DNA from: Xylanimonas cellulosilytica DSM 15894
GTDB lineage: Bacteria; Actinomycetota; Actinomycetes; Actinomycetales; Cellulomonadaceae
Assembly (NCBI RefSeq): GCF_000024965.1
Contig: NC_013530.1
Location: 1,178,001 to 1,242,000 of the forward strand
Length of the DNA stretch: 64,000 nt
Direction: 5' to 3'
The notes below the pieces were generated by a model. It searched no databases. It saw only the letters and a program-made list of their open reading frames with translations, and was not told where the DNA came from. The first letter of the stretch is position 1. Every line of letters starts with the position of its first letter. The position numbers were made by a program, and so were the translations under genes. Shown here piece after piece: positions 1 through 64,000 of the stretch.

Positions 1-366
1 GTGACCACGCTCCTCGCGGCGGCGCTCGGGGCGCTGCTCGTCGGTCTGTGCGAGGCGACCCGTGCGGCGGTGGCGCACCGGCGGCGCGCCGCGCTCTCCG
101 AGCGCGCGCTCGTCGTCGACGGCAACCTGCGCGCGTTCGCCGCGCGGACCGTCGCGGCGCTGGAGCTCGCCGCGGCCGTGCTCGCGGCGACCTGGGCCGC
201 CTCGGGCGCCCACGCGGCGGGCTGGCTGCCCGGCGTGCTCGGGATGGTGGTCGTCCTCGGCGGGCTCGTCGTGGCCGTCGTGCTCCTCGTGAAGGCGTCC
301 CCGCGGCCGCCACGACGTCACGCGTCGTCGCCCGCCCTGGTTGCCGGGACGGTGCCTCTCGCGTGA
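1..366 (+). CDS. small integral membrane protein, possibly cut by left edge
   Basis: Open frame from the first base (GTG) to a TGA, 121 codons visible. There are three hydrophobic stretches (about residues 4-24, 50-66 and 75-98), with the second preceded by a basic loop, so the product is probably membrane-embedded. Because GTG is the very first codon the true start may lie outside the window. The stop overlaps the start of the next gene (GTGA), so it is translationally coupled to a GntR-family regulator. Small membrane proteins paired with short GntR regulators are common in actinobacteria, but I do not recognise the family and assign no function. Confidence 0.6.
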   Translation: MTTLLAAALGALLVGLCEATRAAVAHRRRAALSERALVVDGNLRAFAARTVAALELAAAVLAATWAASGAHAAGWLPGVLGMVVVLGGLVVAVVLLVKASPRPPRRHASSPALVAGTVPLA

Positions 367-761
367 TCGTCCACGTCGACCCCGCCTCCCCGGTCCCCGT
401 CTTCGAGCAGCTCCGCGGTCAGATCGAACGGCTGGTCGTCGCGGGCACGCTCGCCCCCGGCACTCCGCTGCCGACGATCCGCGACCTCGCCACCGACCTC
501 GGCCTCGCCCGCGGGACGGTCGCCCGGGTCTACGACGAGCTCGCCCGCGACGGCCTGGTCGAGGCGCAGGGTCGCCGTGGCACGCGGGTGCTCGGCCCTG
601 GCCGCCGTCGTCCCGACGCCGCCGCACGCGCCGCCGAGCTCGCCGCCGCGGCCGACGCGTTCGCCGTCGTCGTCCGCCAGCTCGGGGCCGACGACGCCGC
701 GGCGCACGCCACGCTCGACGCCGCGCTGGGCAGGCTGGGACCACCGCCCTCCGGTGGTTGA
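363..761 (+). CDS. GntR family transcriptional regulator, YtrA-like
   Basis: A 132-residue protein with an N-terminal winged helix-turn-helix of GntR type. It opens with VDP..PVPVFEQLRGQI and continues with GTLAPGTPLPTIRDLA and ARGTVARVYDELARDGLV, the typical GntR DNA-binding sequence (about residues 4-72). The C-terminal part is short, as in the YtrA subgroup, whose members usually repress a neighbouring transporter or membrane-protein operon. The GTG start overlaps the TGA of the upstream membrane protein, so that gene is the likely target or partner. The last codons and the TGA stop are supplied by a family A repeat (751-875), so the natural C-terminus may have been changed by the repeat. 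Confidence 0.85.
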   Translation: MIVHVDPASPVPVFEQLRGQIERLVVAGTLAPGTPLPTIRDLATDLGLARGTVARVYDELARDGLVEAQGRRGTRVLGPGRRRPDAAARAAELAAAADAFAVVVRQLGADDAAAHATLDAALGRLGPPPSGG

Positions 762-875
762 GCCGCCCTCCGGTGGTTGAGCCTGTCGAAACCACCCCAC
801 GCGATCACGGTGGGGTGGTTTCGACAGGCTCAACCACCGGGGTGCGTGGGTGGTTTCGACAGGCTCAACCACCGG
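751..875. repeat. family A palindromic repeat cluster
   Basis: One truncated and three full units of the GGTGGTT-N11-AACCACC repeat. The unit at 772-797 and the inverted unit at 811-838 are separated by a short spacer and together form a long, nearly perfect hairpin. A further inverted unit ends at 875. The first truncated unit provides the stop codon of the GntR gene. The cluster lies between two genes on the + strand. Confidence 0.9.
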
Positions 876-905
876 ACCGTCGGGTGGGCGCGTTAGCCTG
901 CGGGC

Positions 906-1403
906 GTGACCCGACTCCACGTGCCCGTCCACACCCGCTGGTCCGACCTGGACGCGTATCAGCACGTCAACAACGTCGAGATGTTCCGCCTGCTGGAGGA
1001 GGCGCGCATCACGGCGTTCTGGCGGCACTCGCCCGACGAGGTGGGGGAGGACTGGCCCACCGCCATCCTCGAGACCGGCCCGCACGCCCCGTCCCACACC
1101 TTCGTCGCCGGGCAGCAGATCGAGTACCTGCGCCCGCTCGGGTTCACGCGCACCCCCGTGCGGGTCGAGCTGTGGATCGGCACCATCGGCAGCGCCAGCC
1201 TCCAGGTCTGCTACGAGGTGCACGACGGCGCACCCGGCGGGTTCCCGCGCACCGGCCCGGCCAGCGGCGCCGACCCCTACGTGCGCGCCTCGACCACGAT
1301 CGTCGTCGTCGACGCCGCCACGGGCCGGCCCCGCCGGATCACCGACGACGAGCGCGCCGCCTGGCACGAGTTCGAGGAGGCGCCGGTCGCGTTCCGGCGC
1401 TGA
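906..1403 (+). CDS. acyl-CoA thioesterase, 4HBT/YbgC-like hotdog fold
   Basis: A 165-residue single-domain hotdog protein. The N-terminal RWSDLDAYQHVNNVEMFRLLEEAR-type segment (about residues 11-34) is the signature of the 4-hydroxybenzoyl-CoA thioesterase/YbgC family; its Asp and the following His-Val-Asn-Asn are the usual catalytic region. The product is expected to hydrolyse an acyl-CoA thioester in the cytoplasm, substrate unknown. The start is GTG at 906. A second, unrelated-length thioesterase (TesB type) lies 1 kb away on the opposite strand. The gene ends 10 bp before the convergent topoisomerase gene. Confidence 0.85.
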   Translation: MTRLHVPVHTRWSDLDAYQHVNNVEMFRLLEEARITAFWRHSPDEVGEDWPTAILETGPHAPSHTFVAGQQIEYLRPLGFTRTPVRVELWIGTIGSASLQVCYEVHDGAPGGFPRTGPASGADPYVRASTTIVVVDAATGRPRRITDDERAAWHEFEEAPVAFRR

Positions 1404-1412
1404 GACCGGCGG

Positions 1413-2393
1413 TCACCCACCCAGCAGCCGCAGCACCGCGCGCTCCGCCGCCGCGTGGGTGCGGGTCGGGCCGATCGTCTCGCCGTGCTCCCACAGGTCC
1501 ACCAGCCGCGGGTCGATGTACGACGCCCGCGCCACCGCCGGGGTGTTGCCGAGCTCCTCGGCGACGTCGCGCACCACACCGGCCACCACGTGCCGGCGTG
1601 CGCGGTCCGAGCGCGGCGGCAGTCCCGCGTCCGCGAGCGCGCGCGCCGCGAGCACCGTCGCGTGCCAGGTGCGGAAGTCCTTGGGCGTCGCCTCCGGGCC
1701 GAGCTGCTCCTTGACGGCGGCCTGCACGTCCGCGCTCGTGACGTCGTGCCACGACCCGTCGCCGTTGCGCCACGCGAGCAGGTCCGTGCCGCCCCGCCGA
1801 CGCTTCATCGCAGCGACCAGCTCGGCCACCACGGGATCGTCGACCTCGACCTCGCGGATCTGGCCGCTCTTGGCCGGGTACCGGAAGCGGACGGTCCCTT
1901 CCGCACCCACGACCACGTGCTCCTTGCGGATGGTCGCCAGGCCGAAGCTGCGGTGCTTCGTCGCGTAGATCTCGCCGCCCGCACGGAAGTACGCCAGGTC
2001 GAGCAGCCGGAAGGCCAGCGCCGCCACCCTCAGAGGGCCGAGGCCCGGCTCGGCGAGCGCCCGGGCCACGCGGCGCCGGGCCGCAGGCAACCGCGCCGCA
2101 ACCTCCAGCACGTGGTCGTGCTTGCGTCGTCGTCGTCGCTGCGTCCACTCCTCGTGGTACAGGTACTGGCCGCGTCCGGCGTCGTCACGGCCGAACGCCT
2201 GCAGGTGACCGTCCGGGTACCGGCAGATCCACACCTCGCGCCACGCGGGCGGGATCGCCAGCCGACGGCAGCGGGCGAGCGCGGCCTCGTCCCGCAACGG
2301 CACGCCGTCGACGTCGAGATACACCCAGCCGCGCCCCGCACGCCGCCGCCCGAACCCGGGGGCCGAGGCGGACACACGACGCAGGCGGGGCAT
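1413..2393 (-). CDS. DNA topoisomerase IB (poxvirus/eukaryote-like)
   Basis: A 326-residue type IB topoisomerase, which relaxes supercoils through a 3'-phosphotyrosine intermediate. Visible features are the N-terminal GRGWVYLDVDG..L.D region and GLATIRKEHV (catalytic Arg). FRYPAKSGQIREVEV carries the beta-hairpin Lys. DFRTWHATVLAA carries the second Arg with His at the Lys/His position, and ASYIDPR holds the nucleophilic Tyr (about residue 292). The length matches small bacterial TopIB enzymes, which are accessory to the essential TopIA and gyrase. I chose the ATG at 2393 (MPRLRR), since upstream extension would run into the preceding gene. It is probably the last gene of a glbO-tesB-topIB transcript. 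Confidence 0.9.
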   Translation of the reverse strand: MPRLRRVSASAPGFGRRRAGRGWVYLDVDGVPLRDEAALARCRRLAIPPAWREVWICRYPDGHLQAFGRDDAGRGQYLYHEEWTQRRRRRKHDHVLEVAARLPAARRRVARALAEPGLGPLRVAALAFRLLDLAYFRAGGEIYATKHRSFGLATIRKEHVVVGAEGTVRFRYPAKSGQIREVEVDDPVVAELVAAMKRRRGGTDLLAWRNGDGSWHDVTSADVQAAVKEQLGPEATPKDFRTWHATVLAARALADAGLPPRSDRARRHVVAGVVRDVAEELGNTPAVARASYIDPRLVDLWEHGETIGPTRTHAAAERAVLRLLGG

Positions 2394-2433
2394 GAGCCCA
2401 TGCTGGCCTGGCGACCCGCGACTCGCAGGCCCG

Positions 2434-3336
2434 TCAGGCGGGCAGCCGGACCATGCCCTCCTGGGCGATCGACGCCACCAGCACCCCGTCCCGCGTGTAC
2501 ACGCGGGCGAAGCCCAGCGCACGGCCGCCCTGCGCCGTCGGCGCCTCCTGGACGAACAGCAGCCAGTCGTCGACGCGTGCGTCGCGGTGCCACCACATGG
2601 CGTGGTCGAGGCTCGCCATCGGCACGCCGGCGCCCACGTCCTGCCACGACTTCCCGGCCCCGCGCAGCGCCGGCTCCAGCATCACCTGGTCGCACGCGTA
2701 CGCGAGCAGCGCGCGGTGCAGCAGCCGGTCGTCCGTCGGCAGCTCGTGCCGGGCCCGCACCCACACCATCTGGCGGTCCGACGGCGCAGCGTCGGGCCGC
2801 AGGAACAGGGAGCCGCCCACGTGGGCCAGCTCGAACGCCGAGTCCACCGACCACCAGCGCGCCGCCGGGTGGTCGATCCCGCCGAGCTCGTCGAACGCGC
2901 TGCGCACATCCTCGGGAGCGGGGACGTCGTCGGGCGCGGACCGCTGGTAGTCGTAGCCCGGCTGGTCCTCCTGGAAGGAGACCGTCAGCGACAGGATCGG
3001 CTTGTTGTTCTGGATCGCGTGCGTGCGGCGGGCCGAGAAGGAACGGCCGTCCCGGAGGCGTTCGACGGCGAAGTCGATCGGCACGTCGAGGGCACCCTCG
3101 CGCAGGAAGTAGGCGTGCATCGAGTGCGGTGCGCGCTCGGCGTCGACCGTCCTGCCGCAGGCGACGACCGCCTGCGCGAGCACCTGGCCGCCGTAGGCAC
3201 GGTTGCCGAGGCCCGGGACGGAGTCGCCGCGCCACACGTCGTCCTCGCCGCGCGGCCCCCAACCCTCGATCTCGCGCAGGTCGAGGACCGCGAGAAGCCG
3301 GTCGAGGGCGTCGGGCCGGGTGAGCTGTTCCGTCAT
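2434..3336 (-). CDS. tesB: acyl-CoA thioesterase II (TesB family)
   Basis: A 300-residue double-hotdog thioesterase that hydrolyses medium- and long-chain acyl-CoA. Both halves are recognisable. The N-terminal half has GNRAYGGQVLAQAVVAC and the HSMHAYFLREG..D.PI segment followed by RDGRSFSARRTHAIQ. The C-terminal half has WVRARHELP, ASLDHAMWWHRD (active-site Asp region) and GGRALGFARVYTRDG. Length is close to the 285-300 residues usual for TesB. Its ATG lies 1 nt after the stop of the truncated-haemoglobin gene, so the two are almost certainly co-transcribed. A TesB-like gene near glbO is also seen in mycobacterial synteny. Confidence 0.92.
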   Translation of the reverse strand: MTEQLTRPDALDRLLAVLDLREIEGWGPRGEDDVWRGDSVPGLGNRAYGGQVLAQAVVACGRTVDAERAPHSMHAYFLREGALDVPIDFAVERLRDGRSFSARRTHAIQNNKPILSLTVSFQEDQPGYDYQRSAPDDVPAPEDVRSAFDELGGIDHPAARWWSVDSAFELAHVGGSLFLRPDAAPSDRQMVWVRARHELPTDDRLLHRALLAYACDQVMLEPALRGAGKSWQDVGAGVPMASLDHAMWWHRDARVDDWLLFVQEAPTAQGGRALGFARVYTRDGVLVASIAQEGMVRLPA

Positions 3337-3337
3337 G

Positions 3338-3721
3338 TCATCCCTCGAAGGTATTGATCAGCGAGTGGGCCGCCCGCTCCAGGTAGTCCCACAGCTGGGA
3401 CTCGTGCATCGGTGCCAGGCCGAGCGAGGCGACGGCGTCGCGCATGTGCGCCAGCCAGCGGTCGCGGGCGTCCGGGTTGACCTTGTAGGGCGCGTGCCGC
3501 ATCCGCAGCCGGGGGTGCCCGCGCTGTTCCGAGTACGTCGTCGGGCCGCCCCAGTACTGCTCGAGGAACAGGGTGAGGCGCTCCTTGGCCGGACCCAGAT
3601 CCTCCTCGGGGTACATCGCGCGCAGCACGTCGTCGCCCGCGACACCCTCGTAGAACCGGTCCACCAGCCGCACGAACGTCGCGTGCCCGCCGACGGCGTC
3701 GAAGAACGTGCCAGGAATCAC
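3338..3721 (-). CDS. glbO: group II truncated haemoglobin (trHbO)
   Basis: A 127-residue haem protein very similar in pattern to M. tuberculosis GlbO. Visible features are [20 protein letters not shown] with the B10 Tyr (about residue 24) and CD1 Tyr (about 37), the group-II signature [20 protein letters not shown], the proximal F8 His in RMRHAPYKV (about 76) and the G8 Trp in RDRWLAHM (about 89). Group II globins bind oxygen tightly and are linked to oxygen/NO/peroxide chemistry near the membrane. The start is GTG at 3721; an upstream ATG is closed immediately by a stop. First gene of the glbO-tesB-topIB set. Confidence 0.94.
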
Positions 3722-3830
3722 TCGCCCATGGTGCCAGACCGGTGGCCGCCGCCGCGCACGTGCTCAGCACCGCCCCGGGAGGGCTAGGCTGGTGCAGGAC
3801 CTGCAAAGGCGCAAGGGACGGAGACCAAGA

Positions 3831-4064
3831 ATGACGAAGGCTGACCAGATCCTCGCGGCGCTCGGCGGCACCACGAACGTCGTCGAGCTCGAACCGTGCA
3901 TCACACGGCTGCGTGTGCAGGTCACGGACCCCGCGTTGGTCGACGAGCCCCGGCTCAAGCAGTCCGGCGCGTTCGGCGTCGTGCGCTCCGGCCGCGTCAT
4001 CCAGGTGATCGTCGGCCCGGAGGCCGACGACCTCGCCGCAGAGATGGACGCGCTGCGCGCCTAG
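3831..4064 (+). CDS. stand-alone PTS EIIB domain, glucose/GlcNAc type
   Basis: A 77-residue protein consisting only of a glucose-family phosphotransferase EIIB domain. The phosphorylated Cys lies in ELEPCITRLRVQVTD (about residue 23), and the family motif GAFGVVRSGRVIQVIVGPEAD follows. EIIB takes phosphate from EIIA and passes it to the sugar held by the membrane EIIC domain. Neither EIIA nor EIIC is adjacent, so partners must be encoded elsewhere. Separate EIIB genes of this size are known in actinobacteria. The ATG at 3831 follows a purine-rich GGACGGAGA ribosome site. A strong terminator follows directly. Confidence 0.9.
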   Translation: MTKADQILAALGGTTNVVELEPCITRLRVQVTDPALVDEPRLKQSGAFGVVRSGRVIQVIVGPEADDLAAEMDALRA

Positions 4065-4075
4065 AAGAACCAGCA

Positions 4076-4117
4076 CGCCCGACGCCGGTGCCCCGCAGAG
4101 GGCACCGGCGTCGGGCG
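4076..4117. terminator. hairpin terminator between EIIB and mscS
   Basis: A perfect 17-bp stem (CGCCCGACGCCGGTGCC and its complement) with an 8-nt loop, 12 bp after the EIIB stop and 16 bp before the end of the convergent mscS gene. There is no clear U-tract, as is usual in high-GC actinobacteria. The symmetry suits both directions. Confidence 0.8.
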
Positions 4118-4132
4118 TTCGACGAGGATGGG

Positions 4133-5158
4133 TCAGGCGTCGGGGGCGGCCGTGGTCACGATGATCCCCGCGTCGCGGAGCTGCGCGTAGGCGGCCACGA
4201 GCAGCGCACGCATCACCTCGCCGTCCGTGCCCGGCCGCACCCGGGTGTGCATCGTGAACGTGTAGGAGCCCTCGGTGATGGCGTCGACGCCCCGCACGCT
4301 CGGGGTCTCCAGCAGATCGCCCGCCAGCGTGTCGTCGGACTGCACGATGTCGACGGCGCGGCCCAGCGCCGCCCGCACCGTGGCGATGTCCGAGCCCACG
4401 GGCACCTTGATCTCCGCCACCGCCCGCGCCCACTGCTGGGTGTGGTTGCCGGCGCGCAGGATCTCGCCGTTGCGCACGTGCCACAGGGTGCCGTCGAAGC
4501 TGCGCACGTGCGTCAGCCGCAGGTCCATCTTCTCGACGACGCCGACGGCGCCCGCCCCGAGGTCGACCTCGTCGCCGACGCCGTACTGGTCCTCGATGAG
4601 GATGAACAGGCCCGACAGGAAGTCGCGGACGAGGGACTGGGCGCCGAAACCGACCGCGACGGCGACGACGCCCGCCGTGCCCACGAGGTACCCGACGATC
4701 TTCTCCGCACCGACGGCGCCCAGGATGAACAGCGCCATCGCGGTCATGATGACGATGGTCGCGGCCGAGGTCAGCACCGACCCGACCGTGCGGGCGCGCC
4801 GCGACCGCCGCTGCTTGACCTCGGGGCTGACCAGGCCGAGCGTGTCCTCGACGAGGATCTTGCGCGCGCGCACGCGCTTGCCCTCCGCCCCGCCGGCCTC
4901 CTCCGCCAGCACGTAGGCGCGGTGGTACCCGTTGGCGATGCGCTCGGTCACGTGCCCGATGAGGCGGCGCACCAGCGCGAGCACGATCAGCCCGACGGCG
5001 AGCACGATGAGCACCTGCAGCGGCCAGCCGGTGAACCACTCCCAGAACGCGGAGGCCTTCTCCTCGCCGAGGCGGACGATCTCGGGCGTCGAGCCCGGGT
5101 CCGGGGTCGTGGAGCCGAGGCGGGCGAGGGTCAGGGGGATCGAGGCGAGGTCCGTCAC
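4133..5158 (-). CDS. mscS: small-conductance mechanosensitive channel, MscS family
   Basis: A 341-residue membrane channel expected to open under membrane tension and release solutes after osmotic downshock. Hydrophobic helices occur at about residues 33-55, 130-150 and 157-180. The pore-lining TM3 reads GTAGVVAVAVGFGAQSLV, followed by RDFLSGLFILIEDQYGVGD, a classic MscS beta-domain entry. The C-terminal cytoplasmic domain (VGVVEKMDLRLTHVRSFDGTL) is intact. GTG at 5158 was chosen because the longer frame upstream lacks family similarity and overlaps the malQ promoter region. Transcribed divergently from malQ. Confidence 0.92.
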   Translation of the reverse strand: MTDLASIPLTLARLGSTTPDPGSTPEIVRLGEEKASAFWEWFTGWPLQVLIVLAVGLIVLALVRRLIGHVTERIANGYHRAYVLAEEAGGAEGKRVRARKILVEDTLGLVSPEVKQRRSRRARTVGSVLTSAATIVIMTAMALFILGAVGAEKIVGYLVGTAGVVAVAVGFGAQSLVRDFLSGLFILIEDQYGVGDEVDLGAGAVGVVEKMDLRLTHVRSFDGTLWHVRNGEILRAGNHTQQWARAVAEIKVPVGSDIATVRAALGRAVDIVQSDDTLAGDLLETPSVRGVDAITEGSYTFTMHTRVRPGTDGEVMRALLVAAYAQLRDAGIIVTTAAPDA

Positions 5159-5294
5159 GCGCCCCACCGTAACCGCGCCCGCTGACCGTCCGATGTGCCG
5201 TGGGGCGCGACCCGGCGCCGCCCGCGCGGGCAAGGCGCGTCCGCCAGGGGGAACCCGCCGGGCTTCGCCGCTGGCCAGGTGGCAAGATCGACTC

Positions 5295-7448
5295 GTGACC
5301 CAGACGACGCCGCCCGACGAGATTCCCGCCGAGCTCCGGGAGCTCTCGCACGTGCACGGGGTGCGCACCGAGTTCTACGGCTTCGACGGCACGCCGGTCC
5401 AGGTGCGCGCCTCGACGCTCGTCGCGGTCCTGGAGGCGCTCGGCGTCCCCGCGACCACGCGCAACCAGGTCCAGATGTCCCTCGCGCTCGCCCGCGACGA
5501 CGAGTGGCGCCAGGCGCTGCCGCCCACCGTCGTCGTCCGCCAGGGCATCGACGCCACCGTGCCCGTCCACGTCACCGACGGCTCCACGGTCCAGGTCTGG
5601 GTCGAGCTCGACGGCGCGGAGCCGCTCGCGGCGCGGCGCGGCCATCGCGAGCGCCGCGACCTGCCGCAGGTCGAGCACTACGTCGAGCCGCGCATGGTGG
5701 ACGGGCGCCGCATCGGGCGCGCGACCTTCGCCGTCCCGGCCGACCTGCCGCTCGGCTGGCACACGCTGCACGCCACGTCCGACGGCGCGGAGGCGAAGAC
5801 CACCCTCGTCGTGACGCCGCAGCGCCTCACGCTGCCGCCCGCCGTCGAGCAGGGGCAGGTCTGGGGGCTGCTGGTGCAGCTCTACTCGGTGCGCTCGCGC
5901 ACCTCGTGGGGGCTGGGCGACCTCGCCGACCTCGCCGACATCGCCTGGCTGGCCGCGCACCGTGGCGGCGCCGACTTCGTCGCGATCAACCCGCTCGCGG
6001 CCGCCGAGCCCACGGTGCCGATGACGCCGTCGCCCTACCTGCCCACCTCGCGCCGGTTCCTCAACCCGATCTACGTGCGCGTCGAGGACATCCTGGAGAC
6101 GGCGTACCTCTCGGCCGCCGACCGCTCGCTGGTCGAGTGGGCCGCCGAGCCGGTGCGTGACCGGGCCACGGACCCGGGCCCCATCGACCGCGACGCCGTC
6201 TGGGAGGCCAAGAAGGCCGCCCTCGAGGTCGTGTTCACGGCCCCGCGGCGTGCCGCCCGTCAGGCCGCCTACGAGGAGTTCGTCACCGAGCAGGGCGCCG
6301 GCCTGCGCGACTTCGCCACCTGGTGCGCGATCACCGAGCACCTGGCCGGCAAGGACTGGCCGCGCGAGCTGTCCACCCCGGACGCGCCCGCCGTGCGCGC
6401 GCTGCGCGAGCGGCTGCGCGAGCGCGTCGAGTTCCACATGTGGTTGCAGTGGGTGGCAGACGAGCAGAAGACGGTCGCGCAGCGGACGGCGCGTGAGGCC
6501 GGGATGAAGATCGGCATCATGCACGACCTCGCCGTCGGCGTGCACCCCGAGGGTGCCGACGCGTGGGCGAACGGCGCCTACCTGGCCCGCGGCGTCGAGG
6601 TCGGCGCCCCGCCGGACATGTACAACCAGCAGGGGCAGAACTGGTCGCAGCCGCCGTGGAACCCCCGCGCGCTCGCCAAGGCCGGGTACGCCCCCTACCG
6701 CGACATGCTGCGCACGGTGCTGCGCTCCGCGGGCGCGCTGCGCGCCGACCACATCCTCGGCCTGTTCCGGCTGTGGTGGATCCCGGGCGGCTCGAAGGCG
6801 TCCGCCGGCACGTACGTCGCGTACGACCACGAGGCGATGGTGGGCATCCTGTGCCTGGAGGCGCACCGGGCCGGCGCCGTCGTCGTCGGCGAGGACCTGG
6901 GCGTGTTCGAGCCGTGGGTGCGCGACTACCTCGCCGACCGCGGCATCCTCGGCACGTCGGTCATGTGGTTCGAGCAGGAGAACGGCGGGCCGCTGCCCCC
7001 CGAGAAGTACCGGCACCTGACCATGGCGTCCGTGGGCACGCACGACATGCCGCCGACCGCCGGGTACCTCGCCGGCGAGCACGTGGACCTGCGCGAGCGG
7101 CTCGGGCTGCTCACCGAGCCGGTCGAGGTCGTCCGCCGCCGTGCCCGCGCCGAGCGCGAGGTCTTCGTGCGGGTACTGGTCGAGCGTGGGCTCGTGCGCG
7201 AGGACGCCTCGGAGCGCGAGATCGTCGAGGCCATGCACCGGTACCTGCGCCAGACGCCGTCGGCGCTGTTCGGCGTCCAGCTCGTCGACATGGTGGGGGA
7301 GCGGCGGTCGCAGAACCAGCCCGGCACCGACCAGGAGTACCCGAACTGGAAGGTGCCGCTGGGCGACGCTAACGGCAACCCGATCCTCCTGGAGGACCTC
7401 TTCGACAGCCAGCGCCTGCGCAGCCTCATCGAGGCGCTGAACGCCTGA
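5295..7448 (+). CDS. malQ: 4-alpha-glucanotransferase (amylomaltase, GH77)
   Basis: A 717-residue cytoplasmic enzyme that transfers alpha-1,4-glucan segments between maltodextrins. GH77 motifs are visible: the substrate-binding SPYLPTSRRFLNPIYV, the nucleophile Asp in ALRADHILGLFRLWWIP (about residue 484), the acid/base Glu in VVVGEDLG (about 532), and the stabilising Asp in SVGTHDMP (about 582). The N-terminal ~150 residues form the extra domain typical of long actinobacterial MalQ. Start GTG at 5295. Together with the debranching-type enzyme and sugar ABC transporter near 47-52 kb it suggests active alpha-glucan metabolism. A family A repeat cluster follows the stop. Confidence 0.96.
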   Translation: MTQTTPPDEIPAELRELSHVHGVRTEFYGFDGTPVQVRASTLVAVLEALGVPATTRNQVQMSLALARDDEWRQALPPTVVVRQGIDATVPVHVTDGSTVQVWVELDGAEPLAARRGHRERRDLPQVEHYVEPRMVDGRRIGRATFAVPADLPLGWHTLHATSDGAEAKTTLVVTPQRLTLPPAVEQGQVWGLLVQLYSVRSRTSWGLGDLADLADIAWLAAHRGGADFVAINPLAAAEPTVPMTPSPYLPTSRRFLNPIYVRVEDILETAYLSAADRSLVEWAAEPVRDRATDPGPIDRDAVWEAKKAALEVVFTAPRRAARQAAYEEFVTEQGAGLRDFATWCAITEHLAGKDWPRELSTPDAPAVRALRERLRERVEFHMWLQWVADEQKTVAQRTAREAGMKIGIMHDLAVGVHPEGADAWANGAYLARGVEVGAPPDMYNQQGQNWSQPPWNPRALAKAGYAPYRDMLRTVLRSAGALRADHILGLFRLWWIPGGSKASAGTYVAYDHEAMVGILCLEAHRAGAVVVGEDLGVFEPWVRDYLADRGILGTSVMWFEQENGGPLPPEKYRHLTMASVGTHDMPPTAGYLAGEHVDLRERLGLLTEPVEVVRRRARAEREVFVRVLVERGLVREDASEREIVEAMHRYLRQTPSALFGVQLVDMVGERRSQNQPGTDQEYPNWKVPLGDANGNPILLEDLFDSQRLRSLIEALNA

Positions 7449-7453
7449 GCACC

Positions 7454-7632
7454 CCGGCGGTTGAGCCGCCAGACCCCGGCGGTTGAGCCACCCCGTCCCC
7501 GGTGGTTGAGCTTGTCGAAACCACCCCACGCGATCACGGTGGGGTGGTTTCGACAGGCTCAACCACCGGGGTTCGTGGTTTCGACAGGCTCAACCACCGG
7601 GGTTCGTGGTTTCGACAGGCTCAACCACCGGG
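7454..7632. repeat. family A palindromic repeat cluster between malQ and pepN
   Basis: Two truncated units (GGCGGTTGAGCC), one full forward unit from 7501 with one base change (GAGCTTG), and three inverted units ending at 7632. Forward and first inverted units plus spacer form a long stem-loop nearly identical to that at 772-838, including the spacer CACGCGATCACGGTG. The cluster fills the whole gap between two convergent genes, so it may act as a two-way terminator. Confidence 0.9.
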
Positions 7633-7636
7633 TCCC

Positions 7637-10225
7637 TCAGCGGGGCGCGTCGACCGCCTGCGCTGTGAGCGCCCGCTCCGTGTCGGCGAGGGACTCGACC
7701 ACCATGCGGCGCAGCGACGGGGCCGCGTCGGGGTGGGCGTCCAGCCACGCCTGGACCGCGTCGCGCAGGGCGGCGTTCGCGACCGGCAGCGGGTACAGGC
7801 CCTCGATGAGCTCCTCCGCCATCTGGTAGGAGCGCGACTCCCAGATCGGCAGCAGCGCGTCCAGGTAGCGGCCCACGAGCGGCTCGATCACGGCGGGGTC
7901 GGTCACACGGCGGAAGCCGGCCGCGGTCGCGCGGATGATCGCGTTGGGCACGTCGGCCTCGTCCACGATCGACGCGAACGCGGTCTGCTTGTCCGCCGTC
8001 GTCGGCTTTGACGCACGCACGCGGGCGGCGGACTGCCGGCCGGTCGCCGTGTCGTCCGCGGCGAGCGCCGCGTCGATCTCGGCGTCGCCGGCTGCGCCGA
8101 GCGCGACGAGACCCTGGAGCAGGTCCCAGTGCAGGTCGGTGTCGATCTCGCGGCCGTCCAGGACCACCTCGCCGGACAGGAGACCGGCCAGCGGGGCGAC
8201 GTGCTCCGGGCCGGACGCCAGCGCGGCGAACGCACGCACGAGCTGGAGCTGCAGGTCCGACCCGGCCGCGGCGGCCGTGGCGAGCGCCCACACGGCGTCC
8301 GCCGCACGCGTGGTCTGTGCCGCCCGCTGCGCCGGGTCGGCGTAGATGCCGGCGGCGGTCCCGAGCTGGGCGAGCACCATCGTCACCGTCGTGGACTCCG
8401 TCTCCGCCGAGACGTTGTTCAGCACCAGATCCACGAACGACGACGCCGGCGCCTCCCCGTCGCGCACCGCGTCCCACGCGGAGCCCCAGATGACGCCGCG
8501 GGCCAGCGAGTCGTCGATCTTCGCGAGGTTCGCGACGGCGAACGCGAGCGAGTCGGCGTCGAGGCGCACCTTGGCGAAGGCGAGGTCCTCGTCGTTGAGC
8601 AGGATGAGGTCGGGGCGCTTCGTCCCGACGAGCTCCCGCACATTGGTGCGTTCGCCGTCGACGTCGATGATCACCTGGTGGGTGCGCTCGACGGTGCCGG
8701 ACGCGGTGAGCGAGTAGTAGCCGATGCCCAGGCGGTGCGGGCGCAGCGTCGGGTGGCCGGTGGGCGCGGTCTGGTGGATCTCGAAGGACTCGACCGTGCC
8801 GTCCGCGGCGACGGTGATCGACGGCGTGAGCGTGTTGGTGCCGGCCGTCTCCAGCCAGGCCTTGCCCCATGCGTCCAGGTCGCGGCCGCTGGTGGCCTCG
8901 AGCTCGACGAGCAGGTCGCGCAGCTCGGTGTTGGAGAACTCGTGCTTGCGGAAGTAGTTCGCGAGGCCCTTCATGAACTGCTCGCGGCCCACCCACGCGT
9001 AGAGCTGCTTGAGCACCGACGCGCCCTTGGCGTAGGTGATGCCGTCGAAGTTCGTGTAGACGTCCTCCAGGTCGCGGATCTCGGCGACGATGGGGTGCGT
9101 CGACGGCAGCGCGTCCTGGCGGTAGGCCCACGTCTTCTCGGACGCCGCGAAGGTCGTCCAGCCCTCGGTCCACTCGGTGGCCTCGGCGGTGGCGAGCGTG
9201 GACGCGAACTCCGCGAACGACTCGTTGAGCCACAGGTCGTTCCACCACTTCATGGTGACCAGGTCGCCGAACCACATGTGCGCGAGCTCGTGCAGGATCG
9301 TCACGACACGGCGCTCCTTGCGGCCGTCCGGCACCGACCCGCGGAACACGTACGCCTCGGTGAAGGTGACGCAGCCCGGGTTCTCCATCGCGCCCATGTT
9401 GTACTCGGGCACGAAGAGCTGGTCGTACTTGTCGAACGGGTACGGGTACTCGAACGCCTCTTCATAGAAGGCGAAGCCGCGGCGGGTGATGTCGACGATG
9501 TAGTCGGCGTCGAGGTACTGCGACAGCGACTGGCGGCAGAACACACCCAGCGGGATCTCGCGTCCGTCCGTGGAGGTCAGGGAGTCGCGCACGACGGCGT
9601 AGGGGCCCGCGACCAGCGCGACCAGGTAGGTGGACAGGCGCGGCGTGGGCTCGAAGGTCCACGTCGCGGTCGGCTCGGGTTCCTTGCCCTCCACCACCAC
9701 GACGGTGCCCTCGGCGGGGACCGGCTCCGGCGTCGGCTGGTTGGACACGACCTCCCAGCGTGCGGGGGCGGTGACCGTGACCTGGTAGGTCGCCTTGAGG
9801 TCGGGCTGCTCGAAGGTCGCGAACACGCGGCGCGCGTCCGGCACCTCGAACTGCGTGTAGAGGTACACCTCGCCGTCGACCGGGTCGACGAAGCGGTGCA
9901 GGCCCTCGCCCGTGTTGGTGTAGGCGCAGTCGGCGACGACGACGACCTCGTTCTCGGCGGCCAGCCCGGCCAGCGCGATGCGCGAGTCGGCGAAGACCGC
10001 GGCGGGGTCGAGGTCGACGCCGTTCAGCGTGACCGACCGGACCGTCGGGGCCACGAGGTCGAGGAACGTGTCCGCGCCGGGCGTGCCCGAGAAGCGGATC
10101 GTCGTCGTCGACGCGAACGTCGTGGGGCCGGTAGTCAGGTCGAGCGCGATCGCGTACGACTCGACGGCGGTCACGGCGCTCGCGCGTTCGATCGCCTCGG
10201 CGCGGGTCAGGTTCTGTCCGGGCAC
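7637..10225 (-). CDS. pepN: aminopeptidase N (M1 metallopeptidase)
   Basis: An 862-residue cytoplasmic zinc aminopeptidase that trims N-terminal residues from peptides, downstream of Clp and proteasome proteolysis. The exopeptidase motif GAMEN is at about 278-282. The zinc site HELAH (312-316) is followed after 18 residues by the third ligand Glu in NESFAEF (335). The C-terminal ERAP1-like helical domain is complete, and the length fits actinobacterial PepN (about 850-860). ATG at 10225. Converges on malQ with a repeat cluster between them. In M. tuberculosis pepN also lies near glbO, rpiB and nei. Confidence 0.97.
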   Translation of the reverse strand: MPGQNLTRAEAIERASAVTAVESYAIALDLTTGPTTFASTTTIRFSGTPGADTFLDLVAPTVRSVTLNGVDLDPAAVFADSRIALAGLAAENEVVVVADCAYTNTGEGLHRFVDPVDGEVYLYTQFEVPDARRVFATFEQPDLKATYQVTVTAPARWEVVSNQPTPEPVPAEGTVVVVEGKEPEPTATWTFEPTPRLSTYLVALVAGPYAVVRDSLTSTDGREIPLGVFCRQSLSQYLDADYIVDITRRGFAFYEEAFEYPYPFDKYDQLFVPEYNMGAMENPGCVTFTEAYVFRGSVPDGRKERRVVTILHELAHMWFGDLVTMKWWNDLWLNESFAEFASTLATAEATEWTEGWTTFAASEKTWAYRQDALPSTHPIVAEIRDLEDVYTNFDGITYAKGASVLKQLYAWVGREQFMKGLANYFRKHEFSNTELRDLLVELEATSGRDLDAWGKAWLETAGTNTLTPSITVAADGTVESFEIHQTAPTGHPTLRPHRLGIGYYSLTASGTVERTHQVIIDVDGERTNVRELVGTKRPDLILLNDEDLAFAKVRLDADSLAFAVANLAKIDDSLARGVIWGSAWDAVRDGEAPASSFVDLVLNNVSAETESTTVTMVLAQLGTAAGIYADPAQRAAQTTRAADAVWALATAAAAGSDLQLQLVRAFAALASGPEHVAPLAGLLSGEVVLDGREIDTDLHWDLLQGLVALGAAGDAEIDAALAADDTATGRQSAARVRASKPTTADKQTAFASIVDEADVPNAIIRATAAGFRRVTDPAVIEPLVGRYLDALLPIWESRSYQMAEELIEGLYPLPVANAALRDAVQAWLDAHPDAAPSLRRMVVESLADTERALTAQAVDAPR

Positions 10226-10505
10226 GGGTGCTCCCTAGGTCGGCGTGGCGGGCGGTCGCCCGCGGTGCGGCACGGTGGGTCCCGACGGCGCGACCCCCGG
10301 GCGATCCTCTCACCGTCGACGGCCGGGCACACCAGGTTTGCGGTCTCCGATCGACCGGCCACGGCGCGGCCTGCCTCGGCCCGCTCGACCCGAGCCATTC
10401 GACTCCCGGGGGCGAACGTGGCATTCTGCCCGGTGCGCTGCCGCGCTACCCCGGGTGCCCGGTCTGCCTGATGTACCCGGTCCTCGCCCGGAGGGAGTAC
10501 CCCGC

Positions 10506-11744
10506 ATGTCCAGCCCGCACACCCCGGGCTCCGTGCCGCCGCCGCCCCCGCCGCCGGTCCCCGCACCCGGGGCCGCGGACGCCGCGCCGCGCCGCGCACT
10601 GACCAACGACGACATCCCGACGGCACCGTTCACGGCCGTCCCGGCCGAGCTGCCGCCGTCGGCGGGCCACGCCCCTGTGCCGCCCCCGCCGGACGCGCCC
10701 GCGGCCGCACCGGTCCGGCGCACCTCGATCGCCCAGCGGCTGCCGCGCGGCGCGGCGCCCACGTCCCCGTTCGCGGCCGCGGCCCCCCAGCCGGCGCCGC
10801 GCGTGCCGTACCCCGGGATCCCGCTGCAGCAGGTCTCGGCACCCGCGCAGAACGACTGGTTCGACGCTGCCGCCCAGCAGCAGGCCGCGCCGTCGTACGC
10901 CCCGCAGGGTGAGGCGACGGCCGGCTCGTACGGCGGCGCCGCGCCGGCCGGGCAGTACCCGGCGGCGGTGGCCCCCGCCGGCTACCCGCAGGCGACCTAC
11001 CCCCAGGAGACGTACCCGCAGGCTGTGAGCCCGCAGGAGACGTACCCGCACGCGGCCCACCCGCAGGCTGCGAGCCCGCAGGGGTACGCGCCAGACGGCT
11101 ACGCGGCCGCCGGGTACGCACCGGGCTATGCCGAGGCGGCCGCCGCGGGTGGCTACGCTCCGGCGGAGCACGCGTACGCCGCGCAGCCCGACGCCGCCCC
11201 CCGACGCCGGCGGCTGTCGCCCGGCTGGGTCGCGTTCATCGCCCTCGACGTCGTGCTCCTGGTCGGGGTCGTCGTGTTCGCCTGGAACATGCTCACCGGC
11301 CCCGTGAACGCGCCCGCGGTGGGCAGCCCGACGTCGTCGACCACGCAGGACGCCGAGGCCTCACCGGAACCCTCGGCGCCAGCGGCACCGACGCTGGCCG
11401 AGTTCGCGTCCCCGAGCGGCAACATCACCTGCGTGATCACGACCGCCGAGGTGACCTGCGGCATCGCCCAGCTCAACCAGCAGCCCGCCCCGGTGGACGG
11501 CTGCGACGGGACGGTCGGCTACCGCGTCACGGTCTCCGCGGAGACCGGCGAGGTGAGCCTGCCGTGCGTTCCCGTCGACCAGCAGCCGCAGGCTGCGCCC
11601 GAGGGCACGACCTCGCTGGAGTACACCGAGTCGGTCACGCAGGGGCAGTTCACCTGCATCTCCGCGGACACCGGCATGTCCTGCAAGGACGACACGAGCG
11701 GCAAGGGCTTCACCATCGCCAAGGCGGGCATCGGCACGTTCTGA
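10506..11744 (+). CDS. proline-rich membrane-anchored protein with Cys-rich outer domain
   Basis: A 412-residue protein I do not recognise as a named family. The first ~235 residues are low complexity: a polyproline run, then a Tyr-Pro-Gln-rich region (repeats such as AGYPQATYPQETYPQA, about 160-200). A single transmembrane helix follows at about 238-262 (WVAFIALDVVLLVGVVVFAW), preceded by basic residues, so the N-terminus should be cytoplasmic. The outer part has a Ser/Pro linker and a ~115-residue domain with six Cys (SGNITCVI, EVTCGI, DGCDG, LPCVP, QFTCIS, MSCKD) that could form three disulfides. A good GGAGG ribosome site precedes the ATG at 10506. Cytoplasmic Pro/Tyr-rich tails of this kind often serve as interaction platforms; that is inference. 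Confidence 0.75.
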   Translation: MSSPHTPGSVPPPPPPPVPAPGAADAAPRRALTNDDIPTAPFTAVPAELPPSAGHAPVPPPPDAPAAAPVRRTSIAQRLPRGAAPTSPFAAAAPQPAPRVPYPGIPLQQVSAPAQNDWFDAAAQQQAAPSYAPQGEATAGSYGGAAPAGQYPAAVAPAGYPQATYPQETYPQAVSPQETYPHAAHPQAASPQGYAPDGYAAAGYAPGYAEAAAAGGYAPAEHAYAAQPDAAPRRRRLSPGWVAFIALDVVLLVGVVVFAWNMLTGPVNAPAVGSPTSSTTQDAEASPEPSAPAAPTLAEFASPSGNITCVITTAEVTCGIAQLNQQPAPVDGCDGTVGYRVTVSAETGEVSLPCVPVDQQPQAAPEGTTSLEYTESVTQGQFTCISADTGMSCKDDTSGKGFTIAKAGIGTF

Positions 11745-11760
11745 CGACGACCCCGGCCCC

Positions 11761-11785
11761 GGTGGTTGAGCCTGTCGAAACCACC
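11761..11785 (+). repeat. single family A repeat unit
   Basis: One complete 25-bp unit (GGTGGTT-N11-AACCACC, inner bases GAGCCTGTCGA) in the 71-bp gap between two convergent genes, the proline-rich membrane protein and the M13 peptidase. It is the simplest occurrence in the window and defines the unit length. Confidence 0.9.
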
Positions 11786-11815
11786 CACCGGCCGCCGAGC
11801 CCACCGGGCCCCGGA

Positions 11816-13831
11816 TCACCAGATCCGGACGCGGTCCTCCGGGGCCAGCCACAGGGCGTCGCCCTCGCGGACCCCGTACGCGTCGTGAAACTCATCCACG
11901 TTGCGCACGATGCCGTTGCAGCGGAACTCGTTGGGGGAGTGCGGGTCCGTCGCCAGGCGGCGCAGCACCTCCTCGTCGCGGCCCTTCGACTGCCACACCT
12001 GCGCCCAGCCGAGGAACACGCGCTCCAGCCCGGTCAGGCCGTCGATCACCGGGGCGTCGTCGAGCGTAGCCCCCTCGCGTGCCGCCGCCAGGGCGATCCG
12101 GTAGGCCCGGATGGCGATGGACAGCCCGCCCAGGTCGCCGATGTTCTCACCGATGGTGAGGCTGCCGTTGACGTGCGCCCCGTCGGCACCGAGCTGCTCG
12201 GGCACGAACGCGTCGTACTGGGCGATGAGGGCGCCCGTGCGCTTCTCGAACTCCGCACGGTCCTCGGCGGTCCACCAGTCCTGGAGCCGGCCGTCGCCGT
12301 CGTACTTGGAGCCCTGGTCGTCGAACCCGTGCCCGATCTCGTGCCCGATGACGCCGCCGATGCCGCCGTAGTTGACGGCGTCGTCGGCCTCGGGGTCGAA
12401 GAACGGCGGCTGCAGGATCGCCGCCGGGAAGACGATCTCGTTCATCCCCGGGTTGTAGTAGGCGTTCACGGTCTGCGGAGTCATGAACCACTCGTCGCGG
12501 TCGAGCGGCTTGCCCACCTTGCCGAGCTCGTGGTCGAGGTCGAACGCGTTGGAACGGCGCACGTTGCCCACGAGGTCGTCGGCGTCGATCACCAGCGCGG
12601 AGTAGTCACGCCACTTGACCGGGTAGCCGATCTTCGGCGTGAACTTCTCCAGCTTGGCCAGGGCCTTCGCCTTGGTCTCGTCGGTCATCCAGTCGAGGCC
12701 CTCGATGGACTCGCGGTACGCGGCGACGAGGTTGGCGACGAGCTCGTCCATCCGCGCCTTGTGCGCCGGCGGGAAGTGCCGCGCCACGTACTGCTCCCCG
12801 ACGGCCTCGCCGAGCGCGCCCTCGACCAGCGCGACGCCGCGCTTCCAGCGCTCGCGCACCTCCTGCGCGCCCGAGAGGGTGCGGCCGTAGAAGTCGAAGT
12901 TGGCTTCGACGATCTCGTCGGTGAGGTAGGGCGCGCGGGCCGTGACCAGGCGGTACGCGGCCCACACCTGCCAGTCCTCGAGCGGCTCGGACTGCCACAG
13001 CGCGGCCAGGCCCTCCGCGTACGACGGCTCGCGCACCACGAGCGCGTCGAGCGCGCCCGTCGGGGCGCCCAGCGCGATGGCCCACGCCTGCCAGTCGAAC
13101 CCGGGCGCGGTCACGGCGAGCTCGGCGATCGTCGTCGGGTTGTAGGTCAGCGTCGCGTCACGGTCCTTGACCACGTCCCAGTGGTGCCCGGCCAGTTTCG
13201 ACTCCAGCGCCACCACCCGCGCGGCGGCGTCGTCGGCGTCGACCCCCAGCAGCTCGGCGGCACCACCCAGGCGCAGCATGCGGGCCACGTGCGGGACGTA
13301 CTTCTCGCGGATCGGGGCGTACTGGTCCTCGCGGTAGTACGCCTCGTCCGGCAGGCCCAGGCCGGACTGGCACAGGTAGACGCGGTACTGCTCGGGGTCC
13401 GCGGCGTCGTTGTCGACGTAGAAGCCGACGGCCCCGCCGCCGCCCGTGCGCTGCAGCGCACCCAGCACCCCGGTGAGCTCGGCCTGCGACGTCGCGCCGG
13501 CGATCAGGGCGAGGTCCGCGGCGAGCGGCGTCGCGCCCAGGGCAGCGATCCGCGCGGTGTCCATGAACGACGAGTACAGGTCGCCGATCTTGCCCGCCGT
13601 GGTTCCCGGCTCCGTGTCCGACGACCCCGCCAGGTCCGTGATGATCGCGCGCACCCGCTCCTCGGACAGGTCGCGCAGCTTCATGAACGCGCCGTCCATC
13701 GAACGGTCCGCCGGGATCTCGTGGGTGGCGATCCAGGTGCCGTTGACGTGCCGGTAGAGGTCGTCCTGCGGGCGGGTGGCAGGGTCCAGGGCGGTGAGGT
13801 CGATGCCGGATCGCAGAGCTTCGATGGTCAT
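11816..13831 (-). CDS. pepO: M13 family zinc metallopeptidase (neprilysin/PepO-like)
   Basis: A 671-residue zinc endopeptidase of the neprilysin family, acting on oligopeptides. Zinc ligands are visible in GGVIGHEIGHGFDDQGSKYD (HEIGH at about 496-500) and in TIGENIGDLGG (third ligand Glu at about 561). NAYYNPGMNEIVFPAAILQPPFF, upstream of HEIGH, is the substrate-binding NAYY motif. The C-terminus ends DRVRIW, matching the CxxW-type end of the family without the Cys. No signal peptide is visible, so a cytoplasmic location is likely. ATG at 13831 was chosen because the N-terminal RSGIDLTALDPATRPQDDLY block starts there. Divergent from rpiB with an 81-bp gap. Confidence 0.94.
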   Translation of the reverse strand: MTIEALRSGIDLTALDPATRPQDDLYRHVNGTWIATHEIPADRSMDGAFMKLRDLSEERVRAIITDLAGSSDTEPGTTAGKIGDLYSSFMDTARIAALGATPLAADLALIAGATSQAELTGVLGALQRTGGGGAVGFYVDNDAADPEQYRVYLCQSGLGLPDEAYYREDQYAPIREKYVPHVARMLRLGGAAELLGVDADDAAARVVALESKLAGHHWDVVKDRDATLTYNPTTIAELAVTAPGFDWQAWAIALGAPTGALDALVVREPSYAEGLAALWQSEPLEDWQVWAAYRLVTARAPYLTDEIVEANFDFYGRTLSGAQEVRERWKRGVALVEGALGEAVGEQYVARHFPPAHKARMDELVANLVAAYRESIEGLDWMTDETKAKALAKLEKFTPKIGYPVKWRDYSALVIDADDLVGNVRRSNAFDLDHELGKVGKPLDRDEWFMTPQTVNAYYNPGMNEIVFPAAILQPPFFDPEADDAVNYGGIGGVIGHEIGHGFDDQGSKYDGDGRLQDWWTAEDRAEFEKRTGALIAQYDAFVPEQLGADGAHVNGSLTIGENIGDLGGLSIAIRAYRIALAAAREGATLDDAPVIDGLTGLERVFLGWAQVWQSKGRDEEVLRRLATDPHSPNEFRCNGIVRNVDEFHDAYGVREGDALWLAPEDRVRIW

Positions 13832-13912
13832 GGCGGACACCTTACGGGCGGCCGGTGTCACAGGGGCGGACGGCGGCGACGTCGTGCCCGGCAGGTGGGC
13901 CAGAATGGGCGC

Positions 13913-14371
13913 ATGCGTCTTCACATCGGCACCGACCACGCCGGATTCGAGCTCAAGAACCACCTCGTGGAGCACCTGCGCTCCGAGGGTCACGACGTCG
14001 TCGACCACGGCGCGCACGTCTACGACGCGCTCGACGACTACCCGGCCTTCTGCATCTCCGCGGCCGAGGCCGTCATCGCCGAGCCCGGCTCGCTCGGCAT
14101 CGTCATCGGCGGCTCGGGCAACGGCGAGCAGCTCGCCGCCAACCGCGTGCCCGGCATCCGCGCCATCCTCGCCTGGTCGGTCGAGACGGCGAAGCTCGGC
14201 CGCCAGCACAACGACGCCAACGTGATCTCCGTGGGCGGGCGCATGCACACCGTCGAGGAGTCGACGGCGATCATCGACGCGTTCCTCGCCGAGCCGTTCT
14301 CCGGCGACGAGCGCCACCAGCGCCGCATCGACCAGATGCTGGCCTACGAGGCCCAGCGCGACGCCCGCTGA
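13913..14371 (+). CDS. rpiB: ribose-5-phosphate isomerase B
   Basis: A 152-residue RpiB/LacAB-family isomerase interconverting ribose-5-phosphate and ribulose-5-phosphate in the pentose phosphate pathway. The N-terminal HIGTDHAGFELKNHL carries the phosphate/substrate-binding residues. GIVIGGSGNGEQLAANRVPGIRA is the family anion-hole loop; as in mycobacterial enzymes a Ser-Gly replaces the Cys of the E. coli enzyme (GGSGNG), with Glu as the general base (GEQ). HNDANVISVGGRM is the second signature. ATG at 13913. The next gene (nei) starts 5 nt after the stop, as in the Rv2465c-Rv2464c pair of M. tuberculosis. Confidence 0.96.
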   Translation: MRLHIGTDHAGFELKNHLVEHLRSEGHDVVDHGAHVYDALDDYPAFCISAAEAVIAEPGSLGIVIGGSGNGEQLAANRVPGIRAILAWSVETAKLGRQHNDANVISVGGRMHTVEESTAIIDAFLAEPFSGDERHQRRIDQMLAYEAQRDAR

Positions 14372-14376
14372 CGACC

Positions 14377-15573
14377 GTGCCCGAGGGTCACACCGTCCAT
14401 CGCCTCGCGCGGACGTTCGCCGAGCTGTTCGGCGGGCAGGCGCTCGCCGTGACCAGCCCTCAGGGGCGGTTCGCGGCGGGCGCCGCGCTCGTGTCCGGCC
14501 GCGTCCTCGTGGCGAGCGAGGCCTGGGGCAAGCAGCTCTTCCTGGGCTTCGCCGCCGCGAGCCCTCCGGTGGTTGAGCCGCCCCCGGTGGTTGAGCCGCC
14601 CTCGGTGGTTGAGCCGCCCCCGGTGGTTGAGCCTGTCGAAACCACCCCGCGCCGGAACGTGGTTTCGACAGGCTCAACCACCGGAGGGGTTTCGACAGGC
14701 TCCACCACCGATACCGCCGACGTGCTCTGGCTCCGCGTCCACCTGGGCCTCTACGGTGCCTGGACCTTCACGACGGACGGCACGTCGACGGCCGCGCACG
14801 CGATCGGCGCCCCGCGCAGGCGCGTCGGCGAGACCGAGACCACCCCCGCCGACCTGTCAGACCCACGCAGGTCCCCGGGCTTGCCAGGGTCTGACAACAG
14901 TGTGGGCGAGTGGGTGGTGCCGCCGCCGCGTGGGGCCGTGCGGGCGCGCCTGCTCGGCGCCCACGCCGTCGCCGACCTCACCGGCCCCACGGCGTGCGAG
15001 GTGATCACCCCCGCCGACAAGGTCGCGGTCGAGCAGCGGCTCGGCCCCGACCCCATCCGGCCCGACGGCGGTCACGGCTCGCTGGCGAAGGCGCGCGACG
15101 TGTTCGTCACCCGGGTGTGCCGCTCGCGCGTCACCGTCGGCCAGCAGCTCATGGAACAGTCTGTCGTCGCAGGCGTAGGGAACATCTTCCGGGCGGAGGC
15201 GCTGTTCCGCGCCGGGCTGGACCCCCTGCGGCCGGGCCGCGACGTCGACCCCGCCGTGCTCGGCGCCATCTGGGACGACCTGGTCGACCTCATGCACGAC
15301 GGCGTCCGGCGCGGCGCGATCGTCACCACCCGGCCGGCCGACCGCGGCCACGACGCGCCCGGCATCCGCGCCGCCGGTGGCGCGGCCGCCCTGGGCGCCA
15401 CCACCCGCAGGCACGAGCGCCGCGCCCCGGTGCCGCCCGGCGCCGTCCCGCGCGAGGAGTCGTTCTACGTCTACCAGCGCGACGGTCTTCCCTGCCGCCT
15501 CTGCGGTGCCCCGGTGCTGGTCAAGGACCTCGCCGGGCGGGCGCTGTACTGGTGCCCCGTCTGCCAGTCCTGA
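14377..15573 (+). CDS. nei: Fpg/Nei family DNA glycosylase with two repeat-derived insertions
   Basis: A 398-residue formamidopyrimidine/endonuclease VIII-type glycosylase-lyase that removes oxidised bases. After Met removal the catalytic N-terminus is [10 protein letters not shown] (Pro2, Glu3). The conserved Lys is in [11 protein letters not shown] (about 52), the H2TH region reads [19 protein letters not shown], and the C-terminal zinc finger has CRLCG...CPVC. The family is usually 260-310 residues. The excess comes from an in-frame stretch at about 63-112 ([18 protein letters not shown]) translated from family A repeats, and from a second at about 160-175 from a family C palindrome. The first falls between the conserved Lys loop and the VHLGLYG strand. 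The frame remains open, so the protein may still work, but this is unproven. GTG start. Confidence 0.9.
14566..14710. repeat. family A repeat cluster inside nei coding sequence
   Basis: Three truncated forward units (CCGGTGGTTGAGCCG type), one full forward unit and two inverted units, read through without a stop. Forward units are translated as VVEP(VETT) and inverted units as VVSTGSTT. The arrangement matches the intergenic clusters at 751-875 and 7454-7632. Confidence 0.92.
14855..14896. repeat. family C palindrome inside nei coding sequence
   Basis: Perfect 10-bp inverted ends, TGTCAGACCC at 14855-14864 and GGGTCTGACA at 14887-14896, enclosing a GC-rich centre that contains GGGCTTGCCA. 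The total is 42 bp. It shares the TGTCAGA/TCTGAC ends and a GCTTGCCA tract with the hairpin after tig (27443-27484). Confidence 0.75.
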
Positions 15574-15601
15574 GTCCGTGAGCTCGGCTACTGTCGGGCC
15601 C

Positions 15602-16024
15602 GTGCCCGCACCCCGCGACGACGCCGGCCTCGACCCGGTCGAGGAGTACGCCGCCGCCGTCCTCGCCCTGGCCCGGCAGATCCCGTCCGGCCGGGCGATG
15701 ACGTACGGCCTCATCGCGGAGATCGTCGCCGAGACGCTGCACCGCGGCGGGCCGCGCCAGGTCGGCCAGGTCATGGCGGGGTCCGGGAGCCGTTACGCCC
15801 ATCTCGTGCCCGAGGGCGCCGCCGTCGTCGGCCCGGTGCAGGACACCAACTGTGTGCCGTGGTGGCGCGTCGTCAACGCCTCCGGCGCCCCGCCGCCGCA
15901 GTACGCGACGACGGCCCTCGACGCCCTGCGCGCGGAGGGCACCCCGCTCACCCGCGACGGGACCCGCGTCGCCCTGCGCCGCGCCATCTGGTACCCGGGA
16001 ATCGACGAGGACGACGCGCGGTAG
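15602..16024 (+). CDS. alkyltransferase-like protein (MGMT-related, no active Cys)
   Basis: A 140-residue protein with the DNA-binding domain of O6-alkylguanine-DNA alkyltransferase: IPSGRAMTYGLIAEIVAE is the helix-turn-helix entry and NCVPWWRVVNASG the active-site loop. The alkyl-acceptor motif PCHRV is replaced by PWWRV, so the nucleophilic Cys is Trp, the hallmark of ATL proteins. ATLs bind O6-alkylguanine, flip it out and hand the lesion to nucleotide excision repair without repairing it. RRAIWYPG near the C-terminus is also typical. GTG start at 15602, 28 bp after nei, suggesting a small repair operon. Confidence 0.88.
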   Translation: MPAPRDDAGLDPVEEYAAAVLALARQIPSGRAMTYGLIAEIVAETLHRGGPRQVGQVMAGSGSRYAHLVPEGAAVVGPVQDTNCVPWWRVVNASGAPPPQYATTALDALRAEGTPLTRDGTRVALRRAIWYPGIDEDDAR

Positions 16025-16045
16025 CCGCGCCGTCGGACGCCGTCG

Positions 16046-17164
16046 TCAGATCTTGCGCGGTGCGACCCGCGCGAGCGCGGCGGCCGCTGACGCACGGAGC
16101 CCCGCACCCCGCGTGCCGGCTCGCGACTGCGCCGCCGCGAGCGCCGTGAGCATCGACGCCGGGTCGCCCTGGAGCAGCAGCGTGGTCACCGCGGTGGACT
16201 CCCACCGGGCGAGGTCCTCGCGGACCTTCGCCGCGGGCCCCACGAGCGCGACCTCCTCGATCAGGGGCAGCGGCACCGCCGCCGCAGCCTCGGCCTTGCG
16301 ACCCGCGAGGTAGTGCGCCTGCACCTCGTCGAGGGCGTCCGCGTACCCGAGCCGGTCGAGCGACGCCTTGTGGAAGTTGGCGCCCTTGGCACCCATGCCG
16401 CCCACGTAGAGCGCCACGTGCGGCCGCAGCACGTCCGCCGCGGTCTCGACGTCGTCGCGCACGACGACGGGGACGGTCGCCAGCACCTCGAACGACGACG
16501 ACGGCGTGCGCGCCCCGCTGCGGGCGGCGAACCCCTCCGCGAGCAGGGCGCGGTGCTCCGCGTCGGTGCGCGGGGCGTAGAACCCGGCCATCCACCCGTC
16601 GGCGATCTCGGCGGCCAGGGCGACGTTCTTCGGCCCCTGCGCGGCGAGCACGATCGGCAGGTCGGCGCGCAGCGGGTGCACGGTGGGCTTGAGGGCCTTG
16701 CCGAGCCCGGTCGACCCCGCGGCGTCGGCGGGGACGGGGAGCTGGAAGAACGCTCCGGACGCGGTGACGGGGCGCTCGCGGGCGAGGACCTGCCGCACGA
16801 TGTCGACGTACTCGCGGGTGCGGGCGAGCGGGCGGGCGTACGGCTGGCCGTACCAGCCCTCGACGACCTGCGGGCCGGACGCTCCGAGGCCCAGCACGAA
16901 CCGGCCGCCCGAGAGGTGGTCGAGGGTGAGGGCCTGCATGGCTGTCGCGGTGGGGGTGCGGGCGGCCATCTGCGCGATGCCGGTGCCGAGCCGGAGGCGG
17001 CGGGTCCGCGACCCCCACCAGGAGAGCGGGGTGAACGCGTCGGAGCCGTACGCCTCGGCGGTCCACACGGAGTCGAGTCCCAGGTTCTCCGCGGCGACCA
17101 GCGCCGGGACGATCCCCTTCGGGGGCCTGCGGGACCAATAGCCGGTCTGGATGCCGATGCGCAC
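16046..17164 (-). CDS. LLM-class F420-dependent oxidoreductase
   Basis: A 372-residue TIM-barrel protein of the luciferase-like monooxygenase class. MRIGIQTGYWSRRP opens the barrel. AAENLGLDSVWTAEAYGSDAFTPL and RLRLGTGIAQMAARTPTATAMQALTLDHLSGGRFVLGLGASGPQVVEGWYG form the characteristic LLM/F420 signature. LGTGI....RTP is typical of F420-binding members rather than FMN-binding luciferases. The substrate cannot be read from sequence. The presence of cofE and other F420-type genes here supports F420 as cofactor. It converges with the alkyltransferase-like gene and follows the DUF1648 gene on the same strand. Confidence 0.88.
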   Translation of the reverse strand: MRIGIQTGYWSRRPPKGIVPALVAAENLGLDSVWTAEAYGSDAFTPLSWWGSRTRRLRLGTGIAQMAARTPTATAMQALTLDHLSGGRFVLGLGASGPQVVEGWYGQPYARPLARTREYVDIVRQVLARERPVTASGAFFQLPVPADAAGSTGLGKALKPTVHPLRADLPIVLAAQGPKNVALAAEIADGWMAGFYAPRTDAEHRALLAEGFAARSGARTPSSSFEVLATVPVVVRDDVETAADVLRPHVALYVGGMGAKGANFHKASLDRLGYADALDEVQAHYLAGRKAEAAAAVPLPLIEEVALVGPAAKVREDLARWESTAVTTLLLQGDPASMLTALAAAQSRAGTRGAGLRASAAAALARVAPRKI

Positions 17165-17189
17165 GTCTGGCTCCCCGTCGAGTCAAGTT

Positions 17190-17210
17190 CCTGCGACCGG
17201 GCGTCGCAGG
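17190..17210. other. 8-bp stem hairpin between DUF1648 gene and LLM gene
   Basis: CCTGCGAC and GTCGCAGG flank a 5-nt loop in the 122-bp gap upstream of the LLM-family gene and downstream of the DUF1648 gene. It could be a terminator for the latter or an operator for the former; sequence alone does not decide. Confidence 0.35.
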
Positions 17211-17286
17211 TAACGCGGGTCACACCTTAGCGGACTGCCCGGTCGCCGCCCGTGCCCACCTCGGCCGCTCCGACGGCGGACCGGGT

Positions 17287-18288
17287 CTACCGCGTGCGGT
17301 CGGCCATCGTGTTGAGCAGCGCGGCGGCGGTCGCGGCGTCGTCGACGGTGATGGTCAGGGACCGCCCACCGGTCCGCACCACCTCCAGGCCCTCGCCGCT
17401 GCGGGGCACGACGCCCACGTTGCCGCCCGGGGCGACGCGCCAGCCCCAGCCGCCGAACTGGCGGAACGCGGAGACCTGGACGGGGTCGGCGCGGACCACC
17501 TCGTCGGCGGGGACGAAGGTGCGGGGCCAGCCGAGAGCGGAACGCACCGTCAGACCGGCCGCGTCCACCCGGACCTCGAACACCATCATCGCGGCGAACA
17601 GGACGGCCAGGAGCGCCGGGACCACGAGCAGCTCCCACGTCCGCGTGAACAGCGCGACGGCCAGCATCAGAGCGATGGTGGCGGCACCGATCCAGAGCCC
17701 GGTGCCCCCGCCGATGCGGCGGACCCAGACGGCATGCTCACCGTCCGCCAGGCCGGTGCGGGCGGCGTCGGCAGGCACAGGCCCGGTCGCGGCCTGACGT
17801 GGGTCACCAGGGACGAGGAACGCGGCAGCGACCGCCGGGAGGAGCGGCAGGAGGTAGCTCGCCACGAGCCATCCGCCGGAGCCACGGGCCGCAGCGGCGT
17901 CGGCGAGACCACGCTGACCGGCGATCGCGGTCACCTGCACGACGGCGAGGAACGCGCCGATCCACACGGTCGCGGCAGCGGCGATCCGGCGCGTGGCTGC
18001 GGCCCGGCCCCAGAACAGGCCGATGGCGGAGAAGATCGCGATGGTGCCCACCCCGGTCGCGGCCATCGTGACCACCCACTGCGTGAGCGACATGAAGCCG
18101 TCAGGCTCGACGCCGGAGCCCCAGTGCGAGGCGATCGGGTCGGGGAGGTCGCCCCGCCAGGACAGGACGAGCGCGGTCGAGGCGATCAGGAGCAGCAGTG
18201 CCACCGCGGCCGACCACAGGGTCGAGCGCCTCGCGAGCGCCTTCCAGGGCTCCGAGGTGCGGACGCCGGGGTCGGGGCTGGTCGTCAT
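17287..18288 (-). CDS. DUF1648-type membrane protein
   Basis: A 333-residue multi-spanning protein. The N-terminal helix (about 25-44) followed by LPDPIASHWGSGVEPDGFMS is the signature of the DUF1648 family, whose members pair with small regulators or sense envelope state. Further helices lie at about 72-90, 102-122, 140-160, 200-216 and 222-240. The last ~90 residues are soluble and resemble a PH-like domain (VRVDAAGLTVRSALGWPRTFVPADEV). Function is unknown. Two codons past the last TM the composition becomes charged, so the C-terminus is probably cytoplasmic. Stop lies 122 bp before the LLM gene. Confidence 0.8.
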   Translation of the reverse strand: MTTSPDPGVRTSEPWKALARRSTLWSAAVALLLLIASTALVLSWRGDLPDPIASHWGSGVEPDGFMSLTQWVVTMAATGVGTIAIFSAIGLFWGRAAATRRIAAAATVWIGAFLAVVQVTAIAGQRGLADAAAARGSGGWLVASYLLPLLPAVAAAFLVPGDPRQAATGPVPADAARTGLADGEHAVWVRRIGGGTGLWIGAATIALMLAVALFTRTWELLVVPALLAVLFAAMMVFEVRVDAAGLTVRSALGWPRTFVPADEVVRADPVQVSAFRQFGGWGWRVAPGGNVGVVPRSGEGLEVVRTGGRSLTITVDDAATAAALLNTMADRTR

Positions 18289-18307
18289 GCGGTGGAGCTC
18301 CTGGGGT

Positions 18308-18985
18308 TCAGATCGTGTACTCGATCAACAGCGAGGGGTCTTGCAGCTTCTCACGCTCGGCGGGCGCGGCCTTCGGCACCCGCACGTGCGCGGGCACGCC
18401 GATCGCCACGGCGCCCGCAGGTACGTCCTTGACGACGACGGCGTTCGCGCCCACCTGGACGTCGTCGCCGAGCGTGATCGGCCCGAGCACCCGCGCACCG
18501 GCACCGATCATCACGCGGTTGCCGAGCGTGGGGTGGCGCTTGCCGCGCGTCATCGAGCGGCCACCCAGGGTCGAGCCCTGGAAGAGGAGGCAGTCGTCGC
18601 CGATCACCGTCGTCTGCCCGATCACCACGCCCATGCCGTGGTCGATGAACAGGCGCCGCCCGATGATCGCGCCCGGATGGATCTCGATGCCCGTCGCGAA
18701 CCGCGCGAACTGCGACAGCAGCCGGGCGGGCAGGCGCAGGTTCGCGTGCCAGAGCCGGTGGCTGAGGCGGTGGATCCACAGGGCGTGCACGCCCGAGTAG
18801 GCGAGCGCGACCTCGAGGCGCGTGCGCGCGGCGGGGTCGTGGGCGTGCGCGGCGTCGAGGTCCTCCAGGAGGATCTCGAACAGGTGACGCAGGCCGGGAC
18901 GGTGGCCGGGCGGCATGGCGTGGACGTGCTCGTCCTCGCCGTGCCCGGCCACCGTCGCCGCGCGCAACGCGCGCAGATCGGTCAT
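18308..18985 (-). CDS. cysE: serine O-acetyltransferase
   Basis: A 225-residue left-handed beta-helix acetyltransferase that makes O-acetylserine from serine and acetyl-CoA, the first step of cysteine synthesis. The N-terminal helical part holds the family segment ALWIHRLSHRLW. The hexapeptide-repeat core follows: GIEIHPGAIIGRRLFIDHGMGVVIGQTTVIGDDCLLFQGSTLGG, with the catalytic Asp-His in FIDHGMG. The C-terminal tail is short and ends EYTI, which fits the Ile end that lets CysK bind CysE in the cysteine synthase complex. It lies 24 bp downstream of cysK on the same strand. An internal ATG (MPPGHRPG) is an alternative start. Confidence 0.95.
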   Translation of the reverse strand: MTDLRALRAATVAGHGEDEHVHAMPPGHRPGLRHLFEILLEDLDAAHAHDPAARTRLEVALAYSGVHALWIHRLSHRLWHANLRLPARLLSQFARFATGIEIHPGAIIGRRLFIDHGMGVVIGQTTVIGDDCLLFQGSTLGGRSMTRGKRHPTLGNRVMIGAGARVLGPITLGDDVQVGANAVVVKDVPAGAVAIGVPAHVRVPKAAPAEREKLQDPSLLIEYTI

Positions 18986-19009
18986 CGCAACCTCAGCCTG
19001 AGGACCGGA

Positions 19010-19945
19010 TCAGTCCAGCAGGTCGGCGTAGAGCACCGTCGACAGGTAGCGCTCGCCGAAGTCGGGCACGACCGCCACGATCGTCTTGCCCGCGTACTCG
19101 GGGCGGCCGGCTAGCTGGACGGCCGCGGCCAGCGCCGCACCCGAGGAGATGCCCACGAGCAGGCCCTCCTCCTTGGCCGCGCGGCGCGCGAACTCGATCG
19201 CCGTGTCGGCGTTGATGTCCACGACCTCGTCGTAGATCTCGGTGTCGAGGATCTCGGGCACGAAGTTCGCGCCGATGCCCTGGATCTTGTGCGGGCCGGG
19301 GGCTCCGCCGTTGAGGATCGCCGACTCCTTCGGCTCCACCGCGACGATCTTCACCTCGGGCTTGCGCTCCTTGAGCACCTGCCCGACGCCGGTGATCGTG
19401 CCGCCGGTGCCGATGCCGGAGACGACGACGTCGACGCCACCGTCGGTGTCGGCCCAGATCTCCTCGGCCGTCGTCTTGCGGTGGATCGCGACGTTGGCCT
19501 GGTTGGCGAACTGGCGCGCCAGGATGGCGCCCGGGCGCTCGTCGGCGATCTTCTCGGCCACGGCCACGGCACCCTTCATGCCCTCGGAGCCCGGCGTGAG
19601 CACCAGCTCGGCACCGTAGGCGCGCAGCAGCGCACGCCGCTCCTTCGACATCGTCTCCGGCATCGCGAGGACGACCTTGTAGTCGCGCACCGCACCCACC
19701 CACGCCAGGGCGATGCCGGTGTTGCCCGACGTCGCCTCGACGATCGTGCCGCCCGGCTGCAGCTCGCCGGAGGCCTCGGCGGCGTCGATGATGGCGACGC
19801 CGATGCGGTCCTTGACGGAGTTGGCAGGGTTGTAGAACTCGAGCTTCGCGAGCACCGTGGCGCCGAGGCCCTCGGTGAGCTTGTTCAGGCGGACGAGCGG
19901 CGTGCCGCCGATCAGGGTGGTCGCGTCGTCGTAGATGCGGGCCAT
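19010..19945 (-). CDS. cysK: cysteine synthase A (O-acetylserine sulfhydrylase)
   Basis: A 311-residue PLP enzyme condensing O-acetylserine with sulfide to cysteine. The PLP Lys is in [12 protein letters not shown] (about residue 45). [13 protein letters not shown] is the substrate-carboxylate loop, [12 protein letters not shown] the phosphate-binding loop, and [11 protein letters not shown] the C-terminal Ser contact to the pyridine nitrogen. Two in-frame ATGs exist; I chose 19945 (MARIYDD) because the AGAGG ribosome site sits about 6 nt upstream of it and directly against the other one (19951). It forms a two-gene unit with cysE. Confidence 0.96.
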
Positions 19946-20342
19946 GGTCATCCTCTTCGGTTCGTCGTGGGGTTCGTGGCTGGTGGGGTGGGGCGTGCAG
20001 ACTGCTGACGAGGGCGAGCGCCCGCGCTCACCATGACCCGGCAGCCGAGGTGGTCGGGGTCAGGCGTGGCACGGACGCTCTATCGACACGCGCGACAGCA
20101 CGACGGCGTGCGGTTCGCGGGGACAGCGTGGGGAGCGACGGCGATACGCACGGTCGGCTCCCTCCGGTCAAGGCGTCGGTACCAGCCCTGCGCTGGCAGA
20201 CGCGGACGTCGTCGGGCTATCGACGATGCCTGGGGGAACCATAGGCCGCGCGACGGGCCCACCGCCAGACCGTCTCATTGTGGCGTGCAGCGCACTTGGT
20301 CATGCGGGGCATGCAGGGCACTTCGGCGTGCGGGGAGCGGGG
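19946..20342. other. non-coding stretch upstream of cysK
   Basis: About 400 bp between the cysK start and a tRNA-Gly gene. On the minus strand a 28-codon frame (20034-19948) ends where cysK begins; it contains no Cys codons and no recognisable motif, so I do not call it. The cysK promoter must lie here. I see no riboswitch, repeat or clear operator. Confidence 0.5.
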
Positions 20343-20413
20343 AGCGGATGACGGGAATCGAACCCGCGTGATCAGTTTGGAAGACTGAGGCTCTACCATT
20401 GAGCTACATCCGC
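20343..20413 (-). tRNA. tRNA-Gly (anticodon TCC)
   Basis: Cloverleaf on the minus strand. The acceptor GCGGATG pairs with CATCCGC and is followed by discriminator T, as expected for tRNA-Gly. The D arm is GCTC..GAGC, the anticodon arm TCAGT-CTTCCAA-ACTGA with anticodon TCC, and the T arm GCGGG-TTCGATT-CCCGT. CCA is not encoded. Confidence 0.97.
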
Positions 20414-20539
20414 ACGACGCCACGGGGCTGCCTGGAAGAGGCACCCGGAGAGCGCGCGGGCGCCACACTAGCAAACGCCGCGATGCCCGGGACGCCGCCC
20501 GGCACCGCCTAGACTGGGGCGCGGCCGCTGGACGGCCCA

Positions 20540-20613
20540 CGGGGTGTGGCGCAGCTTGGTAGCGCGCGTGCTTTGGGAGCACGATGTCGCAGGTTCGAAT
20601 CCTGTCACCCCGA
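20540..20613 (+). tRNA. tRNA-Pro (anticodon TGG)
   Basis: Cloverleaf on the plus strand. The acceptor CGGGGTG pairs with CACCCCG with discriminator A. The D arm is GCGC..GCGC with AGCTTGGTA loop. The anticodon arm is CGTGC-TTTGGGA-GCACG with anticodon TGG, and the T arm is GCAGG-TTCGAAT-CCTGT. CCA is not encoded. A tRNA-Pro/tRNA-Gly pair upstream of tig is a frequent actinobacterial arrangement. Confidence 0.97.
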
Positions 20614-20790
20614 CCGAAGAACGATCGACGGACGGCTGCCTGACGGCAGCGCCGAGCCAATGGCGGCCCGGCGGGACGATGGCCACCGGTCCAGCGGACC
20701 TTCGGCCCTGGGCCCGGCCCCAGCGCGGTGCTTGCCTGGAGTCAGGCGCCCCTCGACGGCGCGGGGCGCTCCGGCCGGAGGAGGCTCGCC

Positions 20791-21846
20791 ATGAAGGCAC
20801 TCGTGTTCCACGGCCCAGGCAGCAAGGCCTGGGAGGACGTCGCAGACCCACGGATCCAGCGGCCCACGGACGCGATCGTCCGGATCGACACGACCACCAT
20901 CTGCGGCACCGACCTGCACATCCTCAAGGGCGACGTGCCGACGGTCCAGGAGGGCCGGGTCCTCGGCCACGAGGGGGTCGGCACGATCACCGCGGTGGGG
21001 GCGGGCGTGCAGCGCCTTGCCGTCGGTGACCGCGTCATCGTCTCGTGCATCACGGCGTGCGGGATGTGCGAGTACTGCCGCCGCGGCCTGTTCTCGCACT
21101 GCCTGGCCGACGAGGGGGCACCCGGCCTCGGGTGGGTCCTCGGTCACCTCATCGACGGCACCCAGGCGGAGCAGGTCCGCATTCCGTTCGCGGACAGCTC
21201 GCTGCACAAGGTGCCGGAAGGCGTGGAGGACGCCGCCGCGGTCATGCTGTCCGACATCCTGCCGACCGGGTTCGAGATCGGCGTGCGCAACGGCCGGGTG
21301 TCGCCCGGCGACGTCGTCGCCGTCGTCGGTGCCGGTCCCGTCGGCCTGGCGGCGGTCATGACGTCGGTCCTCGCCGGCCCCAGCCGCGTCATCGCCGTCG
21401 ACCTGGACGCCCACCGCCTGGACCAGGCCCTGCGCTTCGGTGCTTCCGACGTCGTCGACGCCGGCGACCCGGACTGGTACGACCAGGTGATGGCCAGGAC
21501 CGACGGCCTGGGCGTCGACGTCGCGATCGAGGCGGTCGGCGTGCCGGACACCTTCACGATGTGCACGCGGATCGTGCGGCCCGGTGGGCACGTCGCCAAC
21601 GTCGGTGTGCACGGCCGCCCGGTCGAGCTGGCGCTCCAGGAGCTCTGGATCAAGGACGTCACGCTGACCACGGGACTGGTCAGCACGTCGACGACGCCGA
21701 TGCTGCTGCGTCTCGTCGAGCAGCACAAGCTCGCGGCGGCGGCGTTCGCGACCCACACGTTCGCCCTGGACCACATCGACGAGGCGTACGAGGTGTTCAG
21801 CCACGCCGCCGAGACCAAGGCGCTCAAAGTCCTGCTGACGAGGTGA
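20791..21846 (+). CDS. zinc-dependent alcohol dehydrogenase family protein
   Basis: A 351-residue medium-chain dehydrogenase/reductase. The catalytic zinc ligands are Cys38 in TTICGTDLHI and His60-Glu61 in LGHEGVG. The structural zinc is held by four Cys in CGMCEYCRRGLFSHC (about 90, 93, 96, 104). The NAD(P)-binding loop VVGAGPVGLAAV is at about 180. The closest general type is a threonine dehydrogenase/sorbitol dehydrogenase-like enzyme of unknown substrate. A strong GGAGGAGG ribosome site precedes the ATG. A flavodoxin-domain gene starts 23 bp downstream, probably in the same transcript. Confidence 0.92.
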   Translation: MKALVFHGPGSKAWEDVADPRIQRPTDAIVRIDTTTICGTDLHILKGDVPTVQEGRVLGHEGVGTITAVGAGVQRLAVGDRVIVSCITACGMCEYCRRGLFSHCLADEGAPGLGWVLGHLIDGTQAEQVRIPFADSSLHKVPEGVEDAAAVMLSDILPTGFEIGVRNGRVSPGDVVAVVGAGPVGLAAVMTSVLAGPSRVIAVDLDAHRLDQALRFGASDVVDAGDPDWYDQVMARTDGLGVDVAIEAVGVPDTFTMCTRIVRPGGHVANVGVHGRPVELALQELWIKDVTLTTGLVSTSTTPMLLRLVEQHKLAAAAFATHTFALDHIDEAYEVFSHAAETKALKVLLTR

Positions 21847-21869
21847 CAACGAAAGGAGAGGTGAGAACC

Positions 21870-22394
21870 ATGTCCGCACTCGTCGTCTACGAGACCAGCT
21901 ACGGCAGCACCGCCGCAGTCGCGCGGGCCGTCGCGGAGGGCATCGCCCGGCACCTGCTGGTACGAGTCGTCCCGGTCGGCGACCCGGGAGCCGACCAGGC
22001 TACCGAGGACACGCTCGTCGTCATCGGCGGCCCCACCCACGCGTTCGGCATGAGCCGGGCTGCGACCCGTCGGGAGGCCCAGGAGCGCCACGACGAGCTC
22101 CCCACGGCTCGTCCGGGGATCCGCGACTGGATCGGGCTCCTTCCCGCCGACCGGCCGGACCGCCTGTACGCCACGTTCGACACGCGCGTGGCGGGCGCCC
22201 GGCACCTGCCCGGCTCCGCGGCACGCGCCGCCGAGCGGGCGCTGCGCCACGGCGGACACCACATCGTGGTGCGCGGCGAGTCGTTCTACGTCGTCGGCAC
22301 CGACGGCCCGCTCCTGCCGGACGAGGAGGTCCGTGCCCGGAACTGGGGCGAGCACCTCGCGCGCACGGTGACGGCCCTCTGGGCGCGGCCGTGA
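21870..22394 (+). CDS. flavodoxin-domain protein
   Basis: A 174-residue protein with an N-terminal flavodoxin fold. MSALVVYETSYGSTAAVARAVAEGI contains the FMN phosphate loop (T-S-Y-G-S-T), and TLVVIGGPTHAFGMSR is the second FMN-contacting strand and loop. FDTRV and the final WGEHLARTV fit flavodoxin/WrbA-like proteins of actinobacteria. It should act as an FMN-based electron carrier or reductase; the adjacent zinc dehydrogenase may be a redox partner (inference). The ribosome site AAAGGAGAGG precedes the ATG at 21870. Confidence 0.85.
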   Translation: MSALVVYETSYGSTAAVARAVAEGIARHLLVRVVPVGDPGADQATEDTLVVIGGPTHAFGMSRAATRREAQERHDELPTARPGIRDWIGLLPADRPDRLYATFDTRVAGARHLPGSAARAAERALRHGGHHIVVRGESFYVVGTDGPLLPDEEVRARNWGEHLARTVTALWARP

Positions 22395-22613
22395 CGGCGG
22401 GGCCGCGCGCGTCGAGCCGGCCGTCCCCGTCGTCGAAACGGCGCCGGGTCGCGCGCCATTGCGCGCTGTGCGCGGCCGCTGGCGCGGCCGGGACAGGTTC
22501 AATGAGAGGGCCAGGTCCGACGACGTCGAGGAGTGATCGATGGGGATCTCGACGACGTGCCTCGCACGGTCCAGCGCGGCCGACGCCCGTGCCCGCACCC
22601 CGGGGTGGTCCCG

Positions 22614-23525
22614 GTGAGCGGCCCCGCCCGCTACGCGGTCCCGGCGTGGTTGGAGCCGCTGCTGCCCGACGTCGTCGCGCCGCTGCTCCTCGACGTCGTC
22701 GACGGCGACGGCGGAGAGGTGTTCTGGGGCATCGCTGCCGACGGCACCCGGCGGCGGCTGGGCACGAGCCTCGAGGACGCTTACGACGCGGCAGGCGACG
22801 TCGACGTGCTGTTCAGCGACGCGGTCCGCGAGCGGTACGGCGAGGAAGGGCCGGACGGCTGCCTCGACCTGCTCTGGGTGCCGTCGCACGCCGGGTTCCA
22901 TCGCCTGCTGCTCACCCGCACGGACGCGCACCGCGTCGCACGGCTCGCCGACGCGTGGGCCAGGTTCCGCGAGCTCGACACCCGGTGGCGTGCCGACCCG
23001 TCGTCGTTCCTCGACGCGTTCGCGTGGATCGACGCGCACCCGGCGTTCTGGATCCGGTCCGGCGTCAACGAGCCGGGGCACCCGGACTGGCGGGACGCGG
23101 ACTTCTGGCGCTGGGAGACGGCCGACCACATGCAGCGCGTCGACATCCGGCCGATCCGCCTCGACGACGGCACCACCGCCATCGCGCTGGAGACCGGCGG
23201 GCACGTGTCCGAGATGGAGCGCTGGGAGCGGGGCACGGGTACGGCCTACGTGGTCGAGGACGTCTACCGCACCCACTACTACGACCCTCGGCTGGACGTC
23301 TCCGCACCCACGTTCGAGGAGGCGGTGCGCCGGCTCGCGCTGGCGATCGACGCGGTGTTCGACCTCGACGGGGAGGAGCGCCCCGAGGCGCCGGCCCCGG
23401 CGGGTGCGCTGTCGGCCGAGGTCGCCACGATGCTCGGTCCACGGTCGGACCCGTGGGCGGACCGCCGCCGCGTGCGGTTCTCCGACCTGGGCACCGGACC
23501 GGGGACGTCCGTCAGCCGAGGGTGA
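22614..23525 (+). CDS. hypothetical protein, 303 residues
   Basis: A soluble, acidic, Trp-rich protein I do not recognise. GTG at 22614 (SGPARYAVPAWLEPLLPDVV) is preferred over a longer frame from 22533 that runs through low-complexity, Arg-rich sequence. Notable segments are EVFWGIAADGTRRRLGTSLEDAY, WARFRELDTRWRADPSSFLDAFAWIDAHPAFW and MQRVDIRPIRLDDGTTAIALETGGH. No signal peptide, membrane helix or known catalytic motif is visible. Third-position GC is high as in its neighbours, so it is a real gene. It stands alone between the flavodoxin and the MFS gene, with a 219-bp gap upstream that holds its promoter. Confidence 0.75.
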   Translation: MSGPARYAVPAWLEPLLPDVVAPLLLDVVDGDGGEVFWGIAADGTRRRLGTSLEDAYDAAGDVDVLFSDAVRERYGEEGPDGCLDLLWVPSHAGFHRLLLTRTDAHRVARLADAWARFRELDTRWRADPSSFLDAFAWIDAHPAFWIRSGVNEPGHPDWRDADFWRWETADHMQRVDIRPIRLDDGTTAIALETGGHVSEMERWERGTGTAYVVEDVYRTHYYDPRLDVSAPTFEEAVRRLALAIDAVFDLDGEERPEAPAPAGALSAEVATMLGPRSDPWADRRRVRFSDLGTGPGTSVSRG

Positions 23526-23588
23526 CGACGCCGGAGCGCGTCTCGTCGGCGACGGGCCGCGCTGTCCGCGGTCGGGGAAGATGCGCCC

Positions 23589-24770
23589 ATGGCAACGCTC
23601 CTGCTCGCGCTGATCTACCTGGCCTTCGTCAGCCTGGGGCTGCCCGACTCGCTGCTCGGTGCCGGCTGGCCGGCCATGCAGCAGGACCTGGGCGTGCCGC
23701 TGTCGTACGCCGGACTGGTCGCGATGGTCATCTCTGGCGGCACCATCGTCTCGAGCCTGCTGTCCGACCGGATGACGCGGCGGTTCGGTGCCGGGCGGGT
23801 GACGGCGGCGTCGGTGCTGGTCTCGGCGCTGGCCCTGCTGGGCTTCTCCCTGGTGGGCTCGTTCTGGCCGCTGCTGGTGCTGGCGGTCCCGTTCGGGCTC
23901 TCGGCGGGCGCGATCGACGCCGCGCTGAACAACCACGTGGCGTTGCACTACTCCTCCCGGCACATGAACTGGCTGCACTGCTTCTGGGGCGTCGGCACGG
24001 TCATCAGCCCGTTCTTCATGGCGCAGGCGCTGGCCTCCCAGCACGGCTGGGCGGGCGGGTACCGCACCGTCGCGCTCATCCAGCTCGGCATCGGCGTCGT
24101 CCTGGTGGCGACCCTCCCGCTGTGGCGGCGTCAGCTCGCGCAGACGGCGGAGCTGCGGACGACGGCGCGGGCCTTGCGGCTGCCCGAGATCCTGCGCATC
24201 CGCGGCGTGAAGTCCCTGCTGCTGGCGTTCTTCGGCTACTGCGCCGTCGAGGGCACGGCCATCCTGTGGGGCGCGTCGTACCTGGCGATCCAGCGCGGCG
24301 TCGACACGACCACGGCCGCCCGGTACGCGGCGCTGTTCCTGCTGGGCATCACCGGCGGGCGCTTCCTGGCGGGGTTCGTCGCCGACCGCCTGGGCGACCG
24401 CACGATGATCCGGCTCGGGCTCGCGCTGATGGCGGTCGGCATCGTCGCGGTGTGGTTGCCCGTGCCGGGCACGGCGTCGGCCCTGAACGGGCTCGTGGTG
24501 CTGGGACTGGGGTGCGCCCCCATCTACCCGGCGATCATCCACTCGACCCCCGCCAACTTCGGCGCCGAGAACTCGCAGGCGATCGTGGGCGTCCAGATGG
24601 CCGCGGCCTACACCGGGTCGGTCGCGGCGCCGCCGCTGTTCGGGCTGATCGCCAACCACGTGGACATCGGCCTGTTCCCGCTGTACCTCCTGGTGCTGAC
24701 CGTGCTGGTCGCGGTGATGATCGAACGCGTCGCGCGGCGCACGGCGGCCGCACCGGTCGGTGCCGTCTGA
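23589..24770 (+). CDS. major facilitator superfamily transporter
   Basis: A 393-residue permease with about 12 hydrophobic helices. LSDRMTRRFGAGRVT, between helices 2 and 3, is the MFS loop motif (G/S-x-x-x-D-R-x-G-R-R type), and its counterpart in the second half is ADRLGDRTMIR. GLSAGAIDAALNNHVALHYSSRHMNWLHCFWGVG is characteristic of the FucP/GlcP-like sugar porter-related group, so a sugar or other polar solute is a possible substrate; this is inference. It converges with the VOC gene 6 bp downstream. The ATG at 23589 begins directly with the first helix. Confidence 0.88.
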   Translation: MATLLLALIYLAFVSLGLPDSLLGAGWPAMQQDLGVPLSYAGLVAMVISGGTIVSSLLSDRMTRRFGAGRVTAASVLVSALALLGFSLVGSFWPLLVLAVPFGLSAGAIDAALNNHVALHYSSRHMNWLHCFWGVGTVISPFFMAQALASQHGWAGGYRTVALIQLGIGVVLVATLPLWRRQLAQTAELRTTARALRLPEILRIRGVKSLLLAFFGYCAVEGTAILWGASYLAIQRGVDTTTAARYAALFLLGITGGRFLAGFVADRLGDRTMIRLGLALMAVGIVAVWLPVPGTASALNGLVVLGLGCAPIYPAIIHSTPANFGAENSQAIVGVQMAAAYTGSVAAPPLFGLIANHVDIGLFPLYLLVLTVLVAVMIERVARRTAAAPVGAV

Positions 24771-24776
24771 GGGTGG

Positions 24777-25493
24777 CTACGCGCCGCCGAGGTGGAACTC
24801 GTTGTCGTCCGGGTCGGTCAGCAGGAGCGTCCCGAACCGGTCCGGGACGGCCTCGACCAGTGCTGCGCCGAGGGCGACCAGCCGGTCGGCCTCCGCGTCG
24901 ACGCCGTCGTCGGTGGTGACCTCGAAGCGGATCCGGTTGCGGCCGGTGGGCGGCTTGTCGAACAGCGGCGGGCCGCTCCAGGTGATCTTCGAGCCGCCGG
25001 CGGGGGACTGGACCGCGGTCTCCTCGCCGTCGTCCCACACCAGCGGCCAGCCCAGCGCGTCGCGCCAGAACTCGCCCGTCACCCGGTTCCCGTCGCAGTT
25101 GACGGCGCCGATGGACCCGCAACCTGCGAGGAACCTGTTGCCGGGCTCGATCACGCAGAGCTCGTTGCGGTCGGGGTCGGCCAGGACGACGTGCCCCTCG
25201 TCGCCCCGCTGCCCGACGTCGTGGTGCGCGCCGCCGAGCTCGATCGCGCGCACCACGATCTCCTCCTGGTCCTCGGACGACCTGCTCGTGAGGTCGAGGT
25301 GCAGGCGGTTGCGGCCGGTCTTCGGGTGGGGCGTGGCCACGAAGCGCAGCACGTACTCCTCGTCCGGGAGTCCGACGACGACGGAGCCGGGATCGGTGGC
25401 GTGCACGTCCCCGTGCAGCACCCCGGCCCAGAAGCGGGCGACGGCCCGTGGGTCGGTCGCGTCGATGCGGATCCCGCTCAGGTGGAGGCCCAT
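24777..25493 (-). CDS. VOC/glyoxalase-fold protein with two domains
   Basis: A 238-residue protein made of two vicinal-oxygen-chelate modules. The first opens LSGIRIDATDPRAVARFWAGVLHGDV and contains NRLHLDLTS. The second opens GAVNCDGNRVTGEFWRDALGWPLVWDD and ends LLTDPDDNEFHLGGA. Each has the LAxPDxNELCVIE/LTDPDDNEFHL strand seen in glyoxalase-like proteins. The family covers metal-dependent isomerases, dioxygenases and antibiotic-binding proteins, so the reaction cannot be named. I chose the ATG at 25493 (MGLHL) because the upstream extension has no VOC similarity. Confidence 0.88.
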   Translation of the reverse strand: MGLHLSGIRIDATDPRAVARFWAGVLHGDVHATDPGSVVVGLPDEEYVLRFVATPHPKTGRNRLHLDLTSRSSEDQEEIVVRAIELGGAHHDVGQRGDEGHVVLADPDRNELCVIEPGNRFLAGCGSIGAVNCDGNRVTGEFWRDALGWPLVWDDGEETAVQSPAGGSKITWSGPPLFDKPPTGRNRIRFEVTTDDGVDAEADRLVALGAALVEAVPDRFGTLLLTDPDDNEFHLGGA

Positions 25494-25538
25494 GACCCGA
25501 CCGTAGGCGGGGCTCGCTGCGGTCGCCACGGACAACGC

Positions 25539-25853
25539 TCAGCGGCGCGAGCCCGCCCCGCCGCCGCCCAGGACGCAGGCGATCCCGAGCAGGAACCCGA
25601 GGTCGTACCAGTTGCCGGTGTTGTGCACCTCGTAGATCGACACGTTGTCGTTGAACAGCGAGACCACGAACGTGACCGGGATGATCAGCCCGTGCCAGAG
25701 CCCGTACCAGAACCCGACGGCGGGATCGGTGTCGCCCATGGCGACGCCCTGCGACGGGTTGGCGCCCGCGGCGCAGGCGGCGAGCAGCAGCCCGCCCGCG
25801 ACGACGACGGCGGCAACGGTCAGGACCCGGCGGACGGAGCTCTCACGGCGCAT
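25539..25853 (-). CDS. small conserved lipoprotein
   Basis: A 104-residue protein with a lipoprotein signal: MRRESSVRRVL, a hydrophobic core, and lipobox LLAACAAG (Cys at about 27). The mature part has FWYGLWHGLIIPVTFVVSLFNDNVSIYEVHNTGNWYDLGFLLG. This block occurs in many uncharacterised small envelope proteins of diverse bacteria, as far as I recall, with one or two membrane-associated helices. Function is unknown. The ATG at 25853 is preferred because it begins the signal peptide. It lies 46 bp upstream of the VOC gene on the same strand. Confidence 0.8.
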   Translation of the reverse strand: MRRESSVRRVLTVAAVVVAGGLLLAACAAGANPSQGVAMGDTDPAVGFWYGLWHGLIIPVTFVVSLFNDNVSIYEVHNTGNWYDLGFLLGIACVLGGGGAGSRR

Positions 25854-26077
25854 ACGCCCATGGTCGGCGCCGAACGCCCGCACCGCTCGCCCGCCCGTGC
25901 GCGACGTCCGGCCGTCGCCGCGGGTACCCCGGCGTTGCCCGGCGACGCCAGGGCGATAGGATGACCCGGTTGCCCGTCCACCCCGAACCGCTGTCGCGGT
26001 GCGCGGACGGGTCTCAGACCCCGTGCGCCGCCCTGTGATGCTGGTGCACGCACCCGACCACAGTTGGAGACCACGAA

Positions 26078-27427
26078 GTGAAGAGCGCCGTCGAGACCCT
26101 GGAGCCCACCAAGGTCAAGCTGACCGTCGAGGTGGACTACGACGAGCTCAAGCCGAGCATCGACCACGCCTACAAGCACATCGCGGAGCAGGTGACGATC
26201 CCCGGCTTCCGCAAGGGCAAGGTCCCGCCGCGCATCATCGACCAGCGCGTGGGCTGGGGCGCCGTCGTCGAGCACGCGGTCAACGAGGACCTGGGCCGCT
26301 TCTACGGCCAGGCCGCCGCCGAGCAGAAGCTGCGCCCGCTGGGCCAGCCCAACGTCGAGGTCACCGAGATCCCGGCCAAGGCCGGCGAGGGCTCGCTGAA
26401 GTTCACCGCCGAGGTCGAGGTCCGCCCCGAGATCGAGCTCCCCGAGCTGAGCACCCTGGACATCACCGTCGAGTCGACCGAGGTCGCCGACGCCGACGTC
26501 ACCGAGCGCCTCGACGCCCTGCGCGAGCGTTTCGGCACCCTCGTGGGCGTCGACCGCCCCGCCGTCGAGGGCGACTACGTCGTCGTCGACCTCAAGGCCG
26601 TCATCGGCGACGAGGAGGTCGACTCCGTGTCGGGCATCTCGTACCAGATCGGCTCGGGCAACATGCTCGAGGGCCTCGACGAGGCGCTCACCGGCCTCTC
26701 GGCCGACGAGACCACCACGTTCACCGCCCCGCTGGCCGGCGGCGACCACGCCGGCGAGGAGGCCACCGTCACGGTGACCGCCACCTCGGTCAAGCAGCGC
26801 GACCTGCCCGAGGCGGACGACGACTTCGCCCAGCTCGCCTCGGAGTTCGACACCCTCGACGAGCTGACCGCGGACCTGCGCGAGCAGGTCGCGTCGATCA
26901 AGAAGTCGAACCAGGCCGTCACCGCCCGCGACGCGCTGCTCGAGAAGCTGCTCGCCGCCGTCGAGATCCCCGTCCCGTCGGGTGCCGTCGAGGCCGAGGT
27001 GCACCGCCACCTGGAGGGTGAGGACCGGCTCGAGGACGACGCGCACCGCGCCGAGGTCACCGTGGACGCCACCGCGGCCCTGAAGAACCAGATCCTGCTC
27101 GACACCCTCGCCGAGAAGCTCGAGGTCAAGGTCGGCCAGGGCGAGCTCGTCGAGTACCTGGTCCAGGCCTCGCGCCAGTACGGCATGGAGCCGCAGCAGT
27201 TCATCCAGACCCTCGACCAGGGCGGCCAGATCCCGGCCATGGTCGGCGAGGTCGCGCGCTCGAAGGCGCTCGCCGTCGCGCTGCGCCAGATCGACGTCAA
27301 GGACGGCGAGGGCAACGTCGTCGACCTCTCGGAGTTCATCGGCTCCGACGACGCCGACACCGCCGCCGAGGCGCTCGAGGGCGCCGTCGCCGAGGCCGCC
27401 GCGGCCGAGGAGACCGACGAGGCCTGA
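26078..27427 (+). CDS. tig: trigger factor
   Basis: A 449-residue ribosome-bound chaperone and peptidyl-prolyl isomerase. The N-terminal ribosome-binding domain has the signature GFRKGKVPPRIIDQRVG (about 45-62). The FKBP-like domain (about 160-245) includes DYVVVDLKAVIGDEEVDSVSG and GSGNMLEGLDEAL. The C-terminal helical arms run to about 430 and end in an acidic, Ala-rich tail typical of actinobacteria. GTG at 26078. It heads the tig, clpP1, clpP2, clpX cluster, but a strong hairpin after its stop suggests clpP1 has its own promoter. Confidence 0.97.
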   Translation: MKSAVETLEPTKVKLTVEVDYDELKPSIDHAYKHIAEQVTIPGFRKGKVPPRIIDQRVGWGAVVEHAVNEDLGRFYGQAAAEQKLRPLGQPNVEVTEIPAKAGEGSLKFTAEVEVRPEIELPELSTLDITVESTEVADADVTERLDALRERFGTLVGVDRPAVEGDYVVVDLKAVIGDEEVDSVSGISYQIGSGNMLEGLDEALTGLSADETTTFTAPLAGGDHAGEEATVTVTATSVKQRDLPEADDDFAQLASEFDTLDELTADLREQVASIKKSNQAVTARDALLEKLLAAVEIPVPSGAVEAEVHRHLEGEDRLEDDAHRAEVTVDATAALKNQILLDTLAEKLEVKVGQGELVEYLVQASRQYGMEPQQFIQTLDQGGQIPAMVGEVARSKALAVALRQIDVKDGEGNVVDLSEFIGSDDADTAAEALEGAVAEAAAAEETDEA

Positions 27428-27442
27428 CCTCTCGCACACCCC

Positions 27443-27484
27443 TGTCAGAGCGTGGCAAGCACATCCGCTTGCCACGCTCTGACG
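27443..27484. terminator. tig terminator hairpin, family C-like palindrome
   Basis: A 16-bp perfect stem (GTCAGAGCGTGGCAAG with its complement) and an 8-nt loop, 16 bp after the tig stop. A likely Rho-independent or anti-readthrough structure. Ends (TGTCAGA/TCTGACG) and the GCTTGCCA tract match the palindrome inside nei (14855-14896). Confidence 0.8.
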
Positions 27485-27602
27485 CGTTCCGGGCCTGCCG
27501 CGGCCCGCCCATGCGCCGTGAGCGAAAACGGCCTGCCACAGGGACGGAAGCGGTGGTGGCTCACGTTAGGGTCGAGCGACACCGAACGCTAAGGAGACGG
27601 AC

Positions 27603-28247
27603 GTGAACGATCCGCTGCGGATGGACGGCACCGGCCCGCTGGCACGCGCCGACGGACCGAGCCTCGGGCTCAACGACTCCATCTACAACCGGCTCCTGAA
27701 GGAGCGCATCATCTGGCTCGGCTCGGAGGTGCGCGACGAGAACGCCAACGCCATCTGCGCGCAGATGATGCTCCTGGCCGCCGAAGACCCGGACAAGGAC
27801 ATCTGGCTGTACATCAACAGCCCCGGTGGCTCGATCACGGCGGGCATGGCGATCTACGACACCATGCAGTTCATCCAGCCCGACGTCGCCACCGTGGCGA
27901 TGGGCATGGCCGCGTCGATGGGTCAGTTCCTGCTCTCCTCGGGCGCCAAGGGCAAGCGGTACGCGACCCCGCACGCCCGCGTCATGATGCACCAGCCGTC
28001 CGGCGGCATCGGCGGCACCGCCACCGACGTCCGCATCAACGCGCAGCTCATCATGCACATGAAGACGGTGCTCGCGGAGCTGACCGCCGAGCAGACGGGC
28101 AAGCCGCTCGAGCAGATCCTCAAGGACAACGACCGCGACTCCTGGTTCACGGCGACCGAGGCGCTCGAGTACGGGTTCATCGACCACGTGGTCGAGAACG
28201 CCGCGCTCGCGGGCGGCGGCGGCATGAACAGCACGAGCGCGAGCTGA
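27603..28247 (+). CDS. clpP1: ATP-dependent Clp protease proteolytic subunit 1
   Basis: A 214-residue serine peptidase subunit of the Clp protease. The catalytic triad is visible: Ser105 in GMAASMGQF, His130 in [12 protein letters not shown], and Asp at about 177-179 in [25 protein letters not shown] is the substrate-cleft segment. In actinobacteria ClpP1 and ClpP2 form mixed tetradecamers that work with ClpX or ClpC. GTG at 27603 has a GGAGACGG ribosome site. The 13-bp gap to clpP2 indicates an operon. Confidence 0.97.
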
Positions 28248-28260
28248 CGGGAAGAGACCG

Positions 28261-28971
28261 ATGAGCTACATGAACCCTGAGCAGTTCGCTGCTACCGCGG
28301 GCCGCCTCGCCGGCGGCTACGGCCGTCCGGGCGGGGTCGCCCTGCCTGGCCCCTCGTCACGGTACGTGCTCCCGCAGTTCGAGGAGCGCACCGCCTACGG
28401 CTTCAAGCGGCAGGACCCGTACACCAAGCTCTTCGAGGACCGCATCATCTTCCTCGGCGTGCAGGTGGACGACGCCTCGGCCGACGACGTCATGGCGCAG
28501 CTGCTGGTCCTGGAGTCCCAGGACCCCGACCGCGACATCATGATGTACATCAACAGCCCCGGCGGCTCCTTCACCGCGATGACGGCGCTGTACGACACGA
28601 TGCAGTACATCAAGCCGCAGATCCAGACCGTCTGCCTGGGCCAGGCCGCCTCGGCCGCCGCCGTGCTGCTGGCCGCGGGCCAGAAGGGCAAGCGCTACGC
28701 GCTGCCGAACGCGCGCGTGCTCATCCACCAGCCGGCGATGGAGGGCGGTGGCTACGCGCAGGCCTCCGACATCGAGATCCACGCCAACGAGCTGATCCGC
28801 ATGCGCGAGTGGCTCGAGGAGACCCTGGCCTCGCACTCGGGCCGCACGCCCGAGCAGGTCAAGGAGGACATCGAGCGCGACAAGATCCTCACGGCCGCCC
28901 AGGCCAAGGACTACGGGCTCGTGGACCTGGTCCTCGAGTCGCGCAAGCCGAAGGCCGTCCTCGCGCGCTGA
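28261..28971 (+). CDS. clpP2: ATP-dependent Clp protease proteolytic subunit 2
   Basis: A 236-residue ClpP paralogue with Ser131 in [11 protein letters not shown], His156 in [13 protein letters not shown], and the Asp-bearing [11 protein letters not shown] helix. The N-terminal 40 residues form the longer propeptide seen in actinobacterial ClpP2. It pairs with ClpP1 to form the active heteromeric protease. It follows clpP1 by 13 bp and is followed by a 168-bp gap before clpX. Confidence 0.97.
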
Positions 28972-29139
28972 CGCACCCCGAGCCCCCGCCGCCGGGTGAG
29001 CGACTCCGGTCGCCCGCCGTGCGGCGGGGGCTCGTACGCTGGAAGCCCACCCGCGACGCACCGGGCCGGTCGGCTGACAATGCCGGTGCCGTGGTGTGGA
29101 ATGGGCGAAGAGGCACCCGCTGGAGAAAGGAGGCGCCCG

Positions 29140-30420
<1,281 letters not shown>

Positions 30421-30441
30421 CGCTCCGCCGTGAAGACGAGC

Positions 30442-30558
30442 GTGGTTTCGACAGGCTCAACCACCGGGTTTCGACAGGCTCAACCACCGATCACGACGGG
30501 CTCAACCACCGGGGTTTCGACAGGCTCAACCAGCGGTGGTTGAGCCTGTCGAAACCAC
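30442..30558. repeat. family A repeat cluster between clpX and fadD
   Basis: Two tandem inverted units, a degenerate unit (CACGACGGGCTCAACCACC), a third inverted unit and a final forward unit that ends 1 bp before the fadD stop codon. The cluster fills the convergent gap almost completely. Confidence 0.9.
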
Positions 30559-30559
30559 G

Positions 30560-32380
30560 TCAGGACGCGGTGGGCGCGCCCTCGTAGAGCGACTCGATCG
30601 TGTCCGCGAAGTCGCGGATGACCAGCGGGCGCTTGACCTTCATCGACGGGGTCAGGTAGCCGTTCGCCTCGGTGAAGTCCGACTCCAGGACGTGGAACTT
30701 GCGGATCGACTCGGCACGTGAGACGGCCTCGTTGGCGCGGGTCACGGCCCGGTCGAGGGCGGCCAGCACGTCGGGGTGCACGCGCGCCTCGGAGATCGGC
30801 AGGTTCGGCAGGCCGTGGGTGGCGAGCCAACCGGGCAGCATCTCGGCGTCGAGGGTCACCAGCGCGCCGATGAACGGGCGCTGGTCGCCGACGACGACCA
30901 CCTGCGAGACGAGCGGGTGCGAGCGCAGGCGGTCCTCGAGCAGCGCGGGGGCGACGTTCTTGCCACCGGCCGTGACGATGATCTCCTTCTTGCGACCCGT
31001 GATGCGCAGCCGGCCCTGCGAGTCGAGCGTGCCGAGGTCACCGGTGCGGAACCAGCCGTCCTGCAGCACCTCGGCGGTCAGCTCGGGCTGGTTGCGGTAG
31101 CCGCGGAAGACGTGCGGGCCCTTGATGAGGATCTCGCCGTCGTCGTCGATCTTGATGCTGGTGCCGGGCAGGGGCGGACCGACGGTGCCGATGGCGACCG
31201 AGCGGGGCAGGTTGACCGCGGCGGGCGCCGTCGTCTCCGTCAGGCCGTAGCCCTCCAGGACGGTCACGCCGACGCCGCGGAAGAAGTGCCCCAGGCGCTC
31301 GCCGAGCGGGGCGCCGCCGGACACGGCGTGGACGACGTGCCCGCCCATGGCCTCGCGCAGCTTGGACAGCACCAGCTTGTCGGCGAGCCGGTGCTGGAAG
31401 GCCAGCGCGGCCGGCACCGAGCCGGTGTCCTGGGCGCGCGAGGCCGCGATCCCGGTGCGCACGGCCCAGTAGAAGATCTGCCGCTTGAGCTTGGACGCGG
31501 AGGCCTTCTGCTCGGCCGAGTTGTACACCTTCTCGAACACGCGCGGCACGGCGAGCAGGAACGTGGGCTGGAACGAGCCCAGGTCGGCGACCAGGTTCTT
31601 GACGTCCGGGGCGTGCCCGAGCACCGTGTTGGCCGAGAGGGTCGCCACCTGGATCAGCCGCGCGAACACGTGCGCGATCGGCAGGAACAGCAGGGTGCGC
31701 GCGCCCTCGTGGTCGATGACCTCGGGCAGCACGTCGGCGGCGTTGAGCGACACGTGCGCGAAGTTGCCGTGCGTCAGCTCGGCGCCCTTCGGGCGGCCGG
31801 TCGAGCCGGAGGTGTAGATGATCGTCGCGAGGTCCGCGGCGACGACGGCGGCGCGACGGTCGGCGACCTCCTGCGTGTCCACGGCCGCACCGGCCGTGCG
31901 CAACGCGTCCAGGGCGCCGGAGTCGATCACCAGCACGTCCTCGAGCGTCGGGAGGTCCTTGCGGACGGCGTCGACGACGCCGGCGTGCGCGGAGGTCTCG
32001 ACCACGGCGAAGCGGCACGCGGAGTCCTCGAGGATCCACTGCACCTGGTCGGGGGCGGAGGTCTCGTAGACGGGCACCGGCACGCCTCCGACGGCCCAGA
32101 TGGCGTAGTCGAGCAGCGTCCACTCATAGCGGGTGCGCGACATGATGGCGATGCGGTCGCCCACCTGGACGCCGCGAGCCACGAGGCCGCGGGCCACCGA
32201 GACGACGTCGGCGTCGAACGCCTTGGCGCTGACCGGCGCCCAGGGACCCTGCGGGGTCTCGCGGCGCTCCAGCAGGGGGCCGTCGCCCGTCCGGGCGACA
32301 CGGTCGGCGAGCAGCGTGTTGATGCTGGTCGATTCGGGCACGTCCACGAGGGCGGGCGTCGTCGCGAGATTCACGGTCAT
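30560..32380 (-). CDS. long-chain fatty acid-CoA ligase (AMP-binding)
   Basis: A 606-residue ANL-superfamily enzyme that activates fatty acids to acyl-CoA through an acyl-AMP. The AMP-binding motif LATIIYTSGSTGRPKGAELTH is at about 184-204. EGYGLTETTAPAAVN is the A5 motif, DGWFRTGDLGTLDSQGRLRITGRKKEIIVTAGGKNVAP the A7/A8 block, and PSMKVKRP near the C-terminus holds the catalytic Lys. Length and pattern fit FadD15-like enzymes of actinobacteria. It is transcribed divergently from the chorismate mutase gene, 100 bp away. Confidence 0.94.
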   Translation of the reverse strand: MTVNLATTPALVDVPESTSINTLLADRVARTGDGPLLERRETPQGPWAPVSAKAFDADVVSVARGLVARGVQVGDRIAIMSRTRYEWTLLDYAIWAVGGVPVPVYETSAPDQVQWILEDSACRFAVVETSAHAGVVDAVRKDLPTLEDVLVIDSGALDALRTAGAAVDTQEVADRRAAVVAADLATIIYTSGSTGRPKGAELTHGNFAHVSLNAADVLPEVIDHEGARTLLFLPIAHVFARLIQVATLSANTVLGHAPDVKNLVADLGSFQPTFLLAVPRVFEKVYNSAEQKASASKLKRQIFYWAVRTGIAASRAQDTGSVPAALAFQHRLADKLVLSKLREAMGGHVVHAVSGGAPLGERLGHFFRGVGVTVLEGYGLTETTAPAAVNLPRSVAIGTVGPPLPGTSIKIDDDGEILIKGPHVFRGYRNQPELTAEVLQDGWFRTGDLGTLDSQGRLRITGRKKEIIVTAGGKNVAPALLEDRLRSHPLVSQVVVVGDQRPFIGALVTLDAEMLPGWLATHGLPNLPISEARVHPDVLAALDRAVTRANEAVSRAESIRKFHVLESDFTEANGYLTPSMKVKRPLVIRDFADTIESLYEGAPTAS

Positions 32381-32480
32381 CGTCTCCGTCAGTCCTGGTC
32401 GGGCCGGTTGCCCACGTCTGCCGCGACGCTACACGGACCCCCGCGCGGGCGGCGTGTCCGTCCCGCATAGGATCGGTCAC

Positions 32481-32825
32481 ATGACCGAACCGGCGTTGCC
32501 TGACGAGATCCTGAGCCTGCGACGCAGCATTGACAACATTGACGCAGCCCTGGTCCATCTGCTAGCCGAACGGTTCAAGGCCACCGAACGGGTGGGCGAG
32601 CTCAAGGCCGTCGGGGGCCTGCCGCCGGCCGACCCGACCCGTGACCGGCAGCAGATCGCCCGCCTGACCGGGATGGCGACAGAGGCCGGTCTCGACCCCG
32701 AGTTCGCCGAGGCGTTCCGCGCGTTCATCGTCGCCGAGGTCATCCGCCACCACGAGCGCATCGCGGCAGAGTACGCCGCCGGCCACCTCGAAGGCGACGT
32801 CCCACCCCTCGACACGTTCGCTTGA
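32481..32825 (+). CDS. chorismate mutase, AroQ fold
   Basis: A 114-residue all-helical chorismate mutase converting chorismate to prephenate for Phe and Tyr synthesis. SLRRSIDNIDAALVHLLAERFKATERVGELK carries the N-terminal Arg and Lys that bind the substrate carboxylates. DRQQIARLTGMATEAGLDPEFAEAFRAFIVAEVIRHHERI is the second and third helix with the conserved Gln/Glu region. It has no fused DAHP synthase or prephenate dehydratase domain. ATG at 32481. Followed by a 106-bp gap and the baeRF gene. Confidence 0.92.
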   Translation: MTEPALPDEILSLRRSIDNIDAALVHLLAERFKATERVGELKAVGGLPPADPTRDRQQIARLTGMATEAGLDPEFAEAFRAFIVAEVIRHHERIAAEYAAGHLEGDVPPLDTFA

Positions 32826-32931
32826 AGCGGTTAGGCCGCTCCTGACACCCGGTTCCGTCCTGGGGGTGCGCCCAGCCGCGTGGCGTCGCACCCTAGGGAG
32901 ATGGTCGAGACCGGGAGGCGCAAGAGCTGAC

Positions 32932-34188
32932 ATGAAGACCGACTGGATCAAGCCCCTCATCGGCCGGCCTGGGCCGTTCGCGACGGTGTACCTCGACGCG
33001 ACGCGCTCCGTGGAGGCCGGCGACAAGGACGTCATCGGACGCTGGAAGGCGGTACGCCGCACGCTCGCCCAGCAGGGCGCGCCCGACGGCGTCCTGGATG
33101 CGGTGGAGGACGCGGCGCTGCGGCCCTCGCGAAAGCCCGGCGCCCACGGCCGCGTCATCATCGCCGACGGCGACGGCGTCCTCGTGGACAAGGCGCTGCG
33201 GACGGCGCCGGCCGTCGCCACCGGCGTCTGGCACCGCGTCCCCGCGCTGCTGCAGGCCGCGCTCGCGGCGGACGAGGAGGTCACCGCGCTCAAGGTGGCC
33301 GTCGACCGGACGGGCGCGGACCTCGTGCTCGTCGGCCCTGGCGGCTGGGACGCCCCGCGCACGTTCGAGGCACCGCACGACGACGTCTCGAAGGTCGACG
33401 TCGGAGGCTCCCGCGGGGCAGCCAGCGGGAGCGGCGGAGCCGGTGGCGGTGACCGCGGCGGATCGGCCGCGGAGGCGCGCGCCGAGGACTCGTGGGCCCG
33501 CAACGCGGATGCGATCGCCCGTGAGGTCGAGCGGACGGTGGCGGCGGCCAGGCCCGAGATCGTGCTGCTCTTCGGCGACGTCCGCACCGTGCGTGCGGTC
33601 CACGGATCCCTGGTGCGGCCCGTCGCCGAGCTCACCGTCGAGGTCTCCGGCGGTGGGCGTGGTGCGGGCGTCCACGAGGGCGCGTTCGCGGAGCGGCTCG
33701 AGGGTGCGCTCGACTCCTACCGCGAGCGCCGCCGCGAGGTGGTGCTGTCCGAGCTGCGCCAGGGTCAGGGTCGCGAGCAGGGCGCGGTGACGGGGGTCGA
33801 CGACGTCGTCGCCGTGCTGGCGCGCGGGCAGGTCAAGGCTCTCGTGCTGAGCGAGGACGTGGGGTACGACGGCACCCTCGTCGTCGGCTCCGAGGGCGCG
33901 CGCGGGCCGCTCAACGGCCGCACCCTGTGGATCGGACCGGACCCGCTGGCGGTCGCGACGTCACGCGCGACGCTGGAGGACGCGGGGTACTCCGACGGCC
34001 TGGAGGAGCTGCCGGCGGCGATCGCCCTGGTGCGGGCGGCGGTGGGCCAGGATGCCGTGCTGACGATCGCGCCGGAGGGCTCCGCGGAGCTCATCGAGGG
34101 TGTGGGGGCGACGCTGCGCTGGTCCGACGGCAGCACCCCGCACGAGGTCGCGGCGACGATGAGCCACGACGCACACCTGCTGCGCTGA
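32932..34188 (+). CDS. baeRF2/Vms1-like protein (Rv2629-like)
   Basis: A 418-residue protein resembling the bacterial eRF1-related family that includes M. tuberculosis Rv2629. The opening TDWIKPLIGRPGPFATVYLDATR is family-typical. The central half contains the eRF1 domain 2-like region (GRVIIADGDGVLVDKAL; HRVPALLQAALAADEEV; EIVLLFGDVRTVRAVHGSL), interrupted by a Gly/Ser-rich linker (about 160-180). The C-terminal domain (VKALVLSEDVGYDGTLVVG; AIALVRAAVGQDAVLTIAPEG) is L7Ae-like. Relatives are proposed peptidyl-tRNA hydrolases or ribosome-associated stress factors; the activity is inferred only. A family A cluster follows the stop. Confidence 0.8.
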   Translation: MKTDWIKPLIGRPGPFATVYLDATRSVEAGDKDVIGRWKAVRRTLAQQGAPDGVLDAVEDAALRPSRKPGAHGRVIIADGDGVLVDKALRTAPAVATGVWHRVPALLQAALAADEEVTALKVAVDRTGADLVLVGPGGWDAPRTFEAPHDDVSKVDVGGSRGAASGSGGAGGGDRGGSAAEARAEDSWARNADAIAREVERTVAAARPEIVLLFGDVRTVRAVHGSLVRPVAELTVEVSGGGRGAGVHEGAFAERLEGALDSYRERRREVVLSELRQGQGREQGAVTGVDDVVAVLARGQVKALVLSEDVGYDGTLVVGSEGARGPLNGRTLWIGPDPLAVATSRATLEDAGYSDGLEELPAAIALVRAAVGQDAVLTIAPEGSAELIEGVGATLRWSDGSTPHEVAATMSHDAHLLR

Positions 34189-34210
34189 CCCGAAACCACC
34201 CAGAGCCCAC

Positions 34211-34341
34211 CCGGTGGTTGAGCCTGTCGAAACCACCTGACCCGGTGGTTGAGCCTGTCGAAACCACCCACACGGTCCAGGTGGTTTCGACAGGCTCAAC
34301 CACCGGAGGGGGTGGGGTGGTTTCGACAGGCTCAACCACCG
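34211..34341. repeat. family A repeat cluster between baeRF gene and valS
   Basis: Two forward units (from 34212 and 34243) followed by two inverted units (about 34280-34305 and 34316-34340). The symmetric arrangement can fold into a long cruciform. It lies in the gap between two convergent genes, ending 19 bp before the valS stop. Confidence 0.9.
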
Positions 34342-34359
34342 AGGGGTGGGGGCGGCGCG

Positions 34360-37110
34360 TCAGCGGCGCGGTGTCTTGACCGGGGGCTCGCCGAGCTCGG
34401 AGGCCACGACGACGATGCCGCCCTGGACGTCGGGGTCGCCCTGCCCGGCGGCGGTCTCGACGAGCTCCGACGGCCCCTGGACGCGGCCCGCGCCGCGGAT
34501 GTCCTCGATGGCCGAGCGGACGGCGTCCAGCGAGGTGGCCGGCACGGCGAGGGTCACGGACAGGATGGGCGTCTTCATCGCGACCTTGGCCTCGGACTTG
34601 ATCTTGCGCAGCGCGGCCAGCGCGTTGCCCGCGTGCGCGAGCTGGGCCGGGTCGGCGGAACCGGCGGCGGCGCGCAGCGGTGCGGAGACGGGCCAGGCGG
34701 CGCGGTGCACCGAGCCCTCGCGCCACCACGACCAGACCTCTTCGGTCGCGTAGGGCAGGTAGGGCGCGAGCAGGCGCAGCATCGTGTCGAGGGCGAGCGC
34801 CAGGGCGGTGCGCGCCGACGTCGTGCCGGCGGTGACCTGCGCGGCGTCCGCGTCTCCGTACGCGCGGTCCTTGACGAGTTCCAGGTAGTCGTCGCAGAAC
34901 GTCCAGAAGAACGTCTCGGTGACCTCCAGGGCCCGGGTGTGGTCGTACGCCTCCAGCGCCTCGGTGGCCGTGTCGACGACGGCGGCCAGGCCCGCGAGCA
35001 TGGCGCGGTCGAGCTCGACGGTCACGAGCGACGGGTCGAGCACGATCTCGCCGACGCCCGTCTGCTGGTCGCGCCCGAACTCGAGCACGAACTTCGAGGC
35101 GTTGAGGACCTTGATCGCGAGCCGGCGGCCGATCTTCATCTGGCCTTCGTCGTACGCGGCGTCGGTGCCCAGGCGCGCGGAGGCCGCCCAGTACCGCACC
35201 GCGTCCGAGCCGTGCTGCTCCAGCAGGCCCAGCGGGGTGACGACGTTGCCCTTGGACTTCGACATCTTCTTGCGGTCGGGGTCGAGGATCCAGCCGCTGA
35301 TGGACGCGTTGGCCCAGGGCAGCACCCCGTGCTCCAGGTGCGAGCGCACCACGGTGGAGAAGAGCCAGGTGCGGATGATGTCCTGGCCCTGCGGGCGCAG
35401 GTCCATCGGGTAGATGCGCTCGAACAGGTCGGCGTCCCGCTCCCAGCCGCTGACGATCTGCGGGGTGAGCGACGACGTCGCCCAGGTGTCCATGATGTCC
35501 TGGTCACCCACGAACCCACCGGGAACCCCGCGCTGGTCCTCGGTGTAGCCGGCGGGGGCCTGCGCCGTCGGGTCCACGGGCAGGGCGTCCTCGGCGGGCA
35601 CGATGGGGTGCTCGTGGTCGACCTCGCCCGTCTCGAGCACCGGGTACCACAGCGGGATGGCCACGCCGAAGAACCGCTGGCGGGAGATCAGCCAGTCGCC
35701 GTTGAGGCCGCCCACCCAGTTCTCATAGCGCACGCGCATGAAGTCGGGGTGGAACGCGAGCTCCTTGCCGCGGGCCAGCAGCTCGGCCTTCAGGTCGCGG
35801 CCGGGCGTCTCGCGTCCGCCGTTGCGGATGTACCACTGGCGGCTGGTGACGATCTCGAGGGGCTTGTCGCCCTTCTCGTAGAAGTTCGTCTTGCGCTGCG
35901 TGGCGACCGGCTCGGTCGCGAGGTCACCGGAGGCGCGCAGGGCCTCGACGACGGCGGTGCGGGCGGAGAACGCCGTCTTGCCCGCGAGCCCTTCGGCGTA
36001 CAGCGCGGCGCCCGGTCCGTCGGCGATCCACTCGGGCGTCTCGCGGGCCAGGCGGCCGTCGCGCTGGATGATCGAGCGGGTCGGGAGCTGCAGCTCACGC
36101 CACCACTGGACGTCGGTGAGGTCGCCGAAGGTGCAGCACATGGCGATGCCGGCGCCCTTGTCGGGCTCGGCGGCCGGGTGGGCGAGCACCGGGACCTCGA
36201 CGCCGAACAGCGGCGAGGTCACGGTCGTGCCGAACAGGTGCTGGTAGCGCTCGTCGTCGGGGTGCGCGATGAGCGCGACGACGGCGGGGATGAGCTCGGG
36301 GCGGGTCGTCTCGATGTGGATCGGGTCGCCGCCGGGGGTGTGGAAGGCGACCTTGTGGAAGAACCCGGGGTAGTCGCGCGCCTCGAGCTCGGCCTGGGCC
36401 ACCGCCGTCTGGAACGTCACGTCCCACAGGCCGGGCGCCTCGGCCTGGTAGGCCTCGCCGCGCGCGAGGTTGCGCACGAACGCGCGCTGGGCGGCCGCCC
36501 GCGACTTCGTGTCGATGGTCTGGTAGGTCTGCGCCCAGTCGACGGACAGGCCCAGGTAGCGCCACACCTGCTCGAACTGCTTCTCGTCCTGGGCGGTCAG
36601 GCGCAGGCACAGCTCGATGAAGTTGCGGCGGGACACCGGCACCTGGTCGGCGGGCTTGACGGCCTTGCCGTCGGTGCCCTCGTGCGGCGGGACGAAGTCC
36701 GGGTCGTAGGGCAGCGCGATGTCGACGCGCACCCCGTAGTAGTTCTGCACGCGCCGCTCGGTCGGCAGGCCGTTGTCGTCCCAGCCCATCGGGTAGAAGA
36801 CCTCGAGCCCACGCATGCGCTTGAAGCGTGCGACGAGGTCGGTGTGCGTGTAGCTGAACACGTGACCGATGTGCAGCGACCCCGACGCCGTCGGGGGAGG
36901 GGTGTCGATCGAGTACACCTGCTCGCGCGTCTTGCTGCGGTCGAACGCGTAGGTGCCCTCGGCCTCCCAGCGCTCGCCGAGCGTGGTCTCCAGCCCGTCG
37001 AGCGAGACCCGCTCAGGTACGTCCCGGACCACCGCGCGGACGACGTCTACCTGCGCACCGGCGGCAGGAGAGGTGGTCGTGGCTGGCGTGGGGGTCGGGA
37101 AGTCGCTCAT
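34360..37110 (-). CDS. valS: valyl-tRNA synthetase
   Basis: A 916-residue class I aminoacyl-tRNA synthetase that charges tRNA-Val. The HIGH motif is at 80-83 (SLHIGHVFSYTHTDL) and KMSKS at 615-619 (DRKKMSKSKGNVVTP). The editing domain (about 200-370) includes HIETTRPELIPAVVALIAHPDD. VQNYYGVRV and YPMGWDDNGLPTERR identify the ValS branch. The anticodon-binding domain is C-terminal. The start at 37110 begins the family-like region. The divergent 168-bp gap to the amino-acid transporter holds both promoters. No T-box is evident upstream. Confidence 0.97.
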   Translation of the reverse strand: MSDFPTPTPATTTSPAAGAQVDVVRAVVRDVPERVSLDGLETTLGERWEAEGTYAFDRSKTREQVYSIDTPPPTASGSLHIGHVFSYTHTDLVARFKRMRGLEVFYPMGWDDNGLPTERRVQNYYGVRVDIALPYDPDFVPPHEGTDGKAVKPADQVPVSRRNFIELCLRLTAQDEKQFEQVWRYLGLSVDWAQTYQTIDTKSRAAAQRAFVRNLARGEAYQAEAPGLWDVTFQTAVAQAELEARDYPGFFHKVAFHTPGGDPIHIETTRPELIPAVVALIAHPDDERYQHLFGTTVTSPLFGVEVPVLAHPAAEPDKGAGIAMCCTFGDLTDVQWWRELQLPTRSIIQRDGRLARETPEWIADGPGAALYAEGLAGKTAFSARTAVVEALRASGDLATEPVATQRKTNFYEKGDKPLEIVTSRQWYIRNGGRETPGRDLKAELLARGKELAFHPDFMRVRYENWVGGLNGDWLISRQRFFGVAIPLWYPVLETGEVDHEHPIVPAEDALPVDPTAQAPAGYTEDQRGVPGGFVGDQDIMDTWATSSLTPQIVSGWERDADLFERIYPMDLRPQGQDIIRTWLFSTVVRSHLEHGVLPWANASISGWILDPDRKKMSKSKGNVVTPLGLLEQHGSDAVRYWAASARLGTDAAYDEGQMKIGRRLAIKVLNASKFVLEFGRDQQTGVGEIVLDPSLVTVELDRAMLAGLAAVVDTATEALEAYDHTRALEVTETFFWTFCDDYLELVKDRAYGDADAAQVTAGTTSARTALALALDTMLRLLAPYLPYATEEVWSWWREGSVHRAAWPVSAPLRAAAGSADPAQLAHAGNALAALRKIKSEAKVAMKTPILSVTLAVPATSLDAVRSAIEDIRGAGRVQGPSELVETAAGQGDPDVQGGIVVVASELGEPPVKTPRR

Positions 37111-37278
37111 GGTGGGCCATTCTCCCAGATCCCGTGTCGCGCGATCGCCCGCGTGCGGGGTGACGCAACTCATCGAGGGAATCGATAGGTGACATTTGCT
37201 GTTTCGATGAATCGTGCCGCACCCTGTGACTGCGGCCCGATCAGGCCGCGCCACCGCACACGCACAAGGAGCACCACC

Positions 37279-38094
37279 ATGCGCCGCACCCGCACCCGAG
37301 CCCTCGTCACCGCAGCCACCGCCGCGCTCGTCCTGGCGCTCGGCGCGTGCGCGTCCGGCTCCGGTGCCGACGACGGCACCGACGCGGCCGGGGACGACCT
37401 CGGCCTGGTCAAGGCGGGCACCCTGACCGTCGCGACCGAGGGCACCTACCGCCCGTTCAGCTTCCACGAGGACGGCGCGGGCGACCTGGTCGGCTACGAC
37501 GTCGAGATCGCACGGGCCGTCGCCGAGAAGCTCGGCCTTCAGGTCGAGTTCCGGGAGACCCAGTGGGACGCGATCTTCGCCGGGCTGGACGCCGGCCGGT
37601 TCGACACCATCGCCAACCAGGTGTCCATCACCCCCGACCGCGAGGCCAAGTACCTGTTCAGCGAGCCGTACACGATCTCGCACGGCGTGATCGTGGTGAA
37701 CGAGGGCGACACCTCGGTCACGTCGTTCGAGGACCTGGCCGGCAAGACCACCGCTCAGTCGCTGACCAGCAACTGGTACAAGCTCGCCCAGAGCGCGGGC
37801 GCCGACGTCGAGCCCGTCGAGGGCTGGGCGCAGGCCGTCGCCCTGCTGCAGCAGGACCGGGTGGACGCCACGATCAACGACGAGCTGACCTACCTCGACT
37901 ACGTCAAGGAGAACGGCCGCTCGGGTCTGGCGGTCGCCGCGACGACCGACGACGTCTCGCTCAGCGCCTTCGTCTTCACCCAGCAGAAGACGGCGCTGCA
38001 GGCAGCGGTCGACGGCGCCCTGGCCGACCTCGCGGCCGACGGCACGCTGACCGAGCTGTCGCAGAAGTACTTCGGCGACGACGTCTCCCAGTGA
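37279..38094 (+). CDS. amino-acid ABC transporter substrate-binding lipoprotein
   Basis: A 271-residue solute-binding lipoprotein of family 3. The signal peptide MRRTRTRALV with a hydrophobic core ends in lipobox ALGACASG (Cys24). The ligand-binding core includes GTLTVATEGTYRPFSFHEDGAGDLVGYDVEIARAVAEKLG and the WDAIFAGLDAGRFDTIANQVSITPDR hinge segment, typical of polar amino-acid and cystine binders of the TcyA/FliY type. With a cysE-cysK pair in the window cystine is a plausible ligand, not proven. An upstream GTG (37189) would bury the signal peptide and is rejected. Stop overlaps the permease start. Confidence 0.92.
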   Translation: MRRTRTRALVTAATAALVLALGACASGSGADDGTDAAGDDLGLVKAGTLTVATEGTYRPFSFHEDGAGDLVGYDVEIARAVAEKLGLQVEFRETQWDAIFAGLDAGRFDTIANQVSITPDREAKYLFSEPYTISHGVIVVNEGDTSVTSFEDLAGKTTAQSLTSNWYKLAQSAGADVEPVEGWAQAVALLQQDRVDATINDELTYLDYVKENGRSGLAVAATTDDVSLSAFVFTQQKTALQAAVDGALADLAADGTLTELSQKYFGDDVSQ

Positions 38095-38759
38095 CCGGCG
38101 GGCCCGTGGACTGGGACCTGTTCACGAGCTCGCTGTGGCCCCTCGTCCGCGGCGGCCTGGTGGGCACCCTCCCGCTGTCGCTCGCGTCGTTCGCCATCGG
38201 GCTCGTCATCGCCCTCGGCATCGCGCTGCTGCGCCTGTCGACGCACCCGGTGCTCTCCTGGCTGGGGCGCGCGTACGTGTCGCTCATCCGCGGTACGCCG
38301 CTGCTGGTGCAGCTCTTCGTGATCTTCTACGGCCTGCCGTCCATCGGCGTCGTCATCGACCCGTGGCCCAGCGCCATCGTCGCCTTCTCCCTGAACGTGG
38401 GCGGCTACGCCGCCGAGGTGATGCGCGCCGCGATCCTCTCGGTGCCGCAGGGGCAGTGGGAGGCCGCGTACACGATCGGCATGCGGCGCACGACGACGCT
38501 GCGGCGCGTCGTGCTGCCGCAGGCCGCCCGGGTGTCGGTGCCGCCGCTGTCGAACACGTTCATCTCGCTGGTCAAGGACACCTCCCTCGCGTCCTTGATC
38601 CTGGTCGCCGAGGCGTTCCGGGCCGCGCAGGTCATCGCCGCCGCGACCAGCGAGTTCATGCTCCTCTACCTTCAGGTCGCGCTCGTGTACTGGCTTTTCT
38701 GCACCGTCCTGTCCTTCGGCCAGGGCCGCATCGAGAGGAAGCTGGAGCAATATGTCTGA
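38091..38759 (+). CDS. amino-acid ABC transporter permease
   Basis: A 222-residue inner-membrane permease of the His/Glu/Gln family. About five helices are visible: residues 15-40, 52-78 ([20 protein letters not shown], a family signature), 85-105, and 180-210. The EAA-type loop for ATPase contact is [34 protein letters not shown] at 38091 overlaps the previous stop by 4 nt and the 3' end overlaps the ATPase gene by 8 nt, so the three proteins are made from one transcript. Confidence 0.93.
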
Positions 38760-39552
38760 GGCCGCCTCCGGCCCGCCCGCACCGGGCCCGACGACGACGC
38801 CGTTGCTGCGGGCGCGCGGGCTGCGCAAGTCGTTCGGTGACCACGAGGTGCTGCGCGGCATCGACCTGGACGTCCACCGCGGCCAGGTGATCGCGCTCAT
38901 CGGGCCGTCCGGGTCGGGCAAGACGACGCTGCTGCGCTCCCTCAACGGGCTCGAGACGCCGTCGGCCGGCGTCCTGGAGGTCGACGGCGGACCGACGATC
39001 GACTTCGCTCGGGCCGTGCCGAAGGCGCAGCGGTTCGCCCTGCGCGACCGGTCGGCCATGGTGTTCCAGCACCACAACCTGTTCCCCCACCTGACGGTGC
39101 TGCAGAACGTGACCGAGGGCCCCGTGCAGGTGCGCGGGGTGCCCCGGCGCGAGGCCGAGGCGCGCGCGACGGCGCTGCTGGAGCGGGTGGGGCTGGCGGA
39201 CAAGAGGAACGCCTACCCGCGCGAGCTGTCCGGCGGGCAGCAGCAGCGCGTCGGCATCGTGCGGGCGCTCGGGCTCGGCCCCGACCTGCTGCTGTTCGAC
39301 GAGCCGACGTCGGCCCTCGACCCCGAGCTGGTCGGCGAGGTGCTGGGCGTCATGAAGGAGCTCGCGGAGGAGGGCTGGACGATGGTCGTGGTCACCCACG
39401 AGCTCTCGTTCGCCCGCGCCGTGGCCGACGAGGTGCTGTTCCTCGACGGCGGCGTCGTGCACGAGCGCGGCGCCCCGCGCGACCTGTTCACGAACCCGCG
39501 CGAGGAGCGCACCCGGCAGTTCCTGCACCGCATCCTGCACCCGCTGGACTGA
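38752..39552 (+). CDS. amino-acid ABC transporter ATP-binding protein
   Basis: A 266-residue ATPase that powers the transporter formed with the two preceding gene products. Walker A is GPSGSGKTT (51-59), the Q-loop is [16 protein letters not shown], the signature LSGGQQQR is at about 158-165, Walker B is [12 protein letters not shown] (about 177-188), and the H-loop is VVTHE. The [14 protein letters not shown] sequence is typical of polar amino-acid importers (GlnQ/TcyN type). Last gene of the three-gene operon. Confidence 0.95.
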
Positions 39553-39624
39553 TCGGTGGCGGGCCGGGCTGCGGGCACGGCCAGGGCGGTGCGCGCCGGC
39601 CGACGGCTGTGTGAGGATCGCGGC

Positions 39625-40056
39625 ATGAGTCCGCGTGCCCGCCGTCCCGTGGTGGCCGCCGAGGTGGGCGACGGGTTCGTCGCCACCGAGGCGCCCGCGC
39701 TCCAGGTGTCGATCCGCGAGGCGTTGCAGCCCGGCGAGGGCGGCCGCGCGCCGTCCCCGGCGGAGCTGCGCTTCGAACCCGGCGCCGCCGGGCGGGTCGT
39801 GGTGCTGTGGCGCAACCGGCACGTCGGGTTCGTCCCCCCGACGCACCGGGAGGCGCTCGCGGCCCAGCTCGCGACGGCGGGCAAGGCGACCGTGCAGGCC
39901 GACGGCTACGTCTACCGCGACGGCGAGCTGCACCGCATCTGGGTCGGCCCGCTCCCGACGGACGGCTTCCCGGGGGTCCCCCCGGGCTACGACGAGCTCC
40001 CGGTCCCCGAGACGACGATCTTCGGCTTCGCCCTCCGGCGCCCCACCGAACCCTGA
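39625..40056 (+). CDS. hypothetical protein, 143 residues
   Basis: A small soluble protein that I do not recognise. ATG at 39625 is favoured over a longer frame from 39556 because a purine-rich GTGAGGATCG lies just upstream. The visible sequence is AAGRVVVLWRNRHVGFVPPTHREALAAQL...GKATVQADGYVYRDGELHRIWVGP, suggesting a compact beta-rich domain of HIRAN-like appearance (about residues 55-115), but this is only a resemblance. It follows the amino-acid transporter by 72 bp on the same strand. Directly after its stop comes a 7-bp tandem repeat. Confidence 0.65.
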   Translation: MSPRARRPVVAAEVGDGFVATEAPALQVSIREALQPGEGGRAPSPAELRFEPGAAGRVVVLWRNRHVGFVPPTHREALAAQLATAGKATVQADGYVYRDGELHRIWVGPLPTDGFPGVPPGYDELPVPETTIFGFALRRPTEP

Positions 40057-40061
40057 TCCTC

Positions 40062-40124
40062 GCCGGATGCCGGATGCCGGATGCCGGATGCCGGATGCCG
40101 GATGCCGGATGCCGGATGCCGGAC
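40062..40124. repeat. 7-bp tandem repeat (GCCGGAT)n
   Basis: Eight perfect copies of GCCGGAT from 40062 to 40117 and one with a final C (40118-40124). It starts 5 bp after a stop codon, so it does not change a reading frame, but copy number should be prone to slippage. Confidence 0.95.
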
Positions 40125-40164
40125 GCCGCGGTGCACCCGGCTCGCCCCCCTGGGCGTCTCCGAG

Positions 40165-40209
40165 GCGTGATGGCGCAGAGCACTCATGAGTGCATCTGCG
40201 CCATCACGC
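40165..40209. repeat. family B palindrome, copy 1
   Basis: A 45-bp palindrome with 15-bp outer arms (GCGTGATGGCGCAGA and TCTGCGCCATCACGC), a 14-bp self-complementary core GCACTCATGAGTGC, and a single unpaired A. Two diverged copies occur at 55181-55221 and 55310-55350. It lies 41 bp after the 7-bp tandem array and upstream of the F420-dependent dehydrogenase gene. Confidence 0.9.
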
Positions 40210-40327
40210 TCCACGACAACACCGGGGAGGGAGCGACGCGAGCACCCCAGCCGACCGCCTGCGGGCAGATGAACGACGGTGCCGAACGTCCCCACGAGGG
40301 CGACCGGGACGCTCTAGGGTCGGGGGC

Positions 40328-41326
40328 ATGGGTCTGACCGTCGGATATGCCGCCATGCTCGAGCAGTTTCATCCCCGCGAGATCGTCGAGCTGTCCGTGC
40401 TCGCGGAGCAGCACGGGTTCTCCGGCGTCATGGCCGCCGACCACTACCAGCCGTGGGTGCCCCAGCAGGGGCAGGCGGCGTTCGTGTGGAACGTGCTGAC
40501 CGCGCTCGGGGAGCGGACCGTCGGCGACCTGGGGCCGGGCGTGACCGCCCCGACGTTCCGCTGGCACCCCGCGATGGTGGCCCAGGCGAGCGCCACGCTC
40601 GCCGCGATGTACCCCGGCCGGCACTGGCTCGGCATCGGCTCCGGCGAGGCGCTCAACGAGCACGTCGTCGGCGGGTACTGGCCCGAGGCCGGCGAGCGCA
40701 GCAACCGGATGTTCGAGGCCATCGAGATCATCAAGAAGCTCTTCCGTTCCGGGCTCGAGGGCAAGGACGTCAAGCACTCCGGGCAGTTCTACACGCTCGA
40801 GTCGACCCGCCTGTGGACCATGCCCGAGGTCGCCCCCGAGATCCTCGTGGCCACCGCCGGGCCCATCAACGCCAAGCGCACCGGCAAGTTTGCCGACGGC
40901 ATCATCACCGTGGGCGCACCCCTGGAGAAGATCTCCATGCTGTTCGGCAAGTTCGAGGAGGGCGTGCGGGAGTCCGGGCGTGACCCCGAGGGCATGCCGA
41001 AGGTGCTCCAGGTGCACATGTCCTGGGCCGAGACCGACGAGGAGGCACTCGCCAACGCGCTGACCGAGTGGCCCAACGGCGGCATAAAGTTCCCCAAGGC
41101 CGACATCCGCTCGCCGCACGACTTCGCCCAGATGGCCAAGCTGGTGCGACCCGAGGACTTCGAGGGCCGCATGGTCATCAGCGCCGACCCGGACGAGCAC
41201 CGCGCGGCCATCCAGCGGTACGTCGACCTCGGGTTCGACCGCGTGTACCTGCACAACGTGGGGCGCAACCAGAAGGAGTGGATCGAGGTCTTCGGCCGCG
41301 ACGTGCTCCCGAAGCTCCACCGGTGA
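40328..41326 (+). CDS. F420-dependent glucose-6-phosphate dehydrogenase-like LLM oxidoreductase
   Basis: A 332-residue TIM-barrel enzyme close to F420-dependent glucose-6-phosphate dehydrogenase (FGD) and its TIGR03557 relatives. [39 protein letters not shown] carries the catalytic His in the position of FGD His40. [11 protein letters not shown], the cofactor-binding [44 protein letters not shown], and [18 protein letters not shown] are all FGD-like. It likely reduces F420 with a sugar phosphate or alcohol; the exact substrate is uncertain. The stop overlaps the cofE start (GTGA), coupling F420 use with F420 synthesis. Confidence 0.88.
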
Positions 41327-42174
41327 GCGAGCGGTTCGAGGTCTGGGCGCCCGACGGGATGCCGGAGGTGCGGCCGGGGGACGACCTGGCGGCGCTCGTC
41401 GGGGACGTGGTTTCGACAGGCTCAACCACCGGTGGTTCGTTGCCGGTGGTTGAGCCTGTCGAAACCACGGGACCCGGCGATGGTGGGCTGCGGGAGGGCG
41501 ACGTCGTCGTCGTCACGTCGAAGATCGTCTCGAAGGCCGAGGGGCGCGTCGTCGCCGCCGCGGACCGCGAGCAGGCCGTCACCGACGAGACCGTGCGCGT
41601 CGTCGCGACCCGTCCTCGCCCCGACGGGCCGCCGCTGCGCATCGTCGAGAACCGGCTCGGCCTGGTCATGGCGGCCGCCGGGGTCGACGCGTCCAACACG
41701 CCCGACGGCACCGTGCTGCTCCTGCCCGTGGACCCCGACGCGTCCGCGGCCCGCCTGCGCGCCGCCCTGCGTGAACGCTTCGGGGTCGACCGGCTCGGCG
41801 TCGTCGTCACCGACACCGCCGGGCGGGCCTGGCGCGACGGGCTCGTGGACATCGCGATCGGCGCCGCGGGCGTCGCCGTCGTCGACGACCTGCGCGGGGG
41901 CACCGACACGCACGGCCGACCGCTCTCGGTGACCGTCACCGCCGTCGTCGACGAGATCGCCGCCGCCTCCGAGCTCGTCCGCGGCAAGGCCGCGGGCCGG
42001 CCCGTCGCCGTCGTGCGGGGCCTCGGCCGGTACGTGCCCCCCGGCTGGCAGCCGGGCGACGGCGCGCGGCGCCTGGTGCGCGGGAGCGCGGACGACCTGT
42101 TCCGCGAGGGCACCGCCGAGGCCTACGCGCGCGGGTATGACGACGGCGCCGCGGGACGCGAACCGCGACCATAA
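41323..42174 (+). CDS. cofE: coenzyme F420-0:L-glutamate ligase with repeat insertion
   Basis: A 283-residue CofE-type enzyme that adds glutamate residues to F420-0 using GTP. The conserved [45 protein letters not shown], and [25 protein letters not shown] blocks are intact. There is no fused nitroreductase-like FbiB domain. Residues about 29-49 ([21 protein letters not shown]) are translated from an inverted and a forward family A repeat; normal family members go straight from the N-terminal PGDDL segment to the GDV.VVTSK strand. The insertion lies in a surface-type loop, so activity may persist. GTG at 41323, 4-bp overlap with the upstream dehydrogenase. Confidence 0.93.
41407..41469. repeat. 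family A repeat pair inside cofE
   Basis: One inverted unit (41407-41432) and one forward unit (41443-41468), kept in frame. They encode VVSTGSTTG and VVEPVETT, the same two frames used in nei. Confidence 0.92.
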
Positions 42175-42176
42175 CC

Positions 42177-42195
42177 GCAGGTCAGGCAAGCCTTC
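42177..42195 (+). promoter_or_regulatory. possible DtxR/IdeR-type iron box upstream of VIT gene
   Basis: GCAGGTCAGGCAAGCCTTC matches 12 of 19 positions of the DtxR consensus TTAGGTTAGGCTAACCTAA, including AGGT.AGGC.A.CCT. It lies 43 bp before the VIT-family start. The same bases also form the left arm of a small hairpin (GCAAGC-CTTC-GCTTGC, 42186-42201) that could instead end the cofE transcript. Confidence 0.35.
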
Positions 42196-42237
42196 GCTTG
42201 CTAGCCAGGGTGCTCGTTCGGGGGTAGGGATGAGCGC

Positions 42238-42828
42238 ATGACCACCGTGCAGCATGCCGACCGGACGCTCCGCCTGAGCCCGCGCACCTCGCTCAGCCTC
42301 GCCCAGCGCCTCAACGGGCTGCGCGCCGGGGTGCTCGGCGCGAACGACGGCATCGTGTCCGTCGCGGCCGTCGTCGTCGGTGTGGCCGCCGTGACCGCGT
42401 CGGCCTCCGCGCTGCTCGCCGCCGGCCTCGCAGCCCTCGTCGGCGGGGCGATCTCCATGGCGCTGGGCGAGTACGTGTCCGTGTCCTCGCAACGTGACTC
42501 CGAGCGAGCGCACATCGACCGGGGCGAGCTCGAGCTCGCCCCGGAAGACGTCGTCTCACCGTGGCACGCCGCCTTCGCCTCCGCCGCCGCGTTCACCGCC
42601 GGTGGCGTCCTGCCGCTGGTGTCGGTGCTGCTCGTGCCGCAGCCGTGGCAGGTGCTCGTGACCTTCGTCGTGGTGCTCGGGGCGCTCGCCCTCGCCGGGT
42701 GGACGGCGGCGCGCATCGGCGGGTCGCCGTGGCGACGCTCCACCGGCCGGGTCGTGGTCGGCGGAGCGCTGGCGCTCGCGGTCACTTTCGGCATCGGGTC
42801 GCTGCTGGGGGTCACCGGCATCGTGTGA
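42238..42828 (+). CDS. VIT/CCC1 family membrane protein
   Basis: A 196-residue member of the vacuolar iron transporter family. The N-terminal LAQRLNGLRAGVLGANDGIVSVAAVVVGVAA is the family signature (metal-coordinating Asn-Asp in TM1), and GGAISMALGEYVSVSSQRDSERA is the TM2 signature with the conserved Met, Glu and Ser. Three more helices follow (about 112-130, 135-160 and 170-190). The linker between TM2 and TM3 is short, so the cytoplasmic metal-binding domain of plant VIT1 is missing. Likely an Fe2+/Mn2+ exporter. A possible iron box precedes it. Stop lies 19 bp before the convergent SIMPL gene. Confidence 0.9.
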   Translation: MTTVQHADRTLRLSPRTSLSLAQRLNGLRAGVLGANDGIVSVAAVVVGVAAVTASASALLAAGLAALVGGAISMALGEYVSVSSQRDSERAHIDRGELELAPEDVVSPWHAAFASAAAFTAGGVLPLVSVLLVPQPWQVLVTFVVVLGALALAGWTAARIGGSPWRRSTGRVVVGGALALAVTFGIGSLLGVTGIV

Positions 42829-42847
42829 CCCGGTGATCCGGCAGCGA

Positions 42848-43549
42848 TCAGCCCGGCAGCGCCTCGAGCTGCACCGTCACCGACGCCGTCACCTCGATCT
42901 CCGCCGGACGCAGCTCGAACCCCGCCTCGGCCGACATCGCCCTGGCGGCGGCCAGCCGCGGAACGCCGTTGCCGCCGCCCGGACCGCCGAGCCCCGGGTG
43001 CAGCCCGTCCTCGTACAGCGCGACGACGCGCGGCTCATCCAGGCCCAGCGCCGCCGCATAGTCCGCCGCCCGCACGACGGCGTCACGCGTCGCCGCGGCG
43101 CGCAGCTCGCTCAGCAGGCGCTCGCGGGTCGGCGCGGTGAGGTCCCAGGCGACGCGCTGCACGTCCACGTGCTCCATCGCACCGACGGCGCCGACGAGCT
43201 CCGCGATAGGGGCTGCGTCGGTGAATGTCACCTGGACGTCGCCGCCCGCACGGTAACGGGTCGCCTGCTCGGGCTGCCCGTGCGTCCCCGCGTCCTGGGC
43301 ACCGCGCCCGACGGGCACCGGCACCCAGTCCCGGAACGCCCATGCGTGGACCTCGGGCGCGGTCCAGCCGGTCGCGTCACCGGCATCGGCTGCTCCTCGT
43401 GCGAGCGCGACGACGGCGGCGTGCGCCTCCTGGGCGGCGGCGAGCGCGTCGGCGCGGGCGTCCGCGGTGACGGTCACCGCCAGGTGGACGGTGCCCAGCT
43501 CGGGCGCGACGGTGCGCGTGGCGGAGCCGTGGACGGCGAGACTGACCAT
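42848..43549 (-). CDS. SIMPL domain protein (DUF541)
   Basis: A 233-residue protein of the SIMPL/DUF541 family. The opening SLAVHGSATRTVAPELGTVHLAVTVTADARADALAAAQEAHAAV is the family hallmark, as is the second region with QVTFTDAAPIAELVGAVGAMEHVDVQRVAWDL. The C-terminus includes RDAVVRAADYAAALGLDEPRVVALYEDG. Many relatives are exported, but no signal peptide is seen here, so it may be cytoplasmic. Biochemical role is unknown. It is probably co-transcribed behind the coiled-coil membrane protein gene, 76 bp upstream. Confidence 0.88.
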   Translation of the reverse strand: MVSLAVHGSATRTVAPELGTVHLAVTVTADARADALAAAQEAHAAVVALARGAADAGDATGWTAPEVHAWAFRDWVPVPVGRGAQDAGTHGQPEQATRYRAGGDVQVTFTDAAPIAELVGAVGAMEHVDVQRVAWDLTAPTRERLLSELRAAATRDAVVRAADYAAALGLDEPRVVALYEDGLHPGLGGPGGGNGVPRLAAARAMSAEAGFELRPAEIEVTASVTVQLEALPG

Positions 43550-43625
43550 GCCGCCATCCTCGCCGCCCGGTGCCGCTCCGGCCCGTCGGCCGCCCGACGA
43601 AGCCGGGACCCGTCCGCGGTCCGCG

Positions 43626-44537
43626 TCAGCAGACCGTGCCGCGACGGCCCTCCACCGCGCTGCACAGGGCGCGCACCTGCGACTCCAGCCCGCTGAGCTG
43701 GGACCGCAGGGCGTCGAGCTCCGAACGCAGTGCGGCGACGTCGCCGCTCGGAGCAGCGGCGGCCTCGTTCGCGAGCTCCTGTGCCCTGGCCTCCACGGCC
43801 CCGAGGCGTTCGGTCAGCCCGTCGAGCTGCGCGAGCTGCTGCGTCGCCTGCTCCAGCGCGACCAGCCGCGCGGCGAGGTCGTCGGCCGTGCCGCCGACCG
43901 CCTCGGCGTCCGACGTCAGCCCGTCGACCTGCCCAGAGACGTCGGCCAGCGTGCCCTGCACGGCCGTGACCTGCCGGGAGAGGTCGGCGTTCTGCCGCCA
44001 GAGCGCGACCGCGCCGCCGCCCGTCGCGAGGGCGAGCAGCAGCGCGACGACGGCGACCGCGGCCCACGTGCGGGTCGACACCCGCCACCCGGCGTCGTCG
44101 TCGGGCACGCTCGTGAACGGGAGCGTGCCGACGGCGAGCGGGTACGGGACGGCGGAGCCGGGCGCGGCGGCGGCCGGGGTGCTGAAGGTGTCCGACGGCG
44201 TGGGCCCCGGTGCAGGTGCAGGTGCAGGTGCGGGTGCAGGTGCGGGCGCCGGTGCCGACAGCACGGCGAACGGGACCGCCGGCGTCACGGCCGGACCGGC
44301 GCCGATCGCCATCGCCGGGACGATCGCCGTGACGTCCGTCGGCGACGAGCGCGGCAGGGCAGGTACCGGGGGCGGCTCCGCGGGCGCGGCGCGGTGCCGC
44401 CCGCCGCCACGCGCGGGCGACGACGACTGCGACTGCGACGACGCCGAAGGCGACGACGGTGGTGGCGGAGGGACAGCGGCCGTCGCCGGGCCGGGCGGCG
44501 TCGTGGGGGCCACGGGCACCGGGGCGGTCTGGGACAT
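43626..44537 (-). CDS. membrane protein with proline-rich N-terminus and outer coiled coil
   Basis: A 303-residue protein of unrecognised family. Residues 1-150 are Pro/Ala-rich with an AP repeat (about 100-118, encoded by a GGTGCA-type hexanucleotide repeat at 44212-44256). One transmembrane helix follows at about 158-178 (TWAAVAVVALLLALATGGGAVALW). After it comes a long heptad-like region (LSRQVTAVQGTLADVSGQVDGLTSDAEAV ... LRSELDALRSQLSGLESQVRALC) that should form a coiled coil outside the cell, ending in two Cys. The start at 44537 (MSQTAP) avoids a Cys/Arg-rich upstream extension. A role in envelope organisation is possible but unproven. Confidence 0.75.
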   Translation of the reverse strand: MSQTAPVPVAPTTPPGPATAAVPPPPPSSPSASSQSQSSSPARGGGRHRAAPAEPPPVPALPRSSPTDVTAIVPAMAIGAGPAVTPAVPFAVLSAPAPAPAPAPAPAPAPGPTPSDTFSTPAAAAPGSAVPYPLAVGTLPFTSVPDDDAGWRVSTRTWAAVAVVALLLALATGGGAVALWRQNADLSRQVTAVQGTLADVSGQVDGLTSDAEAVGGTADDLAARLVALEQATQQLAQLDGLTERLGAVEARAQELANEAAAAPSGDVAALRSELDALRSQLSGLESQVRALCSAVEGRRGTVC

Positions 44538-44664
44538 GCGGCTCCTGTCGGGACGATGCGGCTCTCGGAGCCGGGCACCGCACATGGTCGCCGCGCGGGG
44601 TGCGTGCTGACAAGTCGCCCGTCCTGCGGGGATCACCGCGGCGACCGGACCGGGACCGGGGCGA

Positions 44665-44691
44665 TGTCACACCCGGGCCTCCCGTCCCGTC
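44665..44691 (+). promoter_or_regulatory. predicted ECF41 sigma-factor promoter
   Basis: TGTCACA (44665-44671), 16 bp, then CGTC (44688-44691). This matches the published ECF41 promoter (-35 TGTCACA, -10 CGTC). The start codon of the oxidoreductase lies 46 bp downstream, with the ECF41 sigma gene next in the same unit, so autoregulation is expected. Confidence 0.7.
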
Positions 44692-44736
44692 CAGGGTGCA
44701 GAGCGCCCGACGCGCTCACCGAGAGAGGAGCCCTTC

Positions 44737-45951
44737 ATGCGCACCCACGTCCTGGTCCTCGGCGCCGGATACGCCGGCGTCATGGCCGCCAACCGTCTCA
44801 CCCGGCGCGACGACGTCGACGTCACCCTCGTCAACCCCCGCGACCACTTCGTCGAGCGCATCCGCCTGCACCAGCTCGCCGCGGGAACGCACGACGCCGT
44901 CCAGCCGTTCGCGCGGGTGCTCGCCCCACGGGTCCGCGTCGTCGTCGGCGAGGCCACCGCGATCGACGTCGACGCGCGACGGGTCCGGCTGACGGGGCGG
45001 GAGGAGCTCGGCTACGACTACCTCGTCTACGCCGTCGGCAGCCGGGGGAGCGACGGCGGCGTCCCCGGTGCTCGCGAGCATGCGCTGCCCGTGTCCACGT
45101 TCGACGACGCCACCCGCCTGCGGCGCGTGCTCGACGACGACCCCGGCGCACCCGTGGTCGTCGTCGGTGGCGGGCCCACCGGGCTGGAGTGCGCGGCGGA
45201 GCTCGCCGAGCGCGGCCGCGCCGTCACGCTCGTGCCAGGCCACGAGGTGGCCCCGTACTTCCGGGAGCCCGCGCGCCGCGTCGCGCTGCGGCGCCTGGCC
45301 CGGCTCGGGGTGACGGTGCTCGCAGGCGCCCACGTGGTGCGTGTGCGCGCCGACGGCGCAGTGCTCGACGACGGCGCAGTGCTCGACGACGGCGCCGTCG
45401 TGCCCGGGCGGACCCTCTGGGCGGCGGGGTTCGAGCCGTCCGGGCTGGCGCGGTCCAGCGGGCTGCGCACCGACGCGGCCGGCCGGCTCCTGACCGACGA
45501 GACGCTGACCAGCCTCGACTCCGACCGGATCGTCGCGGCGGGGGACGCCGCTGCGCCGTCGGGCGTGCCGCAGCGGATGAGCTGCCAGGCCGCGCTGCCG
45601 CTCGGGATGCGGGCCGCGGACACGGTGCTCGCCCGCATCGCGGGCGTGACCCCGGCGGCGCTCGACAACCCGTTCGCCGGGCAGTGCGTGTCGCTCGGCC
45701 GTGCGGGTGCCGTGGTCCAGCTCGCCTCCACCCAGGACGTCGCCCGCCGCGCGCACGTCGGCGGGGCGGTCGCGGTCTGGGTCAAGGAGGCCGTGTGCCG
45801 CTCCACCGTCGGGTCGCTCGCACGCGAGGCGCGCAGGCCCGGGTCCACCTGGCTGCCGTCGTCGAGAGCGCGTCGCCGCGTCCTCGCCCGCACCGCCGCG
45901 GCGGCACCCGCGGTGACACCGGCGCCCGGAGCCGCCAAGGTGGACGCATGA
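44737..45951 (+). CDS. FAD-dependent pyridine nucleotide-disulphide oxidoreductase (ECF41 partner)
   Basis: A 404-residue NDH-2/AIF-like flavoprotein. The FAD-binding Rossmann motif VLVLGAGYAGVMAANRL opens the protein. The NAD(P)H-binding motif VVVVGGGPTGLECAAELAERG is at about 138-158, and the second FAD motif SDRIVAAGDAA at about 262-272. RLRRVLDDDPG and the C-terminal CVSLGRAGAVVQL segment fit the family. It likely transfers electrons from NAD(P)H to a quinone or small acceptor. The stop overlaps the sigma gene (ATGA), and an ECF41 promoter lies upstream; oxidoreductases of this kind are one of the three known ECF41 (COE) partner types. A duplicated 15-bp segment encodes GAVLDDGAVLDDG. Confidence 0.9.
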   Translation: MRTHVLVLGAGYAGVMAANRLTRRDDVDVTLVNPRDHFVERIRLHQLAAGTHDAVQPFARVLAPRVRVVVGEATAIDVDARRVRLTGREELGYDYLVYAVGSRGSDGGVPGAREHALPVSTFDDATRLRRVLDDDPGAPVVVVGGGPTGLECAAELAERGRAVTLVPGHEVAPYFREPARRVALRRLARLGVTVLAGAHVVRVRADGAVLDDGAVLDDGAVVPGRTLWAAGFEPSGLARSSGLRTDAAGRLLTDETLTSLDSDRIVAAGDAAAPSGVPQRMSCQAALPLGMRAADTVLARIAGVTPAALDNPFAGQCVSLGRAGAVVQLASTQDVARRAHVGGAVAVWVKEAVCRSTVGSLAREARRPGSTWLPSSRARRRVLARTAAAAPAVTPAPGAAKVDA

Positions 45952-46874
45952 CCCGCGTCGAGCAGTTCGAGGAGCACCGCCGCCTGCTGTTCTCGATCGC
46001 CTACCGGCTGCTCGGCAGCGTCGGCGAGGCCGAGGACGCCGTGCAGGAGACGTGGCTGCGGTGGGACGCGTCGGGCGTGGAACCGGCGTCCCCGCGGGCG
46101 TACCTGTCGACCATCGTCACGCGGGTGGCCCTCGACGTGCTCCGGTCGGCGCGCGTGCGCCGTGAGCAGTACCCGGGCCCGTGGTTCCCCGAGCCGCTGC
46201 TCGAGGACCCCTACGAGGAGCCCGAGCGCGCGGCCGAGCTCGCCGACTCCCTGTCCACCGCCGCGCTCCTGCTCCTCGAACGGCTGAGCCCGCTCGAACG
46301 CGCGGTGTTCGTGCTGCACGACGTCTTCGGCTTCGGGTTCGACGACGTCGCCGACACGGTCGGGCGCACCGAGGCCGCCTGCCGCCAGCTCGCGTCGCGG
46401 GCCCGGCGCCACATGGCCGAGGGCAGGCCCCGGTTCGAGGCCGACCGGCACGCGAGCGCCGCGCTCGCCGCCCGCTTCTTCGATGCGCTGCGGCTCGGCG
46501 ACGTCGACGCCCTGCGCGAGGTGCTGGCGGCCGACGTCCAGATGGTCGCGGACGGGGGCGGCAAGGGCGTGCTCTTCGGCAAGGGCCGCTTCTACGGCCT
46601 CGATGCGGTCGCGCGGGTGCTCGCCGCGATGGTCGAGCTGTTCGGGGCGGTCGGCGGCACGTTCCGCGTCGAGGAGATCAACGGCGGCCCGGGCGCGGTG
46701 CTCACGGACGCGGCGGGCCGTGTCGGCGGGGCGATATCGCTGGAGATCGCCGACGGGCAGATCCAGGCCATCCGGTCGGTGACCAATCCCGACAAGCTCG
46801 GCCACCTGGGACCGGTGCTGGAGGACGGGCAGGCGTACCTGCACGAGGCGATGCGCCGTCGCCGGGAGGGCTGA
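45948..46874 (+). CDS. sigJ: ECF41-family RNA polymerase sigma factor (SigJ-like)
   Basis: A 308-residue ECF sigma factor. Region 2 spans about 5-75 (HRRLLFSIAYRLLGSVGEAEDAVQETWLRW) and region 4 about 105-160 (LERAVFVLHDVFGFGFDDVADTVGRTEAACRQLASRAR). A C-terminal SnoaL-like domain (about 170-295) controls activity in place of an anti-sigma factor. The two ECF41 fingerprints are present: DGGGK at 202-206 and NPDKL at 280-284. In the studied relatives the C-terminal domain is both needed for and inhibitory to activity. ATG overlaps the oxidoreductase stop by 4 nt. Confidence 0.94.
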   Translation: MTRVEQFEEHRRLLFSIAYRLLGSVGEAEDAVQETWLRWDASGVEPASPRAYLSTIVTRVALDVLRSARVRREQYPGPWFPEPLLEDPYEEPERAAELADSLSTAALLLLERLSPLERAVFVLHDVFGFGFDDVADTVGRTEAACRQLASRARRHMAEGRPRFEADRHASAALAARFFDALRLGDVDALREVLAADVQMVADGGGKGVLFGKGRFYGLDAVARVLAAMVELFGAVGGTFRVEEINGGPGAVLTDAAGRVGGAISLEIADGQIQAIRSVTNPDKLGHLGPVLEDGQAYLHEAMRRRREG

Positions 46875-46900
46875 CGGCCCCGCGTCCCAGGGCCGCCCGG

Positions 46901-48949
46901 TCAGCCCGCCGCCTCGACCTGCGCCGGCTCGACCCGCGCCGCGCCGTCGGCCGACGCTCGCACGCGGAAGGATCGCCCACCCACCCGCAGCCCGTCGACG
47001 TCGAGCGCGCCGACCGCCGACGGCGTGGGCGGCGTCGCGCGCAGCCCGCCGTCCGGGGCCGGGTCCAGGCCGAGGGCCGCGGTGAGGATCGCGACCGCCG
47101 ATGCCGCCGACCACGCCTGCGGGTGGCACGCCGCCGGGTAGGGCAGCGGCCCCGGCCCGTCGCCCACCTCGTTCCCGCCGTACAGCTCCGGGAGCTGGAA
47201 CGCGAAGTGCGGCGCGGCCTCGAGCAGCCCGCGCGCGAGCACCCCCGCCTCGGCTCCCAGCCCGGCCTTCGCCAGCCCGACGACGGCGATGGCGGTGTCG
47301 TGGGTCCACACCGTCCCGCGGTGGTACCCGAGGGGCCAGTACCCGCGCGACGTCGTCGAGAGGGTGCGCAGCCCGTACCCGGAGGACATGTCGTCGGAGA
47401 CGAGTCGGTGCGCGACGGCCCGCTCCTCGTCCGGGTCGAGCAGGCCCGTGCCGAGCAGGTGGCCCATGTTGGAGGCCACGGAGTCGACGGGGGCGCCGTG
47501 CCGGTCGAGCGCGATGGCGACGTACGGGCCGTCGCCGTCGTGCAGCCAGAACTTCTCGCGGAAGCGGGCCTTGAGCGCGGCCGCCCAGTCCCGCCACTCG
47601 TGCGAGCCGGGCCGCCCGAGCGCGTCGAGCAGGTCGGCCGCGCCGACGGCGGCCTCGTGGGCGTAGGCCTGCACCTCGGACAACGCGATGGGCCCCTCGG
47701 CGAGCCGACCGTCCTTCCACTGGATCGAGTCGCCCGAGTCCTTCCAGCCCTGGTTGGACAGCCCGTGCCCGGTCGTGTCGGCGTAGTCGAGGAACCCGTC
47801 GCCGTCGGCGTCACCGTGGTCGCGCATCCAGCCCAGCGCCGCGTCGAGCGCCGGCAGCAGCCCTTCGACGTCGTCGCGGGCCATGCCCCACCGCCAGGCG
47901 TCGTGCAGCAGGCACACCCACAGGCTGGTGGCGTCCACCGTGCCGTAGTACAGGGGCGGCAGGCTCATGCCGCCCTCGCCCTTGAGCTCCTGGGAACGCA
48001 CCTCGTGCAGGATCTTGCCGGGCTGCTCCGACGTCGCCGGGTCGGTCCGGGTGCCCTGGCGTGCGGCGAGCGTGCGCAGGGTGCCCCGGGCCAGGTCCGT
48101 GCCCAGCGGCAGCAGCAGGCGGGCCGCCCAGATCGAGTCCCGGCCGAACAGCGTGAAGAACCAGGGGGCGCCCGCGGCCAGGAACGTCTCGTCCGGGGCG
48201 AACCCGGCGCTCATGCGCAGCCCGTCGAGATCCGCGAGCGAACGGGTCACCAGGGCGGGCAGGCGCCGGTCGTCCGCCTCGACCTGCGGCACCGACCACT
48301 CCGGGGCGGGCGTGGCGGGGGCGTGCACGACGGCGGTGACCTCCGAGCGCACCGACCAGCCCACGGTCACCGGCTGCCCGGGCGTGACCCGCACGTCCCA
48401 CATCAGGGTGGCGCCCGCGTGGTCGGCGTGGATCTCGGCGCCCGGGGCGGTCACGTCGACGACGGTGCCGTCGTCGGACCAGCGCACGCCGTCGCTGGTG
48501 ACCTCGGGTGCGACCGGCGCCGTCGGCAGGCCCTGCTTGACCGTCTCGGTGCGGGCGAGGTCGGAGGCGAGGTGCACGGACACGCGGCCGGACACCGGCA
48601 CGTCGGTGCCGGAGGAGACCTCCAGCTCCTCGGTGACCTCGCCCGGTGTGACGGTGCGGCGCCGCCGCAGCAGCGTCGTCGGGTCCGCGCCGGGGCCGTC
48701 GATGCCGCGCAGCACCACGGACGCCTCGAAGGTGCCAGGGCCGGTGCCGCCCGCCGCGATGGCCTCGGGCAGCTCCCCGTCGACGCGGACCTCCGCCTGC
48801 GAGAGCACGCGCACGTCGGCGTGGTAGACGCCGTGCAGCCCGTGCGCGTGGACCTGCCCGTCGGGGGAGCACCACACCTGGCTGGGCGCCCGCAGCGTGA
48901 CCAGCAGGGCGTGGAGCAAGGGCTGCAGCGGCGTGGTCGCGGCGGTCAT
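46901..48949 (-). CDS. amylo-alpha-1,6-glucosidase/glycogen debranching-type enzyme
   Basis: A 682-residue protein of the bacterial glycogen-debranching group. The N-terminal beta-rich domain (about 1-210) reads HAHGLHGVYHADVRVLSQAEVRVDG and LLRRRRTVTPGEVTEELEV, which fits the GDE N-terminal bacterial domain. The (alpha/alpha)6 catalytic barrel includes GAPWFFTLFGRDSIWAARLLLPLG, YYGTVDATSLWVCLLHDAWRW, NQGWKDSGDSI and YHRGTVWTHDTAIAVVGL. It should hydrolyse branch-point glucose from limit dextrins. Transcribed divergently from the sugar ABC operon; both share a consensus Crp-type site at 49017-49032. The C-terminal ~60 residues form a small extra beta domain. Confidence 0.9.
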   Translation of the reverse strand: MTAATTPLQPLLHALLVTLRAPSQVWCSPDGQVHAHGLHGVYHADVRVLSQAEVRVDGELPEAIAAGGTGPGTFEASVVLRGIDGPGADPTTLLRRRRTVTPGEVTEELEVSSGTDVPVSGRVSVHLASDLARTETVKQGLPTAPVAPEVTSDGVRWSDDGTVVDVTAPGAEIHADHAGATLMWDVRVTPGQPVTVGWSVRSEVTAVVHAPATPAPEWSVPQVEADDRRLPALVTRSLADLDGLRMSAGFAPDETFLAAGAPWFFTLFGRDSIWAARLLLPLGTDLARGTLRTLAARQGTRTDPATSEQPGKILHEVRSQELKGEGGMSLPPLYYGTVDATSLWVCLLHDAWRWGMARDDVEGLLPALDAALGWMRDHGDADGDGFLDYADTTGHGLSNQGWKDSGDSIQWKDGRLAEGPIALSEVQAYAHEAAVGAADLLDALGRPGSHEWRDWAAALKARFREKFWLHDGDGPYVAIALDRHGAPVDSVASNMGHLLGTGLLDPDEERAVAHRLVSDDMSSGYGLRTLSTTSRGYWPLGYHRGTVWTHDTAIAVVGLAKAGLGAEAGVLARGLLEAAPHFAFQLPELYGGNEVGDGPGPLPYPAACHPQAWSAASAVAILTAALGLDPAPDGGLRATPPTPSAVGALDVDGLRVGGRSFRVRASADGAARVEPAQVEAAG

Positions 48950-49016
48950 CGGGGTACTCCTTGGGCGTTGCAGCTTGGTTGCGATCCGTCCGGCACGTGT
49001 TGAGCGATGGCCAGAG

Positions 49017-49032
49017 TGTGATTAGCGTCACA
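49017..49032. promoter_or_regulatory. Crp/GlxR-type operator
   Basis: TGTGATTAGCGTCACA: perfect 5-bp half sites TGTGA/TCACA separated by 6 bp, matching the Crp consensus and the actinobacterial GlxR/Crp consensus. It lies in the 145-bp divergent gap between the debranching-type gene (start 48949) and the sugar-binding protein gene (start 49095). Confidence 0.75.
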
Positions 49033-49094
49033 GTTAGGTCCATCAGACGACGAATCCCCGCGGACGGCATCTGCTCATACCGAAGGAGTCACCG

Positions 49095-50366
49095 ATGGCT
49101 GCTCGACACACGCGGTCCCTGCGGACCCGGAAGGGCCGCGCGCTCGCGGCCACGATCGCCGGGACGGCCGCGGTCACGCTCGCCGCCTGCGGCGGCGGAG
49201 GTGGTTTCGACGACGACGGCGGTGGCGCGACCGACGGCGGTGACGGGAGCGCGGGCGGCCCGATCACCATGCTCATCGGCTCCTCAGGCGACGCCGAGAC
49301 GGACGCCATGACGGACGCGCTCGCCCGGTTCACCGAGGAGACCGGCATCGTGGCGAACCTCAGGCTCGCCACGGACCTCAACCAGCAGCTCGCCCAGGGC
49401 TTCGCAGCGGGGTCCCCGCCCGACATGTTCTACGTCAGCACCGAAGGGTTCCCGGGCTGGGCCGCCAACGGCTCGCTCTACCCGTACGGCGACCAGCTCG
49501 ACGCGGACTTCTACCCGGCGCTCCAGGAGAGCTTCACGTTCGACGGCCAGTTCTTCTGCGCGCCCAAGGACTTCTCCACCCTCGCCCTGATCATCAACGA
49601 CTCCGCCTGGGCGGACGCCGGGCTCACCGAGGACGACTACCCGACGACGTGGGACGAGCTGACGACCGTCGCCCAGACGCTCACCACCGACACGCAGGCC
49701 GGCCTGACGTTCGGCCCGGAGTGGCAGCGCATCGGCGTCTTCATGAACCAGGCCGGCGGCCACCTGCTGGACGACGCGGGGTCCGCCGACGTCGACACGC
49801 CGGAGAACCTCGAAGGTCTGCAGTTCGCCAAGGACCTGCTGACCTCCGGCGTCGCGAGCTTCCCGTCGGCCATCGACTCCGGCTGGGGCGGCGAGGCGTT
49901 CGGCTCGCAGCGCGCCGCGATGACGATCGAGGGCAACTGGATCGGCGGGGCGATGTCGAACGACTTCCCGGACGTCGAGTACACGGTGGTCGAGCTGCCC
50001 GAGGGGCCGGGGGGCAAGGGCACCCTGCAGTTCACCAACTGCCTGGGCATCGCCGCGGACTCCCAGCAGAAGGAGGCCGCCGTCGAGCTGGCCAAGTTCC
50101 TGACCACGGACGAGACGCAGATGGAGCTCGCGCGCGGCTTCGGCGTCATGCCGTCGGTGACGACCGTCGCCGACCAGTGGGCCGAGGAGTTCCCCGAGCA
50201 GCAGGCCTTCGTCGCCGGCGGCGCGTACGCCTCCGGGGTGCCGGCCATCGAAGGCTGGACCGACGTCGTGGGCGACTTCAACGCCCAGATCGAGGGCCTG
50301 ACCACCGGTGACCCGCAGGCGATCCTGAGGTCGGTGCAGAGCACCTTCGCGGCGATCGCGCCGTGA
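49095..50366 (+). CDS. sugar ABC transporter substrate-binding lipoprotein
   Basis: A 423-residue family 1 solute-binding protein (MalE-like). A twin-basic N-terminus (LRTRKGRALAAT) leads to a hydrophobic core and lipobox TLAACGGG (Cys32). A Gly/Asp-rich linker is followed by PITMLIGSSGDAETDAMTDALARFTEETGI, DLNQQLAQGFAAGSPPDMFYVSTEG, and SQRAAMTIEGNWIGGAM, all typical of maltodextrin and oligosaccharide binders. It delivers the sugar to the two permeases encoded next. No ATPase gene follows, so a shared MsiK-type ATPase is expected, as usual in actinobacteria. A Crp-type site precedes it. Confidence 0.93.
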   Translation: MAARHTRSLRTRKGRALAATIAGTAAVTLAACGGGGGFDDDGGGATDGGDGSAGGPITMLIGSSGDAETDAMTDALARFTEETGIVANLRLATDLNQQLAQGFAAGSPPDMFYVSTEGFPGWAANGSLYPYGDQLDADFYPALQESFTFDGQFFCAPKDFSTLALIINDSAWADAGLTEDDYPTTWDELTTVAQTLTTDTQAGLTFGPEWQRIGVFMNQAGGHLLDDAGSADVDTPENLEGLQFAKDLLTSGVASFPSAIDSGWGGEAFGSQRAAMTIEGNWIGGAMSNDFPDVEYTVVELPEGPGGKGTLQFTNCLGIAADSQQKEAAVELAKFLTTDETQMELARGFGVMPSVTTVADQWAEEFPEQQAFVAGGAYASGVPAIEGWTDVVGDFNAQIEGLTTGDPQAILRSVQSTFAAIAP

Positions 50367-51481
50367 CGGCGGCAACCACGGGTCCGACGACGCAGCCCCG
50401 TCGTCGGACACCCGCGACCGGTGGCAGGCACGGGGGGCAGGCGGCAGCCGGCTGGCTGTTCGTCACGCCCACGATTGTGATCCTCCTGCTGTTCATGGTG
50501 ATCCCGATCGCCATGGCGCTGTGGGTCAGCGTGTCCGACTGGTCGGGGCGCGGGAGCCCGTTCAGCGGGTCTGCGAGCTTCGTGGGCATGCGCAACTACA
50601 ACGACCTGCTGGCCGGCGGCGGGCTGCCCCAGCGCGACTTCGCGACGTCGCTGCGCAACAACGCCTACTACGTGCTGCTGGTGGTGCCGACCCAGACGCT
50701 GCTCTCGCTGCTGCTCGCGGTGATGGTCAACCAGAGGATCCTGCGGGCCCGCGGGGCGTTCCGGACCGCGTTCTACTTCCCGTCGGTGACCAGCTCGGTC
50801 GCGATCACCGTCGTCTTCCTGTTCCTGTTCACGGCGACGGGTGCGGTCAACCGTGCGCTGAGCGCGCTGAGCATCAACGGGCCGAACTGGATCCAGGACC
50901 CGCGCGGGCTGCTGCACATCATCCTCGGGTCCCTCGGGGTCGAGAGAGCCCCCGAGGCGCTGCAGGCCTCCCCGTTCCTCGGGCTGTCCTGGTGGGAGTG
51001 GCTCGCGGGGCCGTCGGTGGCCATGTGCATCTTCATCATCATGGCGATCTTCACGACGTCCGGGACGTTCATGCTGCTGTTCATCGCGGCGTTGCAGAAC
51101 ATCGAGGGCGAGGTGGAGGAGGCCGCCATGGTGGACGGCGCCACGGCGTGGCAGCGGCTGTGGCTGGTCACCGTGCCGATGCTGCGGCCCACCATCTTCA
51201 CCGTGGTGACGTTGGGCCTGATCGGCACCTGGCAGGTGTTCGACCAGATCTTCACCGGCTCGCGCGGCGCACCCGCCAAGACGACGCTGACCCCCGCGTT
51301 CCTGTCCTACCAGTCGTCGTTCATCAGCCAGCGGTGGGGCAACGGTGCCGCCATCGCGTTCATCCTGTTCGCGATCATCGTGGTGATGACGCTGATCCAG
51401 CGCCTGGTGCTGCGGGAGCGGGACACGGTGCCCAAGCGCAAGCGGTTCGTGCTGTCGTCGGCGCAGGAGACGAAGCCATGA
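50363..51481 (+). CDS. sugar ABC transporter permease (MalF-like)
   Basis: A 372-residue permease with six to eight membrane helices. The first is at about 33-55 (AGWLFVTPTIVILLLFMVIPIAMALWVSV). The EAA loop that contacts the ATPase is EVEEAAMVDGATAWQRLWLVTVPMLRP, with the conserved EAA..DGA pattern. The region between helices 3 and 4 is longer than usual and includes INGPNWIQDPRGLLH..LGSLGVERAPEALQ, an extension seen in several MalF-like actinobacterial proteins. GTG at 50363 overlaps the preceding stop by 4 nt, and its stop overlaps the next ATG by 4 nt. Confidence 0.93.
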   Translation: MTAATTGPTTQPRRRTPATGGRHGGQAAAGWLFVTPTIVILLLFMVIPIAMALWVSVSDWSGRGSPFSGSASFVGMRNYNDLLAGGGLPQRDFATSLRNNAYYVLLVVPTQTLLSLLLAVMVNQRILRARGAFRTAFYFPSVTSSVAITVVFLFLFTATGAVNRALSALSINGPNWIQDPRGLLHIILGSLGVERAPEALQASPFLGLSWWEWLAGPSVAMCIFIIMAIFTTSGTFMLLFIAALQNIEGEVEEAAMVDGATAWQRLWLVTVPMLRPTIFTVVTLGLIGTWQVFDQIFTGSRGAPAKTTLTPAFLSYQSSFISQRWGNGAAIAFILFAIIVVMTLIQRLVLRERDTVPKRKRFVLSSAQETKP

Positions 51482-52314
51482 GCGCCGGCCGCTGGACCTC
51501 CCGGGCCGTCCTCCTCCATGTGGTGCTCGGGGCGCTCGCGCTGCTGTACATCTACCCGTTCCTGATCTCGGTCGCGACGTCGTTCAAGACGGACGCCGAG
51601 GCGATCGCGAACCCGCTGTCGCTGTGGCCGCAGACCTTCACGACGGCCGCCTACGAGCGGTTGTTCCTGCGCTCCGACTTCCCGCTGTGGTTCCGCAACT
51701 CGGTCATCGTGACCGTCGTCGTCACGCTCGGGCGCGTGATGTTCAGCTCGGCGGCCGGCTACGCGCTGGCACGGTTGCCGTTCAAGGGGCGCGGGCTGGT
51801 GTTCTCGCTGGTCATCGGCGTCATGGCCGTGCCCGGCGTCGTGCTGCTCATCCCGCGCTTCCTGGTGATCAACCAGTTCGGCATCTACGACACCTGGGCG
51901 GGCATCATCATCCCGTTGCTCGTCGACGCGGCCGGGGTGTTCATCATGAAGAACTTCTTCGAGTCCATCCCCACGGCCGTCGAGGAGGCGGCCCGCATCG
52001 ACGGGGCGGGGACGTTCCGTGTGTTCTGGTCGGTGGTGCTGCCGATGGCCCGGCCGGCGCTGATCACCATCGTCATCCTGTCGTTCCAGGGGTCGTGGAA
52101 CGAGCTGTCCCACTTCATCGTGGCCTCGCAGCGGGCCGACCTCGTGACCCTCACCAAGGGGGTCGCGACGCTCGCCTCCGGTGCCCTGAGCCAGGGCTCC
52201 CAGTTCCCGCTCAACCTGGGCGCGGCGGTCGTCATGAGCATCCCCGTCGCGATCCTGTTCTTCATCTTCCAGAAGCGGATCATGAACGTGAGCTCCGGCG
52301 CGGTGAAGGGCTGA
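51478..52314 (+). CDS. sugar ABC transporter permease (MalG-like)
   Basis: A 278-residue permease with six helices. The family opening is VLGALALLYIYPFLISVATSFKTDAEA. AAGYALARLPFKGRGLVFSLVIGVMAVPGVVLLIPRFLVINQFGIYDTWAGIIIP is the MalG-type central part. The EAA loop is AVEEAARIDGAGTFRVFWSVVLPMARPAL. It forms the membrane channel with the MalF-like protein. Last gene of the operon; the next gene starts 32 bp later and may be read through. Confidence 0.94.
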   Translation: MSAGRWTSRAVLLHVVLGALALLYIYPFLISVATSFKTDAEAIANPLSLWPQTFTTAAYERLFLRSDFPLWFRNSVIVTVVVTLGRVMFSSAAGYALARLPFKGRGLVFSLVIGVMAVPGVVLLIPRFLVINQFGIYDTWAGIIIPLLVDAAGVFIMKNFFESIPTAVEEAARIDGAGTFRVFWSVVLPMARPALITIVILSFQGSWNELSHFIVASQRADLVTLTKGVATLASGALSQGSQFPLNLGAAVVMSIPVAILFFIFQKRIMNVSSGAVKG

Positions 52315-52345
52315 CACGGAGCGCTTCTGCTGACAGTGTGGGCGG

Positions 52346-52819
52346 GTGAGTGCCGAGCAGCCCGATGTCATCGCCGGAGACCGGTTCGCCGCCGCGTTCA
52401 ACCGGGCCGCCGCGTGGCTCACCCGCCGCGGGGTGAGCCTGCTGGGTTCCCGGCTGCTGGAGGTGCGCGGCCGCAGCTCCGGCGAGCCGAGGCAGACGGT
52501 CGTCAACCTCCTGCGGCTCGACGACGGGTCCACGTTCCTCGTCGCCCCGCGGGGCATCACCCAGTGGGTCAAGAACGTCCGGGCGCTGCCGGACGGGCAG
52601 GTCGTGACGGTCCTGGGCCGCCACCGCGAGGAGTGGGTCGCCACGGAGGTGACCAGCCCCGAGGCGGCGCTGCCCGTGCTGCGGCACTATCTACGCCGGT
52701 GGGCGTGGGAGGTGGGGGCGTTCTTCCCGCCGGGGATCTCGGCGAAGTCCCCGGACGAGGACATTGTGCCGCTGGTGGGTCGTAAGCCGGTGTTCCGGCT
52801 GACGCCCCGCTCCGGCTGA
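52346..52819 (+). CDS. deazaflavin (F420)-dependent nitroreductase family protein
   Basis: A 157-residue protein of the Ddn/DUF385 family. SLLGSRLLEVRGRSSGEPRQTVVNLLRLDDGSTFLVAPRGITQWVKNVRALPDGQVV is the characteristic split-barrel sequence with the F420-phosphate-binding G.RSG/RGITQWVKN elements. Mycobacterial Ddn reduces quinones and activates nitroimidazole drugs; the natural substrate here is unknown. It is the fourth F420-type gene in the window. GTG at 52346. Converges with the HhH-GPD glycosylase gene, 4 bp apart. Confidence 0.9.
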   Translation: MSAEQPDVIAGDRFAAAFNRAAAWLTRRGVSLLGSRLLEVRGRSSGEPRQTVVNLLRLDDGSTFLVAPRGITQWVKNVRALPDGQVVTVLGRHREEWVATEVTSPEAALPVLRHYLRRWAWEVGAFFPPGISAKSPDEDIVPLVGRKPVFRLTPRSG

Positions 52820-52823
52820 GGGC

Positions 52824-53414
52824 TCAGCCCTTCGCGCGGGCCGCGGCCTTGGCGGCCTTCTTGAACTCGCGCACCCGGCCGAGCGCCTCGGCGCTGGTGA
52901 CGTCCGCGATCGACCGGAACGACCCCTCGTCCCCGTAGTGCCCGGCGGCCTCGCGCCACCCCTCGGGCCGCACGCCGCGCTGCTTGCCCAGCAGGGCCAG
53001 GAAGATGCACGCCTTCTGCTCCCCGAACCCGGGCAGGGCGTGCAGCCGCGCGACCACCTCGGCGCCGGTGGGCGCTCCGCCGCCCGCGCCGGGGTCGGTC
53101 CAGATCCGGGTGACGTCACCGTCGTAGTCCTCGACGACGGCGCGGGCCACCGCCTGGACGCGCCCCGCCATGGAGCGCCCGTACCGGTGGATCGCGGGTG
53201 GCGTCGTCGCGAGCGTGACGAACTCGTCCGGGTCGGCGTCGGCGATCGCGTGCGGGTCGAGCGTGCCGAGGCGGTCACGGATCTTCCGCGGCCCCGCGAA
53301 CGCGTGCTCCATCGGGTACTGCTGATCGAGCAGCATCCCGATCAGCAGGGCGAACGGGTCCTCGTCGAGGAGCTGGTCGGTCTCGGCGTCACCGGTGAGC
53401 CACAGCGCGGTCAT
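52824..53414 (-). CDS. HhH-GPD base-excision DNA repair protein
   Basis: A 196-residue helix-hairpin-helix glycosylase-like protein of the actinobacterial TIGR03252 type. LLIGMLLDQQYPMEHAFAGPRKIRDRLG is the family opening. The hairpin is ARLHALPGFGEQKACIFLALLG, equivalent to LPGVG..TA in the superfamily; the downstream catalytic Asp is less obvious (VRPEGWREAAG). It is presumed to remove a damaged base, substrate unknown. I chose ATG at 53414 (MTALWLTGD) since the upstream extension is Arg-rich and not family-like. Confidence 0.88.
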   Translation of the reverse strand: MTALWLTGDAETDQLLDEDPFALLIGMLLDQQYPMEHAFAGPRKIRDRLGTLDPHAIADADPDEFVTLATTPPAIHRYGRSMAGRVQAVARAVVEDYDGDVTRIWTDPGAGGGAPTGAEVVARLHALPGFGEQKACIFLALLGKQRGVRPEGWREAAGHYGDEGSFRSIADVTSAEALGRVREFKKAAKAAARAKG

Positions 53415-53587
53415 AGGGCCCATTGTGCGCTGCACCGTCGGGGCGGTGCGCCTCGCGCCGCGGAGGCGTGCCTGAGCGGTCAGACCGCGGCGGAGCACCG
53501 CCGCGTCCGGGACCGTAGAGGTTCGACCCCTGTCGGCGCTGTGCCGTCCGGGGTCGCCCGGCCCGCAAGGACCCTGGAGGAGACACC

Positions 53588-54253
53588 GTGCGTACCACCG
53601 TCAAGAAGCTCGCCGCCGTCGTCGGCCTGACCGCGATGCTGGCGCTGTCCGGCTGCGCGAGCGCTGATGAGGCGAGCTCGGCCCATCCGGTGACCGACCC
53701 GGCCGTCGGCATCGCCATCGACGGCACCGGCAAGGCCGTGGCGCCGACCGAGGACGCCGTCGTGGTCGAGGTGTTCTCCGACTTCCTGTGCCCCTGGTGC
53801 GAGCGGTTCGAGCTGGAGCACGGCGGCGACCTGCTCGCCCTCGCCGACGACGACCGCTTCGACGTGCGCTGGCGCCCGGTCGCGTGGCTCGACCGCAACG
53901 CGGGTGGGACCGAGTACTCGACCCGCACCGCGATGCTGCTCGTGCACGTGGCCCAGGAGAGCCCTGAGCACTTCTGGGACACCGTCGCCGCGATCATGAG
54001 CGTGCGCGAGAGCGGCCCGACGCTGACCCATGCGGAGCTCGCCGACGTGGTGGCCGCCGTCGGCGTCGAGGGCGACCTGGTCGCCGTCCAGTCGGACGAC
54101 GACCTGCGCGACACGGTGCTCGCCTTCTCCAACGAGGCGTCGTCGCTGGAGGTGCGCCACGTCCCGTGGGCGAACATCGACGGTGAGCAGTGGGACTGGT
54201 CCGCCGAGGACGCCGGCTCCCTGCTGGACGCCGCTCACGCCACGCTGGGCTGA
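53588..54253 (+). CDS. DsbA-like thioredoxin-fold lipoprotein
   Basis: A 221-residue exported thiol-disulphide oxidoreductase. The signal peptide ends in lipobox LALSGCAS (Cys23). After a linker the thioredoxin fold begins with VVVEVFSDFLCPWCERFE, giving a CPWC active site at about 68-71. EYSTRTAMLLVHVAQESPEHFWDTVAAIM is the helical insertion of the DsbA group. Such lipoproteins (DsbG/Com1-like) make or isomerise disulphides outside the membrane, and the Cys-rich membrane protein at 10506-11744 is an example of a possible client. Start GTG at 53588 with a GGAGGAG ribosome site. Its 3' end overlaps the convergent XRE gene by 19 bp. Confidence 0.9.
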   Translation: MRTTVKKLAAVVGLTAMLALSGCASADEASSAHPVTDPAVGIAIDGTGKAVAPTEDAVVVEVFSDFLCPWCERFELEHGGDLLALADDDRFDVRWRPVAWLDRNAGGTEYSTRTAMLLVHVAQESPEHFWDTVAAIMSVRESGPTLTHAELADVVAAVGVEGDLVAVQSDDDLRDTVLAFSNEASSLEVRHVPWANIDGEQWDWSAEDAGSLLDAAHATLG

Positions 54254-55035
54254 CTGCCGGAGCGCAGCACCCGCAGGTAGCGCTCCATCGTGGCGTCGTC
54301 GCCGACCAGCGACTCCAGCGGGGCGACGGGGAACGTTCCCGCAGCCGTCTCGACCATGACCGCCCGGGCCACCTCCTCCGCGGCCGCGAGTCGCACCCGC
54401 GCCCGGCCGAGCGTGGTCTCGACCCAGAACGGACGTCCGCGTGTCGCCTCGACGAGCCAGTCCCGGGTCTCCTCGTAGGCCTCGTCACCGTGCTCCTGCG
54501 ACATCGACCTCGAGTACGGCGGGATGGAGAGCGGGGTCTGCCACGGGTCGACGGCCGGATCGTCCCGGTAGACCCTGACCGTGGCCCGGATGTTGCGCCG
54601 CTGGGTCAGCCACTCGACGGAGTGCGTCGTGTCGGCGAGGGCGATGTGCAGAGGCGGCTTCGCCATGGGCGCCCCCAGCAAGGCGACCGCAGCCGGACCC
54701 TCCACGCGGTACGGCGGGGGATCGAACTCGGGGCCCGTCTCGAAGACGTAGGCGAGAGCCGCGCCGACGGCGTCGCGCACCTGGGCGACCTGGTCCACGT
54801 CCCCGACCAGCTCCGCCACGTCCGCGTCGAGCGGCTCGATCTCCACCCTGAGCTGCCGGCCTGCGGCCTCGGCGAGGCGGACGAGCGTCGGGAGCGACGG
54901 CATGCGTCGCCCGGTCTCGATCCCGGCGATCGTCGCCTGGTCCACTCCGGCGCGCTGCGCGAGCTCGCGCTGCGTCATCGCGGCACCTTCGCGCACCCTG
55001 CGCAGGAGCCCAGCCGTGTCCGTCCCGAGGATCAT
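54235..55035 (-). CDS. XRE-family regulator with uncharacterised C-terminal domain
   Basis: A 266-residue protein. The N-terminal HTH (about 7-58) reads LLRRVREGAAMTQRELAQRAGVDQATIAGIETGRRMPSLPTLVRLAEAAG, a standard Cro/CI-type domain. A short linker leads to a ~180-residue C-terminal domain that I do not recognise (PLHIALADTTHSVEWLTQRRNIRATVRVYRDD; LVEATRGRPFWVETTLGRARVRLAAAEEVARAVMVETAAGTFPVAPLESLVGDDATMERYLRVL). The C-terminal strand and helix pattern suggests an effector-binding or nucleotidyltransferase-like fold, but no catalytic motif is clear. The stop overlaps the DsbA-like gene by 19 bp on the opposite strand. The target is unknown. Confidence 0.82.
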   Translation of the reverse strand: MILGTDTAGLLRRVREGAAMTQRELAQRAGVDQATIAGIETGRRMPSLPTLVRLAEAAGRQLRVEIEPLDADVAELVGDVDQVAQVRDAVGAALAYVFETGPEFDPPPYRVEGPAAVALLGAPMAKPPLHIALADTTHSVEWLTQRRNIRATVRVYRDDPAVDPWQTPLSIPPYSRSMSQEHGDEAYEETRDWLVEATRGRPFWVETTLGRARVRLAAAEEVARAVMVETAAGTFPVAPLESLVGDDATMERYLRVLRSGSQPSVA

Positions 55036-55180
55036 GCCGAACCGCCCATCACACGCACCAGGCCAGTCTTGCGGACGCCGAGCACGCAGTGGCCGACGAC
55101 GGCGGCACCTGTGGATAACCGGGCCGGCTCGTCACCCGGCGGGGCACCCGGCCTCTGTCCCCCCGATGTTGTGGTGGGCC

Positions 55181-55221
55181 GTGATGGCTGGGAGCACTCA
55201 TGAGTGCATCTGCGCCATCAC
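55181..55221. repeat. family B palindrome, copy 2
   Basis: GTGATGG...AGCACTCATGAGTGC...CCATCAC. The core is intact; the left arm differs from copy 1 (CTGGG instead of CGCAG), so the outer stem shortens to 7-8 bp. The flank after it is shared with copy 3. Confidence 0.88.
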
Positions 55222-55309
55222 GCCCCACAGACCCTCCAGGGGGACACCCGCCGGTCGCCGGTGGCCGGAAGGCGGGCGGAGCCGGGTGGAGCGAGGGTAG
55301 GTGTGGACC

Positions 55310-55350
55310 GTGATGGCAGTGAGCACTCATGAGTGCATCTGCGCCATCAC
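55310..55350. repeat. family B palindrome, copy 3
   Basis: Same core and right arm as the other copies; the left arm reads GTGATGGCAGTG. It lies 129 bp after copy 2 in direct orientation, with a shared downstream flank of about 33 bp, consistent with local duplication of a larger segment. Confidence 0.88.
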
Positions 55351-55471
55351 GCCCCACAGACCCTCCGAGGGGGGAGACCCGCCGGCCCCATTCCTGGGGC
55401 ACCCGCCGGTCCTGCGGTGCCGCGGCCGTGGCGGCCGGGTGACAGCGTGGCGGCGTCGTTAGGCTGCCGGG

Positions 55472-56266
55472 ATGAGCAGCAGCGAGCCTGAGGCAACCGT
55501 CCGTGCGTCCCGTCGCGTCCTGGTGACCGGCGCGTCCTCCGGGATCGGGGCCGCCACCGCGGCACGGCTCGCGGCGGACGGCTGGTCCGTCGTCGCCGCG
55601 GCACGCCGCGCCGAGCGCCTGGAGGCGCTCGCGGCCGGCAGCGAGCGGATCGAGGCGTACCCGCTCGACGTGACCTCCGACGACGACGTCGCCGCGCTCG
55701 TCGCGCACCTAGCGGCCACGGGCGGGCTCGACGCAGTCGTCAACAACGCGGGTGGGGCGCTCGGCCTCGACCGGGTCGAGGACGCGGACCTCGCGCAGTG
55801 GCAGCGCATGTACGACGTCAACGTGCTCGGGGCGCTGCGGGTCACCCAGGCGGTGCTGCCGCTCCTGCGGGCGTCGGCGGCGGTGACCGGGGGATCCGAC
55901 GTCGTCGTCGTCACGTCGACCGCGGCGTACGCGACCTACGAGGGCGGCGCGGGCTACACCGCCGCGAAGCACGCCGAGCGGATGCTGGCCACGACCCTGC
56001 GCTGGGAGCTCGCGGGGGAGCCGCTGCGCGTGGTGCAGATCGCCCCGGGCGCCGTCGCCACGGAGGAGTTCTCGCTGGTGCGGTTCGACGGCGACGCCGA
56101 GCGCGCCGCGAAGGTCTACGAGGGCTACCAGCCGCTCGTCGCCGCCGACGTCGCCGACGCGATCTCCTGGACGCTGAGCCGCCCCGCATACGTGAGCATC
56201 GACGAGCTCGTCATCCGCCCGCGCGCCCAGGCCAACAACTGGAAGACGGCCAAGACCGGCGTCTGA
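55472..56266 (+). CDS. short-chain dehydrogenase/reductase
   Basis: A 264-residue classical SDR. The cofactor loop is RVLVTGASSGIGAATAARL (TGxxxGxG, about 19-27), the NNAG motif reads VVNNAGG, and the catalytic YxxxK is GYTAAKHA (about 161-165) preceded by VVVTSTAAYATYEGG with the Ser. It resembles YdfG-like NADP-dependent hydroxy-acid dehydrogenases; LDVTSDDDVAALV and PGAVATEEFSLVRF fit that group. Start ATG at 55472. Followed by family A repeats. Confidence 0.92.
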   Translation: MSSSEPEATVRASRRVLVTGASSGIGAATAARLAADGWSVVAAARRAERLEALAAGSERIEAYPLDVTSDDDVAALVAHLAATGGLDAVVNNAGGALGLDRVEDADLAQWQRMYDVNVLGALRVTQAVLPLLRASAAVTGGSDVVVVTSTAAYATYEGGAGYTAAKHAERMLATTLRWELAGEPLRVVQIAPGAVATEEFSLVRFDGDAERAAKVYEGYQPLVAADVADAISWTLSRPAYVSIDELVIRPRAQANNWKTAKTGV

Positions 56267-56274
56267 CCCCCCGC

Positions 56275-56343
56275 GGTGGTTGAGCCTGTCGAAACCACCC
56301 GACCACCCCACCCGCCCCCGGTGGTTGAGCCTGTCGAAACCCT
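56275..56343 (+). repeat. two family A repeat units after the SDR gene
   Basis: Two forward units (56275-56299 and about 56320-56343, the second ending CCC instead of CACC) in tandem, between two genes on the same strand. The second ends 35 bp before the PadR start, close to its promoter. Confidence 0.88.
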
Positions 56344-56377
56344 TGCTCCATATGCCGCCGGACGATATATGTAGCCC

Positions 56378-56761
56378 ATGGGAACGCGACCGCCGTTCCG
56401 CATGACCGAGCAGGCCTACCTGGTGCTCCTCGCGCTCACGCCCGAGCCGCTGCACGGATACGCCGTCATCACCGCCGTGAAGGAGCTGTCGGCCGGCCGC
56501 ACCGTGCTCGCCGCCGCGACGCTCTACGGCAACCTGGACCGGCTGGTCGCCGCGGGAATGGTGGAAGCGGCAGGCGAGTCGGTCGTCGACGGCCGCCTGC
56601 GCCGCTACTACCGCGTCACCGACGACGGCCGCCGCGCCGCGGACGAGGAGACGGAACGCCTCGCGGCGCTCGCCGCCCGGGCGCGGGCAACGCTGGCGCG
56701 CCCGTCCGCGCGCGGCGGGCGGACCGCGATCGCGGGTGGTCTCGCGGGAGGGGTCGCATGA
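56378..56761 (+). CDS. PadR family transcriptional regulator
   Basis: A 127-residue winged-helix regulator. MTEQAYLVLLALTPEPLHGYAVITAVKEL is the PadR signature helix, ATLYGNLDRLVAAGMVE the recognition region, and VDGRLRRYYRVTDDGRRAADEE the wing and following helix. The subfamily with a short C-terminus usually controls a membrane protein encoded beside it. The 13-codon-like short leader contains CATATG...ATATATG (56349-56371), an AT-rich imperfect inverted repeat that may combine -10 element and operator. The stop overlaps the next start (ATGA). Confidence 0.9.
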   Translation: MGTRPPFRMTEQAYLVLLALTPEPLHGYAVITAVKELSAGRTVLAAATLYGNLDRLVAAGMVEAAGESVVDGRLRRYYRVTDDGRRAADEETERLAALAARARATLARPSARGGRTAIAGGLAGGVA

Positions 56762-57336
56762 GCCCTCGGTGGGCCGAGAGGGAACCCTGGGACCGGCCCT
56801 GGCGAGCGGGGCCGCGCACCCGGTTCGAAAGGTCCGCGCGGTTCTGGACGAACGCCTACCCGCTGCGGTGGCGTGAGGTGCACGGCGAGGAGCTGCTCGG
56901 CGTCCTCGAGGACGCCGCACGGCACGACGACGGCACGCTCCCGGAGCGGCTGCCGAGGGCCGAGGCGCTCGGCCTGATCCGGGCGGGGTGGAGCCTGAGG
57001 TGGCGTGAGCACCCGCCGTTCTGGCGGTGGCTCGGCTACCGGGTGCTCGACCTCCGGCTGCCGGCGCGGCACCGGGCGTGGGTCGCGGACGACATCCGTG
57101 GTCGGCTCCGTGCGCCGGCTGAGGCCCTGGGAACGGTCCTCGGTGCCGCCGTCCTTCTGGCAGCCGGAGCGTTCCTGTGGCCGGCCCTGTTCGACGGCGC
57201 ACTCACGTACCCGTTCGTCGGGCTGGTGATCGTGTGCGGCGCCGCAGGCGGGGCCTTCGCCTCGCGTGACGAGAAGCGCCGCAACGCCTGGGCCCGGCAC
57301 ATCGTCGGACGCCCGACCCGTCGGCGCCGCGGGTAG
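56758..57336 (+). CDS. membrane-associated protein paired with PadR regulator
   Basis: A 192-residue protein of unrecognised family. The N-terminal ~115 residues are charged and Trp-rich (RFERSARFWTNAYPLRWREVHGEELLGVLEDAARHDDG), with a pattern like the small helical prefix domain found before permeases controlled by PadR regulators. Two hydrophobic helices follow (about 123-145 and 148-166), then a basic C-terminus. It overlaps padR by 4 nt, so the regulator probably controls it. The 3' end lies just before the ileS T-box leader. Confidence 0.72.
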   Translation: MSPRWAEREPWDRPWRAGPRTRFERSARFWTNAYPLRWREVHGEELLGVLEDAARHDDGTLPERLPRAEALGLIRAGWSLRWREHPPFWRWLGYRVLDLRLPARHRAWVADDIRGRLRAPAEALGTVLGAAVLLAAGAFLWPALFDGALTYPFVGLVIVCGAAGGAFASRDEKRRNAWARHIVGRPTRRRRG

Positions 57337-57339
57337 GAT

Positions 57340-57577
57340 GACCCCTGGCGTCGATCCGGCTATCACCGGGGAGCTTCCGGAAGAACGGCCCCGCTCCTGA
57401 GCGGGACTCACTAGAACCGGACGGGTGGGCCCGTCACAGCCTCGAACGAGCGGTCGCTCCGGCGTCGTCGCACCCTGAGGGTGCGCCCGGCGGCGGGACG
57501 GCAAGCGGGGTGGTACCGCGGCGCAAGCCGTCCTCGCGTTGTCCTGCCGACAGACTCGTTCGAGGAGCTTTCTTCTG
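57340..57577 (+). ncRNA. ileS T-box leader, ultrashort stem I, translational type
   Basis: A T-box riboswitch that senses uncharged tRNA-Ile. The minimal stem I is CCGG-CTATCA-CCGG (57356-57369) with specifier ATC (57362-57364). The antisequestrator carries the canonical T-box GGGGTGGTACCGCGG (57507-57521), whose UGGU pairs with the tRNA ACCA end. CCTCGAACGAG (57440-57450) is an exact 11-bp complement of CTCGTTCGAGG (57555-57565), which contains the ileS ribosome site. That arrangement allows the Shine-Dalgarno to be hidden, as in actinobacterial translational T-boxes. Confidence 0.93.
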
Positions 57578-60945
<3,368 letters not shown>

Positions 60946-60949
<4 letters not shown>

Positions 60950-62352
60950 GCGCGCGGGAGAAGCCGGACGCGCGCCGCCAGGCGCGTGCCGCCGCCGAGG
61001 AGGCCGCCGCACAGGAGTCCCTGCGCGAGGTCTACCGGGAGATCATGTCGCGCGCCCCCGAGCACGACATCGACCCCACCCTCGACCGCGTGCGCCGCGT
61101 CCTGGAGCTGCTGGGCGACCCGCAGCGGACGTACCGCGTGGTGCACCTGACCGGCACCAACGGCAAGACGTCCACGGCCCGCATGGTCGAGTCGCTCGTG
61201 CGCGAGCACGGCCTGCGCACCGGACTGTTCACCTCCCCGCACCTGACCAGCGTCACCGAGCGCATCCAGGTCGACGGCGCACCCCTGAGCGCCGCCCGCT
61301 TCGTCGAGGTGTGGGAGGACGTCGCCCCGTACATCGGGGTCGCGGACCGTGAGTCGGCGGAGTCCGGTGGGCCACGCCTGTCGTTCTTCGAGGTGCTCAC
61401 CGTCATGGCGCTCGCCGCGTTCGCGGACGCCCCCGTCGACGTCGCCGTCATCGAGGTGGGCATGGGCGGCACCTGGGACTCGACCAACGTCGCGGACGGC
61501 GACGTCGCCGTCGTCACCCCCGTGGGCATGGACCACCAGCGCTGGCTCGGCGACACCCTCGAGGCGATCGCCAGCACCAAGTCCGGCATCGTCAAGGACG
61601 GCGCGACGGCGGTCATGTCGGTCCAGGAGCCCGTCGTCTCCGACGTCGTGCGGGCCCGGGCCGAGGCCGTCGGAGCGCACCTGCTGCGCGAGGGCTACGA
61701 GCTCGAGGTGGCCGGCCGGCAGGTCGCCGTCGGCGGGCAGGTGGTGGACCTGCGCACCCCCGCCGGCCTGTACACCGGCGTGCTCGTGCCGTTGCATGGC
61801 GAGCACCAGGCGCACAACGCGCTGCTGGCGCTCGCGGCGGTCGAGGCCCTGCTGTCCGGCGGCGGGGCGCTCGACGCCGGGGTGGTGGAGGCCGGGTTCG
61901 CCGGCGTCGTCGCGCCCGGGCGCGTCGAGGTGGTCCGCAGCTCGCCCACGGTGCTCGTCGACGTCGCGCACAACCCGCACGGCGCGCAGGCGCTGGTCGA
62001 CACCCTCGACGAGGTGTTCGAGTTCACGCGCCTCGTCGGCGTCGTCGGCATCATGGGGGACAAGGACGCCGAAGGGCTGCTGGCGACCCTCGAGCCCGTG
62101 CTCGCCGAGGTGGTGCTGACCCGCAACAGCAGCGACCGGTCCGCGGACCCGCTCGACCTGCGCGAGATCGCCGAGGACGTCTTCGGCGAGGACCGCGTCC
62201 ACGTCGTGGAGTCGCTGGCCGAGGCGCTGCAGGTCGCGGCCGACCTGGCCGAGCGTGACGACGCGGTGGGCGTCGGCGTGGGCACCGGCGTGCTCGTCAC
62301 CGGCAGCGTCGTCACGGTAGCGGACGCGCGCATCCTCCTAGGGCGGCCCTGA
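60946..62352 (+). CDS. folC: folylpolyglutamate synthase/dihydrofolate synthase
   Basis: A 468-residue Mur-ligase-like enzyme that adds glutamates to folates. The P-loop is [14 protein letters not shown] (GTNGKTS at 70-76), the folate-binding loop [17 protein letters not shown], and [15 protein letters not shown] is the Mg/Glu site. [10 protein letters not shown] and [13 protein letters not shown] are ATP- and glutamate-side motifs. The C-terminal domain is complete. The ATG overlaps the ileS stop by 4 nt, giving an ileS-folC operon, whereas valS-folC is the more usual pair in other bacteria. A strong terminator follows. Confidence 0.96.
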
Positions 62353-62380
62353 CCACACGGCACGGCACGGGGTCTGACCG

Positions 62381-62426
62381 CGGCACGAGGCCCGGCCGCT
62401 CGGGTGAGCGACCGGGCCTCGTGCCG
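62381..62426. terminator. bidirectional terminator between folC and cellulase gene
   Basis: A 15-bp stem (CGGCACGAGGCCCGG with its complement) continues with a second short helix (CCGCTC/GAGCGA) around a small loop, 28 bp after folC and 25 bp before the end of the convergent cellulase gene. Confidence 0.85.
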
Positions 62427-62451
62427 TGTGCGGGCTGTGCCGGGTGCAGGC

Positions 62452-64000
62452 TCAGCTGCAGGTGAGCGTGCCGTTCGCGGGGGGTGTGCCGGTGCCGATG
62501 AAGCCGACCGTGGTGGTGGCTCCTGCGGCGAGGCTGCCGTTCCAGGCCTCCGGGGTGAAGGTGCCCGAGGCGAGGGTGCCGCCCCAGACGTTGGAGGTGG
62601 TCAGGCCCGCGGGGGCAGTGACCTTCCAGGTCGGAATGGCGGAGGTCCCGGCCTTGACGACGACCTCGCCCTGGTAGCCGCCCGACCACGAGTTCACGGT
62701 CGTGTACGTGGCGGTGCAGGTGCCCGGCTCCGGCTCCGGCGAAGGCTCCGGCTCAGGCTCGGTGCCGCCGTCGTCGGCCGCCGTGCTGACGGTGAGCGGG
62801 GCGGAAGCTGCCGACACGTTGCCGGCGGCGTCCCGGGCGGTCACGGTGACGCTGTACGAGGTGTCCGGGGACAGGCCCGTGATCGTGTACGTGGTGCCCG
62901 ACGCGGTGCCCACGGCCGTGCCGTCGACCCGCACCGAGTACCCCGTGACGCCGACGTTGTCGGTCGACGCGGTCCAGCTCACGGGGACCGACGTCGCGGT
63001 GGCCGTGCCGGCGCTCAGGCCGGTCGGGGCCGACGGGGCGACCGTGTCCACGGGGGCCGGCTCGCCGCCGCCGCCCGTGATGACCGGGTACGCGTTCGCC
63101 ACGAGCTGCTGGAACTGCTCGGGGAACCACTGGCCCGAGAGCGGGGCGCCCGCGAGCGCACCGGTGAGGGCACCGCCCAGCGCGTCCGACGAGTACGTCG
63201 GGTCGCACATCCGGTCGAGGCTCTTGCCCTGGTCGTTCGGGATCTCGGTCGACGAGCCGTCCGACTCGCCCGGGGGCTTGACCCACACGAACGCGTCGAT
63301 GTGCGGGTATCCGGACGGCGCGGCCTGAGGCCGCTCACCGATGCCGGCACCGGACGGGTTGCACCAGGCGCCGCGGTGGTTGCGGCGGTCGACACGCGAC
63401 TCGTTGACGTACGTGTTGAGGTCGCTGCTCGTCGACGCGGCGGTGGGCCGGTCCGGGCCGCCCCAGCCGTTGCGCGAGGTGTCGACCAGCATGCCGATGC
63501 TGGACGGGAAGCCCGCCGACACCAGCAGGTCGTGCATGTGCGCCGTGAAGCCGGCCTCGTCGAAGTAGGGGTTCCACTCGTAGAAGTCGGAGGACCGGAC
63601 CGGCTGGCCGCCCACCTGCTTGTTCGGGTCGGTCAGGTACGGCTCGACGAGCGGCGTGGTGTTCGCCGTGTCGGTGATGAAGCCGTCGATCGAGGCGAAC
63701 CCGGCGTTCGTGGTCTGCGCCACCTCGGCCATGAGCTGCGCGGCGGGGCCTGCGTTGGTGTCCCAGCCGAGCCAGCCCGAGTGCGCCAGGTCGACGTAGT
63801 TGTACACGTTGGGGATGGCGTGCAGCGTGTCGAGCGCGTACTTCACGCCGGCCCGGTAGTACGGGTCGGCCTGCTGGCAGGCGGGGTTCGACGCGTTCGT
63901 GGTCAGGTTCGGCAGCGAGTCCGGCTCGATCGTCGCGACGATGCGCAGGCCGGCGTACTGCGGGTCGCCGAGCAGGTCGGCGATCGGGTCGATGTACTCG
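62452..64000 (-). CDS. GH6 cellulase with FN3 and CBM2 domains, N-terminus outside window
   Basis: The last 515 residues of a secreted cellulase. The GH6 domain occupies the first ~320 visible residues. The PROSITE GH6 signature IVATIEPDSLP is at about 20-30, followed by the substrate-tunnel sequence YVDLAHSGWLGWDTNAG and the HIDAFVWVKPPGESDGSS block. These fit cellobiohydrolase-type Cel6B (CbhA of Cellulomonas fimi) rather than short endoglucanases. An FN3 domain (APSAPTGLSAG ... TVSTA) and a PEP/SPE linker lead to a C-terminal CBM2 (CTATYTTVNSW ... WNGSLAAGATTTVGFIGTG ... LTCS) bounded by two Cys. The frame runs off the right edge; the signal peptide and first catalytic Asp region are not visible. 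Confidence 0.95.
   Translation of the reverse strand, partial: EYIDPIADLLGDPQYAGLRIVATIEPDSLPNLTTNASNPACQQADPYYRAGVKYALDTLHAIPNVYNYVDLAHSGWLGWDTNAGPAAQLMAEVAQTTNAGFASIDGFITDTANTTPLVEPYLTDPNKQVGGQPVRSSDFYEWNPYFDEAGFTAHMHDLLVSAGFPSSIGMLVDTSRNGWGGPDRPTAASTSSDLNTYVNESRVDRRNHRGAWCNPSGAGIGERPQAAPSGYPHIDAFVWVKPPGESDGSSTEIPNDQGKSLDRMCDPTYSSDALGGALTGALAGAPLSGQWFPEQFQQLVANAYPVITGGGGEPAPVDTVAPSAPTGLSAGTATATSVPVSWTASTDNVGVTGYSVRVDGTAVGTASGTTYTITGLSPDTSYSVTVTARDAAGNVSAASAPLTVSTAADDGGTEPEPEPSPEPEPGTCTATYTTVNSWSGGYQGEVVVKAGTSAIPTWKVTAPAGLTTSNVWGGTLASGTFTPEAWNGSLAAGATTTVGFIGTGTPPANGTLTCS

Follow-up and report, generated by a model that had tools for sequence, protein, structure and literature searches.

A predicted Nei2-type DNA glycosylase of Xylanimonas cellulosilytica with two palindromic repeat families in frame in its variable loops

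The nei gene and its two repeat inserts

The window analysed here, a stretch of 64,000 nucleotides of the Xylanimonas cellulosilytica DSM 15894 genome, contains an open reading frame at 14377-15573 (+ strand) of 398 codons, with a GTG start and zero internal stops. It encodes a predicted Nei2-type endonuclease VIII (nei, 398 aa) with orthologues in five congeners. In an alignment of the nei protein with 50 of 80 fetched relatives, the catalytic pair Pro2-Glu3 (14380-14385, + strand), Lys52 (14530-14532, + strand), Asn269, Arg388 and four zinc cysteines are invariant across the 51 sequences. The H2TH domain, residues 237-317 (15085-15327, + strand), matches PF06831 above the cut-off (E 4.8e-17), and the four-cysteine zinc finger of C373, C376, C393 and C396 (15493-15564, + strand) scores 19.6 bits against PF06827, whose cut-off of 21.3 is not reached. 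The sequence-only reading of this locus had stated that the catalytic Pro2/Glu3, the lysine, the H2TH domain and the zinc finger remain, and this is borne out by the alignment and the domain match. According to the parts of PMC11323726 drawn on here, the AP lyase activity of M. smegmatis Nei2 requires Pro2 and Lys51, and its 5-hydroxyuracil glycosylase activity requires Glu3 and Lys51; Lys52 of nei is taken as the equivalent of Lys51, short of a residue-by-residue alignment of the two proteins. On the same partial text, M. smegmatis Nei2 shares with nei the Pro2, Glu3, catalytic lysine, four-cysteine zinc finger and enzyme type, whereas at 252 aa it is too short to accommodate the two long loops of nei, lengths rather than aligned residues being compared (PMC11323726).

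The scores against family models are low. Against the N-terminal domain model PF01149, nei reaches 20.0 bits (cut-off 25.5), and the NCBIfam models for Nei2 (NF040775, 70.2 against a cut-off of 400) and Fpg (NF002211, 75.4 against 212) are both missed by far. The PF01149 cut-off is also missed by three of the five repeat-free congener orthologues, and the two that pass are those with the shortest loops, so loop length explains the miss of nei at least in part. This has implications for annotation, as such long loops can drop a gene below family cut-offs. Among solved Fpg/Nei relatives, which match nei at E values of 1.3e-15 and weaker, the chain 8tjg_A, which we take to be M. smegmatis Nei2, matches at 1.1e-7. 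With Pro2-Glu3, the catalytic lysine, the H2TH domain and all four zinc cysteines present, nei is filed as Nei2-type from its residues and orthology and not from a model score, and its activity is a predicted one.

Copies of a first repeat, family A, occupy 14568-14709 (residues 64-111) in frame. Half units of family A are repeated in tandem with an 18-bp period at 14561-14633 (+ strand), an array read as VVEPPP; the half unit GGTGGTTGAGCC starts at 14568, 14586 and 14604, and the last repeat merges into a full family A unit in the 'reverse' orientation (14622-14646, - strand), read as VVEPVETT. This unit forms an inverted pair with a unit in the 'forward' orientation at 14659-14682 (+ strand), read as VVSTGSTT. 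A second forward unit follows at 14686-14709 (+ strand), with one mismatch within the 20-bp core, and is read as VSTGSTT. The second repeat, family C, is a 42-bp palindrome at 14855-14896 (+ strand; residues 160-174, in frame) with 20-nt arms that are 80% complementary. Together the two repeats make up about 62 residues, and the claim that two repeat families lie in frame inside the 398 codons of nei is confirmed.

As RNA, the family A stretch folds at -110 kcal/mol (z -10.9) and the family C palindrome at -28.8 kcal/mol (z -5.1). Hairpins as stable as these might suggest that the inserts act through the mRNA, by pausing or processing, and that the change in the protein is a by-product. However, any inverted repeat folds in this way wherever it is placed, and the single reading phase described below would be left unexplained; we consider such a regulatory role very unlikely. 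Elsewhere in the window, the 7-mer GCCGGAT is repeated 9.6 times in tandem at 40062-40128.

Loop variability and selection on nei

The excess length of nei had been judged against 260-310 codons for the family. That range is not the right standard of comparison: the repeats are absent from the five congener orthologues, which have 328-355 aa, and the 80 relatives range from 259 to 404 aa. Over its congeners, nei has a net excess of 43-70 residues, and at both insert sites the loops of the congeners vary in length as well as in sequence. Across the 80 loci, which are named records with a few near-duplicates among them, the segment equivalent to residues 57-117 measures 5-62 residues (61 in X. 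cellulosilytica) and the segment equivalent to residues 153-183 measures 6-60 residues (31 in X. cellulosilytica). These wide ranges indicate that both sites are hypervariable loops, and it is likely that the repeats mostly enlarged loops that were already variable in length. The possibility raised in the sequence-only reading, that relatives have the same loops with unrelated DNA, thus holds in part: across the 80 loci the sequence at both sites is unrelated, and the loops are not the same in length. Because the loop lengths of relatives differ, the edges of the nei inserts are not clean in the alignment, and visual inspection of the nei and fpg alignments revealed no evident target-site duplication. 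In both nei and Fpg, the loop that carries family A connects two successive strands, the first of which starts at the catalytic lysine, and lies about seven residues from that lysine; this distance suggests that the loop may lie at the end of the hairpin far from the DNA.

Two of the fetched records deserve mention in their own right. The nei loci L054 and L055 (NZ_AP027729.1) have identical loops and lie near both ends of one complete chromosome, which is perhaps an untrimmed overlap. In a record named Sphaerisporangium cinnabarinum (L044, QAPD01000065.1), loop 1 of Nei2 is identical, and loop 2 nearly identical, to the corresponding loop of the Cellulosimicrobium funkei record L040; L044 may be mislabelled.

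Outside the loops, selection on nei appears to be ordinary. The dN/dS of the nei core against genome G003 is 0.19, and the median of 141 gene pairs is 0.21; by part, the values are 0.11 (N-terminal), 0.36 (middle, on 36 codons only) and 0.18 (C-terminal). These ratios average both lineages, and a very recent loss of function would escape them. There are 6 changes unique to nei in 287 core columns, and each of the five congeners has 2-11. At position 271, nei has Phe in place of the Tyr that is shared by the five congeners and nearly invariant across the 51 sequences.

These values bear on the proposal that nei might be a gene on its way to decay, that is, a pseudogene in the making whose frame has so far simply survived the inserts. 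Such a state would accord with two independent inserts in one gene, with the Phe271 replacement, and with the coding-strand hairpin of the family A stretch, whose -110 kcal/mol could hamper expression. On the other hand, dN/dS is 0.19, unique changes are not in excess, the catalytic and zinc residues are kept, and 28 of the 30 host genes, including FtsY and SMC, wholly obey the phase rule set out below. On the strength of dN/dS, the count of unique changes and the catalytic residues, decay was rejected as the main reading, and we hold it to be highly improbable. The other half of the same proposal, domain tolerance, is supported, and we infer that the protein tolerates the inserts.

Family A in the genome and its phase within genes

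The family A unit, GGTGGTTTCGACAGGCTCAACCACC, is 25 bp long and is clustered as direct and inverted copies. In the X. cellulosilytica genome (3,831,380 bases in two contigs, the larger of 3,742,776), its exact 20-bp core has 420 copies, 210 per strand, and the reversed control pattern of the 20-mer gave 0 matches in the same genome. Ten congeners, four of them with genomes just 65-79% complete, have 90, 63, 14, 12, 1, 1, 0, 0, 0 and 0 exact cores, and the core is present in 4 of 297 genomes drawn evenly across the order, X. cellulosilytica included. Family A shares several traits with REP/BIME elements: it is a short (20-40 bp) imperfect palindrome in high copy number, clustered and with inverted pairs, and it is extragenic, with convergent and tandem spacers preferred over divergent ones. 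In the 720-kb block introduced below, 17 of the 62 clusters lie in convergent spacers (9.3 kb), 25 in tandem spacers (39.0 kb), 4 in divergent spacers (20.2 kb) and 16 in genes, where the kb totals count spacers of 50 bp or more. Neither a GTAG nor a CGTC tag was seen by eye at the palindrome end in a consensus of 172 copies, whose flanks are G-rich, and no RAYT (Y1_Tnp) transposase was found in the 11 genomes of the genus, the positive controls being matched in 5 of 14. Family A is most likely a REP-like repeat that multiplied in this Xylanimonas lineage. An 18-base stretch of it and the peptide VVEPVETT had no match within the full texts searched.

The half-site of family C has 42 matches in X. 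cellulosilytica, with 0 control matches, and occurs once each in two of the ten congeners. Used as a DNA query, the nei palindrome has 12 matches at E<=0.01, one of them to itself, and a search with exact 10-bp arms finds the nei copy alone, which indicates a degenerate family. Palindromes resembling family C with up to 4 mismatches number 13 in the 720-kb block versus 1 in 800 kb of G003. Two of the 13 are in genes, one in nei and the other in a gene that is presumably PIG-L-like, and both start at the same codon position.

Clusters of family A were mapped in a 720-kb block of X. cellulosilytica, compared with the largely syntenic sequence of G003; in 20 further stretches (208 kb) of the same genome, which cover all but one off-block place among the matches listed; and in 40 stretches (277 kb) around family A copies of the congener G010, with the final part of its copy list excluded. 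Gene calls came from a simple codon-score script, whose start calls are possibly wrong for clusters at gene ends. The 720-kb count supersedes an earlier one over 400 kb, which gave 38 clusters under a looser definition. The block, the further stretches and G010 yielded 62, 40 and 53 clusters, respectively. Of these, 11, 13 and 9 lie inside genes, with a coding score on both sides, 5, 3 and 7 at gene ends, and 46, 24 and 37 between genes. Coding DNA makes up 90% of the block, and cluster density there is 0.025 per kb in genes versus 0.65 per kb between them. The 33 internal clusters fall in 30 genes of the two species, and 29 of these genes have a Pfam domain above the cut-off. The X. cellulosilytica share is 24 clusters in 21 genes of the sampled part of the genome; nei, put forward as a natural example, therefore stands as one of tolerance but is not a singular case.

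The copies within genes sit in poorly conserved stretches, as judged by alignment with orthologues. Fifteen genes were tried, of which 9 were measurable and 6 gave no value (terminal site or split orthologue); in 8 of the 9, the unaligned stretch of the G003 orthologue at the insert site is matched in length by at most 4% of random positions. The family A sites may also chart which loops of housekeeping proteins tolerate insertions.

The reading phase of the internal copies is nearly uniform. Five of the six frames of the family A unit are open, and the sixth has a stop. In 31 of the 33 internal clusters, all copies are in phase 0, which is read as VVEPVETT in one orientation and VVSTGSTT in the other; by copy, 74 of 79 are in phase 0, and the 5 exceptions lie in two genes. 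Reverse copies are in phase 0 in all 30 clusters having them, with another phase open to them (binomial 1.9e-9), and forward copies in 19 of 21 (binomial 8e-8). The rule is followed by 9 of 9 internal clusters in G010, and 13 of 15 gene-end clusters are wholly in phase 0, the other two being in G010. It is not absolute: two internal clusters, one in a NudC-like gene and one in an aminotransferase gene, are partly or wholly in another phase. For 9 of the 11 block genes, the frame was fixed independently by aligning both flanks to the G003 orthologue; of the other two, one is without a G003 match and one has a split orthologue.

The spacing of the copies provides a built-in control. Inside genes, 45 of 46 neighbouring pairs are spaced by a multiple of three bases, versus 64 of 185 between genes (Fisher 1.5e-16), the latter being near random. 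Inverted pairs were also tested alone, since tandem duplication of one unit cannot produce them, and 17 of 18 are in phase inside genes versus 26 of 68 between (2.5e-5). A single phase could also arise if mobility machinery delivered the repeat to loop-coding DNA in a fixed phase, so that little selection was needed, and the repeat does recur at homologous loops. However, the near-random phase of intergenic neighbours implies an element without a built-in three-base register, and one block cluster separates gene parts that lie in different frames; targeting of this kind seems scarcely credible. The cluster concerned (L122, G000:C1:1147621-1147682) is one of 51 in the block not classed as internal, and the G003 orthologue of the gene that it splits is whole (365 aa).

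Selection on the encoded protein would be the simplest cause of the single phase. Based on the comparisons presented above, it is very probable that nei encodes a working Nei2-type glycosylase/AP lyase, that its variable loops have been colonised by two palindromic repeat families, and that selection keeps the tolerated copies. Family A, as a REP-like repeat, would spread, with copies landing or expanding regardless of frame, and selection at the protein level would purge any copy that causes a frameshift, brings in a stop codon or places a Trp/Phe-rich peptide within the fold. The copies retained would be those in tolerant loops, in the phase that is read as a polar Pro/Thr/Ser/Glu-rich linker in both orientations. 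The family A inserts would be translated, and the repeat would be, or have been, mobile.

Shared sites, host genes and comparable systems

MutM/Fpg of X. cellulosilytica (L001, G000:C1:2457100-2460555) bears a family A insert in the homologue of the nei loop 1 hairpin, and Fpg of G010 (L028/L250) has its own insert at the same hairpin. Family A is absent from this hairpin in G001, G002, G004, G005 and G006; G003, with no Fpg match, was left out of the comparison. The site measures about 4 residues in G002, G005 and G006 and is a somewhat longer loop in G001 and G004. Similarly, VVEPVETT is found in the same linker of a DUF3418 helicase, named HrpA-like here for convenience, in X. cellulosilytica and G010, and another site of this helicase has about 57 residues in X. 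cellulosilytica versus 4 in G010. At these two sites the longer loops look like gains by insertion, and the units match genome-wide copies and occur in both orientations. All this argues against growth in place, by which long low-complexity loops would have existed beforehand and the repeats would be local expansions or gene-conversion patches. Growth in place would suit the variable loop lengths of relatives at both nei sites and the G003 orthologues of several genes, which have a loop of similar length and no repeats; on balance we regard it as unlikely.

Colonisation of loops by a dispersed repeat, the preferred reading, has other hosts besides the two glycosylases. The family A peptide is in frame in the hinge of SMC (G000:C1:1253130-1256741, L128) and in the N-terminal linker of FtsY (G000:C1:1257174-1258340, L128), and further X. 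cellulosilytica hosts are UvrD-type helicases, NudC, ABC-F and glycosidases. In G003, a UvrD-like helicase (L200, G003:C1 ~1959814-1962413) has an apparent frame change, either real or a sequencing error, near the loop that bears the X. cellulosilytica insert.

Genome-maintenance genes account for 9 of the 30 hosts versus 4 of 50 genes drawn at random, with weighting by length, from the X. cellulosilytica block (Fisher p 0.014; 0.026 without nei). They are Nei2, UvrD, UvrD-PDDEXK, SMC, an RNaseH/AAA helicase and an MrfA-like helicase in X. cellulosilytica and LigD, Fpg and Mfd in G010; those of the random set are UvrD-HRDC, SMC, an RNase_T exonuclease and a ResIII/DEAD helicase. The enrichment is suggestive, the test being a weak one in which genes were classed by Pfam names after the fact and the background, from one genome, includes the hosts SMC, ABC-F and GH3. 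It is in line with what the part of Di Nocera et al. 2013 (PMC3733652) used here reports for other REPs, whose intragenic copies are often in DNA repair genes. A bolder interpretation is that the palindrome evolved a protein-compatible phase on both strands and became a dispersed source of loops, which repeatedly entered hairpins of genome-maintenance enzymes in related species (Nei2, MutM/Fpg, UvrD-type helicases and SMC in X. cellulosilytica; Fpg, LigD and Mfd in G010) and may tune their activity; this we find unlikely.

Frame-keeping insertion of palindromes into genes is best known from Rickettsia, an obligate intracellular bacterium, and its description is reportedly due to Ogata et al. 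(2000, 2002). In the portions of PMC10969869 and PMC3767692 consulted, the Rickettsia palindromic elements (RPEs) are in-frame palindromes of about 100-150 bp in many unrelated genes, each with a conserved peptide; they are described from Rickettsia and Wolbachia, and some inserts were mapped on structure models. Family A likewise enters unrelated genes in frame with a conserved peptide (33 internal clusters, 30 genes). Compared with RPEs as described, however, it is a 25-bp unit, clustered, actinobacterial and read in one phase in both orientations; because of the 25-bp unit, it is not filed as an RPE. The GTAG- and CGTC-tagged REPs are described, in the portion of Di Nocera et al. 2013 at hand (PMC3733652), as small palindromes found chiefly in the spacers of convergent or tandem genes; some lie entirely within open reading frames, and many of these are in DNA repair genes. 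That portion has no mention of actinobacteria, Xylanimonas, Streptomyces or Micrococcus. Unlike these REPs, family A ends in neither of the tags, and the 11 genomes of the genus yielded no RAYT. Family A works like RPEs and intragenic REPs and is filed under neither. In nematomorph mitochondria, inverted repeats also lie inside genes with protein function preserved, but both arms of those palindromes encode conserved protein regions, according to the text of PMC6649704 drawn on here, whereas nei carries dispersed repeats in loops that are not conserved.

With X. cellulosilytica, frame-keeping insertion of palindromes into genes is frequent in a free-living, culturable actinobacterium whose congeners are nearly free of the repeat, and two paralogous DNA glycosylases bear the repeat in parallel at homologous loops. 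Whether such inserts are translated, tolerated or used is therefore testable in an organism that can be grown. As a last observation, one protein (L119, G000:C1:1076147-1077541) contains a five-fold family A tandem together with a long PDDAR repeat, and the PDDAR repeat was not seen in the G003 orthologue.
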